This document shows positions 1 through 64,000 of a stretch of DNA of 64,000 bases, in pieces. This stretch comes from Micromonospora chokoriensis. Lineage in GTDB: Bacteria; Actinomycetota; Actinomycetes; Mycobacteriales; Micromonosporaceae. The notes under the pieces are model-generated. The model did not search any database and was not told where the DNA came from. It saw only the letters and a list, made by a program, of their open reading frames with translations. Location of the stretch: NCBI RefSeq assembly GCF_900091505.1, contig NZ_LT607409.1, positions 5,022,001-5,086,000 of the forward strand. The letters run 5' to 3'. Position 1 is the first letter of the stretch; each line of letters begins with the position of its first letter. Made by a program: the position numbers and the translations under genes.

Positions 1-296
1 ACCGGGCCGGAGCGGAGCATGGCGTACCGCAGCGGGGTCAGGTCCAGGACGCGGCGTCGCGCCGCGGTGGCCACCTCGACCTGTTGCCAGCTCGCGCTGA
101 GCAGCGGGTCGAGGTCGGTGCCCGGGTGGCCCCAGAACGCCCAGGTGCGGTCCTGACCACGCCGGCGGACCGGGTCGACGACGGCGATGCGCAGGTCGTG
201 GACGCCGTGCCGGTCCAGCGCGGCGAGCAGCAGGGACGCCGCGCCGCCGCCGCCGAGCAGCGCGAGGTCGACGTCCAGCGGCGCGGATTCGGTCAC
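1..296 (-). CDS. crtY: lycopene cyclase, N-terminal part (gene runs off window)
   Basis: Only the first 98 codons are inside the window; the rest lies to the left. The reading begins with a GTG preceded by GGGGCGG and shows a Rossmann FAD/NAD-binding start (VDLALLGGGGAASLLL, residues 7-22) followed by VVDP and the DRTWAFW signature near residue 45, which is typical of the CrtY/CrtL lycopene beta-cyclases of carotenoid synthesis. The enzyme would cyclise lycopene ends at the membrane. It is divergent from the ArsR-type gene downstream. The product name rests on the DRTW.FW motif and the GxGxxG start; a related FAD cyclase cannot be excluded because the catalytic half is not visible. Confidence 0.8.
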   Translation of the reverse strand, partial: MTESAPLDVDLALLGGGGAASLLLAALDRHGVHDLRIAVVDPVRRRGQDRTWAFWGHPGTDLDPLLSASWQQVEVATAARRRVLDLTPLRYAMLRSGP

Positions 297-362
297 CCGC
301 CCCACGCTGCCACATCGCTGCGCGGCCGGTCACGCCGCTCCGGCCGGAGCGCGGTGCGACAC

Positions 363-392
363 TTGACGAGCAACCTTCTGGTTGCCTATCTT
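363..392 (+). promoter_or_regulatory. sigma-70-type promoter of the ArsR-SRPBCC gene
   Basis: TTGACG (363-368) and TATCTT (387-392) are separated by 18 bases, an unusually good housekeeping promoter for this GC-rich DNA. It points to the gene starting at 428. One operator palindrome fills the spacer and a second lies just after the -10 box. Confidence 0.7.
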
Positions 393-414
393 GATGGGCA
401 ACCAGACGGTTGCC
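370..414. promoter_or_regulatory. twin palindromic operators GCAACC-N4-GGTTGC
   Basis: Two copies of the same dyad occur 28 bp apart centre to centre: GCAACC-TTCT-GGTTGC at 370-385, between the -35 and -10 boxes, and GGCAACC-AGAC-GGTTGCC at 397-414, in the expected start region of transcription. The gene behind them encodes an ArsR-type repressor, so the simplest reading is autorepression by occlusion of RNA polymerase. Divergent crtY control is possible but its start is 74 bases away. Confidence 0.75.
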
Positions 415-427
415 TGTTGGGGGGTCG

Positions 428-1255
428 GTGGACGAGGCGTTCCGGGCACTGGCCGACCCCAGCCGACGTGAGCTGCTCGACCGACTCAACGCGCGCAACG
501 GCCAGACCCTGCGGGAGCTCTGCGACGGGCTGGCGACGACCCGGCAGGCCGTCAGCAAGCACCTCTCGGTCCTGGAGGCGGCCAACCTCGTCACGAGCGT
601 GCGGCGAGGCCGGCAGAAGGTGCACTACCTCAACGCCGCCCCGATCAACGCCATCGCCGACCGGTGGCTCAGCCGCTACGACAGTGAGCGCGCGTCCGCC
701 CTCGCCGACCTGACCAGCGCATTGGAGCGACAACCCATGGAGAGCCCGACCTTCGCCTACACGACGTACGTCACCACCACCCCACAGCGACTGTGGGCCG
801 CGCTCATCGAACCGGCGTTCACCCGTCGCTACTGGGGTGGGATCGCGCTCGTGTCGGACTGGCAGGTCGGGTCGCCAGTGCTGTGGCAGGACGCGCCCGG
901 CGACGAGCCCCGCGACCTCGGCCAGCGGGTGCTGGCCGCGGAGCCGTACCGCCTGCTCTCCTACAGCTGGCACGGCTTCCAACCCGAGCACGCCGAGCAC
1001 TTCGGCTGGTCCGCCGAGGAGCTGGCCGCCCGCCTCGGCGAGCGTCGGTCGACAGTGACGTTCGAGATCGAGCCGCACGGCCCGGCGGCCGTCCGGCTGA
1101 CCGTGATCCACGACGACTTCTCCCCGGACAGCGAGATGCACCGGGCGATCAGCGGCCAACTCGACGGCAGTGGAGGCTGGCCGGAGCTGTTGGCCAGCCT
1201 CAAGACGCTCCTCGAAACCGGCGAGCCGATGCCCGAGCCGACGCCGGCGGGCTGA
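428..1255 (+). CDS. ArsR-family HTH regulator fused to SRPBCC/AHSA1 domain
   Basis: This 275-residue protein has two parts. Residues 1-95 are an ArsR winged helix (FRALADPSRRELLDRL; TTRQAVSKHLSVLEAANLV recognition helix region; beta-wing VRRGRQKVHYL). Residues 110-265 are an AHSA1/SRPBCC hydrophobic-cavity fold (PQRLWAALIEPAFTRRYWGG; GGWPELLASLKTLLETG). Such fusions are known as autoregulated repressors whose C-terminal cavity may sense a small molecule, but the ligand is unknown. The GTG at 428 is chosen because GGGGGG sits four bases upstream; a TTG 18 bases earlier is in frame but lies inside the second operator. No metal-binding CxC of classical ArsR is present. Confidence 0.88.
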   Translation: MDEAFRALADPSRRELLDRLNARNGQTLRELCDGLATTRQAVSKHLSVLEAANLVTSVRRGRQKVHYLNAAPINAIADRWLSRYDSERASALADLTSALERQPMESPTFAYTTYVTTTPQRLWAALIEPAFTRRYWGGIALVSDWQVGSPVLWQDAPGDEPRDLGQRVLAAEPYRLLSYSWHGFQPEHAEHFGWSAEELAARLGERRSTVTFEIEPHGPAAVRLTVIHDDFSPDSEMHRAISGQLDGSGGWPELLASLKTLLETGEPMPEPTPAG

Positions 1256-1431
1256 CCGGACGCCCAGCCGGCGTATTTCCGTCAATACCTCGCCATCGAC
1301 CCAGCCGCGACAGCCCGACATCGACCGGAGGACCGGCGCTGCTCGGACCGTCCGGGGCTTTGCGCAGCTCTCCCCGCCTTCGGGTGGACACGTGACGGCA
1401 ACGAGGAATTCTCATTTTCACCTGATCGTGG

Positions 1432-1454
1432 GCCCAACCCACCTAGTGTTGGGC
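1432..1454. promoter_or_regulatory. inverted repeat upstream of the surface-protein gene
   Basis: GCCCAAC (1432-1438) and GTTGGGC (1448-1454) form a perfect 7-bp dyad with a 9-base spacer, 80 bases before the surface-protein start at 1534. It may be an operator or a small hairpin; no clear promoter hexamers were identified in the 1256-1533 gap, which otherwise looks empty. Confidence 0.35.
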
Positions 1455-1533
1455 ACACCGGTGCTAGTCACGGAGTTGGCCACCCGAACGACGTCCCACG
1501 CAGTCAGCGGACGAAAAGTGAGGGAAGACGCGT

Positions 1534-2019
1534 ATGAAGGTCTCAACAGCACTCTGCTCGGCGGCGCTCGGCGTGGGCCTCGGCACACTCCTGCTGCCAG
1601 GCGCCGCACTGGCCGACACCACCGTGTCACCGGCCACCACCCCGGTCGGAGGGACCGTCGTGCTCACCGCGACGACCTGCAACCCGAAGTCGGGTGACGC
1701 CCTGTTCCGGGTCACCGGCCCCAACCGCGACCAGAACGTCAGGTCCACGACGGCCGCCGCCGGCGGCGGGCTGAGCGCCGAACTCTTCACCGCCGGGTTC
1801 ACCCTGGGCACGTACACGGTGGCCGCGACCTGCGGCGACGGCAGCTCGGCAGGCAGCGCGACGTTCACCGTCACCCCGATCGGCGGCGCGCCCGCCGGCT
1901 CCGGCGGCGACAGCCGCGACAACGGCGCCCTGGCCGCCGGAGGCACACTGCTCGGCACCGCCCTGGCCGGCGCGGTGATCCTGATCCGCCGGCGTCGCCC
2001 GGTGTCCACTGTCGCCTGA
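1534..2019 (+). CDS. secreted Ig-like surface protein with C-terminal anchor
   Basis: The 161-residue product has a signal peptide (MKVSTALCSAALGVGLG..ALA, cleavage after about residue 27), a beta-rich middle resembling a bacterial Ig-like domain with two cysteines, a Gly/Ser-rich linker (GSGGDSRDNG), a membrane helix near residues 133-153 and a RRRR tail. This is the layout of a sortase-anchored protein, and the next gene encodes a sortase, yet no LPxTG or LAxTG motif is visible before the helix. It may be a simple membrane-anchored protein or use a degenerate signal. AGGGA precedes the ATG at a usable distance. Confidence 0.75.
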   Translation: MKVSTALCSAALGVGLGTLLLPGAALADTTVSPATTPVGGTVVLTATTCNPKSGDALFRVTGPNRDQNVRSTTAAAGGGLSAELFTAGFTLGTYTVAATCGDGSSAGSATFTVTPIGGAPAGSGGDSRDNGALAAGGTLLGTALAGAVILIRRRRPVSTVA

Positions 2020-2048
2020 CCGGCGGCCGTTCCATCCCTGAGGACGGG

Positions 2049-2077
2049 TGCCCGCGCCGGCGACACCGGCGCGGGCA
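2049..2077. terminator. hairpin between surface protein and sortase genes
   Basis: TGCCCGCGCCGG and CCGGCGCGGGCA form a perfect 12-bp stem around CGACA. It lies 29 bases after the surface-protein stop and before the sortase ribosome site, so it may end or attenuate transcription between the two. Confidence 0.6.
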
Positions 2078-2105
2078 TCCCGACGATCCCAACGGAGGTG
2101 CCCAC

Positions 2106-2717
2106 GTGTGGTGGCGGCGGACCCTGCCGGCGGCGGTCGCCCTGCTCGCCGTGAGTGGGCTGGGGCTGATCACGGTCGGCCTCACCGCCGACCCGGCGAC
2201 GCCACCACGACCGCCCGCCGACGCGCCACGACGCACCGAGCCGGCACCGGACCTGGTGCCGCTCCCGCGCGCCGCGCCGGTCCTGGTGCAGATCACCGCC
2301 ATCGGTGTACGCGCGGAGGTCGTCCCCGTCGGCGCCGACGCGGCCGGGGTGCTGCAAGTGCCGCCACTGGACCGGCCCACCCTCGCCGGCTGGTACCGGC
2401 ACGGGGTGAGCCCCGGCGAGACGGGCAACGCCGTCCTGGTCGGACACGTCGACTCACCGGCCGGCCCGGCGGTCTTCTTCGACCTCGGACGGCTGCGCGC
2501 CGGCGAGCAGATCCAGGTCACCCGCGCCGACACGCGGGTCGTCACGTTCACAGTGGACGACGTACGGGCGTACCCCAAGGAGCACTTCCCGACCACGCTC
2601 GTCTACGGCCCGGCGGACGCCGCCGCGCTGCGCCTGATCACCTGCGGCGGCCGGTTCGACGCCACGACCGGCAACTACGTCGACAACGTCGTCGTCTTCG
2701 CCACCCGCACCTCCTGA
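2106..2717 (+). CDS. class F-like sortase
   Basis: A 203-residue membrane-anchored transpeptidase. It has an N-terminal helix (residues 8-28), a proline-rich stalk, then the sortase fold with VLVGHVDS carrying the likely catalytic His114 and LRLITCGG carrying the likely catalytic Cys180; Arg183 is a candidate for the third residue. The CGG-x-FD pattern and the ..DNVVVFA end are those of actinobacterial class F sortases, which sit alone or with one substrate rather than in pilus clusters. GTG start with GGAGG seven bases upstream. The preceding surface protein is the obvious candidate substrate, but the pairing is inferred from position only. Confidence 0.9.
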   Translation: MWWRRTLPAAVALLAVSGLGLITVGLTADPATPPRPPADAPRRTEPAPDLVPLPRAAPVLVQITAIGVRAEVVPVGADAAGVLQVPPLDRPTLAGWYRHGVSPGETGNAVLVGHVDSPAGPAVFFDLGRLRAGEQIQVTRADTRVVTFTVDDVRAYPKEHFPTTLVYGPADAAALRLITCGGRFDATTGNYVDNVVVFATRTS

Positions 2718-2812
2718 GCCACGCCCCGCTGTCGTACGCCGGACCGCGCTCGGCACAATGCGGTGGCACCATCCCTGATCGAGGCGGTGCGCCGGCGACG
2801 GGGAGGCACACG

Positions 2813-3913
2813 GTGGATCAGCGGGCGACACGGGACCGGGCCGGTCGAGGCGTACGCGCCCTGGCCCGTCGACTGCTCGGCCGGGTCGAGAACGACGTCC
2901 CGAGCCCTCGCCGCTCCAACCCGGACGCGGTGGTCGACTGTGCCGTCTACGTCAACGGTCGACGCCAGCCCGGCCGACCGCACTACGCCGACGCGTACGC
3001 CCGCGCCCAGCACGGCCGTGACTCCTTCGTGTGGTTGGGGTTGCACGACCCGGGTGCGGCAGTCCTCGCCGCGGTCGGCCGCACCTTCGGCCTGGACGAG
3101 CTGACCGTCGAACAGGCCCTCGCCGACGGGCACCGACCCACCGTGCAGCGCCACGGACCGGTCACGCTGCTGGTGCTGCGCACCGCCGGGTACGTGGAAC
3201 ACGACGAGCTGACCGACACCTCCGAGGTGATCGACACCGGAGACGTGATGGTGCTGCTCGGGGACCGGTTCGCCATCACCGTGCGGCACGGCGCCGCCGG
3301 GGCGCTCCGCAGCGTCCGCGCCGGCATCGAGAGTCGCCCCGCCCTGCTGGCCGCCGGCCCGTGGGCGGTGGCGTACGCGGTCTGCGCGCGGATGGTCGAC
3401 TCGTACCTGGAGGTGGCCGGGCATGTCGAGCGGGACCTGGAACGGGTCGAGGAGGCGGTGTTCGCCCGCGACCGTACCGCCGACATCCAGCACATCTACC
3501 AGCTCAAACGGGAGGTGGTCGAGTTCAAGCGGGCGGTCCTGCCGTTGCAGGCGCCCCTGCGTACGCTGCTCGACCCCGACGGCGCGCCCCGCGCCCTGCA
3601 CCGCTGGTTCGTCGACGTGGACGGTCGACTGGGCCGAGCGGTGGACCGGGTGGCCGCGTACGACGATCTGCTCACCTCGATCGTGCAGTCACGGCTGGCG
3701 CAGCTCGCCGTGGAGCAGAACAACGACATGCGCAAGATCGCGGCGTGGGCGGCCATCGCGGCCACCCAGACCGGTATCGCCGGCATCTACGGCATGAACT
3801 TCGACCACATGCCCGAGCTGGCCTGGCGCTACGGGTATGCCGGCGCCCTCGCCCTGATGGCTGCCGCCGCCCTGGCCCTGTACCGCCTGTTCCGCCGCTC
3901 CGGCTGGCTGTGA
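2813..3913 (+). CDS. corA: CorA-type magnesium/cobalt channel
   Basis: The 366-residue product matches CorA in length and order: an N-terminal cytoplasmic alpha/beta domain, a long charged helix region (HVERDLERVEEAVFARDR; LAQLAVEQNNDMRKIAAW) and two C-terminal membrane helices separated by the loop with YGMNFDHMPEL, where Gly-Met-Asn near residues 327-329 is the ion-selectivity signature. It would take up Mg2+ through a homopentamer. The GTG start at 2813 has GGGGAGG seven bases upstream; the open frame continues far upstream without coding character, overlapping the sortase gene. It is separated from its neighbours and probably transcribed alone. Confidence 0.95.
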   Translation: MDQRATRDRAGRGVRALARRLLGRVENDVPSPRRSNPDAVVDCAVYVNGRRQPGRPHYADAYARAQHGRDSFVWLGLHDPGAAVLAAVGRTFGLDELTVEQALADGHRPTVQRHGPVTLLVLRTAGYVEHDELTDTSEVIDTGDVMVLLGDRFAITVRHGAAGALRSVRAGIESRPALLAAGPWAVAYAVCARMVDSYLEVAGHVERDLERVEEAVFARDRTADIQHIYQLKREVVEFKRAVLPLQAPLRTLLDPDGAPRALHRWFVDVDGRLGRAVDRVAAYDDLLTSIVQSRLAQLAVEQNNDMRKIAAWAAIAATQTGIAGIYGMNFDHMPELAWRYGYAGALALMAAAALALYRLFRRSGWL

Positions 3914-3923
3914 GGCCGCTTGT

Positions 3924-4634
3924 TCAGCGGTGCGCGGAGAGGAAGGCGCGGATCTTCTCGCGGGGGTTGTCGGTCAACTCCGGGCCGTGGGTGAAGGCGG
4001 CGAGGTCGTACTCCAACTCGCCGAACACGTGGGCGGTCTGCTGCGTCATCGTGAAGTTGCTGCACAGCACCTTCGGCGAGTAGCGGACCCCGAGAATGTT
4101 GAACAGCGCATCCCCGGTGATCAACAGTCGGGTCGGTTCGTGCAGCAACGACACGTGACCCGGCGAGTGGCCGGGGGTGTGCACCACCCGCAGGCCACCG
4201 CCGACGTCGAGCACGTCGCCGTCGGCCAGCGGCTGCGCCACCCGCACCGCCGGAAACCGGCCGCTGTTGAGCCGGGCGAAGAGCCGGCCGCCGGTCACCG
4301 TCGGGTCGCTGACCGGCGCGCGGCCCTCCTCGGCGTACGGAACGTCGCCGATGTGCGCCGCCACCGGGGCACCCGTACGCCGCGACATCTCCGCCGCGCC
4401 ACCGGCGTGGTCGGGGTGTGCGTGGGTCAACACGATCCGGGTGACGTCGGCGGGCACCTTGCCCATCGCCGCCAGCCCGCGCACGATCCGGGCCGGCGCC
4501 TTGGCCAGCCCGCAGTCGACGAGCGTGACGCTGCCGTCGCCGTCGACGAACGCGTACGAGTTGACGGCTGAGCGCCCCTGGGTGGGGATGCGCCAGACGT
4601 TCGGGGCGAGCGGCACGGCAGGCGATCGACTCAT
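3924..4634 (-). CDS. metallo-beta-lactamase-fold hydrolase
   Basis: A 236-residue cytoplasmic protein with the canonical metal site THAHPDHAGG near residues 70-79, a second-shell VVHTPGHSPGHVSLL and LITGDALF. The family covers glyoxalase II, lactonases and many uncharacterised hydrolases; nothing here fixes the substrate. It converges with corA, its stop only ten bases from the corA stop, with no strong terminator between them. The start ATG at 4634 is followed by SRSPAVPLAPNVWRI, a common beginning for this subgroup. Confidence 0.88.
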   Translation of the reverse strand: MSRSPAVPLAPNVWRIPTQGRSAVNSYAFVDGDGSVTLVDCGLAKAPARIVRGLAAMGKVPADVTRIVLTHAHPDHAGGAAEMSRRTGAPVAAHIGDVPYAEEGRAPVSDPTVTGGRLFARLNSGRFPAVRVAQPLADGDVLDVGGGLRVVHTPGHSPGHVSLLHEPTRLLITGDALFNILGVRYSPKVLCSNFTMTQQTAHVFGELEYDLAAFTHGPELTDNPREKIRAFLSAHR

Positions 4635-4710
4635 GCCGCGAGTCTAGGGACGGTCGTCAACCGGCCCGGGTCACCGTCGGGCGGTGCGGCCGGTACGGCA
4701 GGATGGCGAG

Positions 4711-5124
4711 GTGGGCAAGGCACGCCGGCGGGCGAACACGACGACGGGACGGGGCTGCCCGTGCGGCTCCGGGCAGGCGTACGCGGACTGCTGCGCACCG
4801 GCGCACGGCGGCGACCAGCCGGCAGCGACTGCCGAGGCGTTGATGCGCTCCCGGTTCAGCGCCTTCGCCCTCGGCGACACCGCCTACCTGCTGCGCAGCT
4901 GGCACTCCTCGACCCGGCCCACCTCCCTTGCGCTGGACCCGGGGCAGCGGTGGACCCGACTGGAGATCGTCGGCACCGAGCGGGGCGGCCTGCTCGACAC
5001 CGCCGGCACGGTGACCTTCCACGCGCACTACCGCGACGCCGGGCAGCCCGGCACGTTGACCGAGCACAGCCGGTTCGTGCGCGAGGACGGCCGCTGGGTC
5101 TACCTCGACGGTGACCAGCCCTGA
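4711..5124 (+). CDS. YchJ-like SEC-C motif protein
   Basis: A 137-residue protein beginning with a basic patch and the zinc-binding CPCGSGQAYADCC motif (SEC-C type), then the YchJ core (ALMRSRFSAFALGDTAYLLRSWH; TVTFHAHYRD; HSRFVREDGRWVYLDG). YchJ-family function is not established; the fold is NTF2-like. The GTG at 4711 is preferred because AGGA lies seven bases upstream; an in-frame GTG at 4684 would add nine residues. It is divergent from the hydrolase gene at 4634 with only 76 bases between, so the two promoters must overlap. Its 3' end overlaps the converging MFS gene by 25 bases. Confidence 0.85.
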   Translation: MGKARRRANTTTGRGCPCGSGQAYADCCAPAHGGDQPAATAEALMRSRFSAFALGDTAYLLRSWHSSTRPTSLALDPGQRWTRLEIVGTERGGLLDTAGTVTFHAHYRDAGQPGTLTEHSRFVREDGRWVYLDGDQP

Positions 5125-6482
5125 CCGCTCGTCGAGGCGGCGGCGTCGCGGGACACCGCTCCGGGTCGGCGACCGCGGGCCAGGAGCACCACCGCCAGCA
5201 CCCCGTACGGCACGGCCGTCACCGCGAACGCCACCGCGTTGCCGGCAAACGTGGCGAGCAGGCCGTAACCGGCGTACGTCACGATGATCAGCACGTCGGT
5301 GGCCATCCCCGCCAGTGACGTGACGGTGGCCCGGCTGCCGCCGCTGATCCGGGCCTGGAGCCGCGCGTCGGCCAGCACGGTGGCCAGCTGGGCAGCGCCG
5401 AACCCGACAGCGAGCAACGCGAACCCCGCCGGGTGCCGGAGCAGGGCACCCCCGGCCAGCCCGACACCGACCAGACCCAACAGTGCCGCGTAACCCCGAC
5501 TGCCCCACCGCTCCCCCACCGGGGCGAGCAGTCCGCCGACCGTCACCCCGGCCCAGAGCAGCAGGAGCAGCAACGGCACGGTCTGCGCGCCGACGCCGCT
5601 GTCCAGGGCCAGCAGCGGGGTGTACTCGTCCAGGGCGCCCCAGTCCGCGGCGACCACGGCGACCAGCAGCACTGCGGCCCGTACCGGCGGGCGGCTGCGG
5701 ACCTGCTCCACCCCGGCCCGCAACGTGTCCCACCACCCCAGGTCGGCGGCGGCGTCCGGCCCGGCGGTGTGGTCCGGCCCGGCGGTGTGGTCCGGCCCGG
5801 CGGTGTGGTCCGGCCCGGCGGTGTGGTCCGGCCCGGCGGTGTGGTCCGGCCCGGCGGTGTGGTCCGGCCCGGCGGCGTCGTTCGCGACGGGTGCTGGGCG
5901 GTGCTCCGGGAATCGGGCGGCGACCGCCGCGGCGAGCAGACAGGCGAGCACGCTGGCGGCGCCCACCACCGGGTAGCCGCCGACGGCGAGCACCGGGCCG
6001 GCGAGCACCCCGGAGAGCACCACGCCAAGCACGCCGGCTGTCCGGGAGCGTCCGAGCACCCGGGCGTACCTGTCGACAGCGCCGAGCCGGTCCAGCTCGG
6101 TCCAGACCAGCGCCTCCAGCGCGCCGGAGACCAACGCCCCTCCCGCTCCCCAGAGCAGGAACCCGAGCGCGAACGCCGGGTACGACGGCACCAGCACCCA
6201 GAGCGCGAACCCGGCGGCGCTCACCAGCGGGGCCAGGCACAACAGCAGTCGGCGGGACACCACGTCGGCCCACGCGCCGGACGGCACCTCGAACAGGATG
6301 CCGGCGGCCGACCAGATGACGAAGAGCGACGAGATCTGCCCGACGGACAGCCCGGTGTCGGCGAAGAACACCACGTACAGCGGGTAGAGCAGGACAAGGT
6401 CGCTGAGGAACGCGTACCCGTAAAGGGTGGCCGTCAGCCGGCGGACCGCCGGCTCGGGCACGCGCGAGGCGATGTGAATCAT
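5100..6482 (-). CDS. MFS transporter with a repeated central loop
   Basis: A 460-residue major facilitator with about twelve hydrophobic helices; the first half has GQISSLFVIWSAAGILFEVP and WADVVSRRLLL, the usual loop 2-3 signature. It resembles uncharacterised drug/sugar MFS proteins of actinomycetes. The cytoplasmic loop between the two six-helix halves (near residues 200-245) holds AGPDHT repeated six times plus a seventh altered copy, encoded by an exact 18-bp tandem repeat. Histidine-rich loops can bind metals, but here slippage expansion of a neutral linker is as likely. Its stop overlaps the YchJ-like gene by 25 bases. Confidence 0.85.
   Translation of the reverse strand: MIHIASRVPEPAVRRLTATLYGYAFLSDLVLLYPLYVVFFADTGLSVGQISSLFVIWSAAGILFEVPSGAWADVVSRRLLLCLAPLVSAAGFALWVLVPSYPAFALGFLLWGAGGALVSGALEALVWTELDRLGAVDRYARVLGRSRTAGVLGVVLSGVLAGPVLAVGGYPVVGAASVLACLLAAAVAARFPEHRPAPVANDAAGPDHTAGPDHTAGPDHTAGPDHTAGPDHTAGPDHTAGPDAAADLGWWDTLRAGVEQVRSRPPVRAAVLLVAVVAADWGALDEYTPLLALDSGVGAQTVPLLLLLLWAGVTVGGLLAPVGERWGSRGYAALLGLVGVGLAGGALLRHPAGFALLAVGFGAAQLATVLADARLQARISGGSRATVTSLAGMATDVLIIVTYAGYGLLATFAGNAVAFAVTAVPYGVLAVVLLARGRRPGAVSRDAAASTSGQGWSPSR
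5755..5880. repeat. 18-bp tandem repeat inside the MFS gene
   Basis: Six identical copies of TCCGGCCCGGCGGTGTGG run from 5755 to 5862, followed by a seventh copy with changes in its last five bases (5863-5880). In the coding strand each unit reads AGPDHT. The perfect identity points to recent expansion. Confidence 0.95.
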
Positions 6483-6641
6483 GGGGCCTTCCCGTGGGAG
6501 TGGAGACGGACACCGGATGTGCGGTGCCCGTGGTGGCCCACGGGATCGGCCTACGCGGCGGGATCAATGTCGCCAGGTCAGCCCGGATGCTAGCCGCGAC
6601 CCGTCCTGCTCGCCAGCGCTTTCGGTGCGCCGGGCGACGTG

Positions 6642-6677
6642 CGGCGGGGTGGGATCCCGAAGGATCCCACCCCGCCG
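6642..6677. terminator. strong hairpin after the MscS-like gene
   Basis: CGGCGGGGTGGGATCC and its exact complement (6662-6677) form a 16-bp stem around a CGAA tetraloop. It lies 13 bases beyond the stop of the gene at 6690-7730 and would end its transcription. The remaining gap 6483-6641 shows no gene. Confidence 0.8.
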
Positions 6678-6689
6678 GTGACGTGCGTG

Positions 6690-7730
6690 TCAGCGCCGGT
6701 TCGGGTCGACCGGCGGGATAACCGTGGTCGCCTCGCTGTCGTCGCTGGTACGCGGGCCGGGCACCGCGCCACCGGCACTCACCACCTGGGTCGTGTCGGC
6801 GTCACCACGACTCACGACCTGGGTCGCGTCCGCGTCGGACGGTCGGGTCACCACCTGGGTGGCCTCCGGATCGGACGGTCGCGTCACCGTCTGCGTGGCC
6901 TCCGGATCGGACGGCCGGGTCACCACCTGCGTGGCCTCCGCGTCGGTGTCGACGAAGGACGGCCGCGCCGGCGCGGCGTCCGGCGTGGCGGGGACAGCCG
7001 CCGCGCGGGCCAGCTCGGCCTCGGCGTCGCGGCGACCGGCCCGGTAGGCGCGGGCGTGCTCGGCGATCAGCTGCGACTCCTGCTCGGCACGGGTCAGCCA
7101 CCCCTCCCACCGGCTCTGCATGGGACGGATGAGACCACCGCCGACCCCGACGACAAGGATGCCGCCGATCGTGGCCAGGACGGCGATCAGGACGGGAGTG
7201 GTGACCGCGGTGGCGACACCGATCTGGTTCAGCGCGGCGATGACGCCCAGGCCGAGGATGAACACCGAGGCGGTGGTGGCCAGCACCCGGCCGTACGACA
7301 GGCCGCCGAGCGCGCCGCTGATGATGTCCTTCACCGCGCTCGCGATGGCGGCGGACACCACGACGATGACGATCGCGACGAAGGCGCGGGGCAGCCACGC
7401 GATCACCGCGCCGAGCAGGTCGGAGATCGGGTTGGGACCCCAGATGCCGAAGGCGAGCTGAAGGGTGAACAGCAGCAGGGCGTAGTAGACGAGCTTCGCG
7501 ACGATGTCGCTGGCGTCGTACCGGGAACGACTCAACGCACGACGGACGCCCCCGCGTTCGACGGCACGGTCGAAGCCCACCCGCTCCAGGACCTTCTCCA
7601 CGATCTTCAGCGCGGCCTTGGCGATCAGCCAACCCGCCACCAGGATCGCCAGGAAGGCGACGGCCTTGGGCAGGAAGAGCATCACCGAGCGGAGGGCGTC
7701 GCCCACCGCGTCGCTGACGTTGTCACTCAT
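6690..7730 (-). CDS. MscS-like small-conductance mechanosensitive channel with TQVV-repeat tail
   Basis: The 346-residue product opens with the repeated conserved membrane helix of TM_helix/MscS-like proteins (MLFLPKAVAFLAILVAGWLI; VILIAVLATIGG-type segments), five hydrophobic helices in residues 10-200, then a charged cytosolic stretch (RWEGWLTRAEQESQLIAEHA) and a disordered tail. The tail carries five TQ[VT]V boxes, three of them in a 12-residue repeat TRPSDPEATQVV. Acidic-rich Thr-Gln boxes suggest Ser/Thr-kinase phosphosites read by FHA domains, as for other actinobacterial envelope proteins; that is inference. The ATG at 7730 is chosen because AGAGGA lies nine bases upstream, whereas it abuts an earlier ATG at 7739. 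Confidence 0.82.
   Translation of the reverse strand: MSDNVSDAVGDALRSVMLFLPKAVAFLAILVAGWLIAKAALKIVEKVLERVGFDRAVERGGVRRALSRSRYDASDIVAKLVYYALLLFTLQLAFGIWGPNPISDLLGAVIAWLPRAFVAIVIVVVSAAIASAVKDIISGALGGLSYGRVLATTASVFILGLGVIAALNQIGVATAVTTPVLIAVLATIGGILVVGVGGGLIRPMQSRWEGWLTRAEQESQLIAEHARAYRAGRRDAEAELARAAAVPATPDAAPARPSFVDTDAEATQVVTRPSDPEATQTVTRPSDPEATQVVTRPSDADATQVVSRGDADTTQVVSAGGAVPGPRTSDDSEATTVIPPVDPNRR
6836..6943. repeat. 36-bp repeats encoding TRPSDPEATQVV
   Basis: Three diverged 36-bp units lie in tandem in the 3' part of the MscS-like gene. They differ at several third positions and at one codon (TQVV versus TQTV), so protein sequence is better conserved than DNA, suggesting selection on the Thr-Gln boxes. 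Confidence 0.8.
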
Positions 7731-7918
7731 CTGGTTCATTCCTCTTCGGGGCAGCTGGGACGGTCGGTCCCGACCTACCCCCACCCACCCGTGCGGAAAC
7801 ACCGGCCTGGTTGGACGGGGTCTAGCGCGCGGACGAGTGTTGGCAATATTCTCCGGAGTGCGTGCGGCCACTGGAGCTACTTTTCATCCCCCCGCCGTCG
7901 GCCGCAGGAGGAGATGTC

Positions 7919-9049
7919 ATGCACGTCGACCATTCCGAACTGGATCGCCGGACGCTGCTGCGGGCCGGTCTCGGCGCCGCCACTGTCGCCGTCGTCGGGA
8001 GCGAACTCGCCTTCCCCGCCTCGGCGCAGGCCGCCCCCGGCACCGACCTGGATTGGATCATCAGCTGCGACGAGTGGGCCGCTCGCCCGCCGAAGGACCC
8101 GTTGTCGGTCAGCGCCATCGCCACCAACAAGATCATCGTGCATCACATGGCGTTCCCGAACGTCACCGACTACTCCCGCGAGCAGGCGGTCAAGCTGGCC
8201 CACGACTGCCAGGACCTGCACATGGACGGCAACGGCTGGTCGGACACCGGCCAGCACTTCACGGTGAGCCGGGGCGGCTACGTGCTGGAGGGGCGCCGGG
8301 GCAGCCTGGAGCGCCTGGAAGCCGGCGACCGGCAGATGATCTCCGCGCACTGCCCGGGTGAGAACGGCCGGGCCATCGGCATCGAGAACGAGGGCACCTA
8401 CGTCACCGAGACGCCACCGAAGGCCCTGACGGATTCCCTGGTCAAGCTCTGCGTAGCGATCTGTCGACAGTACGGGCTGCACGCGTACGACATCTTCGGC
8501 CACTGGGACTTCCGCACCACCGAGTGCCCGGGCGCCGCCTTCTACCGGCAGTTCCCGGAGCTGCGCCGGCGGGTGCACGCCGCCCTCGGCACCAAGCTGG
8601 GCGACGTGCCGGCGCGCCGCTGGCCGGACCTGTGGCGCTTCGTGAACTCCCCCTCGGTCCGGGTCGTCCAGCACCTGCTCGCGCACCGGGGCTACGCGGT
8701 GGCGGTCAGCGGCACCTTCGACGCCGCGACCGTGGCGGCGGTGCAGGACTGGCAGGCCCGCAACGGCATCCCGGTGGACGTGGACGCCACCCTCACCCCG
8801 CCGACCTGGGAGACGCTGGCACCGGAGCTGGACCAGCACGCCACCGGCGCGCCCGTCACGGCCGTCCAGGAGATACTCGCCACCAAGGGGTACGCGGTCA
8901 CCGTCACCGGGGCGTACGACCCCGCCACCCGCGCCGCCGTGCAGGACCTGCAGGCGCTGCACGGCCTGCCCCGCAACGGCAAGGTCAGCACGAGCACGTG
9001 GTGCACGATCGTCGGCGGGTCGGTCCGCCAGTCGTACCGGCACCGTTGA
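7919..9049 (+). CDS. Tat-exported N-acetylmuramoyl-L-alanine amidase with two peptidoglycan-binding domains
   Basis: A 376-residue cell-wall hydrolase. The N-terminus has a twin-arginine signal (DRRTLLRAGLGAATVAVVG, cleavage near AQAA). Residues 40-225 are an amidase_2/PGRP domain with zinc ligands in IVHHM, IFGHWDFR and TECPG, which cleaves the bond between MurNAc and L-Ala. Residues 235-375 hold two PG_binding_1 repeats (VVQHLLAHRGYAVAVSG; AVQEILATKGYAVTVTG). The ATG at 7919 has AGGAGGAG five bases upstream. It is divergent from the MscS-like gene, and the 190-base gap between them carries both control regions. Likely works in peptidoglycan turnover outside the membrane. Confidence 0.93.
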   Translation: MHVDHSELDRRTLLRAGLGAATVAVVGSELAFPASAQAAPGTDLDWIISCDEWAARPPKDPLSVSAIATNKIIVHHMAFPNVTDYSREQAVKLAHDCQDLHMDGNGWSDTGQHFTVSRGGYVLEGRRGSLERLEAGDRQMISAHCPGENGRAIGIENEGTYVTETPPKALTDSLVKLCVAICRQYGLHAYDIFGHWDFRTTECPGAAFYRQFPELRRRVHAALGTKLGDVPARRWPDLWRFVNSPSVRVVQHLLAHRGYAVAVSGTFDAATVAAVQDWQARNGIPVDVDATLTPPTWETLAPELDQHATGAPVTAVQEILATKGYAVTVTGAYDPATRAAVQDLQALHGLPRNGKVSTSTWCTIVGGSVRQSYRHR

Positions 9050-9055
9050 GCCCGA

Positions 9056-9088
9056 GGCGGCGGTGCGGGTCCGACCCGCGCCGCCGCC
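9056..9088. terminator. hairpin after the amidase gene
   Basis: A 15-bp stem with one mismatch (GGCGGCGGTGCGGGT against ACCCGCGCCGCCGCC) and a three-base loop begins seven bases past the amidase stop. Confidence 0.7.
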
Positions 9089-9158
9089 GGCCGATCCACC
9101 AGCGCCAACGCGCCGCCGGACGGTTTGAGCCGACGTGCGGGCGGAGAAAGTGCCGGAC

Positions 9159-10733
9159 ATGACATGGGCCCGTCGAGCCGTACCCGCTGCTGCCGCCGCC
9201 GTCGCGGCCCTCGCCGCGCGGGATCTGATCCAGCGCGACCACGCGTTGCTGCGCAACTTCCCGGTGCTCGGACGCGCCCGCTACCTGTTGGAGGCGATCG
9301 GGCCGGAGCTTCGGCAGTACATCGTGGCCGGCAACAACGAGGAGCGGCCGTTCACCCGCGACCAGCGCCGGTGGGTGTACGCCTCGGCGAAGCAGCAGAA
9401 CAACTACTTCGGGTTCGGCACCGACAACGACATCGAGTACACCCCCGGCTATCCGATCATCAAGCACCGCACGTTCGGCCGGGCCGTTCCGCCGTCCACA
9501 CCGACCGCTGGGCACGACGTACGGCTGCCGTGCGCGAAGGTGCTCGGCGCCGCCCGGGGTCGGGCCCACGCGTTCCGCCCGGAGTCGGTGGTCAACATCT
9601 CCGGGATGAGCTTCGGCTCGCTCTCCGGCAACGCCATCGCCGCGCTGAACAAGGGGGCGGCGCTCGCCGGCTGCTTCCAGAACACCGGCGAGGGCGGCCT
9701 GTCGCCGTACCACCGCAACGGCGGTGACCTGGTCTTCCAACTCGGGACGGCGTACTTCGGCTGCCGCGACGAGCAGGGCCGATTCAGTCTCGACCGCCTC
9801 AAGGACCTGGTTGCCGGCGCACCGGTGAAGGCCTTGGAGATCAAGCTGAGCCAGGGCGCGAAGCCGAGCCTCGGCGGTCTGCTGCCCGGCGCGAAGGTCT
9901 CCGCCGAGATCGCCGCCACCCGCGGTATCCCGGCCGGGCAGGACTGCGTGAGTCCGTCCCGGCACGCCGAGTTCTCCGACTGCGACAGCCTCCTCGACTG
10001 GGTCGAACTGTTGGCCGCCGAGACGGGCCTGCCGGTCGGTATCAAGTCGGCGGTCGGCGACCTGGGCTTCTGGCAGGAGTTGGTCACGCTGATGCGGGAC
10101 ACCGGCCGCGGCGTGGACTTCGTGACGATCGACGGCGGCGAGGGCGGCACCGGCGCCGCACCGCTGATCTTCACCGACTCGGTGTCACTCCCGTTCCAGC
10201 AGGGCTTCACCCGGGTGTACAAGATTTTCGCCGAACACGACCTGCACGAACAGGTGGTCTTCGTCGGCGGCGGCAAGCTCGGCCTGCCGGACAACGCCAT
10301 CGTCGCCTTCGCGCTCGGCTGCGACATGGTCAACGTCGGCCGGGAGGCGATGCTCTCCATCGGCTGCATCCAGGCCCAGAAGTGCCACACCGACACCTGC
10401 CCCACCGGCGTCGCCACCCAGAACGCGTGGCTCGCCCGGGGCCTGGACCCGTCGCTGAAGTCGGTGCGGGCGGCCAACTACCTGCGAACGCTGCGCCGCG
10501 ACCTGACCAGGGTCGCCGAGGCCTGCGGCGTCGAACACCCCGGCCTAATCGACACGGATGCCGTGGAGATCCTGGACGGCCGCACCGGCTCCACCCCCCT
10601 GCACGAGGTGTACGGCTACCAGCGGCACTGGGGTCTGCCCTCGGCAGCCGACCAGGCGGAGATCGTGCGACTGATGACGCCGGAGGCACCGCAGGGGGGC
10701 AGCGCCCCACCCTCGGCCACCGCCGTGGGCTGA
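9159..10733 (+). CDS. FMN-binding glutamate synthase-family protein
   Basis: A 524-residue protein of the GltS-FMN domain family standing alone without the amidotransferase domain. It begins with a short hydrophobic helix (AVPAAAAAVAALAARDL), then the barrel with VVNISGMSFGSLSGNAIAALNKG, EIKLSQGAKPSLGGLLPG, DFVTIDGGEGGTGAAP and the 3Fe-4S-type cysteines CIQAQKCHTDTCPTG. Such proteins bind FMN and an iron-sulfur cluster; their physiological reaction is uncertain and they are not proven glutamate synthases. The ATG at 9159 is used; in-frame GTGs at 9135 and 9150 are alternatives because GGAGAAAG ends close to the latter. Confidence 0.9.
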   Translation: MTWARRAVPAAAAAVAALAARDLIQRDHALLRNFPVLGRARYLLEAIGPELRQYIVAGNNEERPFTRDQRRWVYASAKQQNNYFGFGTDNDIEYTPGYPIIKHRTFGRAVPPSTPTAGHDVRLPCAKVLGAARGRAHAFRPESVVNISGMSFGSLSGNAIAALNKGAALAGCFQNTGEGGLSPYHRNGGDLVFQLGTAYFGCRDEQGRFSLDRLKDLVAGAPVKALEIKLSQGAKPSLGGLLPGAKVSAEIAATRGIPAGQDCVSPSRHAEFSDCDSLLDWVELLAAETGLPVGIKSAVGDLGFWQELVTLMRDTGRGVDFVTIDGGEGGTGAAPLIFTDSVSLPFQQGFTRVYKIFAEHDLHEQVVFVGGGKLGLPDNAIVAFALGCDMVNVGREAMLSIGCIQAQKCHTDTCPTGVATQNAWLARGLDPSLKSVRAANYLRTLRRDLTRVAEACGVEHPGLIDTDAVEILDGRTGSTPLHEVYGYQRHWGLPSAADQAEIVRLMTPEAPQGGSAPPSATAVG

Positions 10734-10851
10734 CGAGACACCCCACCGCGGCAGGCCCGCCCGACCCGGCGTCACACAGGTCCGCCGGCCACGGCACGGC
10801 AAGAACGGCGGACAGCTCATCGGGAAGCGGAGGCCCCGGAACCATGGTGGC

Positions 10852-10901
10852 AACGCTTGATGCCACTGTGGCATCTAGATGCCACAGTGGCATCAAGCGT
10901 T
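10852..10901. repeat. perfect 50-bp palindrome with nested dyads
   Basis: A 24-base arm starting AACGCTTGATGCCAC is exactly repeated as its complement after a central TA, giving a 50-bp perfect palindrome centred between 10876 and 10877. Each half itself contains a dyad, GATGCCAC-T-GTGGCATC (10859-10875) and GATGCCAC-A-GTGGCATC (10878-10894). It lies in a 368-base gap (10734-11101) with no convincing gene. It could be a paired operator, a terminator or a mobile palindromic repeat. Confidence 0.95.
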
Positions 10902-11089
10902 CTGGCGACATACCGACAGACCGCCGCCTTTCGCCGATGACCAACGCCGTCGGCGCAGGCATCGGACGCACGGCATTCGGCGAGCGGCAGTCACCGCGCG
11001 GTATGCGGCGCGCGCGGCAGCAGGCCGAGAGCACCGCGTCGTCGGCGGTCGAACGCGATAAACGCGTGGAGGCCCGGCCGGTTGAGCCG

Positions 11090-11095
11090 TATCGT
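11090..11095 (+). promoter_or_regulatory. candidate -10 box for a leaderless GNAT mRNA
   Basis: TATCGT ends six bases before the GTG at 11102, and no ribosome-binding sequence is present. This spacing fits a transcript starting at the start codon. No good -35 box was seen. Confidence 0.4.
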
Positions 11096-11101
11096 GGCGC
11101 G

Positions 11102-11629
11102 GTGCTGATCAGACGTGAGACACCCGCCGACGTCGACGCCATCCGGGCGGTGCACGCCGCCGCATTCGCCAAGACCGACGGCGACGGCGACCGCGTTCCG
11201 GCGGAGGCGACACTGGTCGACGCGCTGCGCGCCGACGAGGGCTGGCTGCCCGCGTACTCCCTGGTGGCTGTGGATTCGGACGGCCAGGTGATGGGTCACG
11301 TGGTGGCCACCCGCGGCCTGGTGGGCGGCGAGCCGGTGGCGTTGGGCCTGGGGCCGCTCGGCGTGCTGCCCGACTGGCAGCGACGCGGCGTCGGCAGCGC
11401 GTTGATGCACGCGGTGCTCGGCGCGGCCGACGCGCGGGACGAGCCGCTCGTGGTGCTGCTCGGGCATCCCGACTACTACCCGCGCTTCGGATTCGGGCCC
11501 GCCGTCGACCTGGGCGTCACTCCGCCACAGCCCTGGGGGCCGCAGTACTTCATGGCCCGTCCGATGGCCGCGTGGCGCGACTCGATCCGGGGTGAGTTCC
11601 GGTACGCACGCCCGTTCGACGACCTGTGA
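11102..11629 (+). CDS. GNAT acetyltransferase, YhbS-like
   Basis: A 175-residue GNAT protein: residues 1-20 LIRRETPADVDAIRAVHAAAF, central LGPLGVLPDWQRRGVGSALM with the acetyl-CoA-binding R/Q-x-x-G-x-G/A loop (QRRGVG), then LVVLLGHPDYYPRFGF, the typical C-terminal motif of the YhbS group. The substrate is unknown. Its stop overlaps the start of the next acetyltransferase by four bases (GTGA), so the two are translationally coupled. Confidence 0.88.
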   Translation: MLIRRETPADVDAIRAVHAAAFAKTDGDGDRVPAEATLVDALRADEGWLPAYSLVAVDSDGQVMGHVVATRGLVGGEPVALGLGPLGVLPDWQRRGVGSALMHAVLGAADARDEPLVVLLGHPDYYPRFGFGPAVDLGVTPPQPWGPQYFMARPMAAWRDSIRGEFRYARPFDDL

Positions 11630-12210
11630 CCACACCGCGCATCCGCCGACGGCGGGCCGCCGACCTCGACGGATGTGTCGCGGCGCTCGCCGAGGTCCAC
11701 CGGGTCGACAGGTATCCAGTGAACTGGCCCGCCGAACCGCGCCGCTGGCTGAGTGAGCCGCGCCCGGACCACGCCTGGGTCGCTGTCACCGACGACGCGG
11801 CGATCGTCGGGCACGTCGCGGTGCACCGGGTGGTGCCCGGGCCGGCGGGCGCGTCGGTGGCCCGGCCGACGGCCGAGGTGGTACGTCTGTTCGTGGCGCC
11901 GAGCGCCCGGGGGTTGGCGCTGGGCGGTGCGCTGCTGGACCGGGTTCGCCGGTGGGCGAGCGCACGTGGGACCGATCTGACGCTCGAGGTGACGTCCGAC
12001 GGCGCTGCGGCCACCGCCCTCTACGAGCGCACCGGATGGCGGTACGCCGGGACCAGCACCGCTGCGTGGACCGCACCCGACGGCAGCGCGGTGTCGCTGC
12101 GTCACTACACGTTGTCCGGTGACGCCGTGCCGGCCATCGCCGCGAGCCGGCGGGCGAGCAGGGCCGCGGCGTCGCGCAACTCCGGAGGCTCCACCACCTC
12201 CACCTCGTAA
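11626..12210 (+). CDS. second GNAT acetyltransferase
   Basis: A 194-residue GNAT protein with VVRLFVAPSARGLALGGALLDRVRRWA (acetyl-CoA loop ARGLALGG near residues 92-99) and ALYERTGWRYAG. It starts with a GTG overlapping the upstream acetyltransferase stop. Its last 35 codons run through the 3' end of the converging WYL regulator gene; that tail (ASRRASRAAASRNSGGST) has low complexity and looks like read-through of a lost stop, the conserved fold ending near residue 160. Confidence 0.82.
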   Translation: MTTPRIRRRRAADLDGCVAALAEVHRVDRYPVNWPAEPRRWLSEPRPDHAWVAVTDDAAIVGHVAVHRVVPGPAGASVARPTAEVVRLFVAPSARGLALGGALLDRVRRWASARGTDLTLEVTSDGAAATALYERTGWRYAGTSTAAWTAPDGSAVSLRHYTLSGDAVPAIAASRRASRAAASRNSGGSTTSTS

Positions 12211-13079
12211 CTCAGACGGGCGAGGTGCGCGGCGAGCCAGTCCAGGCGCTCCCCGCCGACGACCAGCACGCACCACCCGTCGCGGTCGTCCTCGACCCGC
12301 CCCACCTGGGGCGGCACCACCTCCCGCACCTGGTCGACCGTCGCGCGCACACGTGCCCGGGCGAGGTACCGGTACGACGCCTCGGTCACGGCCCGCTGGA
12401 CGAAGGCAACCGGGTCCGGGTGCTCGCGCGCCCGGAAACGCCAGGTCGTCGCGAACGCGGCAGCCATCCGGTCCAGGCGGAACGTCCGCCAGTCGTCGCG
12501 GTCCACGTCCCAGGCCATCAGGTACCAGCGGCGACCTGTCGTGACCATCCGGACCGGCTCGACCGTCCGCTCGTGCTGCCCACCGTTGCGTGCCTCGTAG
12601 GTGAATCGCACCCGCACCGCATCGCGGCAGGCCCGGGCCAGCGTCACCAGCACCTCCGCGTCGATCTCGGCCACCGGACCCATGAGCGTCTCGGTGGAAC
12701 CGTGCACCGCCCGTACCTCGGCGCGCAACCGTGCCGGCATGACCTGGTCGAGCTTCGTGAGGGCCCGCAGGGCCGCCTCGCCCGCGCCGGCGATCGTGCC
12801 GCCCGAGGCGAGGCGCAGCGAGACCGCCGTCGCGATCGCCTCCTCGTCGTCGAGGAGCAACGGTGGCAGGCGGGTGCCCGCACCGAGCTGGTAGCCACCA
12901 GCGACCCCCGGCACCGCGTGCACGGGATAGCCGAGCGCACGCAGTCGCTGCACGTCACGGCGCACGCAACGGTCGGTGACGCCGAGCTCGGCGGCGAGGT
13001 CCGCAGCCGTCCAGGATGGCCGCCGCTGAAGCAGCGCCAGCAGCCGCAACACCCGCTCGGTCGTCGCCTCGACGGTCAC
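12105..13079 (-). CDS. WYL-domain transcriptional regulator, YafY/DeoR type
   Basis: A 324-residue regulator with an N-terminal HTH_11 domain (LRLLALLQRRPSWTAADLAAEL..TDRCVRRDVQRLRALGYPV) and a WYL domain (residues 135-310: RRWYLMAWDVDRDDWRTFRLDRM), thought to bind a small ligand or nucleic acid. The GTG at 13079 (VTVEATTERVLRLL) fits the usual family start. It is divergent from a VOC dioxygenase-fold gene, a very common pairing, suggesting control of that gene. Its 3' end overlaps the converging acetyltransferase by 106 bases. Confidence 0.88.
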   Translation of the reverse strand: MTVEATTERVLRLLALLQRRPSWTAADLAAELGVTDRCVRRDVQRLRALGYPVHAVPGVAGGYQLGAGTRLPPLLLDDEEAIATAVSLRLASGGTIAGAGEAALRALTKLDQVMPARLRAEVRAVHGSTETLMGPVAEIDAEVLVTLARACRDAVRVRFTYEARNGGQHERTVEPVRMVTTGRRWYLMAWDVDRDDWRTFRLDRMAAAFATTWRFRAREHPDPVAFVQRAVTEASYRYLARARVRATVDQVREVVPPQVGRVEDDRDGWCVLVVGGERLDWLAAHLARLSYEVEVVEPPELRDAAALLARRLAAMAGTASPDNV

Positions 13080-13100
13080 GCGCCGATCGTTACACACAAT

Positions 13101-13119
13101 GCGGAACGGTTCTGTCCGC
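13101..13119. promoter_or_regulatory. candidate operator between WYL regulator and VOC gene
   Basis: GCGGA and TCCGC flank nine bases (ACGGTTCTG), and the inner GGAAC/GTTC bases are also partly symmetric. It lies midway in the 95-base divergent gap. The dyad is short, so this is only a candidate. Confidence 0.35.
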
Positions 13120-13174
13120 TATCAACGAGAGGCTGGGCCCATGACCGACCAGGATCACGAGACAGGGAGCTGAC

Positions 13175-13612
13175 ATGGCCCGCGACATGCAGATCACCTT
13201 CGACTGCGCCGACCCCGCCGCGTTGGCGGCGTTCTGGGCCGAGGCCCTCGGCTACCAGGTGCAGGGCCCGCCCGGGAACTTCGAGTCCTGGGAGCAGGCG
13301 CTCGACGCGATGGGGGTGCCGCCGGAGCACCGCAACGACGCGTCGGCGGTGGTCGACCCCGAGGGCTCGCGGCCACGCCTGTTCTTTCAGCGGGTCCCCG
13401 AGCCCAAGCAGGTCAAGAATCGCGTACACATCGATGTGCGGGCCGCACCCGGGCTGGAGGGTGACGAGCGGATGGCGGCCCTGGAGAAGGAGGCCGAGCG
13501 GCTCGCCGCGTACGGTGCCACCCGGCTCAGTCGCCACGAGCCCGCTCCCCCGCTGGGTGCCGGTCACCTCGTCATGGCCGACCCGGAGGGCAACGAATTC
13601 TGCCTCGACTGA
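13175..13612 (+). CDS. VOC (glyoxalase/bleomycin-resistance fold) protein
   Basis: A 145-residue vicinal-oxygen-chelate protein: MQITFDCADPAALAAFWAEALGY at the start, PRLFFQRVPEPKQVKNRVHIDV in the middle and GHLVMADPEGNEFCLD at the end, with possible metal ligands in the HIDV histidine and the terminal glutamate. The subgroup is often annotated as a glyoxalase-like or antibiotic-binding protein without known substrate. ATG with AGGGAGC upstream. It is likely controlled by the divergent WYL regulator. Confidence 0.9.
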   Translation: MARDMQITFDCADPAALAAFWAEALGYQVQGPPGNFESWEQALDAMGVPPEHRNDASAVVDPEGSRPRLFFQRVPEPKQVKNRVHIDVRAAPGLEGDERMAALEKEAERLAAYGATRLSRHEPAPPLGAGHLVMADPEGNEFCLD

Positions 13613-13648
13613 CGCCACGTCCGCCCAGGTCACTGCCGCGATCACCGG

Positions 13649-14636
13649 ATGCCATGCGAACATGTGTACGTATCGCCCGGTGCCAGCATCCTGCACGCCG
13701 ACCTGGATGCCTTCTACGCGTCGGTCGAGCGGCGCGACGATCCACGTCTGCGCGGCCGGCCGGTGATCGTCGGCGGGGGCGTGGTCCTCGCGGCCAGCTA
13801 CGAGGCGAAGGCGCGGGGCGTCCGCAGCGCGATGGGCGGCCAGCAGGCACGCCGGCTGTGTCCGGACGCGATCGTGGTGCCGCCTCGGATGTCGGCGTAC
13901 ACGGCGGCGAGCCGCGCGGTCTTCGAGGTCTTCCGGCAGACCACTCCGCTGGTCGAGGGGATCTCCATCGACGAGGCGTTCCTGGACGTGGGTGGCCTGC
14001 GGCGGCTGGTCGGGCCACCGGCCGACATCGCGGCGCGGCTGCGTCGGGAGGTTCGTGAACGGGTCCACCTTCCGATCACCGTGGGTGTGGCCCGCACGAA
14101 GTTCCTGGCGAAGGTGGCCAGCGGGGTGGCGAAACCCGACGGCCTGCTGGTGGTCGCACCGGACGCCGAGATGGCGTTCCTGCACCCGCTTCCGGTCGAA
14201 CGGTTGTGGGGCGTCGGCCCGGTCACCTCCGCGAAGCTGCGGGAGCACCGGATCCGTACCGTCGGCGAGGTGGCCCGGCTCGGTGAGGCCGCGTTGGTGT
14301 CGCTGCTCGGGTCCGGTGCCGGCCGGCACCTGCACCCGCTCGCACACCATCGGCAAGGCGACCGCGGACACGACGCCGCTGCTCGCCGCCGCGCGCGCGT
14401 TGCTGCGGGCGGCCCAGCCCGAGATCGACGGTCGTGGTGTCACGCTGATCGGTGTGTCGGTGGGCAACCTGGACGACAGTCCGGTGCAGCCGGAGCTGCC
14501 GTTCCACAGTGACCCGGGCGCGGAGTTGGACGCCGCTGTCGACGCGGTCCGCGACCGGTTCGGCTCGACGGCGCTCACCCGTGCGGTCCTGCTCGGCCGG
14601 GAGCCGGGTGACGAGATGCCGCTGCTGCCGGATTGA
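13649..14636 (+). pseudogene. dinB: DNA polymerase IV (DinB) with internal deletion and frameshift
   Basis: The first part (from ATG 13649) encodes an intact Pol IV palm and fingers: ILHADLDAFYASVE, GISIDEAFLDV with the catalytic acidic residues, VGVARTKFLAKVAS and the thumb HhH (LWGVGPVTSAKL). After GRHLHPLAH near 14345 the frame jumps, and the little-finger C-terminus continues one base out of frame (TRSHTIGKATADTTP through LPFHSDPGAELDAAVDAVRD to 14636). Compared with family members, about 60-70 codons of the little finger are missing. The junction at 14334-14347 (ACCCGCTCGCACACC) matches both sides, as expected for deletion between short direct repeats. The product would lack clamp and DNA contacts. 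Confidence 0.85.
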
Positions 14637-14760
14637 CCGATCTGCGTGCGGTGTCCACGCGCGGAGTTGCGACCGGAGACACATCACAGCAGGTCGGCGG
14701 TTTAGCCGGCGGCCCACGGGTGACCCTTGAGGGGTACAGCCTGACAAGGGGGGACCCACC

Positions 14761-15096
14761 ATGTCCGAGGACACCAGCAACCGAGCGAGCCGCGGCGCCG
14801 AGCGCCCGCACGACGTGACCGACCCGCTGCTCTGGCAACTGGCGATCGACGTGTTGAGCGCCCACGAGCCGGACGACGAGGGCCACTGCCGCAATCTCCA
14901 GTGCGCCGGGCAGGCCTGGCCCTGCGCTGCCCGTCAGGGCGCCGAGCATTCGCTGCGTCTGTCCCGCGGCGCGTCTGACTCCGTCGAGGGGACCGTCGAC
15001 GGCGGGACCGATCTGGCACCGACCTCCCGCTGGGGTCGCAATGCCGGCCCGGTGGCGTCTCGTCGAGCGCCGAAGGCATCCGCCTCGGCGGCGTGA
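14761..15096 (+). CDS. small conserved actinobacterial protein of unknown function
   Basis: A 111-residue protein with no signal peptide. The N-terminal half is ordered (DPLLWQLAIDVLSAHEP..GHCRNLQCAGQAWPCAARQGAE) and has three cysteines in C-x4-C-x5-C spacing that could bind metal; the second half is disordered and rich in Ser, Ala and Arg. GGGGGGA lies upstream of the ATG. I recognise the CRNLQCAGQ..WPC pattern as recurring in actinomycete hypothetical proteins, but no role is known. Its transcription ends at the 19-bp hairpin shared with the Rpf gene. Confidence 0.75.
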   Translation: MSEDTSNRASRGAERPHDVTDPLLWQLAIDVLSAHEPDDEGHCRNLQCAGQAWPCAARQGAEHSLRLSRGASDSVEGTVDGGTDLAPTSRWGRNAGPVASRRAPKASASAA

Positions 15097-15135
15097 CTCG
15101 AACCCGACCCGCCACTCGGGCTGACCAGCACCGAA

Positions 15136-15177
15136 CACACGAACGCTCGGCCGGTGACCCGGCCGAGCGTTCGTGTG
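15136..15177. terminator. perfect 19-bp bidirectional terminator hairpin
   Basis: CACACGAACGCTCGGCCGG and its exact complement enclose TGAC. It lies between two converging genes ending at 15096 (+) and 15185 (-), so it should stop transcription from both sides. Confidence 0.9.
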
Positions 15178-15184
15178 CCGTCGG

Positions 15185-16046
<862 letters not shown>

Positions 16047-16319
16047 ACCGACGTTAGGCACGTTCGGTGACGATCGCCCAACCCCTGTGAAGTTCTTCAC
16101 CGGGCTACGCGGGGCGCCGTCCGCAGCGGTTGCGGCCGGCCGGACACTGTGCAGAGAGCACTGTGGACCGGTTCCGATCAGGCCTCGTGACGAAGCCAGA
16201 TCACGGCGTGACGCCGAGCGACTCGACGTGTCCGTTGGTGATCGGATGCTCGACGTCGTACGCCGAACCGGCCGGCGGGGCCCCTGGTCGGGTGGCCCGC
16301 CAGCCGGAGGGTCGACCGT

Positions 16320-18236
16320 CTACAGGGTGCGCGCCAGCCGGTCGGCGAGCGTGCGGGTGAAGCGGGCGGGGTCGGTCAGCTCACCGCCCTCGGCGAGCAC
16401 CGCCAGGCCGTAGAGCAGCTCCGCGGTCTCGGTCAGGGCCGCCTGGTCGCTGCCCTGCTCGTGGGCCTTGCGCAGCCCGGAGACCAGCGGGTGCCCGGGG
16501 TTGATCTCCAGGATCCGCTTGGTCGGGGGCACCTCGTGCCCCATGGCCCGGTACATCTTCTCCAGGGTCGGCGTGAGGTCGTGGGCGTCGCCGACGACGC
16601 AGGCCGGTGAGGTGGTCAGTCGCGACGACAGCCGGACCTCCCGGACGCTGTCGGTCAACGTGGTGCCGAGCCAGTCGAGCAGACCGGCGAACTCCTGCCG
16701 CTGCTGCTCGCGTTCGGCCTCAGCCTGCTGCTTCTCCTCGTCGGTGTCCAGGTCGATCTCGCCCTTGGCGATCGAGCGCAACGTCTTGCCGTCGTACGCG
16801 CCGACCCGCTCGACCCACACCTCGTCGACCTGGTCGGTGAGCAGCAGCACCTCGTGACCCTTGGCCCGGAAGGCCTCCAGGTGCGGCGAGTTCTCGATGG
16901 CGGCCCGGGACTCACCGGTGGCGTACCAGATGTCGTTCTGGCCGTCCTTCATCCGCGAGACGTAACCGGCCAGGTCGGTGGGCTCGGTCGCGTCGTGGGT
17001 GGAGGCCACGGAGAGGATGTCCAGCAGGGTGTCGCGGTTGTCGGTATCGTCGATCAGTCCCTCCTTGACCACCGCGCCGAACTCGGTCCAGAAGGTGCGG
17101 TAGCGCTCGGCGTGGTTGGCCTTCAGGTCCTTGACCGTGGCGAGGATCTTCTTGACCAGGCGGCGACGGACGATCTGGATCTGCCGGTCCTGCTGGAGGA
17201 TCTCCCGGGAGATGTTCAGCGACAGGTCGTGCGCGTCGACCACGCCCTTGACGAAGCGCAGGTACGTCGGGACGAGCGCCTCGCAGTCGTCCATGATGAA
17301 GACACGCTTGACGTAGAGCTGGACGCCGCGGCGGCCCTGCGGGGAGAACAGGTCCAGTGGGGCGTGGCTGGGCAGGAAGAGCAGCGCCTCGTACTCGAAG
17401 GTGCCCTCGCCCTTCATGTGCACGACTTCGAGCGGGTCGGCCCAGTCGTGGCTGACGTGCTTGTAGAACTCGTTGTACTCGGCGGCATCGACCTCGTCGC
17501 GGGGGCGCGCCCAGAGCGCCTTCATCGAGTTGAGGGTCTGCACCTCACTGGTGGGGGCCTCGCCGTCGGCGCCGGGGCGTTCGACGGTCATCCGGATCGG
17601 CCAGGCGATGAAGTCGGAGTATCGCTTGACGATGTCGCGGACGGTCCACTCGGCGGTGTAGTCGTGCAGGTTGTCCTCGGTGTCGGCCGGCTTGAGGTGC
17701 AGGGTCACCGTGGTGCCCTGCGGGGCCTCGTCCACCGCCTCGATCGAGTAGGTGCCCTCGCCGGTGGACTCCCAGCGGGTGCCGCCGGTCTCGCCGGCCT
17801 TGCGGGTGACCAGGGTGACCCGGTCGGCGACCATGAACGCGGCGTAGAAGCCGACGCCGAACTGGCCGATCAGGTCCTGCGAGGCGCGCGCGTCGGCGGA
17901 TTCCCGCAGTTGGCGCAGCAGCTCGGCGGTGCCCGACTTGGCGATGGTGCCGATCAACTGGACGACCTCGTCGCGGGTCATCCCGATGCCGTTGTCCCGC
18001 ACGCTGAGAGTGCGGGCGTCCCTGTCGACCTCGAGCGTCACGTGCAGGTCGTCGGTGTCGGCGACGAGGTCCTTGTCGACGAGAGTGGCCAGCCGCAGCT
18101 TGTCCAACGCGTCGGAGGCGTTCGAGATGAGCTCCCGCAGGAAGACGTCCTTGTTCGAATAGATCGAGTGGACCACCAACTGGAGGAGCTGACGCGCCTC
18201 GGCCTGGAACTCCAACGTTTCGGCCTGGTTGCTCAC
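16320..18236 (-). CDS. htpG: Hsp90-family chaperone HtpG
   Basis: A 638-residue cytosolic ATP-dependent chaperone of full family length. The GHKL ATPase domain has FLRELISNASDALDKLR, DNGIGMTRDEV and GQFGVGFYAAFMVAD; the middle domain has the GVVDAHDLSLNISREILQ block; the C-terminal dimer domain ends near residue 620. The GTG at 18236 (VSNQAETLEFQAEA) is chosen because GGGAG lies five bases upstream. The gene stands alone and no HrcA/CIRCE box was found in the 160 bases upstream. Confidence 0.97.
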   Translation of the reverse strand: MSNQAETLEFQAEARQLLQLVVHSIYSNKDVFLRELISNASDALDKLRLATLVDKDLVADTDDLHVTLEVDRDARTLSVRDNGIGMTRDEVVQLIGTIAKSGTAELLRQLRESADARASQDLIGQFGVGFYAAFMVADRVTLVTRKAGETGGTRWESTGEGTYSIEAVDEAPQGTTVTLHLKPADTEDNLHDYTAEWTVRDIVKRYSDFIAWPIRMTVERPGADGEAPTSEVQTLNSMKALWARPRDEVDAAEYNEFYKHVSHDWADPLEVVHMKGEGTFEYEALLFLPSHAPLDLFSPQGRRGVQLYVKRVFIMDDCEALVPTYLRFVKGVVDAHDLSLNISREILQQDRQIQIVRRRLVKKILATVKDLKANHAERYRTFWTEFGAVVKEGLIDDTDNRDTLLDILSVASTHDATEPTDLAGYVSRMKDGQNDIWYATGESRAAIENSPHLEAFRAKGHEVLLLTDQVDEVWVERVGAYDGKTLRSIAKGEIDLDTDEEKQQAEAEREQQRQEFAGLLDWLGTTLTDSVREVRLSSRLTTSPACVVGDAHDLTPTLEKMYRAMGHEVPPTKRILEINPGHPLVSGLRKAHEQGSDQAALTETAELLYGLAVLAEGGELTDPARFTRTLADRLARTL

Positions 18237-18354
18237 ACCGTCTCCCATCTCGGCTCGTGCGGGGTTTCGCGCAAAGGATACGAGTCGTCACGGGCCGGGG
18301 TACCGCCGCGTCCGGGTCGCATTCCCGATTAAGGGGGTCGTCGGTGTGACATGG

Positions 18355-18390
18355 CTGACTTTGGTTAACAGAAGTCAGGCGGGATAGCGT
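18355..18390 (+). promoter_or_regulatory. operator-overlapped promoter of a leaderless SDR gene
   Basis: CTGACTT (18355-18361) and AAGTCAG (18372-18378) form a perfect 7-bp dyad with a ten-base spacer containing GTTAAC. It overlaps a -35-like TTGGTT (18361-18366) that lies 18 bases from a -10 TAGCGT (18385-18390). The ATG at 18398 follows the -10 by seven bases with only a weak ribosome site, so the mRNA is probably leaderless and repressed by a dimeric regulator encoded elsewhere. Confidence 0.55.
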
Positions 18391-18397
18391 TACCGCC

Positions 18398-19096
18398 ATG
18401 AAGATCTCCGGAAGCACCGCCCTCGTCACCGGCGCCAACCGCGGCCTCGGCCGCCACCTGGCCGCCGAACTCGTCGCCCGCGGCGCCACCGTCTACGCCG
18501 GCGCGCGCAACCCGGACACCGTGGACCTCCCCGGCGTGACGCCGGTGCGCCTGGACATCACCGACCCCGCCTCGGTGGCCGCCGCCGCCGAGCGTGCCGG
18601 CGACGTGAACCTGCTGATCAACAACGCGGGTATCGACACCCGCACCGACCTCCTCGACGGCGACCTGGACCTCATCCGGCTGGAGCTGGAGACCCACTAC
18701 CTCGGCACCCTGTCCACGGTCCGGGCGTTCGCGCCGGCCATCGCCGGCAACGGCGGCGGAACGATCCTCAACGTGCTCTCCGTGCTGTCCTGGGTGAACT
18801 TCCCGATGCACGCCGCCTACGGCGCCGCGAAGTCCGCCGAGTGGGCGATGACCAACGCGCTGCGCCTCCAGCTCGCCGAGCGCAACATCCGGGTCGCCGG
18901 CCTGCACGTCGGCTACCTGGACACCGACATGGCCGCCCACATCACCAGCCCGAAGTCCGACCCGGCGGTGGTCGCCCGGCTCACCGTCGACGGCATCGAG
19001 GCCGACGCGTACGAGATCGTCGCCGACGACGTCAGCCGGCGGGTGCAGGCCGGGTTCCCCGGCGGTGTGGCGGCGCTCTACCCCCAGCTCCCCTGA
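18398..19096 (+). CDS. short-chain dehydrogenase/reductase
   Basis: A 232-residue classical SDR: TGANRGLGRHLA nucleotide-binding motif near residues 11-22, NNAG at about 72-75, and the catalytic Ser..Tyr-x3-Lys in LSVLSWVNFPMHAAYGAAKSA. Arg at the end of beta-2 region (ARNPD) suggests NADP preference. Substrate unknown. It is divergent from htpG and converges with the M28 peptidase across a terminator. The upstream dyad indicates tight repression. Confidence 0.92.
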   Translation: MKISGSTALVTGANRGLGRHLAAELVARGATVYAGARNPDTVDLPGVTPVRLDITDPASVAAAAERAGDVNLLINNAGIDTRTDLLDGDLDLIRLELETHYLGTLSTVRAFAPAIAGNGGGTILNVLSVLSWVNFPMHAAYGAAKSAEWAMTNALRLQLAERNIRVAGLHVGYLDTDMAAHITSPKSDPAVVARLTVDGIEADAYEIVADDVSRRVQAGFPGGVAALYPQLP

Positions 19097-19110
19097 CCTG
19101 AGGACACGAA

Positions 19111-19142
19111 GGGCCGCCGCCGGCGAGCACCGGCGGCGGCCC
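19111..19142. terminator. bidirectional terminator between SDR and M28 genes
   Basis: GGGCCGCCGCCGG pairs perfectly with CCGGCGGCGGCCC around a six-base loop, between stops at 19096 (+) and 19161 (-). Confidence 0.85.
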
Positions 19143-19160
19143 ACCCGCACGGGTACGCGG

Positions 19161-20612
19161 TCAGCTCGCCTGCAACGCCACGTCGTCGAGCACGAAGCTG
19201 GTCTGCAACGACGAGTCCTCGGTGCCGGTGAACGTCAGGGTCACCGTCTGACCGGCGAACCCGGCCACGTTGACGCTGCGCTGGGTGTAACCGGTGGCCG
19301 CGTTCAGATTCGAGTACGTCGCCAGCGTGGTGGAGCCCAGCTGCACGGTGAGCCGGTCGTACGCCGTGGAAGACGTCGTCTCGGCGGTGTCGATGTGCAG
19401 CCAGAACGACAGCGTGTAGCTGGCACAGCTGGCCGGCAGCGTCACCGACTGCGACAGGCTCTCCGTGCTGGTGCCGCCGTTGCCGCCCAACCACGCCTTG
19501 TACGACCCGCTCCGGGCCGGCTGGCCGCTGGAACTGGTGATCACGCCGGAGGACGCGGCCCACGGGGTGCTGCCGCTCTCGAAGCCGCCGTTGCCGATCA
19601 CCTGACCGCCGGTGCAGCTCGGGGTGCCGCCGCTCACGGCGAGCTGCCACACCGCGTACGCGACGCCGTCGGCCGCCCGGTTCAGCACGGTGGCGCTGAC
19701 GTTGGCGGTGGTGTCGCAGGACCGGTGGTAGCAGGGGTCGTACGCGGCGTTCGCGGTGCCGCCCCACTTGGCCGCCTGGGCGCTGGTCTTGCGGGCGCTG
19801 GCGCCGGCGGCGTAGCCGGAGGTGGGGATGCCGGCCTGCTGGAAGTAGTAGTCGTCGGAGCGGCCCTGACCCTCGACGTTCTCCTCGGGTTGCAGACCCA
19901 ACGAGTCCCAGTACGCCTTCAGCGGCGCCGCCGTGGTCGAGGTGACCCGGTTGATGAAGTAGCCGCCGTTGACCGAGCCGACCATGTCGAAGTTGTAGTA
20001 GCCCTTGATGTAGCCGCGCTGCGTGGAGGTGAGCGAGTTGACGTAGAAGCGGGAGCCGTTGAGGCCCTGCTCCTCGTCGGTCCACCAGGCGAATCTGACC
20101 TTCTTCGTCATGGTCGGGTTCTGCGCGGCCAGGACCAGCGCGTTCTCCAGCAGGGTCGCCGAGCCGGTGGCGTTGTCGTTGATGCCGGGGCCGGCCGAGA
20201 CGCCGTCCAGGTGAGCGCCGAACATGACCACCTGGTCGGCCGCGCCACCCCGCCACTCCGCGATGAGGTTGTTGGACGGGTACCGGCAGCTGGAGCAGTA
20301 CTGCTCGCTGACGGTGTAGCCGGCGGCCTGGAGCCTGCTCTTGACGTAGGCGAGCGAGGCCGTGTATCCGGCCGATCCGGCCCGCCGGTTACCGCCGTTG
20401 CTGGTGGCGATGCTGTTGAACTGGGTGAGGTGGGCCTGGACATTGGTGACCGAAATGTCTGGTGCGGCCAGCGCGGCGACGGTGGCGGCGATCGGCCGGG
20501 CCATCGTCGTCGCGGTGATGGGCGACGCGACCACCGGCTGTGCGGTCAGCGCCACCGTCGTCCCGGCGAACACGACGAGCGCGACTCCGGCGCTCAGCGT
20601 TCTGCCTCTCAT
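19161..20612 (-). CDS. secreted M28 zinc aminopeptidase with C-terminal carbohydrate/adhesion-like domain
   Basis: A 483-residue exported peptidase. After a signal peptide ([21 protein letters not shown]) and a pro-region, the M28 domain (about residues 95-330) carries the co-catalytic zinc residues in [29 protein letters not shown] and the last histidine in CYHRSCD. It resembles Streptomyces aminopeptidase S and Y-type enzymes. The last 150 residues ([14 protein letters not shown] to FVLDDVAL) form a beta-sandwich like proprotein/carbohydrate-binding modules. The ATG at 20612 follows GAGGAG; the open frame extends far upstream antisense to the kinase gene but without coding signals. Confidence 0.92.
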
Positions 20613-20816
20613 GAGGGCTCCTCGGGGGTTGCAGGGATACCCGAGACACTTACAGGTATCGATGCAATGAGCATCGGACGTTCGTCCCGAACCACCGACG
20701 GTTCGACGATGGGTACCGGCGTCGGCACAGGTGAGTAGAGGTGCCAGGATGGGTAGGTAACGCCAGCAGGGGTCGTCGGGCCCGGAACGGGGGCTTGCGA
20801 TGGGGCCGGGTCGAGC

Positions 20817-23606
20817 GTGACACGACCCAGCATCGACCTGTTCAGCGGCGGTGGCGACACCGGTCGGCTGATGGCCGCACTGGACTGGGCCCGTACGCCG
20901 CTCGGCCCGGTCGACGGGTGGCCGCAGAGCCTGCGGGCCGCGGTCCGGCTGGTCCTCTCCTCCCGTTACCCCATGCTGCTGCTCTGGGGCGAGGAGTTCT
21001 CCCAGCTCTACAACGACGCGTACGCCACGCTGATCGGCGACAAGCACCCCGCCGCGCTCGGCGACGACGTGCGGGTGACCCTGGCCGAGGGCTGGGACGT
21101 GCTCGCCCCGCTGATCCAGCAGGCCATGACGACGGGGGTGGCCAGCTGGGTTCCGGCCCTGCGGCTGCTGCTGGAGCGGGCCGGCTACCGCGAAGAGGCG
21201 TACTTCAGCGTCTCGCACGCCCCGGCCCGGGACGACGACGGCCGTACCGTCGGCGTGTTCACCGTGTGCAGCGAGGTCACCGAGCAGGTGGTCGGGGAAC
21301 GGCGGCTGCGGCTGCTGCGCGACCTGTCCGTCCTCGGCGACGGTCGCACCGTCGACGTGGACGCGACCGGCGCCCGGCTGATCGCGACCATCGGCGGTCA
21401 CCCGCTGGACGTCCCGTTCGCTGCCGTCTACCTGCGCGACGGCGCGTCCCTGCGGCGGGTCGCCCGCACCGGCGGCGTCCAGGGCGCGCTGCCGGGCACC
21501 GTCGACCTGGCCGACGCGGGCCCGATCGCCCACGCCTGGGGGCTGCCGGACGCCGCCGAGGGTCGCCCGGCCCAGGTCTGCGACGTCGCCGACCGGATGG
21601 CACTGCCCGCCGGCGCCTGGGACGACCCGGTCCACACCGCGCTGGCGCTGCCACTGCCCTCCGGCGACGAGGACCAACCGCTCGGTGTCCTGCTGGTCGG
21701 GGTCAGCCCGAGCCGACGGCTCGACGAGGCGTACCGGTCCTTCCACCAACTCCTGGCGCAACAGGCGTCCCTGGCGTTGCGCAACGCCCAGGAGTACGAG
21801 GAGGAGCGGTGCCGGATCGAGGCGCTGGCCGAACTGGACCGGGTGAAGACGGACTTCTTCGCCAACGTCAGCCACGAGTTCCGTACCCCGTTGACGCTCA
21901 TGCTCGGCCCGCTGACCGACGCCCTCACCGACGCCACCGCTCCCCTGGCGGCCGTGCAACGGGAGCGGGTGGAGACCGCGTGGCGCAACGCCACCCGACT
22001 GCTGACGCTCGTCAACAGCCTGCTCACCTTCTCCAGCCTGGAAGCCGGTCGCGCCCGCAGCGATGCCCGGACCGTCGACCTGTCCGCGCTCACCGCGGAG
22101 CTCGCCGGCGTGTTCCGGGCCGCCGTCGAACGGGCCGGACTGGCTCTGGAGGTGGCCTGCCCTCCGCTGCCCCGACCGGTCACGATCGACCCCGTCAACT
22201 GGGAACGCATCGTCACCAACCTGCTGTCCAACGCTTTGAAGTACACGTTCATCGGCCGGATCCGGGTCACCCTGGACGCCGACGACGAGGAGGTACGCCT
22301 CACCGTCGCGGACACCGGCATCGGCATCGGCGAGCAGGACCTGCCGAAACTCTTCGAACGCTTCCACCGGGTGCGGGGTGCCCGCTCACGCAGCCACGAG
22401 GGCACCGGCATCGGCCTGGCCCTGGTGAACGAGTTGGCCCGGCTGGAGGGCGGCGAGGTGCGGGTGACCAGCCGGGTGGGTGCCGGCAGCACCTTCACCG
22501 TGGTGCTGCCCTGGTCGGCGACCCGCCGTAGCGCGGTGGCCGACCCGCCGGTGCAGCGGCGGGGTGACGCGGCCCGCGCCGCCGTGGATGAGGCGGCCGG
22601 CTGGCTCGCCGAGGCGAGCGACAACCCGACCGAACCGGAGCACACCTCCGGGCCGGCCGCGGACGAGCTGGCCGGCGCGCGCATCCTGGTCGCCGACGAC
22701 AACGCCGACATGCGCGCGTACCTCAGTCGGTTGCTGACCGGGCAGGGCTGGCGGGTGCGGGCCGTCACCGACGGCCGGCAGGCCCTCGACGAGGTCCACC
22801 GCGAACGGCCCGACCTGGTCCTCACCGACGTGATGATGCCGGTGCTGGACGGTTTCGACCTGCTGCGCCGGCTCCGCGCGGACCCGGCGACCCGGGCGCT
22901 GCCGGTGCTGGTGCTGTCCGCCCGCGCCGGCGGTGCGGCCAGCGTGGAGGGCCTCGGCCTGGGCGCCGACGACTACCTGGTGAAGCCGTTCGCCGCGACC
23001 GAACTGATCGCCCGGATCCGGGCTGCGATCCGGCGGGCCCGCGACCGCCACGACCCGGCCGACACGGGGACGGGCGACGCCCCACCGGCACGCACCGGCG
23101 CGGTCACGGCGGTCACGGAGCCGACGGCCGAGGACGGGAGGACGGCGGTCGGCGTCGCCACCGGCAGGCCGGACCGCGGCGCGTCCACGCACGATGCCGT
23201 GGCCGACCGGGACGGCACCGGCGACGCCCTGGACACCGACTGGACGTACCCCTCCGCGCCCACCTCCGCGGCGCTGATGCGCGGAGATGTCCGACGGACG
23301 CTACGCGACCTCGCCGTCGACCCGGACGTGCTGGAGGACCTGCTGCTGGCCGCGTCCGAGGCGGTGAACAACGCCGTCGAGCACGCACAGCGGCCCAGCC
23401 GCCCCGAGGTACGGGTACGGGTCCAGGTGAGTGACGGTCTGGTCCGGATCTCGGTGCGGGACTTCGGCACCTGGCGGGACCGCCGACCGGCCATGGACCG
23501 GGGCCGCGGCGCGCTGCTGATGAACGCCTACGGCGACGTACGGCTGGTCTCCACCGCGGAGGGGACGACGGTGACGATCGAACGCCGGTTGGACGACCCG
23601 GCCTGA
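20817..23606 (+). CDS. hybrid sensor kinase: PAS-GAF-HisKA-HATPase-REC plus anti-sigma-type ATPase
   Basis: A 929-residue soluble signalling protein. Order: PAS-like region (residues 20-160, [18 protein letters not shown]), GAF (165-325), HisKA with the phospho-acceptor in [10 protein letters not shown] (His353), HATPase_c with N box [12 protein letters not shown] and G boxes DTGIGIG and GTGIGLALV (to about 570), receiver domain (about 622-740: VADDNADM, phospho-Asp in [11 protein letters not shown], Lys in YLVKPF), a Pro/Gly/Thr linker, and a C-terminal SpoIIAB/RsbW-like ATPase ([29 protein letters not shown]). The last domain suggests output through sigma-factor partner switching rather than DNA binding. 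GTG start; no transmembrane helix. Confidence 0.92.
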
Positions 23607-23637
23607 GTGGCCGGCCCGGGTTCACCCGCCGTCGGCG

Positions 23638-24390
23638 TCAGAGCTGACCACCGGCGGCGTCCCGGGCGACGATGCCGTCGAGCCGCTCCCCCGGGCTCAG
23701 CAGTGTCGGATCGAACCAGAAGATCACCACCTGCTTGTCGACACTCCACCGGGCCAGGCGGGCATCGACCTGCCGCCCGTCCACGGTGCCGGTGACGCGG
23801 TGGGCGGGGCCGACGAAGTAACCGAAGGTGGGCACCGGCGTGGTCGACGAACGCTCGTCATAGCCGATCTGGTGGAATCCGGGGCTGCGGTCGGCCCCCT
23901 CCACGTCGTTGACCAGGATGTCCGTGGTCAGCATGCCGTCCGGGAGGCGGCGGCCGGCGGCCAGCCCGATGGTCACCTTCGGTTCGCCGGGCACGGACAC
24001 CCGAACGACGTAGTACACCCGCTGCTCCGCGCCGTACCGCACCTTGCTGTCGATCACCTGGCCCAGCGGTTTCGGGGACGGCACGTCGCCGGCCGTCGGC
24101 GGCGGGGTGGGCTCCAACGACCTCGCCGGCGTCGGCGAGACACCTGCCGGTGACGGGGCGACGACGACCGGCGGGCGACGATCGGCCGTCGGCGTTTCCG
24201 ACGTTCGATAGTCCACCGCCACCACGACGACGGCCGCCAGCCCGGCCGCGAGTGTCGCCGCCCCGGCTCCGGCAACCCGCCGACGGGTACGCAACCGTCG
24301 TCCGTCGCGCATCACGGCGGCCAGGTCGAGGACGGTGTCGGGGCGCTCGGTCGCCCGCATGGCGTCGCGCAGCCGCTCCAGCTCGGTCAT
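23638..24390 (-). CDS. membrane protein encoded with an ECF sigma factor
   Basis: A 250-residue protein with a short cytosolic N-terminus (MTELERLRDAMRATERPDTVLD), one membrane helix (VAGAGAATLAAGLAAVVVVAV, residues 40-60), a Pro/Thr-rich stalk and an extracytoplasmic domain of about 150 residues (VDSKVRYGAEQRVYYVVRV-like start, DKQVVIFWFDPTLLSPGE end). Its start overlaps the stop of the sigma-factor gene by four bases. By position it is the candidate anti-sigma or sensor partner; it lacks the HxxxCxxC zinc motif of ZAS anti-sigma factors, so the role is inferred. Confidence 0.75.
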   Translation of the reverse strand: MTELERLRDAMRATERPDTVLDLAAVMRDGRRLRTRRRVAGAGAATLAAGLAAVVVVAVDYRTSETPTADRRPPVVVAPSPAGVSPTPARSLEPTPPPTAGDVPSPKPLGQVIDSKVRYGAEQRVYYVVRVSVPGEPKVTIGLAAGRRLPDGMLTTDILVNDVEGADRSPGFHQIGYDERSSTTPVPTFGYFVGPAHRVTGTVDGRQVDARLARWSVDKQVVIFWFDPTLLSPGERLDGIVARDAAGGQL

Positions 24391-24887
24391 CGGCGCGCCT
24401 CCTCGTCGGCGTGCCGCGGTGCCGCGGCGCGTAGTTTCTGCAGGGCCCGCGAGCTGGTGCTCTTGACCGTGCCCACGGATACGGCGAGTTCGCGGGCCAC
24501 CTGCGCCTCCGGTAGGTCGAAGTAGTAGCGCAGCACGACGATGGCCCGCTCCCGAGGGCTGAGCGCACGGAGGATGCCGATCAGCCAGCGCCGGGTGGTG
24601 ACCTCGTCGGCCACGTCCCCGCGCCGTTGCTCGGGCACGTCGTCGGTCGCGTACTCGCGCATCGGCCGCCGCCACCCGTCCACCAGGTGGTTGACCAGGG
24701 TGCGGCGGGCGTACCCGTAGGCGTCGTCGTCGTGGACCCGCGACCAGGACGCGTACGTGCGGGCAAGGGCGGTCTGCGCGGCGTCCTCGGCCAGGTGGTG
24801 ATCGCCGGTCATCAGGAACGCGGCGTGCACGAGCCGCGCGGACGCCGCCCGCGCGAACTCGACGAACTCCGCGTCGCCCCGCGCCAC
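24387..24887 (-). CDS. SigE70-family ECF RNA polymerase sigma factor
   Basis: A 166-residue ECF sigma factor with region 2 (FVEFARAASARLVHAAFLMTG..AEDAAQTALARTYASW) and region 4 (LRALSPRERAIVVLRYYFDLPEAQVARELAVSVGTVKSTSSRALQKLR). It belongs to the actinobacterial SigE-like (SigE70) group. The GTG at 24887 (VARGDAEFVEF) is chosen because GGGGGAGG lies six bases upstream; a further upstream GTG lies inside that site. Followed by a coupled membrane protein gene. Its promoter targets are unknown. Confidence 0.9.
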   Translation of the reverse strand: MARGDAEFVEFARAASARLVHAAFLMTGDHHLAEDAAQTALARTYASWSRVHDDDAYGYARRTLVNHLVDGWRRPMREYATDDVPEQRRGDVADEVTTRRWLIGILRALSPRERAIVVLRYYFDLPEAQVARELAVSVGTVKSTSSRALQKLRAAAPRHADEEARR

Positions 24888-25025
24888 CGTGAACCTCCCC
24901 CGTGCCACACCGCTATGGACGGGTCAGGTCGGCGGAAGGTTGAGCGGTGGGTCACATCAACTTTTCGCCAGGGTCACCCGTCTTCTCCTCCGCGTCGCCG
25001 CCGAAGGCTGCGCGAGGGGAGAGAC

Positions 25026-25862
25026 ATGTCGACGAAGGTTACCGACCGATGGCGTTCCGCCTCGGCGACGCTGCTACTGGCGGTGGCGCTGCTCACCGGA
25101 TGCGGACTGCCAGCCGACGGGCGGCCTGCGAACGAGCCCGTCTTCGCCGGGCCGTCGCCCGACGGGCCCCTCGCGCCGGTCGCCACCGGTGGACCGACCG
25201 GGGTCGTCGACGTGGTGCCCAGTTCGGTGCCCGTCGTCCCGATCAGCTATCCCGCGTCCGGCGGGAACCGGTGGGTGACGGCGTCCGCCGAGAGCGCGCC
25301 GGCGCGGAACGGCCGGGGCACGTTGATGCGGTACCGCGTCGCCGTGGAACGCGACATCCGGGGCCTTCCGGTGGAGGACATCGCCACAGCGGTCACCGAC
25401 ACCCTGAACGACCCACGTGGGTGGACGGCGGGCGGGGCGTGGCGACTGCGCCGGGTGGGTGCGGACGATCCGACCGACTTCACCGTCTACCTGGCCACTC
25501 CCGGCACCCGTGACACCCTCTGCCAGGACCAGCCGGACGGCTACACCTCGTGCCGCAACGGTGGTCGGGTGGTGCTCAACGTGGCGCGTTGGGTCAAGGG
25601 GGTGCCCGGGTACGGGGCGAGTCTTGCCACCTACCGGGAGTACATGGTCAACCACGAGGTGGGGCACAAACTCGGCTTCGGTCACGAGCGGTGCCCCGGG
25701 CGGGGCCGAGGAGCGCCGGTGATGCAGCAGCAGACGCTGGGTCTGCACGGCTGCACCGCGAACGCCTGGCCGTACCCGCAGGGCAAGGTCCGCTACAGCG
25801 GGCCGGTCGGGGCGTACGACGACAGGATCCCGCGTCGCGAGGGCGCGTACTCCGCGCACTGA
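25026..25862 (+). CDS. DUF3152 lipoprotein, predicted zinc metalloprotease fold
   Basis: A 278-residue exported lipoprotein with lipobox LLTGCG (Cys near residue 25), a Pro-rich spacer and the DUF3152 domain (residues 85-270): RYRVAVERDIRG, DFTVYLATPGTRDTLC, VVLNVARWVKGVPGY, and the metal motif NHEVGHKLGFGHERC, a HExxHxxGxxH-type signature in which Glu would be catalytic. Family members in mycobacteria and streptomycetes lack a known substrate. ATG preceded by GGGGAGAG. It is divergent from the sigma factor gene, sharing a 138-base control region. Confidence 0.9.
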   Translation: MSTKVTDRWRSASATLLLAVALLTGCGLPADGRPANEPVFAGPSPDGPLAPVATGGPTGVVDVVPSSVPVVPISYPASGGNRWVTASAESAPARNGRGTLMRYRVAVERDIRGLPVEDIATAVTDTLNDPRGWTAGGAWRLRRVGADDPTDFTVYLATPGTRDTLCQDQPDGYTSCRNGGRVVLNVARWVKGVPGYGASLATYREYMVNHEVGHKLGFGHERCPGRGRGAPVMQQQTLGLHGCTANAWPYPQGKVRYSGPVGAYDDRIPRREGAYSAH

Positions 25863-25885
25863 TCCTGATCGACCGGGGCGGCGCC

Positions 25886-26521
25886 TCAGGTGCGGCGGCC
25901 ACGTTCCTGAGCCAGGCGCTCGTCCAGCCTGCCCAACTCGTAGACGGCGTTGAGGCTGGTCGGCAGGCGGCTGACATTGTCCGGCGCGGGTTCGGGATCA
26001 GGAGTGGGAGCGGGGGCCGGCACCGGTGCCGCGGAGGGGCCCGGGGCTCGGCGACGCAGGAACAGCAGGGCCAGCACCACCAGGACGCCCAGAAGGAGCA
26101 GGTAGGACACGGGCGGCCACCTGTCGCGGGCGGAGTCGGCCGGCGGCGCGGCGACCGGAGCGGGGGTGTCCACGTCGCGCACGGGCACCTCGGCCTCGCG
26201 GCTGCCCGTGCTCCCGCCACCACCGGGACGGGCGGGTGCGACGACGGGTGCCGCCGGAGGTCGGGCACCGGCCGACGACACGACGGACGGGGTGGTGGCG
26301 GGTGCCGCGGAGCTGGGCCGGGCGGTGGCGGCTGGTGGGCCGGGTGTTGACGGCGGGGCCGGGGTGACACTCGGCGGGCGGTCGCCCTCCAACAGGTCGT
26401 CGACGATCCGGCCGACACCGCCGAGGAGTTCGCCGACCGGACCCGGGGTGGCCGACGGCGACGGTGTGGGCGCGAGGGCGAGGGTCAGCACGAGGGCGAC
26501 GACGGCAGGCACGACGGCCAC
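25886..26521 (-). CDS. proline-rich secreted/membrane protein of unknown function
   Basis: A 211-residue protein: N-terminal hydrophobic segment (AVVPAVVALVLTLALAP), a 110-residue Pro/Ala/Ser/Thr-rich stretch, a membrane helix near residues 138-158 (VSYLLLLGVLVVLALLFL) followed by RRR, and a conserved-looking cytosolic end (NVSRLPTSLNAVYELGRLDERLAQE). The Pro-rich part is probably outside the membrane. No family recognised. Its composition makes exact start choice uncertain. Confidence 0.65.
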   Translation of the reverse strand: MAVVPAVVALVLTLALAPTPSPSATPGPVGELLGGVGRIVDDLLEGDRPPSVTPAPPSTPGPPAATARPSSAAPATTPSVVSSAGARPPAAPVVAPARPGGGGSTGSREAEVPVRDVDTPAPVAAPPADSARDRWPPVSYLLLLGVLVVLALLFLRRRAPGPSAAPVPAPAPTPDPEPAPDNVSRLPTSLNAVYELGRLDERLAQERGRRT

Positions 26522-26588
26522 CTCCGGTGTGTCGATGTGCCAGGCACCGTACCGCAGTGTGGGATCGGGTGGGTGACCCTGCCACGCC

Positions 26589-26619
26589 GCAGGCGGGGAC
26601 GTGGTGCGTCCCCGCCTGC
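26589..26619. terminator. hairpin after the M7-S1 protease gene
   Basis: GCAGGCGGGGAC and GTCCCCGCCTGC form a perfect 12-bp stem with a seven-base loop, 14 bases past the protease stop. Confidence 0.8.
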
Positions 26620-26633
26620 TGCGTCTCCCGTGG

Positions 26634-27818
26634 TCAGACCGGCAGGCCGCCGACCTGGGTCGAGATCCACGATCGGATCGAGGGCAGGTCGACGTAGATG
26701 GACGGGCCGGTGGCGCAGGTGGAGTTGTTGTTGCCGGCCCGGCTGGTCGCGCCGATCAGGTTCCACACCCCGTTGACGCGGCGTACCTGCGGACCGCCGG
26801 AGTCGCCGTAGCAGGCGCCGGAGTTGCCGTTGGTATTGTTGGTGCAGATCTCGTACGGGCCGTTGATGCCGGAGCACCGGCTGTCGGCCACGATGGACGT
26901 GTCCAGCTCGTTGGCGACCGTCGGGGCGGAGCCGCAGCCCCGGGGTGCGCAGGTCTGTCCCCAACCGATGATCCGGGTGGCCGTGCCGACCGCGCCGGAC
27001 GTGCTCGGGATCGGGGCCGGGGCGTACGCGACGGAGCTGGCCAGTTGCAGCAGCTTCACGTCGACGCTCGGGTGGTTGACCGCGCGGGTCACCCGCACCA
27101 CCGTGCCGCCGCTGGTGCGGTTGATGCTGCCCACCCGCACCGAGGACGGCGTCGAGCAGTGCTTGGCGGTGACCGCCCAGTTGCCCTTGATCAGGGTGCC
27201 GGTGCAGCCGGAGACGTACACCATGAAGGGGTAGTTCTCCGAGGCCGGGCGGCCGCCGACCACCAGGGGCGCGACGTCGGAGGAGGTGCCGTCCCAGGTG
27301 TACGTGGTGCTGGCCGGCGCGGCCAGGCTGCCGGCGAACAGCGAGTTCACCCGGCTCGCCTCGGTCGAGCTGGGGTTCGCGTTACGGCAGGAGACCGGGG
27401 CGCTGCTGCCGGACATCAGGTCGGAGCAGAGGCCGGTACGCCGGTCCGGAAGGCCCAGGATGTGACCGAGTTCGTGGGCGGCGATGCGGTTGCGGTCGTA
27501 GCCCTGGTTGACGGCTGTGCGTCCCATCCAGATCCGCCCCGCGCCGAGGCCGGTCGGTTGCGCCCGAGGCCAGCCGTCGTCGACGTAGACGGTGATGCTG
27601 GCCGGGGTGCCGGCCAGCAGCCGGACGTTGCTGACCCGACTGTTCCAGATCTGCGCGGCCTGGTCGAAGTTGGTGCGGAACTCGCCGGTCCGGCTCGCGT
27701 CGTAGTAGACGGTGCGGACGGCGGCGGCCGGCGCGCCGGTGCTGAGCTGCACCCCGGCCGCCGCCAGAGTCGCCGCGAGCACGGCCAGCGCCACGCGTCG
27801 CAGTTGTCGTCGGAACAT
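26634..27818 (-). CDS. secreted bifunctional protease: snapalysin (M7) domain fused to trypsin-like (S1) domain
   Basis: A 394-residue exported protein. After a signal peptide (VALAVLAATLAAAGVQLSTG..AAA), residues 34-165 match snapalysin: VRTVYYDASRTGEF, ITVYVDDGWPR and the zinc motif HELGHILGLPD with Asp as third ligand. Residues 185-394 are a chymotrypsin-fold serine protease with VVGGRPASENYPFMV at its N-terminus, catalytic His in WAVTAKHC, Asp in SVDVKLLQL and Ser in CYGDSGGP. Both active sites look complete. Snapalysin is normally a stand-alone enzyme of about 130 residues. Cleavage before VVGG could activate and release the serine protease. ATG preceded by GGGGAG. Confidence 0.9.
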   Translation of the reverse strand: MFRRQLRRVALAVLAATLAAAGVQLSTGAPAAAVRTVYYDASRTGEFRTNFDQAAQIWNSRVSNVRLLAGTPASITVYVDDGWPRAQPTGLGAGRIWMGRTAVNQGYDRNRIAAHELGHILGLPDRRTGLCSDLMSGSSAPVSCRNANPSSTEASRVNSLFAGSLAAPASTTYTWDGTSSDVAPLVVGGRPASENYPFMVYVSGCTGTLIKGNWAVTAKHCSTPSSVRVGSINRTSGGTVVRVTRAVNHPSVDVKLLQLASSVAYAPAPIPSTSGAVGTATRIIGWGQTCAPRGCGSAPTVANELDTSIVADSRCSGINGPYEICTNNTNGNSGACYGDSGGPQVRRVNGVWNLIGATSRAGNNNSTCATGPSIYVDLPSIRSWISTQVGGLPV

Positions 27819-28060
27819 CAGGCACTCCCCTGCGGTCGTCCGGCGACCAACGGCCACCGGTCATTGAGATGTGTCGATGCTAGGCCGTGCGTGGTCGGCG
27901 ACTGTCATAGCGGAAGCGTCATACCGGCGCGGGCGACGGCTGTTACCCAGCGGTTACCGCGCGGCGAAGCGCCCGTGCCGAGACGGGACGACGGTGGCGA
28001 CAGAGGGCCACCGGCAGGGTCGCCGCGACGTGGCCCCGACGATCGAACGGAGGGACCACG

Positions 28061-28729
28061 ATGAGGATCACCAGCGCACTGACCGCGGTGGCGGTCGTCC
28101 TCGCCGGACTGGTCGCCGGCGTGGGCAGCAGCAGCGCGGCGGGCAGCAGCGCGGCGGGCAGCAGCGCGGCGGGCAGCAGCGCGGCGGGCAGCAGCGCGGC
28201 GGGCAGCAGCGCGGCGGGCAGCAGCGCGGCGGGCAGCAGCGCGGCGGGCAGCAGCAGCGCGGCGGCCTACTGCGGAATCACCTGGGGCAGCGCGGAGAGG
28301 TCGGCCGGCGCGCTGAGCGACGCCCCGTTGACCGAGGTACGCACCGGCCGGCACGACTGCTACGACCGGGTCGTGTTCGAGTTCGCCGGGCCGGTCGACG
28401 GTTACGCCGTCGGTTACGGCGAGACCTGGACCGAGGGCGAGGGGTTGGCGTTGTCGCCGTACACCGCCGGGGGCGCCCTGCTGCGGGTATCGCTGCGGGC
28501 ACCGGCGTACGACGACGCGCGCCAGGGGACCGTGCCCTACGCGGTCGGTGAGCACATCGCGAACCTGCTGCGCTACCCGACGGTGCGGGACATCGTCTTC
28601 GGCGGCAGCTTCGAGGGCTACAGCACCTTCGCGGTGGGCGTTCGGGCGCGGTTGCCGTTCCGCGTGCTCGTGCTCACCGGGCCGGGCACGCACAGCCGGA
28701 TCGTGCTCGACGTCGCGCACCAGTGGTGA
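28061..28729 (+). CDS. secreted AMIN-like domain protein with AGSSA repeat
   Basis: A 222-residue exported protein. A signal peptide (ITSALTAVAVVLAGLVAGVG) leads into a low-complexity run of about nine AGSSA units, then an AMIN-like domain (residues 68-222: CGITWGSAERSAGAL, DRVVFEFAGPVDGYAVGYGE, IVFGGSFEGYSTFAVGVRAR, SRIVLDVAHQW). AMIN domains bind cell-wall components. The repeat length will vary easily by slippage in 15-bp steps, keeping the frame, so linker length may differ between strains. Confidence 0.85.
   Translation: MRITSALTAVAVVLAGLVAGVGSSSAAGSSAAGSSAAGSSAAGSSAAGSSAAGSSAAGSSAAGSSSAAAYCGITWGSAERSAGALSDAPLTEVRTGRHDCYDRVVFEFAGPVDGYAVGYGETWTEGEGLALSPYTAGGALLRVSLRAPAYDDARQGTVPYAVGEHIANLLRYPTVRDIVFGGSFEGYSTFAVGVRARLPFRVLVLTGPGTHSRIVLDVAHQW
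28141..28245. repeat. 15-bp tandem repeat in the AMIN-like gene
   Basis: Seven identical units GGGCAGCAGCGCGGC lie head to tail; on each side is an 18-base variant with an extra AGC. The perfect identity suggests recent expansion or contraction. Confidence 0.95.
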
Positions 28730-28774
28730 CCTGCTGGCGCGGTGACGTTCGCGGGGAGCCGACGTGGTGGCGCT

Positions 28775-28798
28775 TCCCGCCGGTCCCGCCCGGCGGGA
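28775..28798. terminator. short bidirectional terminator
   Basis: TCCCGCCGG and CCGGCGGGA pair across a six-base loop between converging genes ending at 28729 and 28815. Confidence 0.6.
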
Positions 28799-28814
28799 GC
28801 GCGGATCCCCGTTG

Positions 28815-29252
28815 TCACAGGTCGTCGGGCCACCAGTGCGGATCCAGGCTCTTGCCGTGGCCCTGCGGGCAGCGTCCGTAGCCGGTGCTGGACACGTTCC
28901 AGTGCCGGCGGCAGTACGGGGCGTCGCACCGACCGCAGAATCCGGCGTCGTCGTAGAAGCCCGCGGAGGTGACGGCGGCGTACCGGTACGGCGTGACGAA
29001 GGCGTCGGCGAGCCGTTGCGCCTCTGCCGGGTCCACTGGTCGGCCGAATCCGTTGCCCGCCACGATGCCGGAGAACAGCAGCCACCACTGCTGGTCGTCG
29101 TGACGCTCTCGGGCAGCGTGGTAGGCGTCGCGGTGCGCGGCAGACCAGCGCTGCCAGTCCGCCGGTCGGGCACCGGGCGCGACGAGTTCGACGCGTGCCC
29201 CCGGTCGCCCACACACCGCGCACAGTGGTTGCGCCACGAAGGCCTGGACCAC
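28815..29252 (-). CDS. cysteine-rich protein of unknown function
   Basis: A 145-residue cytosolic protein with three Cys pairs or clusters: CAVCGRPG near residue 11, CGRCDAPYC near residue 109 and CPQGH near 130, each compatible with zinc ribbons. The central part (WQRWSAAHRDAYHAARERH; DPAEAQRLADAFVTPYRY) is helical. No family recognised. A role in nucleic-acid or protein binding is only suggested by the zinc-like pattern. Confidence 0.7.
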   Translation of the reverse strand: MVQAFVAQPLCAVCGRPGARVELVAPGARPADWQRWSAAHRDAYHAARERHDDQQWWLLFSGIVAGNGFGRPVDPAEAQRLADAFVTPYRYAAVTSAGFYDDAGFCGRCDAPYCRRHWNVSSTGYGRCPQGHGKSLDPHWWPDDL

Positions 29253-29484
29253 ACCTCATCAGCTCCTCCCTGCGTGGGCGCGGAGAGCCGGCACCGGTCG
29301 CCCACGACCCTGTAACACCCTGGCCAGCAGATACTCCGTCACGCGAGCGGCAACACGCCTGCGCGTCCCGGATCGGGTACGCGACCGACAAGGGTCTTGC
29401 CTCACCGGAGGCCGCCGGTGAACCTTAATCCACGGACACCGATCTGGCCGTCCGGCTTCGCGCGGCATGACCGGGAGGAATGCG

Positions 29485-32400
29485 GTGCACCCGTTACGGG
29501 CAGGTCGTCAGCGGGGAGTCTGCTGCGTGGTGGCCGCCGCCGGTTACGGCAAGACCACGGCGCTGCGCCGCTGGTTTCCCCTCACCGGTGCCCGCTGGTG
29601 CCGAGGGGACGACGGACCCGTACCCCACCTCGTCGCCGACGCCGTCGCGGCCGGCGACCGCGTGGTCGTGGTCGACGACCTGCCGCCGACCTCGGCGGAG
29701 CATCTGCACCTCCTGTTGCAGCAGGTCGGGCGGTGGGCGGACGATGTCACAGTCGTCCTCGCCTCGCGGTGGCCGATGCCGGTGCCCGCCGCCCGCCTGC
29801 TCGGCAGTGGTCTCTGGACCGAGCTGGGCCCCGCCGACCTGGCGCTCTCCCCGGACGAGGTCGGCGACCTGATCGCCGAGGAGTACGGCCTCTCCACTCC
29901 GGATCTCGCCGACCGGGTGTACGCGGCGACCGGCGGCTGGCCGGCGCTCGTCCACCTGTCCGCCGAGACCCTGCGACTGGGCGGAGTCCCGACCGGGCCG
30001 CTCGCCCCGGTCCTCAGCGAGCCCGGTGGGCCGATCGCGCGGTACGTCGCCGACGAGGTGCTCGCCGCGCTGCCGGCGGACGCGAGCCGGCTGCTGCGCC
30101 AGGTCGGTGCGCTGACGCCGGTGAGTGTGGGCCTGTGTCGCGCCCTCGGACACCGGGGTGCCGCGCGCATCCTCGACGGGCTGCGTCGCACCGGTCTGCT
30201 GACCCGGCCGGCCTGGGCGGCGGCCGGTCCGGGTGCACCGACGCCGGAGGAGCACCTCGTGCCGATCGTCGTCGAGACCGCCCGGCACGGGCACCGAGCT
30301 CCGACCGCCGACCGGGTCCGCACCACGGCCGTCGCCGCAGCAGCCTGGTACGACGAGCACGGACCGCCGGTCGCCGCCGCCCGCGAGTACCTGCGCGCCG
30401 GGGAGCACGCGGCGGGAGCCCGGGTGCTCGACGCGCACGGCGATCGGATGATCGCGGCGGGTCGCTCTGCCACGGTGATCGAGCTGGTCCGGGCGGTGCC
30501 GGAACGGCACCGCAGCCGGCGGTTGCGCCTTCTGCTCGGCGACGCGTTGCGCACCCTCGGGGACCTGGGCGCGGCCACCCGCGAGTACGACGTCGTCGCC
30601 GAGGAGGCCTGGGACGCCGGCCTGGCCTGGCGGATGGGTCGGATCCACTATCAGCGCGGTGACGCCCGCACGGCCCTGGCGATCCTCGGCCGGCCGCTCG
30701 CCCGGCCCGCCCCACCGGCCGATCGGGCGCTACTGCTCGCCTGGACCGCACACGCGCACCTGCTGGCCGGCGACACCGGGACCGCCATCGACGACGCACG
30801 GCAGGCGCTCGCTGCCGCGACCAGCGCCGGGCAGGACGACGTCCTGGCCACGGCCCACCTCAGCGTCGCCCTGTGCCTCAGTGTCGTCGGTGACAGCGCG
30901 GGCAGCGAGGAGCACTTCGCCCTGGCACTGCCGATCGCGGAACGCACCGGTGACGTCCTGCTGCTCACCCGGATCCACACCAACCGTACGCACCGGTTCC
31001 TGCGCACCGGCCGCTTTGCCGAGGCGCTGGCGACGGCCGAGCGATCGGCCCGGTATGCCGCGCTGGCCGGCGCGCCCAGTCTGCGCGCCATCGCCACCAG
31101 CAACGAGGCCGAAGCGTTGGCGATGCTCGGCCGCTACGACGAGGCGGTGCAGCGGTACCAGGCGGCGCTGACGTTCTACCAGCAGAAAGGCTCCCGCCGC
31201 TTCATCCACGCACTGCTCGGCCTCGGTGAGCTGTACCGCCGGCGGGGCTGGCGCGAGCAGGCGCGCGCCGCCTACGAGGAGACGATCCGGGTCACCGAGG
31301 AGACCGGCAACGCGCACGTCCTGGTGGCCGCGCTCGCCGGGCTGGCGCTGGTACGACTCGACGACGATGTGCCGGCGGCGGCGGCGCACGCCGACCGTGC
31401 TGCCCGGGGCGTCGCGGACGAGATCGTCGTGCCCGCACTGCTCGCACAGGGCTGGGTGGCGCTGCGGATGGCCGCGCCCGACCGGGCCACCACGTTCGCC
31501 GGCGAGGCGGCTCGGATCGCGCGCGCCCAGGGCGACCTGGCCGGGTTGGCCGACGCGCTCGAACTGCGGGCCGCCGCCGAGCAGGACCTCGGGCGCGCCC
31601 GTACGGCGCTGCGCGAGGCGTGCGCGATCTGGACTCGGGCCGGTGCGACGGTCGAGGCGGCCAGGCTGCTGGTCGTCCTCGGGCGGTTGCCCGGAGCAGA
31701 CATCGACGATCGGCTGGCCGGCCTTCTCGCTGCCGAACAGGTCGCTCTCGCCGGCGCCCTGGTGGACCGGACGGCGAGCAGTTCCGACGGCGGGGCGCCC
31801 GGCACCGGGCCGATCTATCAGCGGGTGGTGATCCGGGCCCTCGGCCGGTTCGAGGTGCACCTCGACGGCCACCCGGTGCCCGCTTCGCAGTGGCAGTCCC
31901 GCAAGGCTCGTGACCTGGTACGAATCCTCGTCGCCCGCCGCGGCCGCCCGGTGCCACGCGGTGAGCTGTGCGAACTGCTCTGGCCGGACGACGACCCGGA
32001 TCGCACCGGGCACCGGCTGTCGGTCCTGCTCTCGATCGTCCGCGGGGTGTTCGACCCGACGAAGACGTTCGCCCCGGACCACTTCCTCGTCGCCGATCAC
32101 GCCTGCATCGCGCTCGACGTCAGCCGGTTGCGGGTGGACGTCGAGGAGTTCCTCGCGCACGTCGCGCACGCGCGTCGCCTGGTGGAACGGGGGGCGCCGG
32201 CGGAGGGGCGGACGGTGCTGCTGGCCGCCGACCGGCTGTACCGCGCCGACGCGTTCGAGGACGAGCCGTACGCCGACTGGTCCGGCCCGCTGCGCGAGGA
32301 GGCGCGGGCGGCGTACCTCGGCCTGCTGCGCATGCTGGCCCAGGTCAGCCGAGCCACGGCGGGCCCGCCGGCTGCGGTGCCGTATCTGTTGCGGCTGCTG

Positions 32401-32655
32401 GAACGAGATCCGTACGACCAGCCGGCGCACCGGGCGTTGGTGCGCACGCTGTCCGCCGGCGGCCAGCACGGCGAGGCACGCCGGGCCCTCGCCCGGTACC
32501 GCGAAGCGATGTTCGCCATCGGAGTGCACCCGCCGGACGAGATCATCCTCGCGCCCGGTCGTCCGGGTCGGCAGCAGCGGCAGGACGTCGATCACCGGGG
32601 CTCGCCGGCCGCCGCCAACGGCCGGAGGGATCCGGCCCCCGACCGTCGGCGTTGA
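29485..32655 (+). CDS. large SARP/MalT-like regulator: ATPase, TPR array, C-terminal winged helix and BTAD
   Basis: A 1056-residue regulator. A Walker A (AAAGYGKTTALRRW, near residue 18) and VVVVDDLP Walker B begin a MalT/STAND-type ATPase; residues 310-710 are TPR-like repeats (ALAILGRPLARP; EALATAERSARYAALAGA); residues 780-860 are an OmpR-like winged helix (VIRALGRFEVHLDGHPVP, ELLWPDDDPDRTGHRLSVLLS) followed by the BTAD domain (YLLRLLERDPYDQPAHRALVRTL). The order, ATPase first and SARP module last, is that of large secondary-metabolite or stress regulators. GTG 29485 is chosen since GGGAGGA lies five bases upstream; an ATG at 29467 precedes that site. The target is unknown. Confidence 0.85.
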   Translation: MHPLRAGRQRGVCCVVAAAGYGKTTALRRWFPLTGARWCRGDDGPVPHLVADAVAAGDRVVVVDDLPPTSAEHLHLLLQQVGRWADDVTVVLASRWPMPVPAARLLGSGLWTELGPADLALSPDEVGDLIAEEYGLSTPDLADRVYAATGGWPALVHLSAETLRLGGVPTGPLAPVLSEPGGPIARYVADEVLAALPADASRLLRQVGALTPVSVGLCRALGHRGAARILDGLRRTGLLTRPAWAAAGPGAPTPEEHLVPIVVETARHGHRAPTADRVRTTAVAAAAWYDEHGPPVAAAREYLRAGEHAAGARVLDAHGDRMIAAGRSATVIELVRAVPERHRSRRLRLLLGDALRTLGDLGAATREYDVVAEEAWDAGLAWRMGRIHYQRGDARTALAILGRPLARPAPPADRALLLAWTAHAHLLAGDTGTAIDDARQALAAATSAGQDDVLATAHLSVALCLSVVGDSAGSEEHFALALPIAERTGDVLLLTRIHTNRTHRFLRTGRFAEALATAERSARYAALAGAPSLRAIATSNEAEALAMLGRYDEAVQRYQAALTFYQQKGSRRFIHALLGLGELYRRRGWREQARAAYEETIRVTEETGNAHVLVAALAGLALVRLDDDVPAAAAHADRAARGVADEIVVPALLAQGWVALRMAAPDRATTFAGEAARIARAQGDLAGLADALELRAAAEQDLGRARTALREACAIWTRAGATVEAARLLVVLGRLPGADIDDRLAGLLAAEQVALAGALVDRTASSSDGGAPGTGPIYQRVVIRALGRFEVHLDGHPVPASQWQSRKARDLVRILVARRGRPVPRGELCELLWPDDDPDRTGHRLSVLLSIVRGVFDPTKTFAPDHFLVADHACIALDVSRLRVDVEEFLAHVAHARRLVERGAPAEGRTVLLAADRLYRADAFEDEPYADWSGPLREEARAAYLGLLRMLAQVSRATAGPPAAVPYLLRLLERDPYDQPAHRALVRTLSAGGQHGEARRALARYREAMFAIGVHPPDEIILAPGRPGRQQRQDVDHRGSPAAANGRRDPAPDRRR

Positions 32656-32726
32656 CGGCGGGGCCGCCGCCAGCGGCGGGAGACCACGCTCCCCGACCGG
32701 TTCGCCGGCGCGCGACCGCGGGCCGA

Positions 32727-33623
32727 TCAGTGGAAGACGGCCAGCTCCATGCCGGACACGGTGAGCGAACCCGCGCCGTCCTCGGCAGCACCGACCCGCG
32801 CGGCGACCGCTCCCGGTAGCTGGCTCGCCCGGACGGCCTCGGCGCCCGCTCGGCGGAGGGTCGCACTGGGGAGAAGCGCGCTGAGGAAGAAGTGGCCCGC
32901 GCCCGTCACGCGGGCGCCGACCCCGTACACGTGGGCGTTCGGGCCGGCGTCGGCGGTGACGACCGTCTTCGGCCACGTGCCGTCGTGCCCGCTGGCGGCC
33001 TCGACGCGGACGCCGGGCGGCCCGGTCGGTTGCGTGGGCTCCTTGCAGACGCCGACGGCCGTGAGACTCGCCGGCACGGCGGTGCCGCCGGCGTGCACGC
33101 GCACCGTCCGCAGTCCGGAGCCGAAGGCGACCTCGTCGACGTACGTCTGGTCCACCGGTCCGTCGAGGCGGAAGCCGGTGCCGACCAACAGTGTGCCGCT
33201 CGGGCAGGTCACCTCCGCCGTCGACGCCGACCCGACGGTGGCCGTCGCCCGCACCGGTGGGCTCGTCGACGAGTCGCACGTGGCGTATGCCACCACCGAC
33301 CATGCGCTCGCGTGCCCCGTCCGGGCTGTCGCGGTGACGGTCACCGACGTCAGCTCCGCGTCCGGCTCCATCGCGGTCAGCACCACACCGCCGTTTCCGT
33401 TCACGATCCGAGCGCCCGCCGCGAAGACCGAGCGGGCCCCCGGACAGGTCGCGGTGGCGACCTTGGTCACGCTGCCGTCGCTGTCGCTGGCCTCCTCGAC
33501 CCGTACCGGTGCGAGCCCTCCCGCCTGGGCGGGCCGGTCCGGTGCGGCAGCCCCCGCTGTCGTACCCAGCGCGACGGCGACGAGGCCCGCCGCCGTCCGT
33601 CGTGCGATGTCCACCGTGCGCAT
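32727..33623 (-). CDS. secreted protein with internally duplicated domain, function unknown
   Basis: A 298-residue exported protein with signal peptide (ARRTAAGLVAVALGTTAGAAA). The mature part contains three related beta-rich modules, each starting near V[RE]xAS and containing a TxxCPxG or xGxGARV block: EEASDSDGSVTKVATATCPG, then a module with VTCPSGTLLVGTGF, then EAASGHDGTWPKTVVTADAG..YGVGARVTGAG. The cysteines in the first two modules may pair. No enzyme motif seen. ATG at 33623 follows GAGGGAG. Confidence 0.75.
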   Translation of the reverse strand: MRTVDIARRTAAGLVAVALGTTAGAAAPDRPAQAGGLAPVRVEEASDSDGSVTKVATATCPGARSVFAAGARIVNGNGGVVLTAMEPDAELTSVTVTATARTGHASAWSVVAYATCDSSTSPPVRATATVGSASTAEVTCPSGTLLVGTGFRLDGPVDQTYVDEVAFGSGLRTVRVHAGGTAVPASLTAVGVCKEPTQPTGPPGVRVEAASGHDGTWPKTVVTADAGPNAHVYGVGARVTGAGHFFLSALLPSATLRRAGAEAVRASQLPGAVAARVGAAEDGAGSLTVSGMELAVFH

Positions 33624-33813
33624 GTCGCTCCCTCGTTCTCGCCGGTCCACTCTGGCCGGGCAGCACCATGCTCCGGGCGAACCTCACGGTGGCGTCATGG
33701 TGTGCCCGCGCCGGCTCGCCACCCGGAGCGGATCGTGACGTGGCCCTGAGGCCCCTGCCGAGACTCGATGTCGGACGCCGCGCGATGGCCGCGGCGCGAT
33801 CGAGGAGGAAGAC

Positions 33814-34314
33814 ATGCGGATCAGCAGAACGGCGACCCGACTTCTGGCGGTGCCCCTGGTGGTGTGCGCACTCGGGCTGGTCGGGGCGAGCCCGGCGCAG
33901 GCTGCGGTGCAGCGGACCGACCGGTTCTCCATCACCGAGCGGCACTTCGACTTCGGCGACGGCGACCTGGGCAACATTTCCGGGGACCCCAAGGCCGACG
34001 GCCGGCTGGAGTGGGATCTCGTCAACGGCACCTGGGAGCCTCGGCTGCTCGGGCGCGTCTACATCAACAACGCGTCCGGCGAGTGCGTCCGGGTCCAGAT
34101 GGTCGTCACCTACCAGAACGGGGTGGTGGTGACCTACACCGACAACGCGTCGGACTTCTGCGCCCCGAACGGGAAGACCTGGTACCACGAGGTCGACTTC
34201 ACCCCGGTCAGCTCGGCCTACGTCGCGAACGTCGTCGTCAGGTTGCAGAGCGCACCGGCGGGCGGCTGGTCCTTCACGACCGAGGGAGCGTCGGCGCCGT
34301 ACTTCACGCCGTAG
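33814..34314 (+). CDS. small secreted beta-rich protein of unknown function
   Basis: A 166-residue protein with a clear signal peptide (LLAVPLVVCALGLVGASPAQA, cleavage after residue 29). The mature 137 residues are beta-rich (DGRLEWDLVNGTWEPRLLGRVYINN; CVRVQMVVTYQNGVVVTY) with two cysteines likely forming one disulfide. No catalytic motif. It is divergent from the duplicated secreted protein at 33623, so the pair may be co-regulated. GAGGAAG precedes the ATG. Confidence 0.78.
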   Translation: MRISRTATRLLAVPLVVCALGLVGASPAQAAVQRTDRFSITERHFDFGDGDLGNISGDPKADGRLEWDLVNGTWEPRLLGRVYINNASGECVRVQMVVTYQNGVVVTYTDNASDFCAPNGKTWYHEVDFTPVSSAYVANVVVRLQSAPAGGWSFTTEGASAPYFTP

Positions 34315-34359
34315 CTGGCTGCCCTGAACGTATCCAGTCTGCCCCACCCCGCCCCACCT

Positions 34360-34435
34360 CGTCGATCATGGAGTTGTGGGGGCGACATAGCCCTCAGGAG
34401 TGCCCACAACGGGCACCACAACTCCATGATCGACG
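34360..34435. repeat. 20-bp inverted repeat element, probable dispersed palindromic repeat
   Basis: CGTCGATCATGGAGTTGTGG (34360-34379) and its exact complement (34416-34435) flank 36 bases, within which GTGCCC-ACAAC-GGGCAC (34400-34416) makes a second hairpin. It sits between the stops of two converging genes. The size and symmetry fit a REP/MITE-like genomic repeat that can also terminate transcription. Copy number elsewhere cannot be judged here. Confidence 0.85.
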
Positions 34436-34472
34436 CAGCGGGGGTGACGGTCGAGGCGCGGGGCGGGCGGGG

Positions 34473-34817
34473 TCAGGACCGGCCGGGTGCCTCGTCGGTC
34501 AGGTGCCAGACCTCGCGCATCGGCGCCCACCAGTCCCCCGAGCCGGGCTCGGCGATCGACTCCTGACACGGGTCGGTCAGCTTCCACCACTCCTGCGTCT
34601 GCGGGTCGGCGGCGATGAACCGCAGGTCGGCCTCGTAGTCGTCACCGACGTACTCGTAGTAGCCGAAGAGCAGGTCGCCGTGGAGGAAGATCGTGTAGTT
34701 GCGGAAGTTGGCCTCGCGCAGCGTCTGCTCGACGCTCGGCCAGACCTCGGCGTGCAGCCGCAGGTAGGTTTCCCGCTGGTCCGGGCGGAGTCGGATCACG
34801 CAGCCATGACGTTGCAC
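34473..34817 (-). CDS. rhaM: L-rhamnose mutarotase
   Basis: A 114-residue protein of the dimeric ferredoxin-like RhaM family, which interconverts alpha and beta anomers of L-rhamnose. Visible signatures are RHGCVIRLRPDQRETYLRLHAEVWP at the start (catalytic His-type residue in LHAEVWP), NYTIFLHGDLLFGYYEY and WWKLTDPCQESI. Length matches the family. No other rhamnose genes are adjacent, so it acts here as an orphan. ATG start. Confidence 0.93.
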   Translation of the reverse strand: MQRHGCVIRLRPDQRETYLRLHAEVWPSVEQTLREANFRNYTIFLHGDLLFGYYEYVGDDYEADLRFIAADPQTQEWWKLTDPCQESIAEPGSGDWWAPMREVWHLTDEAPGRS

Positions 34818-34965
34818 GTCGTGCCCTTTCGTGTGAGCTGATCGAGGGGTGCCGAAATCATCTGACCGTAGCGGTTGGACGGTGCTTCGCAGAGGGGCTG
34901 CCTGGTCTCTGGGACCAACCGTTTCGGCAGGCTGCGCAGCGTGGCGACGGGTCTACCCTCAGGTG

Positions 34966-35646
34966 ATGGAGGGCCGCGTGCTGGTGGTCGAGGACGACGC
35001 CTCCATCCGGGAGGTCACCGTCCTCGGGCTGCGCCGCGCCGGCTTCCGGGTCGAGGGCGCCGTCGACGGACGACACGCCCTGGCGGCCTGGCGGGCCCGT
35101 CCCGTCGACCTGATCGTGCTCGACATCATGCTGCCCGTTCTGGACGGCCTGGAGGTCTGCCGGGAGATCCGGCGGACCAGTCAGGTGCCGATCCTCATGC
35201 TGACCGCGCGCACCGACACCATCGACGTGGTGGTCGGGTTGGAGTGCGGCGCCGACGACTACCTCCGTAAGCCCTTCGACCTGCCCGAACTGGTGGCCCG
35301 GGTCCGGTCGGTGCTACGTCGGGTGAGCGCGCCGGTCCCGTCGACGCTCATCGAGGTCGGCGACCTGGAGATCGACCCCGGTGGCTTCGTGGTCCGCCGG
35401 CGCGGCCGGGAGGTGCCGCTGACCACCACCGAGTTCCGCCTGTTGCTGGAGCTGGCCCGTCGACCCGGCCAGGTCTTCACCCGGGATCTGCTGCTGCACC
35501 TGGTCTGGAACCACGACTTCCTGGGCGACTCCCGGCTCGTCGACGTGGCAGTGCAACGGCTACGCGCCAAGGTCGAGCAGGACCCGGCCCGGCCACGGCT
35601 GATCCAGACCGTGCGCGGCGCCGGCTACAAGTTGTCGACGGGCTGA
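34966..35646 (+). CDS. OmpR/PhoB-family response regulator (CseB-like)
   Basis: A 226-residue regulator: receiver domain (RVLVVEDDASIREVTVLGLRRAGF, phospho-Asp in LIVLDIMLPVLDG, LMLTARTDTIDVVVGLECGADDY, KPF) and a C-terminal winged helix (DLEIDPGGFVVRRRGREVPLT, RLVDVAVQRLRAKVEQDP, QTVRGAGYKL). The receiver resembles CseB, which governs envelope stress in streptomycetes. It heads a three-gene operon with the kinase (14-base gap) and a GerMN lipoprotein. The ATG at 34966 has only a weak AGG upstream; the GTG at 34978 is possible. Confidence 0.9.
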   Translation: MEGRVLVVEDDASIREVTVLGLRRAGFRVEGAVDGRHALAAWRARPVDLIVLDIMLPVLDGLEVCREIRRTSQVPILMLTARTDTIDVVVGLECGADDYLRKPFDLPELVARVRSVLRRVSAPVPSTLIEVGDLEIDPGGFVVRRRGREVPLTTTEFRLLLELARRPGQVFTRDLLLHLVWNHDFLGDSRLVDVAVQRLRAKVEQDPARPRLIQTVRGAGYKLSTG

Positions 35647-35660
35647 CGGGAGGGACGGCG

Positions 35661-37043
35661 ATGGCCGGACGCGCGGTGCCCCCGGGCCGCCTGCGACGCC
35701 GGCTGACCGTCGCGTTCATCCTGGTCGCTGGGGTCTCGGCCGGGCTGCTCGCCGGCGGGACCGGGCTGTTGCTGCGGCAGTCCTGGTGGGACGCGTCGCT
35801 GCGGGAGGCCGCCGCCGACGCCCGCTACCAACTCGTCCTGGCCGGGCAGTTCCTCCCCCTGACCGACCAGCGCAGCGCCGACCTGCTCACCAGCTTCGAG
35901 GCCAGCGGCCGGCACGTCGTGCTCGTCGACGGCCCGGCCCGCGCCTCGCACCCCGCGTACGCCCCGGAGCTGGGCACCGGGTTGCGGGCCGCGGTCGCGG
36001 GCGGGCAGCTCGGCTACCAGCGCTCCGCCCCGGCGGTGCGCCCCCGGCTGCTCGTCGTCGGTGGGCGCATCCCGGGCTCGACCGCCGAGTTGTACGTCCT
36101 CACCGTGGAGGACGACGTCGCCACCGACCTGGGTCAACTGCGTACCGCCCTGGTGGCGGGCTGGGTGCTCGTGGTGCTGCTCGCCGCCGGGATCGGTCAC
36201 ACGTTGGCGCGGCGCACGTTGGAGCCGGTGGGCCGGGCCAGCCGGGCGGCCCGAGCGCTCACCGAGGGCCTGCTCGCCACCCGCCTGCCGGTACGCGGGC
36301 GCGACGAGTTCAGCGTCTGGGCGGCGACGTTCAACGAGATGGCCGAGGCGCTGGAGTCGAAGATCGGGGCACTGTCGGCCGCGCAGGCCCGCGAGCGGCG
36401 GTTCACCGCCGACGTCGCGCACGAGCTGCGTACCCCGGTGACCTCGTTGGTGGCCGCGGCGTCGCTGCTGCGTGAGCACCTCGACCGGTTGCCCGACGAC
36501 GCCCGGCCAGCCGCGCGGCTGTTGGTCGACGACGTGGTCCGGCTTCGCCGGCTGGTCGAGGACCTGATGGAGATCTCCCGACTGGACGCCGGCCGGGAGC
36601 AGCTGGAGGTCGGGCCGGTCGACGTGTCGGCGCTGCTGCACGGGATCGTCGCCGCGCGCGGCTGGTCGGACCGGGTGCTGGTCGGCGGGGAGGCCGGCAC
36701 ACTGCGCACCGACCGGCGTCGGCTGGAACGGGTGCTGGCCAACCTGGTCGCCAACGCCGTCGAGCACGGCGGCGGGGAGATCCGGGCCATCGCCGTCCGG
36801 GCGGGCCCGCTGGTCGTCTTCGAGGTCACCGACCAGGGGCCGGGCATCCCGGCGGAGCACCTGTCCCTGGTGTTCGACCGTTTCCACCAGGTCGACAGGT
36901 CCCGCTCGGCGCCGGGCAGCGGGCTCGGGTTGGCCATCGCGCGGGAGCACGCCGCGCTGCTCGGTGGGGTGTTGACCGTCCGCAGTGGGCCTGGGTCCGG
37001 TGCCTGTTTCCGGCTGGAGCTGCCGGCGGACGGTGCGACGTGA
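35661..37043 (+). CDS. HAMP-containing sensor histidine kinase (CseC-like)
   Basis: A 460-residue membrane kinase: first helix at residues 15-35 (VAFILVAGVSAGLLAGGTGLLL), an extracytoplasmic sensor of about 115 residues, second helix near 157-178 (VAGWVLVVLLAAGIGHTL), HAMP (to 235), HisKA with DVAHELRTPVTSLV (His254) and HATPase_c with ANLVANAVEHGGG, TDQGPGIP and GSGLGLAIAREHA. GGGAGGGAC precedes the ATG. The last base pairs overlap the GerMN lipoprotein start by four bases, so sensor and lipoprotein are made together. Confidence 0.93.
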   Translation: MAGRAVPPGRLRRRLTVAFILVAGVSAGLLAGGTGLLLRQSWWDASLREAAADARYQLVLAGQFLPLTDQRSADLLTSFEASGRHVVLVDGPARASHPAYAPELGTGLRAAVAGGQLGYQRSAPAVRPRLLVVGGRIPGSTAELYVLTVEDDVATDLGQLRTALVAGWVLVVLLAAGIGHTLARRTLEPVGRASRAARALTEGLLATRLPVRGRDEFSVWAATFNEMAEALESKIGALSAAQARERRFTADVAHELRTPVTSLVAAASLLREHLDRLPDDARPAARLLVDDVVRLRRLVEDLMEISRLDAGREQLEVGPVDVSALLHGIVAARGWSDRVLVGGEAGTLRTDRRRLERVLANLVANAVEHGGGEIRAIAVRAGPLVVFEVTDQGPGIPAEHLSLVFDRFHQVDRSRSAPGSGLGLAIAREHAALLGGVLTVRSGPGSGACFRLELPADGAT

Positions 37044-37930
37044 ACCGGCGCGGTGTCGCCGGGGCGACGCTCGTCGCCGTACTGCTCGTCGGCGGGTGTG
37101 GCAGCCCGCGCTCGGGAGCGCTCGGCCCGGCGCCCACGGCAGCGCCGTCCGGCACCGCCCCGGTGGTCGTCACGCCGTCCGGCGCCTCCGAGCGCCCCGA
37201 GCCGATCCCACCGACGGCGACACCGAGGTCGTCCTCGACCAGCCCGTCGTCGCCGACGAGCGGTCCCGCCGGGGGCACCGTGACAGTGGAGTTGTGGTTC
37301 GTCCGCGCCGGGCAGCTCGTGCCGACCAGGCGGTCCCGGCCAGCCACCGTGGCCACGTCCCGGCTGGCGCTGACCGAGCTGGCCCGGGGTCCGACACCGG
37401 CCGAGGCCGCCGGCGGGCTGCGCACCCTCGTCCCGGCCGACGTCGAGGTCACCCGGATCACCGACGGCACGGCGATCCTGCGCGCCCCGTCCGGTGACAG
37501 TGCGACGCGGCGACTCCGCGAGGCCCAGGTGGTGTGGACACTCACCCAGTTCCCCACCGTGCGCCGGGTCCGCCTGAACGGGGCGGCCCCGGTCGAGCGG
37601 GCGGACTACGCGGAGCTGCTGCCGCCGATCGTGGTCACCGGGCCGACCGCCGGCGAACGCGTCACCACGCCACTCGTCGTCACCGGGACCGCCGACGTGT
37701 TCGAGGCCACGGTGAGCGTCCGGGTGTTGGACTCCGCCGGCCGGGAGGTGGCCACCGGCTTCGGCACGGCCAGCTGCGGCGGCGGCTGTCGGGGCGGCTA
37801 CCGGGTGCTGGTCGGCTGGCGCACGACCCGGGAGCAGAAGGGCACGATCGAGGTGTACGAGGTGTCCGCGCACGACGGCTCACGGATCAACACGACGAGT
37901 GTGCCGGTGCTCCTCGCACCGGGCGGTTGA
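37040..37930 (+). CDS. GerMN/Gmad2-domain lipoprotein coupled to the two-component system
   Basis: A 296-residue exported lipoprotein with lipobox LLVGGCG (Cys about residue 20), a Pro/Ser/Thr-rich spacer, a GerMN domain (residues 80-185: VTVELWFVRAGQLVPT, LALTELARGPTPAEAAGGL, REAQVVWTLTQFPTVRRVRLN) and a Gmad2 Ig-like domain (residues 195-290: PPIVVTGPTAGERVTTPLVVTG..GWRTTREQKGTIEVYEVS). Its GTG overlaps the kinase stop. LpqB and CseA are lipoproteins that tune partner kinases, so a similar restraining or sensing role is inferred. Confidence 0.88.
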   Translation: MNRRGVAGATLVAVLLVGGCGSPRSGALGPAPTAAPSGTAPVVVTPSGASERPEPIPPTATPRSSSTSPSSPTSGPAGGTVTVELWFVRAGQLVPTRRSRPATVATSRLALTELARGPTPAEAAGGLRTLVPADVEVTRITDGTAILRAPSGDSATRRLREAQVVWTLTQFPTVRRVRLNGAAPVERADYAELLPPIVVTGPTAGERVTTPLVVTGTADVFEATVSVRVLDSAGREVATGFGTASCGGGCRGGYRVLVGWRTTREQKGTIEVYEVSAHDGSRINTTSVPVLLAPGG

Positions 37931-38302
37931 CCGCCCTCACCGAGACGGGTGTTAACCCGATGCGTCATCCGTTTATCGACAACGACGTGCGGTGCTGACG
38001 TCTACCCGACAGCACCCGGTCCTCGTGCCCACCGCCTGGGCTGAGCCGACCGCGCCGCGAAACCGCAGGTCACGGCTGCGGGAACGGCTCCGACACGCCG
38101 GTAGCGGGTGGGCGCGTCGGGCCGGGTCAGACGGGCGTTCACCCGACGTCCGAGATTGACCGGGACAGTTCTGTTTGCGAACGTGAGCGCGCCGTTGCAC
38201 ACAGTCACATTCGCTGTTCAGCGTCGTGATGGCCGGGCAGTTCCACCGTCGTACCGGTCACCGCGACAGTGTTCGTCATCCCTCACAGAGCGGAGATCCA
38301 TC

Positions 38303-38485
38303 ATGTCCGGTGGCAGCCTTCCCCGTACCGGTATGGGCGTTGTCACGATCGGCGGCGCGGCCGGTATCGGCAGCTACGCCCTCCCCCTGCCGCTGACCAT
38401 CGCGATCACCGGGGCGACCGCCGTCGTCGTCGGTTTCCTGATGATCCGGATGACGTTCCGGCGTAAGCAGTCGGTCGGCCAGTGA
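38303..38485 (+). CDS. 60-residue membrane microprotein with LPRTG motif
   Basis: This short protein has LPRTG at residues 6-10, followed by about 38 mostly hydrophobic residues (VVTIGGAAGIGSYALPLPL; TIAITGATAVVVGFLMIRM) and a basic tail (RRKQ). That is the plan of a sortase sorting signal with almost no exported domain in front. GGAG lies eight bases before the ATG. Its stop overlaps the glycosyltransferase start by four bases (GTGA), so the two are coupled. It may be a membrane partner of the synthase rather than a real sortase substrate. The 37931-38302 gap before it shows no other gene. Confidence 0.75.
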   Translation: MSGGSLPRTGMGVVTIGGAAGIGSYALPLPLTIAITGATAVVVGFLMIRMTFRRKQSVGQ

Positions 38486-39828
38486 CCGCGAGCGTCACCA
38501 GGGGTCGTGTCCTGTTCGCCGCGGCGGTCGTCCTGGCCGCCGCGGCGGCGTGGACCGCCCGTCACGTCCTCGCCGTGATCGGCGCCCTCGACGGAGGCGG
38601 CCACCGCTTCACCTTCGCGTACGCCGCCATGTTCCTGCTGCTGATCTGGCAGCTCGGCTCCTCCTACCTGGAGAAGCCGGCCGTGGTCACCGACCGGATG
38701 CAGGGGCACCTCGACGCTCTGCACGTGGTGGGCATCGTGCCGGCGTACAACGAGGATCCGGCCGCGCTGCGCGCCTGCCTCGAATCCATGATCTTCCAGA
38801 CCCGCAGACCGGACACCATCTACGTGGTGGACGACGGGTCGAAGCTGACCGAGGGGTACCAGCCGATCAAGCGGTGGTTCCTCGACGTCGCTCCCGTGCA
38901 CGGCATCATCGCCGCCTGGCACATCCAGCCCAATGCCGGGAAACGGCACGCCCAGGCCGCCGCCGTGCGGTCGACCCCGGCAGCCGACGTCTACTGGACG
39001 GTGGACTCGGACACCATCTCGGACCCGAACGCCCTCCGGGAGTTGTTGAAGCCCTTCGCCGATCCGGCGGTGCAGTCCGTCGCGGGGGTGGTGATGGCAG
39101 CGAACGTCCGCAGCAGCTTCCTCACCCGGTTCACCGACCTGTGGCTGGTGACCGGGCAGCTCACCGACAGGTCGTCGCTGTCGGTGTTCGGGTGCGTGTG
39201 GGTGAACTCGGGCCCGATCGCCGCCTACCGGGCGGAGGTCGTTCGCGACAACCTCGGGGCGTACCTGACGGAGACGTTCTTCGGCCGGCGGGTGCCCTTC
39301 TCCGACGACTCCCTGCTCACCCTCTTCGCGATGGTGCGGGGTCGTACCGTGCAGCAGCCGTCGGCGTTCGCGTTCTCCCTCATGCCGGAGAACGCCGGGC
39401 ACTTCTGCCGGATGTTCCTCCGCTGGATGCGCGGCAGCTTCATCAGAACCTGGTGGCGGGTCCGGTACCTGTCGTTGCTCTCCATCGCGTGGTGGCTGCA
39501 CCTGCTGCGCTGGGCGGCGACGGTGGTGGCGACCGTGCTGTTCGTGGCGGTGGCGATCCTGTCGCCGATCATCGACCCCGACCCGCGGGCGATTCCGTGG
39601 CTGGTGGCCGTGCCGTTGATCGTCGGGTACGGGCAGGCGCTGCGCTACATGACGGTCCGGCGCTCGGACCAGTCGACGGCCTACCAGTGGGGCACCTGGC
39701 TCCTCACGCCGGTCGCGGTGGTGTTCGCCCTGGTCGTGCTCAGGGCGATCCGCTGGTACGGCATCGCCACCTGCTGGCGCACCGGCTGGGGCACCCGCAC
39801 GAAGGTGGAAGTGGCGCTCAGCTCCTGA
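38482..39828 (+). CDS. family 2 processive glycosyltransferase, hyaluronan/chitin-synthase-like
   Basis: A 448-residue membrane synthase. Two N-terminal helices (VLFAAAVVLAAAAAWTARHVL; AAMFLLLIWQLGS) precede the GT-A domain with VPAYNEDP, VVDDGS, the sugar-nucleotide DSDT, the acceptor FSDDSLLT and RWMRGSF in place of QxxRW; four further helices follow (residues 325-430). This resembles NodC/HasA-type enzymes that polymerise and export a beta-linked polysaccharide from UDP-sugars. The product cannot be told from sequence. Coupled to the upstream LPRTG microprotein; a hairpin follows. Confidence 0.88.
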   Translation: MTASVTRGRVLFAAAVVLAAAAAWTARHVLAVIGALDGGGHRFTFAYAAMFLLLIWQLGSSYLEKPAVVTDRMQGHLDALHVVGIVPAYNEDPAALRACLESMIFQTRRPDTIYVVDDGSKLTEGYQPIKRWFLDVAPVHGIIAAWHIQPNAGKRHAQAAAVRSTPAADVYWTVDSDTISDPNALRELLKPFADPAVQSVAGVVMAANVRSSFLTRFTDLWLVTGQLTDRSSLSVFGCVWVNSGPIAAYRAEVVRDNLGAYLTETFFGRRVPFSDDSLLTLFAMVRGRTVQQPSAFAFSLMPENAGHFCRMFLRWMRGSFIRTWWRVRYLSLLSIAWWLHLLRWAATVVATVLFVAVAILSPIIDPDPRAIPWLVAVPLIVGYGQALRYMTVRRSDQSTAYQWGTWLLTPVAVVFALVVLRAIRWYGIATCWRTGWGTRTKVEVALSS

Positions 39829-39842
39829 CCGCTCCACCGGTG

Positions 39843-39868
39843 CCGGCGAAACGTGGTCGTTTCGCCGG
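39843..39868. terminator. hairpin after the glycosyltransferase gene
   Basis: CCGGCGAAAC and GTTTCGCCGG pair around GTGGTC, 15 bases past the stop. Confidence 0.7.
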
Positions 39869-39958
39869 GCCGGTGCGATGCACCTCACGAAAGCCTGCAC
39901 CTCCGGGCGACCGCGAACTAGTGTCAGTACGACATCGTTTCGCGGGGGGTCTACGGGG

Positions 39959-40588
39959 ATGCTGGGTGGTCAGCAGGTGGGCACGAGCGCCGGGGTACCG
40001 GCGGCTCGTGTTCCGCGTTGCACCGACACCGACCTGTTCGCCGTGGTCATCGCCCTGCTGCGCGAGGTCGGCTACGACCGGCTGACGATCGACGCCGTCG
40101 CCGCTCGCGCCCACGTCAGCAAGGCCACCATCTACCGCCGCTGGGACGGCAAGGCCGAACTGGTCGTCGCCGCCCTGCGCGACCGGCAGGTAGGTGTGCA
40201 CAACCCGCCCGACACCGGCTCGCTGCGCGGCGACCTGATCGAGCTGCTGCGGGCCACCGTCGCGATCTGCGCGGCCGACTGCGACCTCATGCAGGCGTTG
40301 ACCTTCGCCATGCGGACCAACCCCGAGCTGGAACGTCTGGTGCGCCACCAGGTGCTACCGGCCGGGCGGGTGGCCAGCACCGCCATCCTGGTCCGCGCCG
40401 CCGCCCGGGGGGAGATCCCGCCGGAGGCCGGCGAACGGGAGTTGTTCCACGATCTGGCGCCCGCGCTCACCATGTCCCGCATCGTCGCGCACGGCCTACC
40501 CGCCGACGACGCGTTCCTCACCCAGGTCGTCGACCAGGTGCTGATCCCGGTACTCCGCTACCAGCACGACCGCCCGTCCCAGGCCTGA
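39959..40588 (+). CDS. TetR-family repressor
   Basis: A 209-residue regulator with the TetR helix-turn-helix (FAVVIALLREVGYDRLTIDAVAARAHVSKATIYRRWDGKAEL, residues 25-68) and a TetR_C-type ligand domain (LIELLRATVAICAADCDLMQALTFAMRTNPEL). It lies 34 bases before an MFS drug exporter on the same strand, so it most likely represses its own operon and responds to an exported compound. The ATG at 39959 has GGGG upstream. Confidence 0.92.
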   Translation: MLGGQQVGTSAGVPAARVPRCTDTDLFAVVIALLREVGYDRLTIDAVAARAHVSKATIYRRWDGKAELVVAALRDRQVGVHNPPDTGSLRGDLIELLRATVAICAADCDLMQALTFAMRTNPELERLVRHQVLPAGRVASTAILVRAAARGEIPPEAGERELFHDLAPALTMSRIVAHGLPADDAFLTQVVDQVLIPVLRYQHDRPSQA

Positions 40589-40622
40589 CTCACCGACATC
40601 TCGTAACACGGAAGGCTTCACC

Positions 40623-42116
40623 ATGTCCGGAACCACCTCGACCGCCCCCGGCGCGCCCGGCGCCGGGACGTCGACAGGCGCGCCGCACCCGCGGCGCTGG
40701 ATCGCGTTGGCGGTCATCGCGGTCTCGCAGCTGATGGTCGTCCTGGACGCCACCATCGTGAACATCGCGCTGCCGAAGGCCCAGGCCGACCTGGGCATCA
40801 GCGACGCGAACCGGCAGTGGGTCGTCACCGCCTACACGCTGGCGTTCGGCGGTCTGCTGCTGCTCGGCGGCCGGATCGCCGACTACTGGGGGCGCAAGCG
40901 CACCTTCCTGGTCGGTATGACCGGTTTCGCGCTCGCCTCTGCGCTGGGCGGCCTCGCCACCACGGGCGGCATGCTCTTCGCGGCCCGCGCACTGCAGGGC
41001 GCGTTCGGCGCACTGCTCGCCCCGGCCGCGCTGGCACTGCTCACCGTCCTCTTCACCGAGGCCACCGAGCGGGCCAAGGCCTTCGCGGTGTACGGCGCGA
41101 TCGCCGGCGGTGGGTCGGCGGTCGGTCTGCTGCTCGGCGGGGTGCTCACCGAGTACGCCGACTGGCGCTGGTGCCTGCTGGTCAACATCCCGGTCGCCGC
41201 CATCGCCATCGCCTTCGCGATCCCGCTGGTGCCGGAGAGCCGGGCGCACGGCAACACCCGCTACGACGTACCCGGCGCGATCGTGGTCACCGCCGGCCTG
41301 GTCTCCCTGGTCTACGGCTTCACCAAGGCCGCCGAGGACGGCTGGGACGCCACCGCGACGCTCGCCTTCATCGCCGCGGGCGTGGCGCTGCTCGCCGCCT
41401 TCGTGGTCATCGAGATGCGCTCCAGCCACCCGCTGCTGCCGCTGCGCATCATCCTGGACCGCAACCGGGGCGGGGCGTTCCTCACCTCGACGCTGATCGG
41501 CGCCGGCCTGTTCGGGGCGTTCCTCTTCCTGACCTTCTACTTCCAGGTGGTGCTGCAGTACAAGCCCCTGGAGGCCGGTCTGGCGTCGCTGCCGGTCACC
41601 GCCGGTGTGCTGATCGCCGCCGGTGGCGCGAGCCAGCTGATGCCCCGACTGGGTGCCAAGCCCCTGATGGTCGCCGGCTCGGCGCTCGCCGCCGTGGGCA
41701 TGCTGGTGCTGACCCAGATCGACGTGGACACGTCGTTCCTCACCCACCTGCTGCCCGCCCAGGTCATCCTGGGTCTGGGGCTGGGCTTCACCTTCGTCCC
41801 GCTGTCCAGCCTGGCCCTGGTCGGGGTGCCGGAGCACGACGCCGGCGCGGCCAGCGCGACGCTCAACGCCACCCAGCAGATCGGTGGTTCGCTGGGTACC
41901 GCGCTGCTGAACACCCTCTACACCAGCGCGGTCGCCACCTACCTCGTCGGTCGGGCACCGAGCCCGGTCAACCAGGTCGAGGCGCTGGTGCAGGGCTACA
42001 GCGTGGCGTTCGCCTGGGGCGCGGTGCTGATCGTGCTCGCCGGTCTGGCCACGGTGTTCCTGGTGAAGGTGCGCAAGGAGGACATCCCGACCGGCACCGC
42101 TGTGCACATGGGCTGA
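40623..42116 (+). CDS. DHA2-family (EmrB/QacA) 14-helix efflux transporter
   Basis: A 497-residue MFS exporter with about 14 helices: helix 1 IALAVIAVSQLMVVLDATIVNIALP (motif D1), motif A LLLGGRIADYWGRKRTF, motif C AIAGGGSAVGLLLGG. These are hallmarks of proton-driven multidrug efflux. It forms an operon with the upstream TetR. A long GC hairpin follows the stop. Confidence 0.95.
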   Translation: MSGTTSTAPGAPGAGTSTGAPHPRRWIALAVIAVSQLMVVLDATIVNIALPKAQADLGISDANRQWVVTAYTLAFGGLLLLGGRIADYWGRKRTFLVGMTGFALASALGGLATTGGMLFAARALQGAFGALLAPAALALLTVLFTEATERAKAFAVYGAIAGGGSAVGLLLGGVLTEYADWRWCLLVNIPVAAIAIAFAIPLVPESRAHGNTRYDVPGAIVVTAGLVSLVYGFTKAAEDGWDATATLAFIAAGVALLAAFVVIEMRSSHPLLPLRIILDRNRGGAFLTSTLIGAGLFGAFLFLTFYFQVVLQYKPLEAGLASLPVTAGVLIAAGGASQLMPRLGAKPLMVAGSALAAVGMLVLTQIDVDTSFLTHLLPAQVILGLGLGFTFVPLSSLALVGVPEHDAGAASATLNATQQIGGSLGTALLNTLYTSAVATYLVGRAPSPVNQVEALVQGYSVAFAWGAVLIVLAGLATVFLVKVRKEDIPTGTAVHMG

Positions 42117-42126
42117 GCAGACCGAC

Positions 42127-42178
42127 GCGGCCGCCGGCCGGTCCGCCCCGACCTGGGGTCGGACCGGCCGGTGGCCGC
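42127..42178. terminator. long imperfect terminator hairpin
   Basis: GCGGCC and GGCCGGTCCG on the left pair with CGGACCGGCC and GGCCGC on the right, with three unpaired bases each side and a 14-base loop, just after the exporter stop. Confidence 0.75.
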
Positions 42179-42225
42179 TTCCGGTATCGTCCCGACCATC
42201 GTCGAACGTCCGTTTGAGGAGATCC

Positions 42226-43017
42226 ATGTCCACCCCAGCCGACCAGGTCATCACCGCTCTGCGCGCGGGCCACGAGGAGCTCGCCGCGCTCGTACGCGAC
42301 CTCAAGGAAGACGACCTGCTCCGCCCCTCGGGGGCCAGCGAGTGGCAGGTTTCCCAGGTGCTGAGCCACCTGGGCAGCGGCGCCGAGATCAACCTGGCGG
42401 CGCTGGACGCCGCCCGCACCGGCGCGCCCGCCCCGGACGGCGACTTCAACCGTGGCGTCTGGGCCCGCTGGGACGCGATGTCCCCGGCCGAGCACGCCGC
42501 CGGGTTCCTCGCCGCCAACGAGCGGCTGGTCGAGGCGTACGAGGCGTTGGACGCCCAGACGCGCGCCTCGCTGCGGATCGACCTCGGCTTCCTCCCGGAG
42601 CCGGTCGACGTGGCCACCGCGGGCCGTTTCCGGCTCAGCGAGTTCGCGCTGCACCAGTGGGACGCCGAGGTGGCGTTCAACAGGTTCGCCGCGGTGACGC
42701 CGGGCGCGGTGGCGCTGCTGCTCGACCAGGTCGGCGGGATGCTCGCCTGGACCAGCCGACCGCAGGAGCTGGCCGGTCGGGAGGCCACACTGCTGCTGCG
42801 CCTGCACGCGCCGGAGCGCACGTACGGGCTGCGGCTCGGCGAGACGGTCGAGATCGTCGACGCGCCGGAGCAGCCCGACGGCGAGCTGGTTGCGCCCGCC
42901 GAGGCGTGGTTGCGGCTGGCGGTCGGCCGGCTCGGTGCCGCGTACACCCCGGACGGGGTGCGGGTGACCGGCCCGGTGACCCTGGACGACCTGCGCCGGG
43001 TCTTCGCCGGTTTCTGA
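42226..43017 (+). CDS. maleylpyruvate isomerase/DinB-fold mycothiol-dependent protein
   Basis: A 263-residue protein with an N-terminal DinB/MDMPI four-helix domain (VITALRAGHEELAALVRDLKEDDLLRPSGASEWQVSQVLSHLGSG, with the metal His of LSHLG; FRLSEFALHQWDAEVAF with a second His) and a C-terminal MDMPI_C-like domain (RLAVGRLGAAYTPDGVRVTG). Relatives use mycothiol as cofactor or are orphan thiol-dependent enzymes; substrate unknown. ATG at 42226 has GAGGAG five bases upstream. Confidence 0.88.
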   Translation: MSTPADQVITALRAGHEELAALVRDLKEDDLLRPSGASEWQVSQVLSHLGSGAEINLAALDAARTGAPAPDGDFNRGVWARWDAMSPAEHAAGFLAANERLVEAYEALDAQTRASLRIDLGFLPEPVDVATAGRFRLSEFALHQWDAEVAFNRFAAVTPGAVALLLDQVGGMLAWTSRPQELAGREATLLLRLHAPERTYGLRLGETVEIVDAPEQPDGELVAPAEAWLRLAVGRLGAAYTPDGVRVTGPVTLDDLRRVFAGF

Positions 43018-43026
43018 GCGGGTGCC

Positions 43027-43052
43027 GCGCGGGCCGGTGACCCGGCCCGCGC
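43027..43052. terminator. bidirectional terminator before rtcB end
   Basis: GCGCGGGCCGG and CCGGCCCGCGC pair around TGAC between converging stops at 43017 and 43059. Confidence 0.8.
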
Positions 43053-43058
43053 GACCCC

Positions 43059-44258
43059 TCAACCCTTCACGCAGACCACCTGCTTGAGGTGGGCGACCAC
43101 CTCGACCAGGTCCTCCTGCTGAGCCATCACCTCGGTGATGTCCTTGTACGCGCCGGGGATCTCGTCGACCACCCCGGCGTCCTTGCGGCACTCCACCCCG
43201 GCGGTCTGCGCGGCCAGGTCGTCGGTGCTGAACGTGCGCTTGGCCTGCGCCCGCGACATCCGCCGCCCGGCCCCGTGCGAGGCCGAGCAGTACGCGTCCG
43301 GGTTGCCCCGGCCCCGCACGATGTACGACCCGGTGCCCATCGACCCGGGGATGATGCCCAGGTCACCCCGGCCGGCCCGGATCGCGCCCTTGCGGGTGAC
43401 CAGCACGTCCACCCCGTCGTAGCTCTCCTCGGAGACGTAGTTGTGGTGGCAGCTGATCGGCTCGTCGTAGGAGACCTGCGGGAAGTGCTCGCGCACCACG
43501 CCGCAGAGCAGGGCCAGCATGACGGCCCGGTTGCGCCGCGCGTACTCCTGCGCCCACCACAGGTCCCGCCGGTACGCGTCCATCTCCGGCGTGCCGGCGA
43601 GGAACACCGCGAGGTCCCGGTCGGGCAGGTCGGCGTTGTGCGGCAGCCCCCGGGCCACGGCCATGTGCCGCTCGGCCAGTTCCTTGCCGATGTTGCGGGA
43701 CCCGGAGTGCAGCATCAGCCAGACGCGACCCTCGTCGGCCCCGCCCTGCTCCAGGCAGACCTCGATGAAGTGGTTGCCGCCACCGAGGGTGCCGAGCTGC
43801 CGCCGCGCCCGCGTCTCCAGCTGCGCCACCCGCCGGTCCAGGCCGGCGAACCGGCCCCAGAAGTCGTCCCAGCCGGCCTGCTCCAGACCACGGACCCGAC
43901 GCGTGTCGACCTGGTCCTGCCGCTGGGCGAAGCCGACCGGAATGGTGGCCTCGATCGCCGAGCGCAGCCCGCCGAGGTCGTCCGGGAGGTCGGCGGCGGT
44001 CAGCGAGGTGCGTACCGCCGACATCCCGCAGCCGATGTCGACGCCGACGGCGGCCGGCGAGACGGCCTGCCGCATCGCGATGACCGAGCCGACCGTCGCG
44101 CCCTTGCCGAAGTGCACGTCGGGCATGACAGCGACACCCTGCACCCAGGGCAGCGCGCCGATGTTGCGCAGCTGCTTGGCGGCCTGCGCCTCGATGGCGT
44201 ACGGGTCGGTCCAGACCCGGACCGGAGCCCGGGTGCCGGCGAGAGGGGTGAATCCCAT
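43059..44258 (-). CDS. rtcB: RNA-splicing ligase RtcB
   Basis: A 399-residue tRNA/RNA ligase that joins 2',3'-cyclic phosphate and 5'-OH ends using GTP and Mn2+. Signatures include AVGVDIGCGMSAVRT with the metal Cys near residue 73, LGTLGGGNHFIEV, LHSGSRNIG, ISCHHNYV and SHGAGRRMSR with the guanylylated His. AAGGAA lies seven bases before the ATG. Upstream on the same strand is a 40-codon reading frame and a strong hairpin, an arrangement suggesting attenuation. No archease gene is adjacent. Confidence 0.96.
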   Translation of the reverse strand: MGFTPLAGTRAPVRVWTDPYAIEAQAAKQLRNIGALPWVQGVAVMPDVHFGKGATVGSVIAMRQAVSPAAVGVDIGCGMSAVRTSLTAADLPDDLGGLRSAIEATIPVGFAQRQDQVDTRRVRGLEQAGWDDFWGRFAGLDRRVAQLETRARRQLGTLGGGNHFIEVCLEQGGADEGRVWLMLHSGSRNIGKELAERHMAVARGLPHNADLPDRDLAVFLAGTPEMDAYRRDLWWAQEYARRNRAVMLALLCGVVREHFPQVSYDEPISCHHNYVSEESYDGVDVLVTRKGAIRAGRGDLGIIPGSMGTGSYIVRGRGNPDAYCSASHGAGRRMSRAQAKRTFSTDDLAAQTAGVECRKDAGVVDEIPGAYKDITEVMAQQEDLVEVVAHLKQVVCVKG

Positions 44259-44320
44259 CGTGGGTTCCTTCTGTCGAGTGGTGACCGAAAATGGTCAGGC
44301 GCGGTGCGTGGATACGAAGA

Positions 44321-44350
44321 GGCCGCCCGATCCCGGTGGGATGGGCGGCC
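44321..44350 (-). terminator. hairpin between the leader peptide and rtcB
   Basis: GGCCGCCC and GGGCGGCC pair, with an inner ATCCC/GGGAT stem and a GGT loop, giving a 13-bp stem with one bulge. It lies 22 bases after the small reading frame and 62 bases before the rtcB start, so it could stop read-through into rtcB unless relieved. Confidence 0.75.
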
Positions 44351-44372
44351 GGCGGACGCGTCAGCGTCGGCG

Positions 44373-44495
44373 TCAGTCGCGCCACCCCGGCATGCCCCGC
44401 AACGGGCAGTAGGCACGGGTTGTGGCGGTGTCGCAGGCGGGGGTGCCGGCGGGGAGCAGCCGCCGCAGGGCATCGGTGCGGACGCGTCGCGACAT
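44373..44495 (-). CDS. 40-residue peptide upstream of rtcB
   Basis: A short reading frame with ATG preceded by AAGGGAG at good spacing encodes MSRRVRTDALRRLLPAGTPA then CDTATTRAYCPLRG and ends GMPGWRD. It is strongly basic in its first half and has two cysteines. It could be a real small protein, or a leader peptide whose translation affects the hairpin before rtcB. No relative is recognised. Confidence 0.6.
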   Translation of the reverse strand: MSRRVRTDALRRLLPAGTPACDTATTRAYCPLRGMPGWRD

Positions 44496-44608
44496 GGCGT
44501 ACTCCCTTCGGGGTCGATCGGTGTGATCGTGCACCGCTGACAGTAGGAGGGCGGCGGCGGGTCCGCAATGGATATCGCCGCCGCCCCGGGTGTGGTCGGT
44601 GGGTTGGC

Positions 44609-45070
44609 TCAGGTGTCGTAGCAACCGTCCCAGGGTGGGTCGAACCCGAGGTCGTCGGGGAGGAACTCGGCGTGGTCCGCGCCGTCGTACTCGTGGGACC
44701 AGTCGACCAGCCCGAAGACGTGCCCGTCGACCTCGACCTGGAACAGCCGGATGGCGATGTCGGCGAAGTGCCGGCCGGGCAGCGCGTCCAGCCACTCGTG
44801 GAGGCGGGCCTCGGCCCGGTCGATGGAGGCGTCCTCGGTCTCGCTGGTGCCGGCGCACCAGATGTCCGAGTCGGTGTGCGTGCCGTCGGCGTCGAACCGG
44901 TGCAGCACCGCGTACCAGCGCTTGTGGCGGTACCAGTCGTCTTCGGCTCCGGCACCGTCCTCGAGGGTGGCGGTGACGGAGCCGAAGAACTGACCTTTGT
45001 CGTAGTGGCCGATGGTGCTGGTGCGGTAGTCGGGCTCGTGCGCGATCGGCACCAGGTCGGGAATCGCCAT
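44609..45070 (-). CDS. conserved hypothetical protein
   Basis: A 153-residue soluble protein with no signal peptide or membrane helix. It is acidic and rich in Trp, Asp and His (GHYDKGQFFGSVTATLEDG; DDWYRHKRWYAVLHRFDADG; RLHEWLDALPGRHFADIAIRLFQVEVDGHVFGLVDW). The regular alternation suggests a mixed alpha/beta fold. No family recognised with confidence. It lies between the rtcB unit and the ThuA-ricin gene on the same strand, with a 113-base gap to the small peptide gene. Confidence 0.75.
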   Translation of the reverse strand: MAIPDLVPIAHEPDYRTSTIGHYDKGQFFGSVTATLEDGAGAEDDWYRHKRWYAVLHRFDADGTHTDSDIWCAGTSETEDASIDRAEARLHEWLDALPGRHFADIAIRLFQVEVDGHVFGLVDWSHEYDGADHAEFLPDDLGFDPPWDGCYDT

Positions 45071-45091
45071 GGCCGCGAGGCTACAGCGGAG

Positions 45092-46399
45092 TTATGACAC
45101 GGCCACCAGACGGAACGACTGCGCGGCGGTGCCGTTGCAGGTGTACTGGATGAGCTGGACGCTGTCCGCGGTGGACGCTCCCGGCACGTCCAGGCACTTG
45201 CCGCTGCTGCGGTTGACCAGGCGGTAGTAGCCGTTGCCCTCGGCCTCGGCCCGCCACTGCTGGTTGTTGCCGCCGCTGTAGGACCAGAGCTGGATCGGCG
45301 CCGAGTCGGCCGTCGACCGGTCGGTCACGTCGAGCACCTGGGCGCTGTTGTTGCGATTGTTGACCCGCAGGAAGCCGCCGCTGGTCGGCACGAACTGGTA
45401 CTGCTGGGCGGCGCTGCTGTTGCAGGCGTACTGCTGGACGGCGGTGCCGTTCGCGCTGGCGGCGGCCCGGGCGTCCACGCACTTGCCGTTGCCCCGGTTG
45501 ACGACGGTGTGCCAGGCGGTCGGCGAGATGCCGTCGGACGGCGGGGGCGTCGTCGGGGGCGTGCTGCTGACGCCGGCGAGCCAGTGCAGGCCGTCGATCA
45601 GCAGTTGGTTCTGCTGTGGGCTGTCGAAGGTGGACGACAGCCCCGTCTTGGTGCTGTAGTTCATCGCGTTGTGGCCGAAGTTCGCGTACAGCATCTTGTA
45701 CTGCCGGTTGCTCCACACGAGCGGGTAGTAGCCGCCGTACCAGGACTGGTTGGGGTCGGTGCCGACCGGGAAGCTGGACGGGTCGACCGACGCGAGGATG
45801 TCGATGTTGGGGTTCTGCCGCAGGTCGTTGCTCCAGGAGTACCACTCGCTGATTGACGAGGGGAACGTCGCCGGCAGGTTGCGGGTCGCGGCGTGGGTGC
45901 GGTTGTCGGCCCGCATCGTGACCCGGGTCGGCCCCCAGGTGTTCGTCTGGAACGAGCCGGTGCCGAGGAAGGTGTTGTAGTACCAGCTCCAGCTCGACGG
46001 GTTGGTCGTGAACGCGCTGACGTGGAAGCCCAGCCAGCCCCCGCCGTTCTGCACGTACTGCTGGAACGCGGCCCGCTGTGCGGCGGGCGGCGCGTCGTCC
46101 AGGAACATGATGACCTTGTACTGGGCCAGGTTCGCCGTGTTCAGCAGGCCCCAGTTGTTGGTGGCCTCCCAGGAGAAGCCGTGCTGGGCGGCGGCCTGCG
46201 GGAACCAGGCCCGGGCGTCCTTGACGAAGTCGATGTGCGCGTCGTCCCAGGTGCCGTTGTAGAAGGCCAGCACCTTGAACGTCGGCGCGGCCTGCGCGTT
46301 GCGCGTCGCGCCGACCGCGACGCCGGCGGTCAGCGCGACGACCAGGGCGACGAGCAACGACAGGAGTCGTCTGGTACGGGTGGAGAGGTCTGCGATCAC
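45092..46399 (-). CDS. secreted ThuA-domain protein with ricin-type lectin
   Basis: A 435-residue exported protein. After a signal peptide (LLSLLVALVVALTAGVAVG..AQA), residues 38-275 are a ThuA-like class I glutamine-amidotransferase fold (FKVLAFYNGTWDDAHIDFVKDA, YKVIMFLDDAPPA, GGGWLGFHVSAF, PLVWSNRQYKMLYANFGHN), a domain found in sugar-utilisation enzymes. Residues 300-435 are a three-fold ricin B lectin (CBM13) with GKCVDA.. , QW/QY repeats. It probably acts on polysaccharide-linked substrates outside the cell. GTG start; a 23-bp dyad lies 46 bases upstream. Confidence 0.9.
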   Translation of the reverse strand: MIADLSTRTRRLLSLLVALVVALTAGVAVGATRNAQAAPTFKVLAFYNGTWDDAHIDFVKDARAWFPQAAAQHGFSWEATNNWGLLNTANLAQYKVIMFLDDAPPAAQRAAFQQYVQNGGGWLGFHVSAFTTNPSSWSWYYNTFLGTGSFQTNTWGPTRVTMRADNRTHAATRNLPATFPSSISEWYSWSNDLRQNPNIDILASVDPSSFPVGTDPNQSWYGGYYPLVWSNRQYKMLYANFGHNAMNYSTKTGLSSTFDSPQQNQLLIDGLHWLAGVSSTPPTTPPPSDGISPTAWHTVVNRGNGKCVDARAAASANGTAVQQYACNSSAAQQYQFVPTSGGFLRVNNRNNSAQVLDVTDRSTADSAPIQLWSYSGGNNQQWRAEAEGNGYYRLVNRSSGKCLDVPGASTADSVQLIQYTCNGTAAQSFRLVAVS

Positions 46400-46444
46400 C
46401 TGATCGTCCCTTCGGTGGGGACGCGCGCCGCCGCGTCGAGGTAC

Positions 46445-46467
46445 ATCTGTTCACATTGTTAACAGAT
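46445..46467. promoter_or_regulatory. candidate operator upstream of the ThuA-ricin gene
   Basis: ATCTGTT (46445-46451) and AACAGAT (46461-46467) form a perfect dyad with a nine-base spacer; the smaller palindrome TGTTAACA (46457-46464) overlaps its right half. It lies in the 157-base gap shared by the ThuA gene and the divergent radical SAM gene. Confidence 0.6.
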
Positions 46468-46556
46468 AGACGAAAGGTTATTCCTCCGACCTGAACACGT
46501 CAATCACCGATCACCCGAACGGGTGGGATTCCTGCGGCAGCGGGTACCCCGGCCCG

Positions 46557-47744
46557 GTGACCAGCCCGGACGCCGTCGACGTCAACCAGCCACTCGCCGT
46601 GGACGTACCCCCTGCGCCGCACGACGCCAGCGGCGAGCGGGTGCCGACCCGCGACCTGACCGGCCTCGCGCCGCCGGCCAGGCCCGCGCGCCGCTGGACC
46701 CCCGGCCGCGTGGTGGCCACCCCCGCCGCGCTGGAACACCCGCACGGGCAACGGATCGCCGAACGGGTGCGGGCCCTGGGCATCGAGGTGGAACACCTGA
46801 GATCCAATCGGCTCACCGGGGTACGCGGAGCCACCGACCGGGAGACGTACGCGCGGGCCAAGGCGACCATGGCGATCGTGGTGAGCCCACCCTCGCGGCG
46901 CGCGCTGCAACCGATCGCGCCCAGCGCCGACTGGCGGGTCGACCTGGCCGAGGGCTGCCCGGCGCACTGCCAGTACTGCTACCTGGCCGGGTCGCTGTCC
47001 GGCCCACCCGTCACCCGGGTGTACGCGGACCTCGACGACATCCTGGCCGGGCTGGCACCGTACGCCGGGCGGGGCACGGTGACCAGCCGCAACGCGCGGC
47101 GCGCCGACGAGGGCACCACCTTCGAGGCGTCCTGCTACACCGACCCGCTCGCGTTGGAGCACCTGACCGGCAGTTGGCGGCGGGCGGTGCGGCACTTCGC
47201 CGACTGGGACGCGCCGGTGCAACTGCGCTGGACCACCAAGTACGCCGACGTGGACACCTTCGTCGGGCTGCCACACGCCGGCCGCACCCGGGTCCGGTTC
47301 AGCGTCAACTGCGCCCCGGTAGGCAATCGGTTCGAGGGCGGCACCGCCCGGGTGCCGGACCGCCTGGCCGCGCTGCGCCGACTCGCGCTCGACGGCTACC
47401 CGGTGGGGCTGACCATCGCGCCGATCATCGCGCTACCCGACTGGCGGGAGGCCTACGGCGGGCTGATCGACCAGGTCCGCGCCGCGGTCGACGGGGTGCC
47501 GGAGCTGGACCTGACCGCCGAGCTGATCACCCACCGGTTCACCCCCGGCAGCAAGGAGGTGCTGCTCGGGTGGTACCCGCGTACCCGGTTGGAGATGGAC
47601 GAGGAGGCCCGCAGCCGCAAGCACGGCAGGTTCGGCGCGGTGAAGTACGTCTACCCGCGCGACACGATGGCCGAGCTGCGTGAGTGGTTCACCGCCGAGC
47701 TGACCGCCCGGGTTCCCGCCTGCCGGATCCTCTACTGGACCTGA
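46557..47744 (+). CDS. SPL-family radical SAM protein (spore photoproduct lyase-like)
   Basis: A 395-residue radical SAM enzyme with the cluster motif CPAHCQYCYL (C-x3-C-x2-C, near residues 138-147) and the SPL-type block FEASCYTDPLALEHLTGS that contains the conserved cysteine of spore photoproduct lyase. Downstream RWTTKYADVDTF, RVRFSVN and LTAELITHRFTPGSKEVL fit the SPL branch. It may repair UV photoproducts in spore DNA, though many non-Firmicute homologues are untested. Starts at a GTG; the first 80 residues are variable. Confidence 0.87.
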   Translation: MTSPDAVDVNQPLAVDVPPAPHDASGERVPTRDLTGLAPPARPARRWTPGRVVATPAALEHPHGQRIAERVRALGIEVEHLRSNRLTGVRGATDRETYARAKATMAIVVSPPSRRALQPIAPSADWRVDLAEGCPAHCQYCYLAGSLSGPPVTRVYADLDDILAGLAPYAGRGTVTSRNARRADEGTTFEASCYTDPLALEHLTGSWRRAVRHFADWDAPVQLRWTTKYADVDTFVGLPHAGRTRVRFSVNCAPVGNRFEGGTARVPDRLAALRRLALDGYPVGLTIAPIIALPDWREAYGGLIDQVRAAVDGVPELDLTAELITHRFTPGSKEVLLGWYPRTRLEMDEEARSRKHGRFGAVKYVYPRDTMAELREWFTAELTARVPACRILYWT

Positions 47745-47767
47745 GCCGCCCCCACCTGGAGGGCGGC
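47745..47767. terminator. bidirectional terminator between SPL and arabinofuranosidase genes
   Basis: GCCGCCC and GGGCGGC pair across nine bases immediately after the + strand stop and 24 bases from the - strand stop. Confidence 0.65.
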
Positions 47768-47790
47768 CCGGCCCGGGTGTCTCCGCGTGG

Positions 47791-49263
47791 TCAGCTACGG
47801 GTGGACCACTGTTGGTTCGGTTGTCCGTTGCAGGACCACAGGATCAGTTTGGTGCCGTTGGCGGTGGCGGCGCCGTTGGCGTCGAGGCAGAGCCCGGACT
47901 GGACGCCGGTGATGGTGCCGTTGGCGTTGAGGTTCCACTGTTGGTTGGTGCCGCCGTGGCAGTCCCAGATGATCACCTGGGTGCCGTTGGTGGTGCCTTG
48001 GCCATTGGCGTCGAGGCACTTGTTGCCGTACACCTGGATCTGCTTGCCGGCCGTGTGGGTCCAGCGTTGCGCGGTGCTGTTGCTGATGCAGTCCCAGAGT
48101 TGGACCTGGGTGCCGTTGGTGGTGGTGCCGTTCGGTACGTCGACGCAGCGCCCGGACTGGGCACCGACGACCTGGACGTTCTGCTGGGGGTTGCCGCCTC
48201 CGGCCGGGGCGTACCCGGCGGCGTTGATGTTGGCCTGGACGGCGTTCTCGGTCGCCGCCGACGGGTAGCCGGAGGTCAGGACGCCCTCGAAGAAGGTGCC
48301 GCGGCCGGTGATGCTGTTGTCGCCACCGATGCCGAGCAGGATGGCGCCCTCCTTCTTCATCGGGTGGTAGCCGTTGGGGCGTGGCCCGTCGAAGTAGGTG
48401 GTGAGGCTGCCCGACTGCGCGTTGCCACCGCGGATGGCCCAGTGGTTCGGCTCGCCCTTGACCATGGCCGTGACAAAGCGGTGGTTGATCGAGGCGATGT
48501 TGTTGTAACCCGCGTTCACCCCGGAGAACAGCCCCCACTCCAGGTCAGCCATGATCCACGGGCCGGCCCCCGCACCGTAGCCCCACTGCTTGTTGGCGCC
48601 GAAGTAGACGGTTTCCATGATCGCGCGCTCGTCGGCGAGGTTGTTGGTCTGCGCGTTGCCGTAGTCGAAGCAGCACCACTGGTTGTAGTGGGTGCCGTCG
48701 ACGACCGCGTAGATGCCCTCGGGCTGGTCGCCGGTGGCGACGCCGTTGGTGTTGTTGTTGCGGTAGCCGGTGCCGGGGGCGATGTAGACGCCGTACGCCT
48801 TCTGGCCGCCCACGGTGACCGGCGCGGCCTTCGCGTCGGCGAGGTTGTCCCACCCGCCGGGGGCGGGGCCGACGAAGTGACCGGGCGGCGCCTGGGTGAG
48901 GCGGTTGTTGCGGCCGGACTGGTCGTAGATGACGGTGATGACGCAGGTGGTGTTGGCGCAGAACGAGTCCTGGGTGGCGGCGTTGGCGTAACCTCCGGCG
49001 CTCAGCACGCCGACGTCGCGGGTGGTGCTGTCCGACGATCGTCGGACCTGGTAGAGCGGTCCGTCGTACGCGCCGTACAGCGCCCGGGTGGTGCTGTGCG
49101 CGGCCACGCACGGCGTACCACCCGAGGCGTAGATGTCGCACGGGCCGGTGGTGGCGGCGCGGGCCGGTGGCGGGTCGGAGACCACGTAGCCACCGGCGCC
49201 GACGGCGACGAGCAACGGGATTCCTGCGGCGGCCAGGAAGCGGCTGAGCCTTCTCTTCTTCAC
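47791..49263 (-). CDS. secreted GH54-type alpha-L-arabinofuranosidase with ricin-type lectin
   Basis: A 490-residue exported glycosidase. The signal region (RFLAAAGIPLLVAVGAGGYVV) is followed by an AbfB-type catalytic domain, residues 38-350: GPCDIYASGGTPCVAAHSTTRALYGAY, YDQSGRNNRLTQAP, CCFDYGNAQTN, ETVYFGANKQWGYG and WIMADLEWGLFSG, in which the conserved acidic residues lie. Residues 365-490 are a CBM13 ricin lectin with CVDVPNGTTTNGTQVQLWDC repeats. It would release arabinose from hemicellulose. The GTG at 49263 (VKKRRLSRFL) has AAAGGA ten bases upstream. Palindromes further upstream suggest sugar-responsive control. Confidence 0.92.
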   Translation of the reverse strand: MKKRRLSRFLAAAGIPLLVAVGAGGYVVSDPPPARAATTGPCDIYASGGTPCVAAHSTTRALYGAYDGPLYQVRRSSDSTTRDVGVLSAGGYANAATQDSFCANTTCVITVIYDQSGRNNRLTQAPPGHFVGPAPGGWDNLADAKAAPVTVGGQKAYGVYIAPGTGYRNNNTNGVATGDQPEGIYAVVDGTHYNQWCCFDYGNAQTNNLADERAIMETVYFGANKQWGYGAGAGPWIMADLEWGLFSGVNAGYNNIASINHRFVTAMVKGEPNHWAIRGGNAQSGSLTTYFDGPRPNGYHPMKKEGAILLGIGGDNSITGRGTFFEGVLTSGYPSAATENAVQANINAAGYAPAGGGNPQQNVQVVGAQSGRCVDVPNGTTTNGTQVQLWDCISNSTAQRWTHTAGKQIQVYGNKCLDANGQGTTNGTQVIIWDCHGGTNQQWNLNANGTITGVQSGLCLDANGAATANGTKLILWSCNGQPNQQWSTRS

Positions 49264-49414
49264 GTTCGTCGAATCCTTTCGAACCGGTGGTGGGCGTGGC
49301 GCGTGCCGGCGGCGGCAGTACTGGCCCATCAGAGAGCCGAGCGAGAGGGTCATGTGGCTGCGATGTCCGGGCCAGCCCCGGAGCGAGCACCGTCGATGAT
49401 CCAGTCGGGTTGGG

Positions 49415-49462
49415 CGAATCGATTCGACGGCACCCAAAGCGATAGACATCATACGTCTATCG
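49415..49462. promoter_or_regulatory. two palindromes upstream of the arabinofuranosidase gene
   Basis: CGAATCGATTCG (49415-49426) is a perfect 12-bp palindrome with a central CG, the pattern of LacI-family operators. Fourteen bases on, CGATAGAC (49440-49447) and GTCTATCG (49455-49462) form a perfect dyad with a seven-base spacer. Both lie 150-200 bases upstream of the glycosidase start, in a 267-base gap with no gene. A LacI regulator gene starts at 51135. Confidence 0.6.
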
Positions 49463-49532
49463 TTACGAATCGAGAAGCATCGCTGTTTAGCGACTTGGTG
49501 GATGGTGGCCGGGCTCGGGCCACCACCGCTCA

Positions 49533-49927
49533 CTAGACGCCCACGGCGCCGTCGATGCCCTCCCGGAGGAAGTCCGCGTGGCCGTTGTGCCGGGCGTACT
49601 CGTGGATCAGGTGCAGCATCACCAGCCGCAGCGACACGGTCTCGCCGGAGCGGACGTTGCGGCCGGTCACGTCCAGCGACGGTGCGGCGCGCTCCCGTCG
49701 ATGACCCGTCGGAACCAGGCCCGTTCCACCTCCGCCATGTGCCGCACCAGGGCGAGCAGGGAGAGCGTGGAGGGCGGCATGGACTGCCGGCGCAACTCCT
49801 CGTCGGACAGGCCCTCGCACTTGAGAGCCAGCGTCGCGCGGTGGAAGTCGAGGAACGCGCGCAGCGTCTCCCGCTCGTCGCCGGTGACCGGGGGGCCGAT
49901 TCGTTCGGTGGTCATTGCGACGATCAT
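49533..49927 (-). pseudogene. DUF664/DinB-fold protein with internal deletion and frameshift
   Basis: The N-terminal half (start near 49927) reads [53 protein letters not shown], typical of actinobacterial DUF664 proteins with the metal His in VRHMAEVE. After VIDGSAP near 49690 the frame fails, and the C-terminal half continues in another frame: [45 protein letters not shown]. Full-length relatives are about 170 residues, so roughly 40 codons are missing between the halves. Neither piece alone would form the four-helix bundle. Confidence 0.8.
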
Positions 49928-49967
49928 GCCGGACGCCCCCCGGCAGCGGCGCTGCCCGGGCCAGGCT

Positions 49968-50807
49968 TCAGCCGACCGACGAGCGGGCCACCGGCGCGGC
50001 GAAGAACGTGTCCGGGTACGGCTCGTCGCGCAGGCTGTAGTGCCACCACTCGCGGTCGTAGTTGACGAACCCGGCGTCGGTCATCAGCCGTTGCAACAAC
50101 CGCCGGTTGTCCCGGGGTGCGCCGCTGATGCGGGCGTCGGCGGTGTGCGCCCGGGAGTCGAAACAGTCGAAGCCCGTACCCATGTCGATGCTGTTGTCGG
50201 CGAAACGCTGCCCGCGGGGCGCGGTGCAGGCGACCAGCGGCTGCCCGACCCGGTACGGGGGTTGACTGGCGGGTGGCTCGTCGACGAGGGTCAGGTCCAT
50301 GGTGCTGCCACGGCTGTGCGCGGTGGGCGCCCCGATGTACCCGTCGGCGAAGAGCCGGTTCTTGGCCACGTCCGGGTAGAACTCGGCCTTGGTCTGCTGT
50401 TCGTCGGGGCGCTTCGCCCAGGCCACGAAGTCGTCCACCGCCGGCTGCGGGCGGTAGCAGTCGTACACCTTGAGGCTGTGCCCGCCGGCCAGCGCGGCGT
50501 CCTGCACACGCCGCAGCGCCTCCGCGGCCTGCCGGGTGAGCAGGCACAGCGGCTCGCGGTAGCCGGTGATCGGACGGCCGACGAAGTTGTGCGGTGTGGC
50601 GTAGCGGATGTCGGCGTGGATGCGCGGGTCGAAGTCGGTCAGCACGACGAAGCCGGGCAGCCGCTCGACGGGGCTCGACGACGGGGTGGGGTGTGCCGGA
50701 GGCGGCTGCGACGCGGCCGACGACGCCGGCGCGGGCCGCGGCTCCGGCCGCGAACAGCCGCCGAGCAGCGCGACGACCGCGAGCACGACGGCGACCCGGG
50801 TACGCAC
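49968..50807 (-). CDS. D-alanyl-D-alanine dipeptidase (VanX-type M15) lipoprotein
   Basis: A 279-residue exported lipoprotein with lipobox ALLGGCS and a Pro/Ser linker, then the M15D fold (residues 50-270): [31 protein letters not shown], zinc motif [11 protein letters not shown] (S-x-H-x6-D type) and EWWHY, the second zinc His with its catalytic Glu. VanX-like enzymes hydrolyse D-Ala-D-Ala; lipoprotein forms act on cell-wall peptides outside rather than giving vancomycin resistance. No vanH or vanA is adjacent. GTG start with AGGA upstream. Confidence 0.9.
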
Positions 50808-51056
50808 CAGTCCTGTCTATCAGCCCCGCTCGGGCTGCCGCAGACGGTGACCATGATCCACTCGCGTTCCTGCTCACCGGGGTGTTGAGGACGCTCGGAC
50901 ACCACGACATCAGGCAACCCGAGTCGATCACGGCTCGGACCGGCGTGCACAGCCATCCGCCCGACTGGCTTCCGGAACTTTTCCGCAAGTATGGTCGGGT
51001 CCTCAGCCGACCTGGCGTGTCGTGAACCCCTACCGGTGAGGCAAGATGACGCGTGT

Positions 51057-51075
51057 GGAACGGGTACGCCGTTCC
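51057..51075. promoter_or_regulatory. inverted repeat upstream of the LacI gene
   Basis: GGAACGG and CCGTTCC form a perfect 7-bp dyad around GTACG, 60 bases before the regulator start at 51135. It is a candidate autoregulatory site. The rest of the 50808-51134 gap shows no gene. Confidence 0.5.
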
Positions 51076-51134
51076 GGGACACACGGCGGACGGCACCTGG
51101 TGGTCGTTCCTCCGGCTCGGTGAAGGAGACGCGG

Positions 51135-52172
51135 GTGGGCGCGGACGACGGACGCAGGGTGACCATCACCGCGATCGCACGGGAGGCCGGGGTCTCGGTG
51201 CCGACGGTGTCACGAGTGCTCAACGGTCGCTCCGATGTGGCCCCCGGCACCCGGGAGCGGGTCGAGGAACTGTTGCGGCACCACGGCTACCGGCGTCGCA
51301 CCAGCCGCAGCGTTCGCCGCGCCGGCCTGGTCGACCTGGTCTTCAACGACCTGGACAGCCCCTGGGCCGTGGAGATCATCCGTGGCGTGGAGGATGTCGG
51401 GCACGGCGCGGGCCTCGGCACCGTGGTCTCCGCGATCCACCGGCAGCCCACCGCCGCCCGGCAGTGGCTGCAGAACCTCCGCACCCGGGCCACCGACGGT
51501 GTCATCTTCGTGACCTCGCACCTGAGCCCGCCGCTGCACGCGCAGCTACGCCGCCTCAACGTGCCGGTGGTGGTCGTCGACCCGGCCGGTGTTCCGGCGA
51601 TGGACGTGCCGACCATCGGGGCGACCAACTGGGCCGGTGGGCTCGCCGCCACCGAACACCTGCTCTCCATCGGGCACCGACGCATCGGCTTCGTGGCCGG
51701 CCCGACGCACCTGCTGTGCAGCCGTGCGCGACTCGACGGTTACCGGGCCGGGCTGGAGGCCGCCGGGGTTCCGGTGGACGACGCGTTGATCTACCCGGGT
51801 GACTTCTACCACGCCTCCGGTTTCTCCGGCGCGACGGCGCTGCTCGACCTGCCCGACCCGCCGACCGCCATCTTCGCCGCCAGCGACCAGATGGCCTTCG
51901 GGGTCCACGAGGCCATTCGACGCCGAGGTCTGCGCGTGCCGGACGACGTCAGCGTCGTCGGCTTCGACGACCTGCCGGAGGCCCGCTGGGCGTCACCGCC
52001 GCTGACCACTGTGCGCCAGCCGTTGGTCGAGATGGGACGGTTGGCGGCACGGACGGTGCTGCGCCTGTCCCAGGGCGAGGGCATCGACTCGCCACGTGTC
52101 GAACTCGCCACCGAACTGGTCGTGCGGGACAGCACCGCCGCCCCGCCGACCGGGTCACCCGACCCGTCGTGA
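51135..52172 (+). CDS. LacI-family transcriptional regulator
   Basis: A 345-residue repressor: N-terminal HTH (VTITAIAREAGVSVPTVSRVLNGRSDVAPGTRERVEELL) and a periplasmic-binding-protein-like sugar domain (LVDLVFNDLDSPWAVEIIRGVE; GIGHRRIGFVAGP-type segment; FAASDQMAFGVHEAIRRRGLRVPDDVSVVGFDDLPEA). The GTG at 51135 is chosen because GAAGGAG lies six bases upstream. The ligand is probably a sugar; by location the secreted arabinofuranosidase and ThuA-ricin genes are candidate targets, which is inference. Confidence 0.92.
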   Translation: MGADDGRRVTITAIAREAGVSVPTVSRVLNGRSDVAPGTRERVEELLRHHGYRRRTSRSVRRAGLVDLVFNDLDSPWAVEIIRGVEDVGHGAGLGTVVSAIHRQPTAARQWLQNLRTRATDGVIFVTSHLSPPLHAQLRRLNVPVVVVDPAGVPAMDVPTIGATNWAGGLAATEHLLSIGHRRIGFVAGPTHLLCSRARLDGYRAGLEAAGVPVDDALIYPGDFYHASGFSGATALLDLPDPPTAIFAASDQMAFGVHEAIRRRGLRVPDDVSVVGFDDLPEARWASPPLTTVRQPLVEMGRLAARTVLRLSQGEGIDSPRVELATELVVRDSTAAPPTGSPDPS

Positions 52173-52303
52173 CGGCCGGAACCGCGCCGGAGACCGGTCG
52201 GAGCGCTTCCGATCCGGTTCCGGTAATTGCGGCCGGCGGATAGCAGTCCGCCGAGCCCGGTGGGCGCGGTGAGCGACGACGGGCCGCCCACCGCGCCGCA
52301 CGG

Positions 52304-52725
52304 TCAGTGGTGGTGGTGGGCGCGGGCGGCCTTGCGGATCGTCACCGGCAGCGCGGGCGCACCGTCGACAGGCGCGGGATCCTCGGCGGTCGGAGCCACT
52401 CCCCCGGCCGCGATCCGGTCCAGGGTGGCCAGCCCGGCGGCGTCGACCTCGCCGAAGATGGTGTAGTTGGGGCGCAGCGCCGAGTGGCGTACACCAGGAA
52501 GAACTGGCTGCCGTTGGTGTCCGGCCCGGCGTTGGCCATCGCGAGGACGCCCCGGGCGTACACCCGGCGTTCCCCGGTCGGGTCGGTGGGCGCCGGCGGC
52601 AGGTCGGTGGGCAGCTCGTCGCGGTACCGGTATTCCGGGCCGCCCTCGCCGGTGCCGGACGGGTCGCCGCACTGCAACACGCTCAGCGTCGGGTACGCGG
52701 TGAGCCGGTGGCACGACGTGCGGTC
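52304..52725 (-). pseudogene. cyclophilin-type peptidyl-prolyl isomerase, 5'-truncated and frameshifted
   Basis: The minus strand reads CHRLTAYPTLSVLQCGDPSG, TGEGGPEYRYRDELP, GVLAMANAGPDTNGSQFFLVY, the core of a cyclophilin, then loses one base near 52485 and continues in the next frame with SALRPNYTIFGEVDAAGLAT..LPVTIRKAARAHHHH. The expected N-terminal membrane anchor, linker and first beta strands (about 100 or more residues) are absent: the remaining sequence begins directly at the stop of the upstream carboxypeptidase gene, with no start codon in frame. Both lesions make it non-functional. Confidence 0.82.
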
Positions 52726-53932
52726 AGGGCAGCCGCCGGCGACGCCGCCACAGCAGCCCGCCCATCAACGCCAGCACGCCCGCCCCGCTGACGGCGGTCA
52801 CCACCCACAGCCATCCCGAGCCGCTGTGTCCCGGCCCGCTGGCCGCCGCCGGCCGGGGCGCACCGGGCGCCGCCAGCGCGGACGGCGCCGCCGACGGCGT
52901 AGCGGTCAGCTCACCCGGCTCGACCAGCCGGCCGACCGAGGCGTCCCGGGGCACGGTGAACCCCCAGTCGAGCAGGGCGGCACCCTGCTCCCAGCCACGC
53001 TTGGGCGCCGACTCGGCGCCGAGCAGGGTCACCACCAGCCGCCGTCCTCCCCGTTCCGCCGCCCCCACGTAGGTGTGCCGGGCCAGGTCGGTGAAGCCGG
53101 TCTTGCCGCCGAGCGCACCCGGGTACCGGTAGATGAGCTGGTTCTCGTTCTGGATGTCGAAACCCTTGGTGCGTTGTGCCGGCTGGGCCGGAATCGACGT
53201 CTGCTCGGTCAACGCGTACCGGCGGAAGGTCGGCTCGGCGAAGCAGGCGCGGGCGATCAACGCCAGGTCGTACGCGCTGGTGAACTGGCCCGCCCCGTCC
53301 AGCCCGGACGGGGTGACGGCGTGCGTCTGGAGCGCGCCGAGGTGGTGCGCGTGCTCGTTCATGGCGCGTACGCCGGCGGCGCTGTCCGTGCCGCCGCCGA
53401 GTCGCGCGAGGGCGTTGGCGGCCTCGTTACCGGAGTTGAGCAGCAATCCGAGCCAGATGGTCTCGATGGTGTACCGGCCCCCCGCGACCAGGCCCACGGC
53501 CGAGGATCCGGGTTCGATGTCCATGTCCTCGTCGGTGACGGTGACCGTCTCCTTCGGGTCCAGCCGGGGCAGCATGGTGGCCGCCAGCAGGAGCTTCTGC
53601 ACGCTGGCGGGTGTGCCGTACTCGTGGGGCCCGCAACCGCCGAGCACCTGGCCGCTGTCCAGGTCGGCGACCAGCCACGACGTGGCGCTGACCCCCGGTG
53701 GCGCGGGAGCGCCGGCCGGCACCACCAGGCCGGCGGTGTCCAGCCCGGCGCCGCCGACGACCCGCTGCGCGGGCACGGCGGGCGGGGGCGAGGGCCGGGG
53801 TGGACGGGACATCGCGGGCACCGGCACCCGGGGGCACCGCACCGTGGGCGCGGCGGAGGCTCCCGCCGCGGCGACCGGCGCGGGAGCGAGCAGGAGGGCG
53901 GACGTCGTGGCCGCCAGCAGCGCAGCTCTCAT
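52724..53932 (-). CDS. D-alanyl-D-alanine carboxypeptidase (S11, DacA-type PBP)
   Basis: A 402-residue exported, C-terminally anchored penicillin-binding protein. Signal peptide LAATTSALLLAPAPVAAAG, Pro-rich spacer, then the transpeptidase-like fold with active-site SVQK (TPASVQKLLLAATM), SGN (LLLNSGNEAANALA) and KTG (GALGGKTGFT). A final helix (LWVVTAVSGAGVLALMGGLLW) and RRRRR anchor it. It trims the terminal D-Ala of peptidoglycan stems. The ATG at 53932 is the natural start. The decayed cyclophilin begins at its stop codon. Confidence 0.93.
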   Translation of the reverse strand: MRAALLAATTSALLLAPAPVAAAGASAAPTVRCPRVPVPAMSRPPRPSPPPAVPAQRVVGGAGLDTAGLVVPAGAPAPPGVSATSWLVADLDSGQVLGGCGPHEYGTPASVQKLLLAATMLPRLDPKETVTVTDEDMDIEPGSSAVGLVAGGRYTIETIWLGLLLNSGNEAANALARLGGGTDSAAGVRAMNEHAHHLGALQTHAVTPSGLDGAGQFTSAYDLALIARACFAEPTFRRYALTEQTSIPAQPAQRTKGFDIQNENQLIYRYPGALGGKTGFTDLARHTYVGAAERGGRRLVVTLLGAESAPKRGWEQGAALLDWGFTVPRDASVGRLVEPGELTATPSAAPSALAAPGAPRPAAASGPGHSGSGWLWVVTAVSGAGVLALMGGLLWRRRRRLP

Positions 53933-53942
53933 GTGCCCGACC

Positions 53943-54698
53943 CTAGTCACGACGATCGCCCCGCGGGATGGGATGCGGGTCAAGCCGAGCGCTCAGGTAG
54001 TCGTGCAGCGCGGCGCTGCCGCGCAGCCTGCGCAGGCTGCGGGCGTGCAGCTCCTGCTCACGGCGAGCCAGCTCGGCACGGACCCGCTGCGGGCTGCCGG
54101 TGGTCCGCAGTTCACCGAGCACCGCCTCGATGATCGCGAACGGGTACGCGCCCCGGCGGAGCAGCGCGATGACCTGCGCGGCGCGTAGCTCCGTCTCGTC
54201 GTACACCCGGTAGTTGGTGCCCGGGGCGCGTCCCGGCCGCAGCAGCCCGCGGTCCTCCCACAGGCGCAGCTGCGAGGTCCGGACCCCGACCACCGCGGCG
54301 ACCTCGCCGATGCGGGCGTCGCGGCGCGGCGCGGGCCGGGCGTGCGACGAGCTGGCCAGCACGGTCTCGAAAGCGCCGAGCACCCGGCGGATCTCCGCGC
54401 GTTCCCGGTCCAGCTCGGCATGCCCACCGTCGAGCGCCGCCAGGGCCGCCGGCACGTCACCCGAGTGCACCGCCGCCATGATCTCCCGGGTACGGATCCA
54501 GCCGTGCCCCTCGGCCAGTCGACGCGCCACCGTGAGCGCCCGCGCGTGCGCGGTCGTGAAGATCCGGTATCCACTGGCGGTGCGGCCGACGGGCGGCAAC
54601 ACCCCCTGCTCGACGTAGTTGCGCACCTGCTGCACCGAGATCCCGACGGTGGCGGCGAGGTCGACGGCGCGCAGCCGTTCGATCGGTCCGGAGGTCAC
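53943..54698 (-). CDS. regulator with two MerR-type DNA-binding domains
   Basis: A 251-residue protein containing two MerR winged helices: residues 8-75 (LRAVDLAATVGISVQQVRNYVEQGVLPP..GYRIFT) and residues 133-205 (RIGEVAAVVGVRTSQLRLWEDRGLLRP..NYRVYDETELRAAQVI), joined by a helical stretch. MerR proteins normally have one such domain and dimerise; two in one chain may make a pseudo-dimer or read two sites. The GTG at 54698 is tentative; it follows a TACGGT box by seven bases, as in leaderless genes. It is divergent from a UvrA-like ATPase, its likely target. Confidence 0.85.
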   Translation of the reverse strand: MTSGPIERLRAVDLAATVGISVQQVRNYVEQGVLPPVGRTASGYRIFTTAHARALTVARRLAEGHGWIRTREIMAAVHSGDVPAALAALDGGHAELDRERAEIRRVLGAFETVLASSSHARPAPRRDARIGEVAAVVGVRTSQLRLWEDRGLLRPGRAPGTNYRVYDETELRAAQVIALLRRGAYPFAIIEAVLGELRTTGSPQRVRAELARREQELHARSLRRLRGSAALHDYLSARLDPHPIPRGDRRD

Positions 54699-54864
54699 GC
54701 CGGCAACCGTACCGGTTACCACGTGATTTGAGACTTTCCGGAGCAGTTCGCTGCCACCAGCTCGACGGTCTCGGCAAAAGTCTCTACATGGGGATGAATG
54801 AGACAATGGAACCCGTCAGCACCGGCGGGGCAGAGGTCCCGCCACGAATCCGTGAAGGGTCCGC

Positions 54865-57159
54865 ATGTCGCAGCCAGCATGGTCCGCCGCCGACAGCCAC
54901 GACATGATCGAGGTACGCGGAGCGCGGGAGAACAACCTCGCCAGCGTCTCGGTCGACATCCCCAAGCGCCGGTTGACGGTCTTCACCGGCGTCTCCGGCT
55001 CCGGCAAGTCGTCGCTGGTCTTCGGCACCATCGCCGCCGAGTCCCAGCGCATGATCAACGAGACCTACAGTGCGTTCCTCCAGTCGTTCATGCCGAACCT
55101 CAACCGGCCGGACGTCGACTCGCTGCGCAACCTCAGCGCGGCCATCGTCGTCGACCAGGAACGGATGGGCGTCAACTCCCGCTCCACCGTCGGCACCGCC
55201 ACCGACGCGTACGCGATGCTGCGGATCCTGTTCAGCCGGCTCGGTCAACCGTCGGTAGGCGGCGCCGGGGCGTTCAGCTTCAACCTGCCCGAGGGCATGT
55301 GCCTCACCTGTGAAGGGCTCGGCCGGGTCTCCGACCTCGACGTCAACGAACTGGTCGACGTCGAGCGCTCCCTCAACGACGGCGCGATCACCGCGCCCAA
55401 CTTCGCCGTCGGCTCCTGGTACTGGCAGACCATCGTCGGCTCCGGCCTGTTCGACCCCGACGCCAAACTCCAGGACTTCACCCCGCAGCAGTGGGAGGAC
55501 TTCCTCCACAAGCCGGCCACGAAGATCAAGGTGGGCAGCAACACCTGGACGTACGAGGGTCTGTCGGTCAAGGTCAAGCGGCTCCTCCTGACCAAGGACC
55601 GCGAATCGATGCAACCGCACATCCGCGCCTTCGTCGACCGGGCGGTCACCTTCACCACCTGCGGCGACTGCGGCGGCACCCGACTCAACGCGGCGGCCCT
55701 GTCGTCGCGCGTCGCCGGGCGGACCATCGCCGAGTGCTCGGCCATGCAGATCAGCGACCTGGCCGCGTTCGTCCGGGGCGTCGACGACCCGGGAGCGGCG
55801 CCGCTCGTCGCCAACCTCCGCGACCTGTTGGAGTCCCTGGTCGAGATCGGGCTGGGCTACCTCAGCCTGGACCGCGAATCGGCGACCCTCTCCGGCGGCG
55901 AGGCGCAACGGGTGAAGATGGTCCGGCACCTCGGCTCCAGCCTCTCCGACGTCACGTACGTCTTCGACGAGCCCACCGTCGGCCTGCACCCGCACGACAT
56001 CGCCCGCATGAACGACCTGCTGCTGCGGTTGCGCGACAAGGGCAACACGGTGCTGGTGGTCGAGCACAAACCGGAGACCATCGCCATCGCCGACCACGTG
56101 GTCGACCTCGGCCCGGGGGCCGGCAGCGACGGCGGTCGGATCTGCTTCACCGGCGACGTCGCCGCGCTACGCCGCTCCGACACCCTGACCGGCCGGCACC
56201 TGGACCACCGGGTCACGCTGCGCGCCGACGTACGCCGACCCACCGGGCACCTTCCCATCCGTCAGGCCGACCTGCACAACCTGCGCGACGTGGACGTGGA
56301 CATCCCGCTCGGCGTGCTCACCGTGGTCACCGGCGTGGCCGGCTCCGGCAAGAGCTCGCTCATCCACGGTTCGCTGCGCGGCCGTCAGGGCGTCGTGATC
56401 GTGGACCAGTCCCCGATCCGCGGCTCCCGGCGCAGCAACCCGGCCACCTACAGCGGTCTGCTCGACCCGATCCGCACCGCGTTCGCCAAGGCCAACGGGG
56501 TCAAGGCCGCCCTGTTCAGCGCCAACTCCGAGGGCGCCTGCCCGGCCTGCAAGGGGATCGGGCTGATCTACACGGACCTGGCGATGATGGCCGGCGTGGC
56601 GAGCGTCTGCGAACGGTGCGAGGGCCGACGCTTCACCGACGAGGTGCTCACGTACACGCTGCGCGGCAGGAACATCAGCGAGGTGCTGGCCATGTCGGTC
56701 ACCGAGGCGCACGCGTTCTTCCCGGGTGGGCCGGCGCACCTCATCCTCGGCCGGCTGGTCGACGTCGGGCTGGGCTACCTCAGCCTCGGTCAGCCGTTGA
56801 CCACCCTGTCCGGCGGGGAGCGCCAACGACTCAAGCTCGCCATCCACCTGGCCGAGAAGACCACCACGTACGTCCTGGACGAACCCACCACCGGCCTGCA
56901 CCTGGCCGACGTGGACCAGTTGCTGGCCCTGCTCGACCGCATGGTCGACGCCGGCAACACGGTGATCGTCATCGAGCACCACCAGGCCGTGATGGCACAC
57001 GCGGACTGGATCGTCGACCTCGGCCCGGGCGCCGGACACGACGGCGGCCGGATCGTCTTCACCGGCACACCCGCCGACCTCGTCGCCCACGGCGACACCC
57101 TCACGGCCACCCACCTCCGCGAGTACGTCACCGAGCCCGCAGCGGTCGACAGGGGGTGA
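54865..57159 (+). CDS. UvrA-like ABC ATPase, short drug-resistance type
   Basis: A 764-residue protein with two ABC modules of UvrA type: Walker [10 protein letters not shown] (near residue 41) and GVAGSGKSS (near 492), signatures LSGGEAQR and [19 protein letters not shown] and [11 protein letters not shown], and zinc-like Cys pairs CLTCEG, CGDCGG, CPACKG and CERCEG. It is about 190 residues shorter than repair UvrA because the UvrB-interaction region is reduced, as in UvrA2/DrrC-type proteins that protect against intercalating drugs. Pairing with a divergent MerR regulator supports a drug-response role. ATG at 54865, GTGAAGGG upstream. Confidence 0.9.
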
Positions 57160-57231
57160 CGCCTGCGGGGTCAGGGCTTTCCGGGCTGTGCGTCCCAGCC
57201 GACCAAGGCGTGCGCGCGGCCGGTCGGGGCA

Positions 57232-57349
57232 CGGCCCGGTCAAGGGCACGGCGGGTGCGCGGCCCGGTCAAGGGCACGGCGGGTCGAGGGTGCGGCCCGG
57301 TCGAGGGCACGGCGGGTGCGCGGCCCGGTCGGGGGGCGCGGCGGGTGAA
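57232..57349. repeat. GC-rich tandem repeat, four units of 28-33 bp
   Basis: Units start CGGCCCGGTC[AG]AGGGCAC and end GGCGGGT, at 57232, 57260, 57293 and 57321, with a fifth partial copy after. They fill most of the 243-base gap between the UvrA-like gene and the phosphatase gene, which shows no other feature. Confidence 0.8.
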
Positions 57350-57402
57350 CGGCCCGGCCAGGGCGTGCGCGCGGACCGGTCGACGCGTGTGGAGGTTGCG
57401 GC

Positions 57403-57822
57403 TCAGACGACGCGGCGTAGCCAGCGCCGCTGCCAGGGCGTCTCCACCGCCTTCGGGTGGTAGCCCGCCCGAACCCACGGCACCGCCCGCTCGACCGGCA
57501 GACCGTCGAGGATCGCCAACGCGGCCAGGGCCGTTCCGGTGCGGCCCACCCCACCCCGGCAGGCCACCTCGACGCGTTCGCCGTCGTGCGCCCGCCGCAG
57601 TGCCTCGCGCAGGGCATCGAGGGCGTCGGCACGATCCAGCGGAATCCAGAAATCGGGCCACCGGATCCGCCGATGCGGCCAGGCCGGCACCGGACCAGGC
57701 GCCAACAGCACGGCGAAGTCGGCAGGCGAGCTCTCCGCGGCGACACGGCGTCCGCGTACCGCAACCCCACTGGGGAGTACGAGTACGCCCGGCTGCTCCG
57801 ACCACGACTGCGCGTCTGTCAT
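57403..57822 (-). CDS. small protein-tyrosine/dual-specificity phosphatase
   Basis: A 139-residue protein with the PTP loop VACRGGVGRTGTALA (Cys-x5-Arg, near residues 92-105) and an upstream general-acid region (RWPDFWIPLD, DFWIPLD). The Cys is preceded by Ala rather than the usual His, a variation seen in actinobacterial members. The fold ends with EAVPWVRAGYHPKAVETPWQRRWL. Such small phosphatases may act on phosphoproteins or phospho-sugars; the substrate is unknown. ATG at 57822. Confidence 0.85.
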   Translation of the reverse strand: MTDAQSWSEQPGVLVLPSGVAVRGRRVAAESSPADFAVLLAPGPVPAWPHRRIRWPDFWIPLDRADALDALREALRRAHDGERVEVACRGGVGRTGTALAALAILDGLPVERAVPWVRAGYHPKAVETPWQRRWLRRVV

Positions 57823-57856
57823 CCCGACATTGTGCCGCCGCCCTCTGCGTACAGAC

Positions 57857-57893
57857 AGCGCCGCCCCCGGCCGTGTGGGCCGGGGGCGGCGCT
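57857..57893. terminator. perfect 16-bp GC hairpin
   Basis: AGCGCCGCCCCCGGCC and GGCCGGGGGCGGCGCT pair around GTGTG, 35 bases upstream of the phosphatase start. It has terminator form though no gene clearly ends beside it. Confidence 0.75.
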
Positions 57894-58126
57894 GGTGTCG
57901 GTGTGCAGGTCGCCTCTCGGCGAGTGGCACGACGCGGCTCCAGCCGAACGGTATTCCGCGAGGGCAATATAGGTGAGGCCCGGGGACACTGAGTCACACC
58001 GACACCCTCCACAACCAGCCCGACCCCGACCTTGTTCCCGGCGTCCCGCTACCCGCTTCCCGCGCACACCTTCCAGGCCGCGCTACCTCACACCATCCCG
58101 AAGCGCGCTGCCACACCCCCGCATCA

Positions 58127-58179
58127 CGAGATCTTGGACAGTTTCCGTTCTCGCGTAACGGAAACTGTCCAAGATCTCG
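58127..58179. repeat. 23-bp-arm inverted repeat, probable dispersed element
   Basis: A 23-base arm beginning CGAGATCTTGGACAGTTTCC is followed after CTCGCGT by its exact complement, a 53-bp structure with 23 paired bases and no mismatch. It lies in a gene-free gap (57823-58436). The clean arms, AT-richer than the surroundings, suggest a mobile palindromic repeat; I recall similar sequences between genes in related actinomycetes but cannot check copy number here. Confidence 0.9.
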
Positions 58180-58200
58180 GTACAGAGGTGCCGTCACCCA

Positions 58201-58365
58201 CGTTCGCGTGGCAGGGTGCCGGTGCCGGTGCCGGTGGCGAGGCGGGGCCGGGGCGGTGCCGGTGGCGGTGCCGGTGGCGAGGCGGGGCCGGGGCGGTGCC
58301 GGTGGCGGGGCCGGTGGCGAGGCGGGGCCGGGGCCGGGGCGGGTGGCGTGGTGGTGGGTGGCGTG
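58201..58365. repeat. GC-rich degenerate tandem repeats
   Basis: Copies of GTGCCGGTGGC and GAGGCGGGGCCGGGGCG alternate for about 165 bases. No gene or ribosome site is visible within. Confidence 0.7.
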
Positions 58366-58436
58366 GTGGTGGATATGCCGCTGGCCGGCACCCCGGGTGT
58401 GGGTGCCGGCCAGCGGTCGGATGGTTTCGGTGGGGG

Positions 58437-58997
58437 TCAGCTGTTCCAGTACTGGCCGACCAGGTCGGTGGCCTGCTGCTCCCACTGCGCGTACGCGTCC
58501 GGGTAAGCCGACACCTGCACGGTCTGCGCGGCCTCGGTCAGCGGCATGTCCTGCCACCCGTCGACCTGCTTCAGACCCTTCAGGAACGCCGTCGTCGAGT
58601 AGGCCGGGTCGGTGATCTGCTCCGGCGTACCCCAACCACTGGACGGGCGCTGCTGGAACAGGCCCAACGAGTCGTGGTCGTTGGCGTCGCCGAGGTGGCC
58701 CAGGTTCTCCAACTTCGACTCCTGCAGACTCGTCGCGATCGAGATCACCGCGGCCCGCTCCGGCAGACCGGCCTTCTTCGTCGCGGCGATGATCGCCTTC
58801 ACGTTCGCAGTCTGCTCACCGTCCAGGGAGACGCGCGACTGCTCGCCCTGCGGCTTCGACACACCCGCCTGCACGGCAACAGCGGTGGGCTTGGCGTCCA
58901 CGGGGTTAGCGTGGGCGGCGATCGGACCGGCGAACACACCACCGGCGAACGCCAGACCCGCAACGGACAGCACACTCTTACGCATGATCGTGTTCAT
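58437..58997 (-). CDS. secreted lysozyme-like/transglycosylase-fold protein
   Basis: A 186-residue exported protein. The signal peptide (MRKSVLSVAGLAFAGGVFAG..AHA) is followed by a spacer and a lysozyme-like fold: NVKAIIAATKKAGLPERAAVISIATSLQESKLENL, HDSLGLFQQRPSSGWGTPEQI, TAFLKGLKQVDGW, VSAYPDAYAQWEQQA. ESKL with the following SLGLFQQR resembles transglycosylase motifs with the catalytic Glu in QES. It is a common small secreted family of actinomycetes, probably cell-wall directed. ATG at 58997 with AAGGAG eight bases upstream. Confidence 0.82.
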   Translation of the reverse strand: MNTIMRKSVLSVAGLAFAGGVFAGPIAAHANPVDAKPTAVAVQAGVSKPQGEQSRVSLDGEQTANVKAIIAATKKAGLPERAAVISIATSLQESKLENLGHLGDANDHDSLGLFQQRPSSGWGTPEQITDPAYSTTAFLKGLKQVDGWQDMPLTEAAQTVQVSAYPDAYAQWEQQATDLVGQYWNS

Positions 58998-59137
58998 GAG
59001 GGAAGCTCCTTCGGGGGTAAAGACACCCGCCCAAGGGGACACGGGTGAGAGCACCTCGTCCGGCGCTGCAACAAAAGCCTTGAAGGGGGGATCATCGGCA
59101 GCCGACCAGCAGTGGGCTCGCGGCGCCGGGTCCCTGT

Positions 59138-59346
59138 GAAACGACCCGGGGGGTCGGGATCATTCCGGGGTCGGCCCATCCGCCGGTGAAACGGGGTGCC
59201 GGTCGGGCCGGGGTCCAGATGTAACCACCCGGGGGCCGGGGTCATTCCCGGGGTCGGCCCATCCGCCGGTGAAACGGGGCGCCGGTCGGGCCGGGGTCCA
59301 GGTGTAACCACCCGGGGGCCGGGGGTCATTCCCGGGGGCGGACCAT
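59138..59346. repeat. 83-bp tandem direct repeat, two and a half copies
   Basis: The unit contains TCGGCCCATCCGCCGGTGAA and GGTCGGGCCGGGGTCCAG. Copies lie at 59138-59220 and 59221-59303, with a third partial copy to about 59346. No gene is seen in the 58998-59846 stretch. Confidence 0.85.
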
Positions 59347-59542
59347 CGCGCCGACAGGCCGCGGTCCTGCGATCGTCAGGGTGTGTAACGACCCCGACCC
59401 GGCCAGCATTCCGGCCGACACGTGCCCCCGACCACACGCCGATACCACCCACGCCGGACAACACACACGGCCCCACCTGACCCGAGGCACCAAACCACCC
59501 CGACCGGCAGGCAGAACACTCCGACTCACGCATGATCCACAC

Positions 59543-59817
59543 GACTTCACCGAAGTCGGGGTATCCGCGAGGGATTGATACCGCGACTTCACCGAAACCG
59601 AGTCGATCAAGGCGCGTTGGTGGGCCGATGCCGACAAACCGGACCCCGGAACGCCAGGATCGCCAGGACCGACAGGACCGACCAGCGGCACCGTCAGGAC
59701 AGGGCACCACGCGAGGCCCGGACCTCACAACCGCGCGTGATCCACTCGAATTTGTGGAAACCGCGGCATCCGAGACGGTCTGACACCCCGACTTCACCGA
59801 AACGGAGTCGATCATGC
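59543..59817. repeat. dispersed CGACTTCACCGA repeat units
   Basis: CGACTTCACCGA occurs at about 59543, 59584 and 59790; two copies continue to form a small dyad of CGACT and AGTCG followed by GATCA. The block looks like a remnant cluster of short palindromic repeats. Confidence 0.65.
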
Positions 59818-59846
59818 CCCCGGCGGCGGGGTTCGCGGCGAATGCG

Positions 59847-60491
59847 TCAGTTGCCCAGGTAGCGCAGGACGGCGAGGATCCGCCGGCTGTACCCGGTCGT
59901 GTGGGCGAGGTCGAGCTTGTCGAAGATGGCGTTGACGTGCTTCTCCACAGCACTCTGCGACACGTGCAGCCGCTGGGCGACGGCGAGGTTCGTGTGGCCC
60001 TGGGCCATCTCGTGCAGTACGTCCCGTTCGCGCGGTGTCAGCCGACCGAGCGGGTCGGGCCGCTCCGAGCCGGCCACCACCTGCCGGACCACCTCGGGGT
60101 CGAGGGCGGTGCCTCCGGCGGCGACCCGGTCGAGTGCGTCCAGGAAGTCGTCCACCTGGGCGACCCGGTCCTTGAGCAGGTAGCCGACCCCCTCCGGGCG
60201 GTCCGCGAGCAGCCGGCCGGCGTACCGCCGTTCCACGTACTGCGAGAGCACCAGGACACCGGTGTCGGGCCACCGCCGACGGATCTCCAACGCCGCCCGC
60301 AGGCCGTCATCGGTGTGGGTGGGCGGCATCCGGACATCGGTGACGACCACGTCGGGCCGGGTTCGTCCGACCGTCTCGACGAGTTCGTCGGCGGTCCCGA
60401 CCCCCGCGAGCACCTCGTGGTCCTCCTCGGCGAGGAGTCGCGTCAGGCCTTCCCGGAGCAGCGTCGAGTCTTCGGCGAGGACTAGCCGCAC
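59847..60491 (-). CDS. NarL/LuxR-type response regulator
   Basis: A 214-residue regulator: receiver domain (VRLVLAEDSTLLREGLTRLLAEEDHEV; phospho-Asp in VVVTDVRMPP; VGYLLKDRV) and a C-terminal LuxR HTH (LTPRERDVLHEMAQGHTNLAVAQRLHVSQSAVEKHVNAIFDKL). The GTG at 60491 lies inside the last codons of the kinase gene (10-base overlap), so the pair is coupled. Targets unknown. Confidence 0.94.
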   Translation of the reverse strand: MRLVLAEDSTLLREGLTRLLAEEDHEVLAGVGTADELVETVGRTRPDVVVTDVRMPPTHTDDGLRAALEIRRRWPDTGVLVLSQYVERRYAGRLLADRPEGVGYLLKDRVAQVDDFLDALDRVAAGGTALDPEVVRQVVAGSERPDPLGRLTPRERDVLHEMAQGHTNLAVAQRLHVSQSAVEKHVNAIFDKLDLAHTTGYSRRILAVLRYLGN

Positions 60492-61642
60492 GGCAACTCC
60501 GCCAGCAGTGTGGTCGGACCGCCGGCGGGGCTGGTCACCCGCAGCCGACCGTCCAGCGCGGTGACCCGGCGCGCCAGCCCGGACAGCCCGCGCCCTGTTG
60601 GTTCCGCCCCGCCGACGCCGTCGTCGTGCACGCGCATCCGGATCCACCCGTCCTGTGCCTCGAAGTCGACAGTGACCAGGGTAGCGGCGGCGTGTTTCGC
60701 GGCGTTCGTGAGCGCCTCGCAGGCCACGAAGTAGAGCACCGTCTCGATCTGCCGCCCGGGGCGGGCCGGCAGTTCGTAGCGGATCCGTACCGGCACTTCC
60801 GATCCGCGAGCCGCGATGGCGAGGACCTCGCCCAGATCATTGCTGTCCAATGCCGACGGGTAGACCCGCCACGCCACCTCACGCAACTCCTCGACGGCCC
60901 GCTGTACGTCCTCGTGTGCCTGCACGATCAGCGCGTGCGTGCGGTCGACGTCGCGGGCACGGCGGGCCCGGCCGAGCAGCATGCCGAGGGCGATCAGCCG
61001 TTGCTGTAGGCCGTCGTGCAGGTCGCGTTCGATGCGCTGCCGTTCGGCGTCGACGGCGGCGATGACCCCGGCCCGACTGGCGGTCAACTCCTGGACCCGT
61101 CGCGTCAGCTCCGCCCGGGTGCCCGGGCTGAGCAGTCGTCGCGCCAGCCGGACGTCGAGCGCCGCGATACTGGCGAAGGCCTGAACGTTGAGCAGGAGCA
61201 GGACCACACCGACGCCGACCTGGGCCAGTGCGTCGGGGAGGGTCAACTCGCCGCGCACCGCCGCGCGCAGCACGATCCAGGCCAGCACCACGCCGACACC
61301 CAGCACGGCGTACGCCAGCACGCCGAGCGTTCCGGTCAGCAGCCGGGCGGCCAGGTAGCCGATCTGCCGTCGGGTCGCCACCCCGTCTGTCGTGGGCAAC
61401 TCCCCGGCGGCGAGCAGCCCGCCGAGGCGGCGACGTTCCATGTGCACCAGTCGCCCCGCGTACCTCTTGGTCAGGGCGACGACCCGACGGCGGGCCGCCG
61501 GCCTGATCGCGACCAGGCCGAACGCGGCGGCCGCGACGGCGAGGAAGGCGAACCCGGCACCGGCCGTCGCGACGCCGGCGGCGACGCCGATCGGAGGCCG
61601 GAGGACGCCCCACCACCTGCCGGTTGGCCGCTCCCCCACCAC
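60482..61642 (-). CDS. NarL-type sensor histidine kinase
   Basis: A 386-residue membrane kinase with four hydrophobic segments (IGVAAGVATAGAGFAFLAVAAAAFGLV; LLTGTLGVLAYAVLGVGVVLAWIVL; VGVGVVLLLLNVQAF), a HisKA_3 box ERDLHDGLQQRLIALGM with the phospho-His, and a HATPase_c (CEALTNAAKHAAAT, VHDDGVGGA, GRGLSGLARRV). The sensor part resembles the DUF1707/Sensor-type kinases of actinomycetes. It is followed by its overlapping response regulator. Confidence 0.93.
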   Translation of the reverse strand: MVGERPTGRWWGVLRPPIGVAAGVATAGAGFAFLAVAAAAFGLVAIRPAARRRVVALTKRYAGRLVHMERRRLGGLLAAGELPTTDGVATRRQIGYLAARLLTGTLGVLAYAVLGVGVVLAWIVLRAAVRGELTLPDALAQVGVGVVLLLLNVQAFASIAALDVRLARRLLSPGTRAELTRRVQELTASRAGVIAAVDAERQRIERDLHDGLQQRLIALGMLLGRARRARDVDRTHALIVQAHEDVQRAVEELREVAWRVYPSALDSNDLGEVLAIAARGSEVPVRIRYELPARPGRQIETVLYFVACEALTNAAKHAAATLVTVDFEAQDGWIRMRVHDDGVGGAEPTGRGLSGLARRVTALDGRLRVTSPAGGPTTLLAELPCG

Positions 61643-61731
61643 TTCGTCCGCCTTTCACACCGAGCCCTGACGCACCAGTCGACGGGTGCCACGTGCGGTG
61701 ACGCAGCGCAGCGGAATTCAGAGAGGGGTGA

Positions 61732-62514
61732 CTAGTGGTCGCCCGAGCCCCACGACCCGCTGCGGTAGAGCGTTCCGCGACCGGCCGGGTCGGGCACACC
61801 GTTCGGCGCGTTCGGCTCGGGTTCGGTCGGTTCGGGGTTACGCACGGCGCGGCGGGCGCGCCGCACTCGGGACCCGACGAACCAGGCGGCCGCCGCCACA
61901 CAGACGACGATCACCACCTTCTGGAGCATGCCGGCGTAGCCCTCGACGAGGTGCCAGTTGTCGCCGAGCAGGTAGCCGGCGAGGACGAATGTGGTGTTCC
62001 AGATCAGGCTGCCCAGCGTGGTGTAGATCAGGAACGTGCTGACCGGCATCCGCTCCACCCCGGCCGGAATGGAGATCAGGCTCCGGAAGATCGGGATCAT
62101 CCGGCCGAAGAAGACGGCCTTCACGCCGTGCCGGAGGAACCACGCCTCGGTCCGGTCCACGTCGCTGAGCTTCACCAGGGGAAGCCGGGACACGATGGCG
62201 CGCATCCGGTCGCGCCCCAACGACGCGCCGATCAGGTAGAGCGCGAGCGCACCCACCACCGAGCCCAGCGTGGTCCAGAAAATCGCACCGACCAGACTCA
62301 TCCGTCCCTGCGCGGCGACGAACCCGGCCAACGGCAGAATCACCTCACTGGGGATCGGCGGGAAGAGGTTCTCCAGCGCCACCGCCAGGCCGGCACCGGG
62401 GCCGCCGAGCCGTTCCACCAGGTCAGTGACGTAACCGACGATCCCGCCCTGCGGCGGTTCCGCTGCGGCGGTGGGGGTTCCGGTGGCGAGCAGGGCGTGG
62501 GACGTTCGAATCAT
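61732..62514 (-). CDS. DedA-family membrane protein
   Basis: A 260-residue membrane protein of the DedA/SNARE-associated (VTT) family: ALENLFPPIPSEVILPLAGFVAAQG, GSVVGALALYLIGASLGRDR, FFGRMIPIFRSLISIPAGVERMP and GSLIWNTTFVLAGYLLGDNW. Charged residues in FFGRMIP and the E of PPIPSE are family-conserved. DedA proteins help recycle undecaprenyl phosphate or flip lipids. The last 40 residues are a basic/Pro-rich tail. ATG at 62514, GTGGGGG upstream. It is divergent from the nitrilase-family gene. Confidence 0.93.
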   Translation of the reverse strand: MIRTSHALLATGTPTAAAEPPQGGIVGYVTDLVERLGGPGAGLAVALENLFPPIPSEVILPLAGFVAAQGRMSLVGAIFWTTLGSVVGALALYLIGASLGRDRMRAIVSRLPLVKLSDVDRTEAWFLRHGVKAVFFGRMIPIFRSLISIPAGVERMPVSTFLIYTTLGSLIWNTTFVLAGYLLGDNWHLVEGYAGMLQKVVIVVCVAAAAWFVGSRVRRARRAVRNPEPTEPEPNAPNGVPDPAGRGTLYRSGSWGSGDH

Positions 62515-62596
62515 GCCCCCACGGTACGAAGCGATCCTGAGAGTCGACCATGAGGCCGACCACCCGACCGCCCGGGTCGACCACACCGGCAAGGGT

Positions 62597-63313
62597 GTGG
62601 AAAACCGCACCCCGCTGCGGCTCGCGGTGGCGCAGCCGGCGTGCGTACCCCTGGATGTCGCGGAGAACGCGCTGGCGCACGCCGCCGCGGTCCGCGCGGC
62701 GCGCGCCCGGGTGGTGGTCTTTCCGGAGCTGTCGCTGACGGGGTACGAGGTGGACGCGCCGGTCGTGTCGGTCGACGACCCGCGGTTGACGCCGTTGGTC
62801 GAGGCGTGCGCCGAGACGGGCGCGTTGGCGCTGGCCGGTGCGCCGGTCGCGGGCGACCACATCGCGACGTTGGCGGTGACCGGGGGCGGTGCGACGGTGG
62901 CGTACCGGAAGATGTGGTTGGGCGGCGCGGAGTCCCGCCGCTTTCAACCGGGTGACGTGCCGGCGGTGCTCGATGTGGACGGTTGGCGGGTCGGGCTGGC
63001 GATCTGCAGGGACACCGGGGTCGCCGCGCACGCGGCGCGGACCGCCGCGCTCGGGATCGACGTGTACGCGGCGGGTGTGCTGGAGTCGGCCGAGGATTGG
63101 GCGGTGATCGACGAGCGGGCCGCCCGGCTCACGGCCGCGCACCGGGTCTGGGTGGCGGTGGCGAGCTTCGCCGGGTCGACGGGTGGCGGCTACACCGAGG
63201 CGGCGGGGCGGTCGGGGGTCTGGACACCGCAGGGCGAGGCGTACGCCCGCGCGGGCGCCGAGCCGGACGAGGTGATCAGCGTGCTGGTGACGCCAGGTAT
63301 CGACGGCGTTTGA
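62597..63313 (+). CDS. carbon-nitrogen (nitrilase-family) hydrolase
   Basis: A 238-residue amidohydrolase with the catalytic triad visible: Glu in VVFPELSLTGYE, Lys in VAYRKMWLGG and Cys in LAICRDTG. The substrate amide or nitrile is unknown. The GTG at 62597 (VENRTPLRLAVAQP) starts just before the first beta strand; an in-frame ATG at 62513 would add 28 poorly conserved residues and overlap the divergent DedA start. Confidence 0.87.
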   Translation: MENRTPLRLAVAQPACVPLDVAENALAHAAAVRAARARVVVFPELSLTGYEVDAPVVSVDDPRLTPLVEACAETGALALAGAPVAGDHIATLAVTGGGATVAYRKMWLGGAESRRFQPGDVPAVLDVDGWRVGLAICRDTGVAAHAARTAALGIDVYAAGVLESAEDWAVIDERAARLTAAHRVWVAVASFAGSTGGGYTEAAGRSGVWTPQGEAYARAGAEPDEVISVLVTPGIDGV

Positions 63314-63317
63314 ATGA

Positions 63318-63713
63318 TTAGGCGCGGACGGGCTCGAACAGCTCAACAGGGTTGCCCGCCGGGTCGTCCATGACGATCTGCCTGCCGCCGGGGCCGCTGA
63401 CGACGTCGCTGCGGAACACGACACCGACTGCTCGGAGCCGGGCCACCTCGGTGTCGATGTCGGCGACGATCAGATGGATGCGGTTCCAGCCACCGGGGTG
63501 CGGACGGCGCCCGTCGGGCATGGCGCGGCCGGCGGAGCTGTCCGGGCCGGACAGCAGCAGCCGCAGGTTGCCGCGCCTCACGTCGGCGAAAGCGGGCAGG
63601 AACGTGGTGATCGGAGTGAACCCGAGGTGGGTGGTGTAGAAGTCGAGCGCGGCGGCAACGTCGTCGACGAGGTAACGCACGCTGACGGTGCCGTCATCGG
63701 CAGGGCTGGTCAT
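63318..63713 (-). CDS. VOC-family protein
   Basis: A 131-residue VOC-fold protein: VSVRYLVDDVAAALDFYTTHLGF, NLRLLLSGPDSSAGRAMPDG, NRIHLIVADIDTEVARLR and GRQIVMDDPAGNPVELFEP with likely metal ligands His and Glu. AGGAGAAGG overlaps the stop of the upstream ArsC-like gene, so they form an operon. Near arsenic genes VOC proteins can be ArsI-like lyases, but the cysteine needed for that is not seen here. Confidence 0.9.
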   Translation of the reverse strand: MTSPADDGTVSVRYLVDDVAAALDFYTTHLGFTPITTFLPAFADVRRGNLRLLLSGPDSSAGRAMPDGRRPHPGGWNRIHLIVADIDTEVARLRAVGVVFRSDVVSGPGGRQIVMDDPAGNPVELFEPVRA

Positions 63714-63724
63714 GATGCCTTCTC

Positions 63725-64000
63725 CTAGCGGTGAGCGAGTGTGTGCAGCAGGAAAACGATGCGCTGGGCGAGTGCGTCGGCGACGTGGTCGAACGCGGAC
63801 GGGTCGCCCGGATCGGCGGCGGGATCCGCGGTGCTCCAGTGCACCGGTCGCGGATGGCCCGGGAACTCGGGGCAGACTTCCTTGACCCGGTCACAGAGAG
63901 TGATCACGAGGTCGAATCGCTGACCACTGAACTCGCCGAGGTGTTTGGGCCGGGCCGTCGTCAGATCGATCCCACGTGCCGCCATGACGCTGACCGCCTG
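63725..64000 (-). CDS. ArsC/low-molecular-weight tyrosine phosphatase-fold protein, C-terminal part
   Basis: Only the last 91 codons are inside the window; the frame stays open to the right edge and the catalytic N-terminus lies beyond. The visible part ([54 protein letters not shown]) matches the C-terminal half of thioredoxin-coupled arsenate reductases or LMW-PTPases, with the second and third cysteines present in [13 protein letters not shown]. It is followed directly by a VOC gene. An ArsR domain may precede it. Confidence 0.85.

Follow-up and report, generated by a model that had tools for sequence, protein, structure and literature searches.

The gene for a hyaluronan-type synthase in Micromonospora chokoriensis overlaps at its start the gene for a 60-residue protein that is nearly a pure sorting signal, and on balance we lean towards the reading that this microprotein is a sortase-processed membrane partner of the synthase. 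The recurrence of the pair in distant actinobacteria suggests, as far as can be read from sequence, a link of surface polysaccharide synthesis to the wall-attachment machinery, and the conservation of a synthase together with a near-pure sorting signal makes such a sortase link testable, in Streptomyces as well as in Micromonospora. In what follows, ‘the window’ is the whole stretch of 64,000 nucleotides that was analysed.

The microprotein and its overlapping synthase gene

Table 1. Features of the microprotein–synthase pair, in positions of the window
Feature	Position	Strand	Basis or remark
Probable Shine-Dalgarno sequence (GGAG) of the microprotein gene	38292-38295	+	separated from the ATG by 7 bases
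Gene of the microprotein (60 aa), a sortase-type signal standing alone	38303-38485	+	ATG at 38303, stop TGA at 38483-38485
LPRTG codons, residues 6-10	38318-38332	+	in the N-terminus, modelled with low confidence
Predicted long helix (residues 29-54), presumably the membrane helix	38387-38464	+	AlphaFold2
GTGA overlap, 4 bases, microprotein stop and synthase start	38482-38485	+	sequence
GT2, hyaluronan-synthase-like, 448 aa, GTG start	38482-39828	+	Pfam, profile and fold matches
W-G-T-R codons, residues 436-439	39787-39798	+	WGTR of the Chlorella virus hyaluronan synthase aligns here

The first-pass annotation had described an LPRTG-bearing frame of 60 residues that shares four bases with the gene of a hyaluronan-synthase-like glycosyltransferase. 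The coordinates, the GTGA and the location of the motif confirm the former part of this description (Table 1), while profile matches, the alignment of WGTR and fold matches bear out the latter. Translational coupling of the two genes via the overlap is likely, and an ATGA or GTGA overlap is likewise present in L002-L006 and L008-L010. Sequence comparison reveals that the GGAG in front of the microprotein’s ATG is kept in three Micromonospora relatives; an internal ATG in the frame would yield a 50-residue form devoid of LPRTG, and no GGAG-like site precedes it. By a crude count, pS is 0.12-0.16 and pN 0.03-0.05 when the frame is compared with those of the three Micromonospora relatives, and the corresponding values for L003 versus L004 are 0.34 and 0.08. 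In comparisons of L003 or L004 with L005 pN is no lower than pS (0.32 and 0.30), so that constraint on the frame is, by this count, visible at close range only.

The AlphaFold2 model of the microprotein has a mean pLDDT of 67.5, with values of 84 for residues 31-40 and 93 for residues 41-50; a short helix (residues 11-19) precedes the long one, at the end of which lies the basic tail RMTFRRK. According to the positive-inside rule this tail would be located inside, which would place LPRTG outside the membrane. The window copy thus exhibits the L[PA]xTG pentapeptide followed by a hydrophobic helix and a basic tail, as sortase substrates do. Its motif is preceded by five residues, without an N-terminal signal peptide and without an exported domain, 38 residues separate the G of the motif from the first basic residue as compared with 22-24 in ten anchors of the host, and the protein gave no match to the curated LPXTG models TIGR01167 and PF00746.

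For the synthase, Pfam yields Glycos_transf_2, and the solved chains matched best by a profile of 11 synthase sequences are hyaluronan synthases (CvHAS, 3.2e-27; HAS1, 6.7e-22). Its model (mean pLDDT 82.6) exhibits two helices before the GT domain and combines a single GT2 domain and membrane helices with a fold of the hyaluronan synthase type: the first 13 Foldseek matches are hyaluronan synthases, with CvHAS and XlHAS1 as the best, and cellulose synthase comes next. Within the WGTR motif, W436, T438 and R439 are invariant in synthase alignment A2. The window synthase is hence akin to class I hyaluronan synthases (CvHAS, Xenopus HAS1) with respect to (i) the GT2 domain, (ii) the flanking membrane helices, (iii) WGTR, and (iv) the best sequence and fold matches. 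It differs from them in that the fold matches share 17-20% identity, and the likeness is one of sequence and model. Moreover, the viral hyaluronan synthase is described as active as a monomer (PMC10939387, accessible in part), whereas the window synthase is paired with a microprotein. Assignment to NodC was rejected (TIGR04242; 144.4 bits versus a curated cut-off of 550), as was PgaC membership by the respective cut-offs. The synthase is 97-98% identical in M. alfalfae, M. trifolii and Micromonospora sp. H61.

A gene for a UDP-glucose/GDP-mannose dehydrogenase is located beside the synthase gene in L072, L083, L092, L219, L194 and L195 (two Streptomyces plasmids among these), and ∼1 kb downstream of it in L073 and L074. 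This location beside the synthase fits a glucuronate-containing product. Among the neighbours listed for the 32 loci that were clustered, the dehydrogenase is the sole family common to more than three loci of different genera; the search of L199-L228 covered sortase and dehydrogenase genes. The host encodes two NDP-sugar dehydrogenases that score over the cut-off, both elsewhere in the genome. The dehydrogenase and synthase genes of L083 overlap.

Spread of the pair and placement of the motif

The distribution of the synthase is patchy. At thresholds of 1e-60 to 1e-50 it was found in 11 of the 200 genomes searched in the family, in 17 of 394 in the class and in 5 of 396 in the phylum (two of the five being already known from the narrower searches), and in further families in 18 of 120, 32 of 239 and 5 of 22 genomes (all of the last five already known). 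We counted 82 loci, that is, synthase places with a locus given, each taken once; four new places without locus in the family with 32 of 239 genomes lie outside this count. Upstream of the synthase, 41 loci encode a microprotein with L[PA]xTG, one encodes a microprotein with LLRTG (L005, a fairly close relative of the window copy), and 13 encode a one-helix microprotein with a basic tail and without the motif (L009, L010, L048, L063, L097, L099, L103-L106, L110-L112). In the remaining 27, no partner was recognised upstream or the contig ends (L055, L056, L058-L060, L094, L107-L109, L113-L115, L176, L180-L193). Partners were recognised by hydrophobicity and basic tail rather than by the motif, with several first noticed by eye or motif: those of L054 and L063 were found by eye, and that of L096 by motif scan only. 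Weak hydrophobic frames upstream of L108 and L115 were excluded.

The conserved microprotein–GT2 pairs for which the first-pass annotation had proposed to look do recur across Actinomycetota. The motif-bearing pair occurs in Micromonosporaceae (f1), in five other families of the class (f7, f11, f19, f21, f22), and in two genomes of other classes (L095, L096). The annotation had further named loss of the motif in paired homologues as grounds for giving up its interpretation. Such loss is not what is found, L[PA]xTG being kept in 41 of the 55 partnered loci, and retention is incomplete, given the 13 loci without motif and the single LLRTG. In a tree of 53 rows, motif-bearing partners are present on both sides of the deepest fork; the tree is midpoint-rooted, so that ‘ancestral’ is a reading of it, it was built before L166-L193 were added, and it labels L096 as ‘none’, its partner having been found later. 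Eight of the 27 partnerless loci fall into one clade that also holds the motif-bearing L057, and 14 more match this clade best. Hyaluronan-synthase-like glycosyltransferases without visible microprotein are encoded in L083 and in L180-L193, the latter placed by best match only. The partnerless synthases of L094 and L060 carry an extra N-terminal segment (LGEILV..GLAT), considered as a fused regulatory domain, which gave no Pfam match at 0.01 and which is reminiscent of T2SSE_N/MshEN.

When the microprotein profile (A1) was run by itself against 394 genomes, it retrieved 24 of them at E ≤0.001, own genome included, with many other matches lying in long open frames; the two matches looked at further, L028 and L029, adjoin independently found synthases. 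Enrichment of the motif is pronounced. L[PA]xTG is present in 33 of 46 microproteins, as compared with 0.58 expected by shuffling, and in 23 of 35 non-redundant ones, as compared with 0.36; without L096, which was found by its motif, the counts are 32 of 45 and 22 of 34. Each of thirteen control patterns of similar construction is found 0-3 times in the 46 microproteins, a set that omits nine near-duplicates (L004, L006, L010, L012, L013, L014, L169, L172, L174). The x position is occupied by R, Q, V, I, A, L, T, M, K or H, and by Y in Pseudonocardia; that the second position is only A or P follows from the definition of the pattern, with LLRTG noted as one near miss. Plasmid loci carry the motif in six of seven cases (LAQTG twice, LAYTG three times, LATTG), the seventh being that of Actinomyces oris.

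The motif is preceded by 4-21 residues in the microprotein family, and the predicted outer peptide comprises 8-25 residues in the members measured and 9 in the window copy. Members of the MPYGS clade have lost the N-terminal site, and all 10 that were read carry LAATG or LAITG ∼7 residues further on. Three of the five MPYGS members scanned pass LPXTG_anchor (TIGR01167, cut-off 15.9 bits) with 16.4, 16.2 and 20.6 bits, and a fourth reaches 15.7. Finally, a six-frame scan of 714,968 bases of loci for small frames that combine L[AP]xTG with a hydrophobic stretch and a basic tail yielded 25 directly upstream of a synthase and four elsewhere, its filter having missed two known upstream cases (L051, L054). 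Three of the four are C-termini of a family of 400-435-residue proteins and the remaining one is the L096 microprotein, whose synthase has a long N-terminus; with L096 counted as upstream, 26 frames lie upstream and three elsewhere.

Sortases and the readings of the pair

The host genome (6.9 Mb) contains seven places with a sortase domain (PF04203). Its strongest match has a long proline-rich N-terminus and is taken here as a putative class E sortase solely by its likeness in length to a class E sortase of Actinoplanes, which has 792 residues (PMC13251363, accessible in part). Another scanned host sortase fits class F best, below the cut-off. The host’s own anchors carry LPVTG, LPKTG, LPRTG and LPITG. 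In the window, a sortase-domain protein of 203 residues is encoded at 2106-2714 (+), 36 kb from the pair, and appears class F-like by a 39% match to the host sortase that fits class F best.

Among 69 sequences (1.17 Mb) searched with four sortases, only two lineages have a sortase gene close to the synthase: three Pseudonocardia plasmids, where it is annotated as class E and is divergent, its start lying 256 bases before that of the microprotein, and G871, where it is convergent and lies 3 bases after the synthase gene. As a rough estimate, at the host’s density of roughly one sortase gene per Mb, some 0.1 sortase would be expected by chance within 1.5 kb on either side of ∼45 loci. The Pseudonocardia plasmids with the divergent class E sortase gene (L196, L229, L230; source Apterostigma dentigerum) are typed as mobilizable.

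In the accessible part of the study on Streptomyces coelicolor (PMC5148588), SrtE1 is reported to cleave both LA and LP peptides in vitro and to prefer Ala to Pro 2-fold, and the authors stress the specificity of class E for LAXTG and not LPXTG; Actinoplanes SrtE, from the host’s family, ‘seems to’ take LPVTG (PMC13251363, again in part). To the extent that these sources can be drawn upon, both LP and LA are thus conceivable for class E enzymes. Comparison of the LA or LP type of the microprotein with that of the host anchors in 11 genomes with matches, a weak comparison based on the best two or three anchors per genome, revealed agreement in six, a mixed picture in two and disagreement in three (G076, G397, G488); G207 gave no match in this comparison.

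Counting for the microprotein as a sortase-processed partner are (i) the conservation of the pair, (ii) the enrichment of the motif, (iii) the kinship of the synthase, (iv) the presence of sortases in the genome, (v) a sortase gene directly beside the pair in two lineages, and (vi) the three MPYGS members that pass LPXTG_anchor. Counting against it are (i) the 13 loci without motif and LLRTG in L005, (ii) the spacing of 38 residues and the lack of a match of the window copy to the LPXTG models, (iii) the five residues before the motif, which leave little to anchor, (iv) the proximity of a sortase gene in two lineages only, (v) the LA/LP mismatch with the host anchors in three of 11 genomes, and (vi) the absence of the motif from the A. 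oris fusion described below. Taken together, processing of the microprotein by a sortase appears probable to us.

The mechanism that we propose is as follows. The class I hyaluronan-type synthase would polymerise and extrude a glycan that probably contains glucuronic acid, while the dedicated single-pass microprotein would reside beside it in a complex, with its N-terminus outside and its basic tail inside. A sortase of the cell, most likely of class E and sometimes encoded next door, would cut L[PA]xT|G and pass the short outer peptide to a peptidoglycan precursor, which would tie the exit side of the synthase, or the emerging product, to the growing wall. The step that we consider doubtful is that the glycan as such becomes covalently tethered. 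How hyaluronan-type synthases retain their product on the Gram-positive surface is, to our knowledge, not well explained, and we would tentatively entertain a sortase-coupled actinobacterial capsule system, in which a separately encoded sorting-signal peptide would let sortase attach either the nascent glycan or the active synthase to peptidoglycan. If this were true, a polysaccharide would be fixed to the wall by neither the lipid-carrier nor the LCP-ligase route. If the microprotein is a substrate, sortase substrates need no exported domain, and such proteins could escape surveys that set out from secreted ones.

The main rival reading is that the microprotein serves as a structural or regulatory membrane subunit by virtue of its helix and basic tail, with L[PA]xTG remaining uncut or cutting merely limiting the lifetime of the subunit. 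Small membrane subunits are known for other polysaccharide synthases, the genes overlap, and helix and tail are present without the motif in 13 loci; their presence in all 55 partners is no test, since they are what partners were recognised by. On the plasmid of Actinomyces oris WVU627 (L197:4623-6173), moreover, the N-terminus of the annotated synthase is a motif-less helix with a basic stretch, resembling the motif-less microproteins and fused by a linker to the synthase helices. The two helices before the GT domain would place the tail of this fusion inside and its free N-terminus outside, and the fusion fits a physical partnership of microprotein and synthase. It agrees with the sortase-processed partner and with the membrane subunit alike, and therefore leaves the odds between them unchanged. 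Sortases, however, read just such a pattern, in which x is free and the second position is confined to P or A, and helix packing would hardly account for it; furthermore, the motif is located at two places in the family and is yet kept, and sortase genes adjoin the pair. A subunit in place of a sortase substrate thus seems to us rather unlikely. The first-pass annotation had listed a membrane subunit among its options, and the 13 motif-less helices among 55 as well as the A. oris fusion lend that option some weight, in addition to or instead of anchoring; as a whole, its interpretation is partly supported. The A. oris synthase gene is located downstream of a gene for a polysaccharide deacetylase.

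Less probable still is that the outer peptide itself carries the polysaccharide and is then fixed by sortase to peptidoglycan. Such a peptide anchor would explain why the protein is so minimal, the genes for a sorting signal and a glycan synthase overlap, and a Tyr within residues 2-6, present in 19 of 35 non-redundant microproteins, might provide the attachment residue. No Tyr precedes the motif in L001-L006, however, and the N-terminal Tyr as a glycosylation site was accordingly left as an idea. The GT domain would be expected on the opposite side of the membrane, there are lineages without the motif, and UDP-GlcNAc is the initial acceptor inferred for streptococcal synthases in the accessible part of PMC10939387, all of which argues against a peptide anchor. 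A chance frame, or a translational leader with an unimportant product, is conceivable for a frame so short and overlapping the synthase start, and is nonetheless extremely improbable in view of the phylum-wide family alignment, pN well below pS at close range, the enrichment over shuffling, and the placement of 26 frames upstream versus three elsewhere, on which grounds it was rejected.

Relation to known systems and gene surroundings

Returning to the microprotein as a sortase-processed partner, it shares the pentapeptide (LA or LP), the hydrophobic stretch and the basic tail with known LPXTG/LAXTG substrates such as, for class E, the chaplins ChpA-C and SspA, CwpA and CwpB of Actinoplanes. 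The seven Actinoplanes candidates besides SspA comprise 219-762 residues (PMC13251363), which contrasts with the few residues before the motif in the microproteins. NF058583 (LAXTG_small_WW, ‘LAXTG motif-containing small protein’, 54 positions) matches 8 of 24 A3 rows weakly, with 3.4e-7 as the best value; all relatives remain under its cut-off of 65 bits (best 29.8) and the window protein does not match, the comparison being one of sequence models. The nearest published idea that we met is the PEP-CTERM/EpsH (exosortase) system, for which the accessible part of PMC1569441 likewise describes a sorting signal correlated with exopolysaccharide genes. That system differs in that it belongs to outer-membrane bacteria and relies on another enzyme and another motif, and its substrates generally possess signal peptides and are mostly encoded in single-gene operons. 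We found no published account of the microprotein–synthase pair in the literature on sortases, hyaluronan synthases and small proteins, a search covering subscription journals only to a small extent.

Among the neighbours listed and aside from clusters of close relatives, an MFS transporter recurs between L079 and the window group, and another shared cluster has three members. Upstream of the pair in the window (34849-37930, +) are genes for a response regulator, a histidine kinase and a spore germination-type protein that carries Germane and Gmad2 domains; among the neighbours listed, this trio is also located upstream in L012 and L014, and the Germane/Gmad2 protein in L013. Directly downstream of the synthase (39878-42116, +), a TetR-type regulator is followed by an MFS transporter, an arrangement that is kept in L012-L014.
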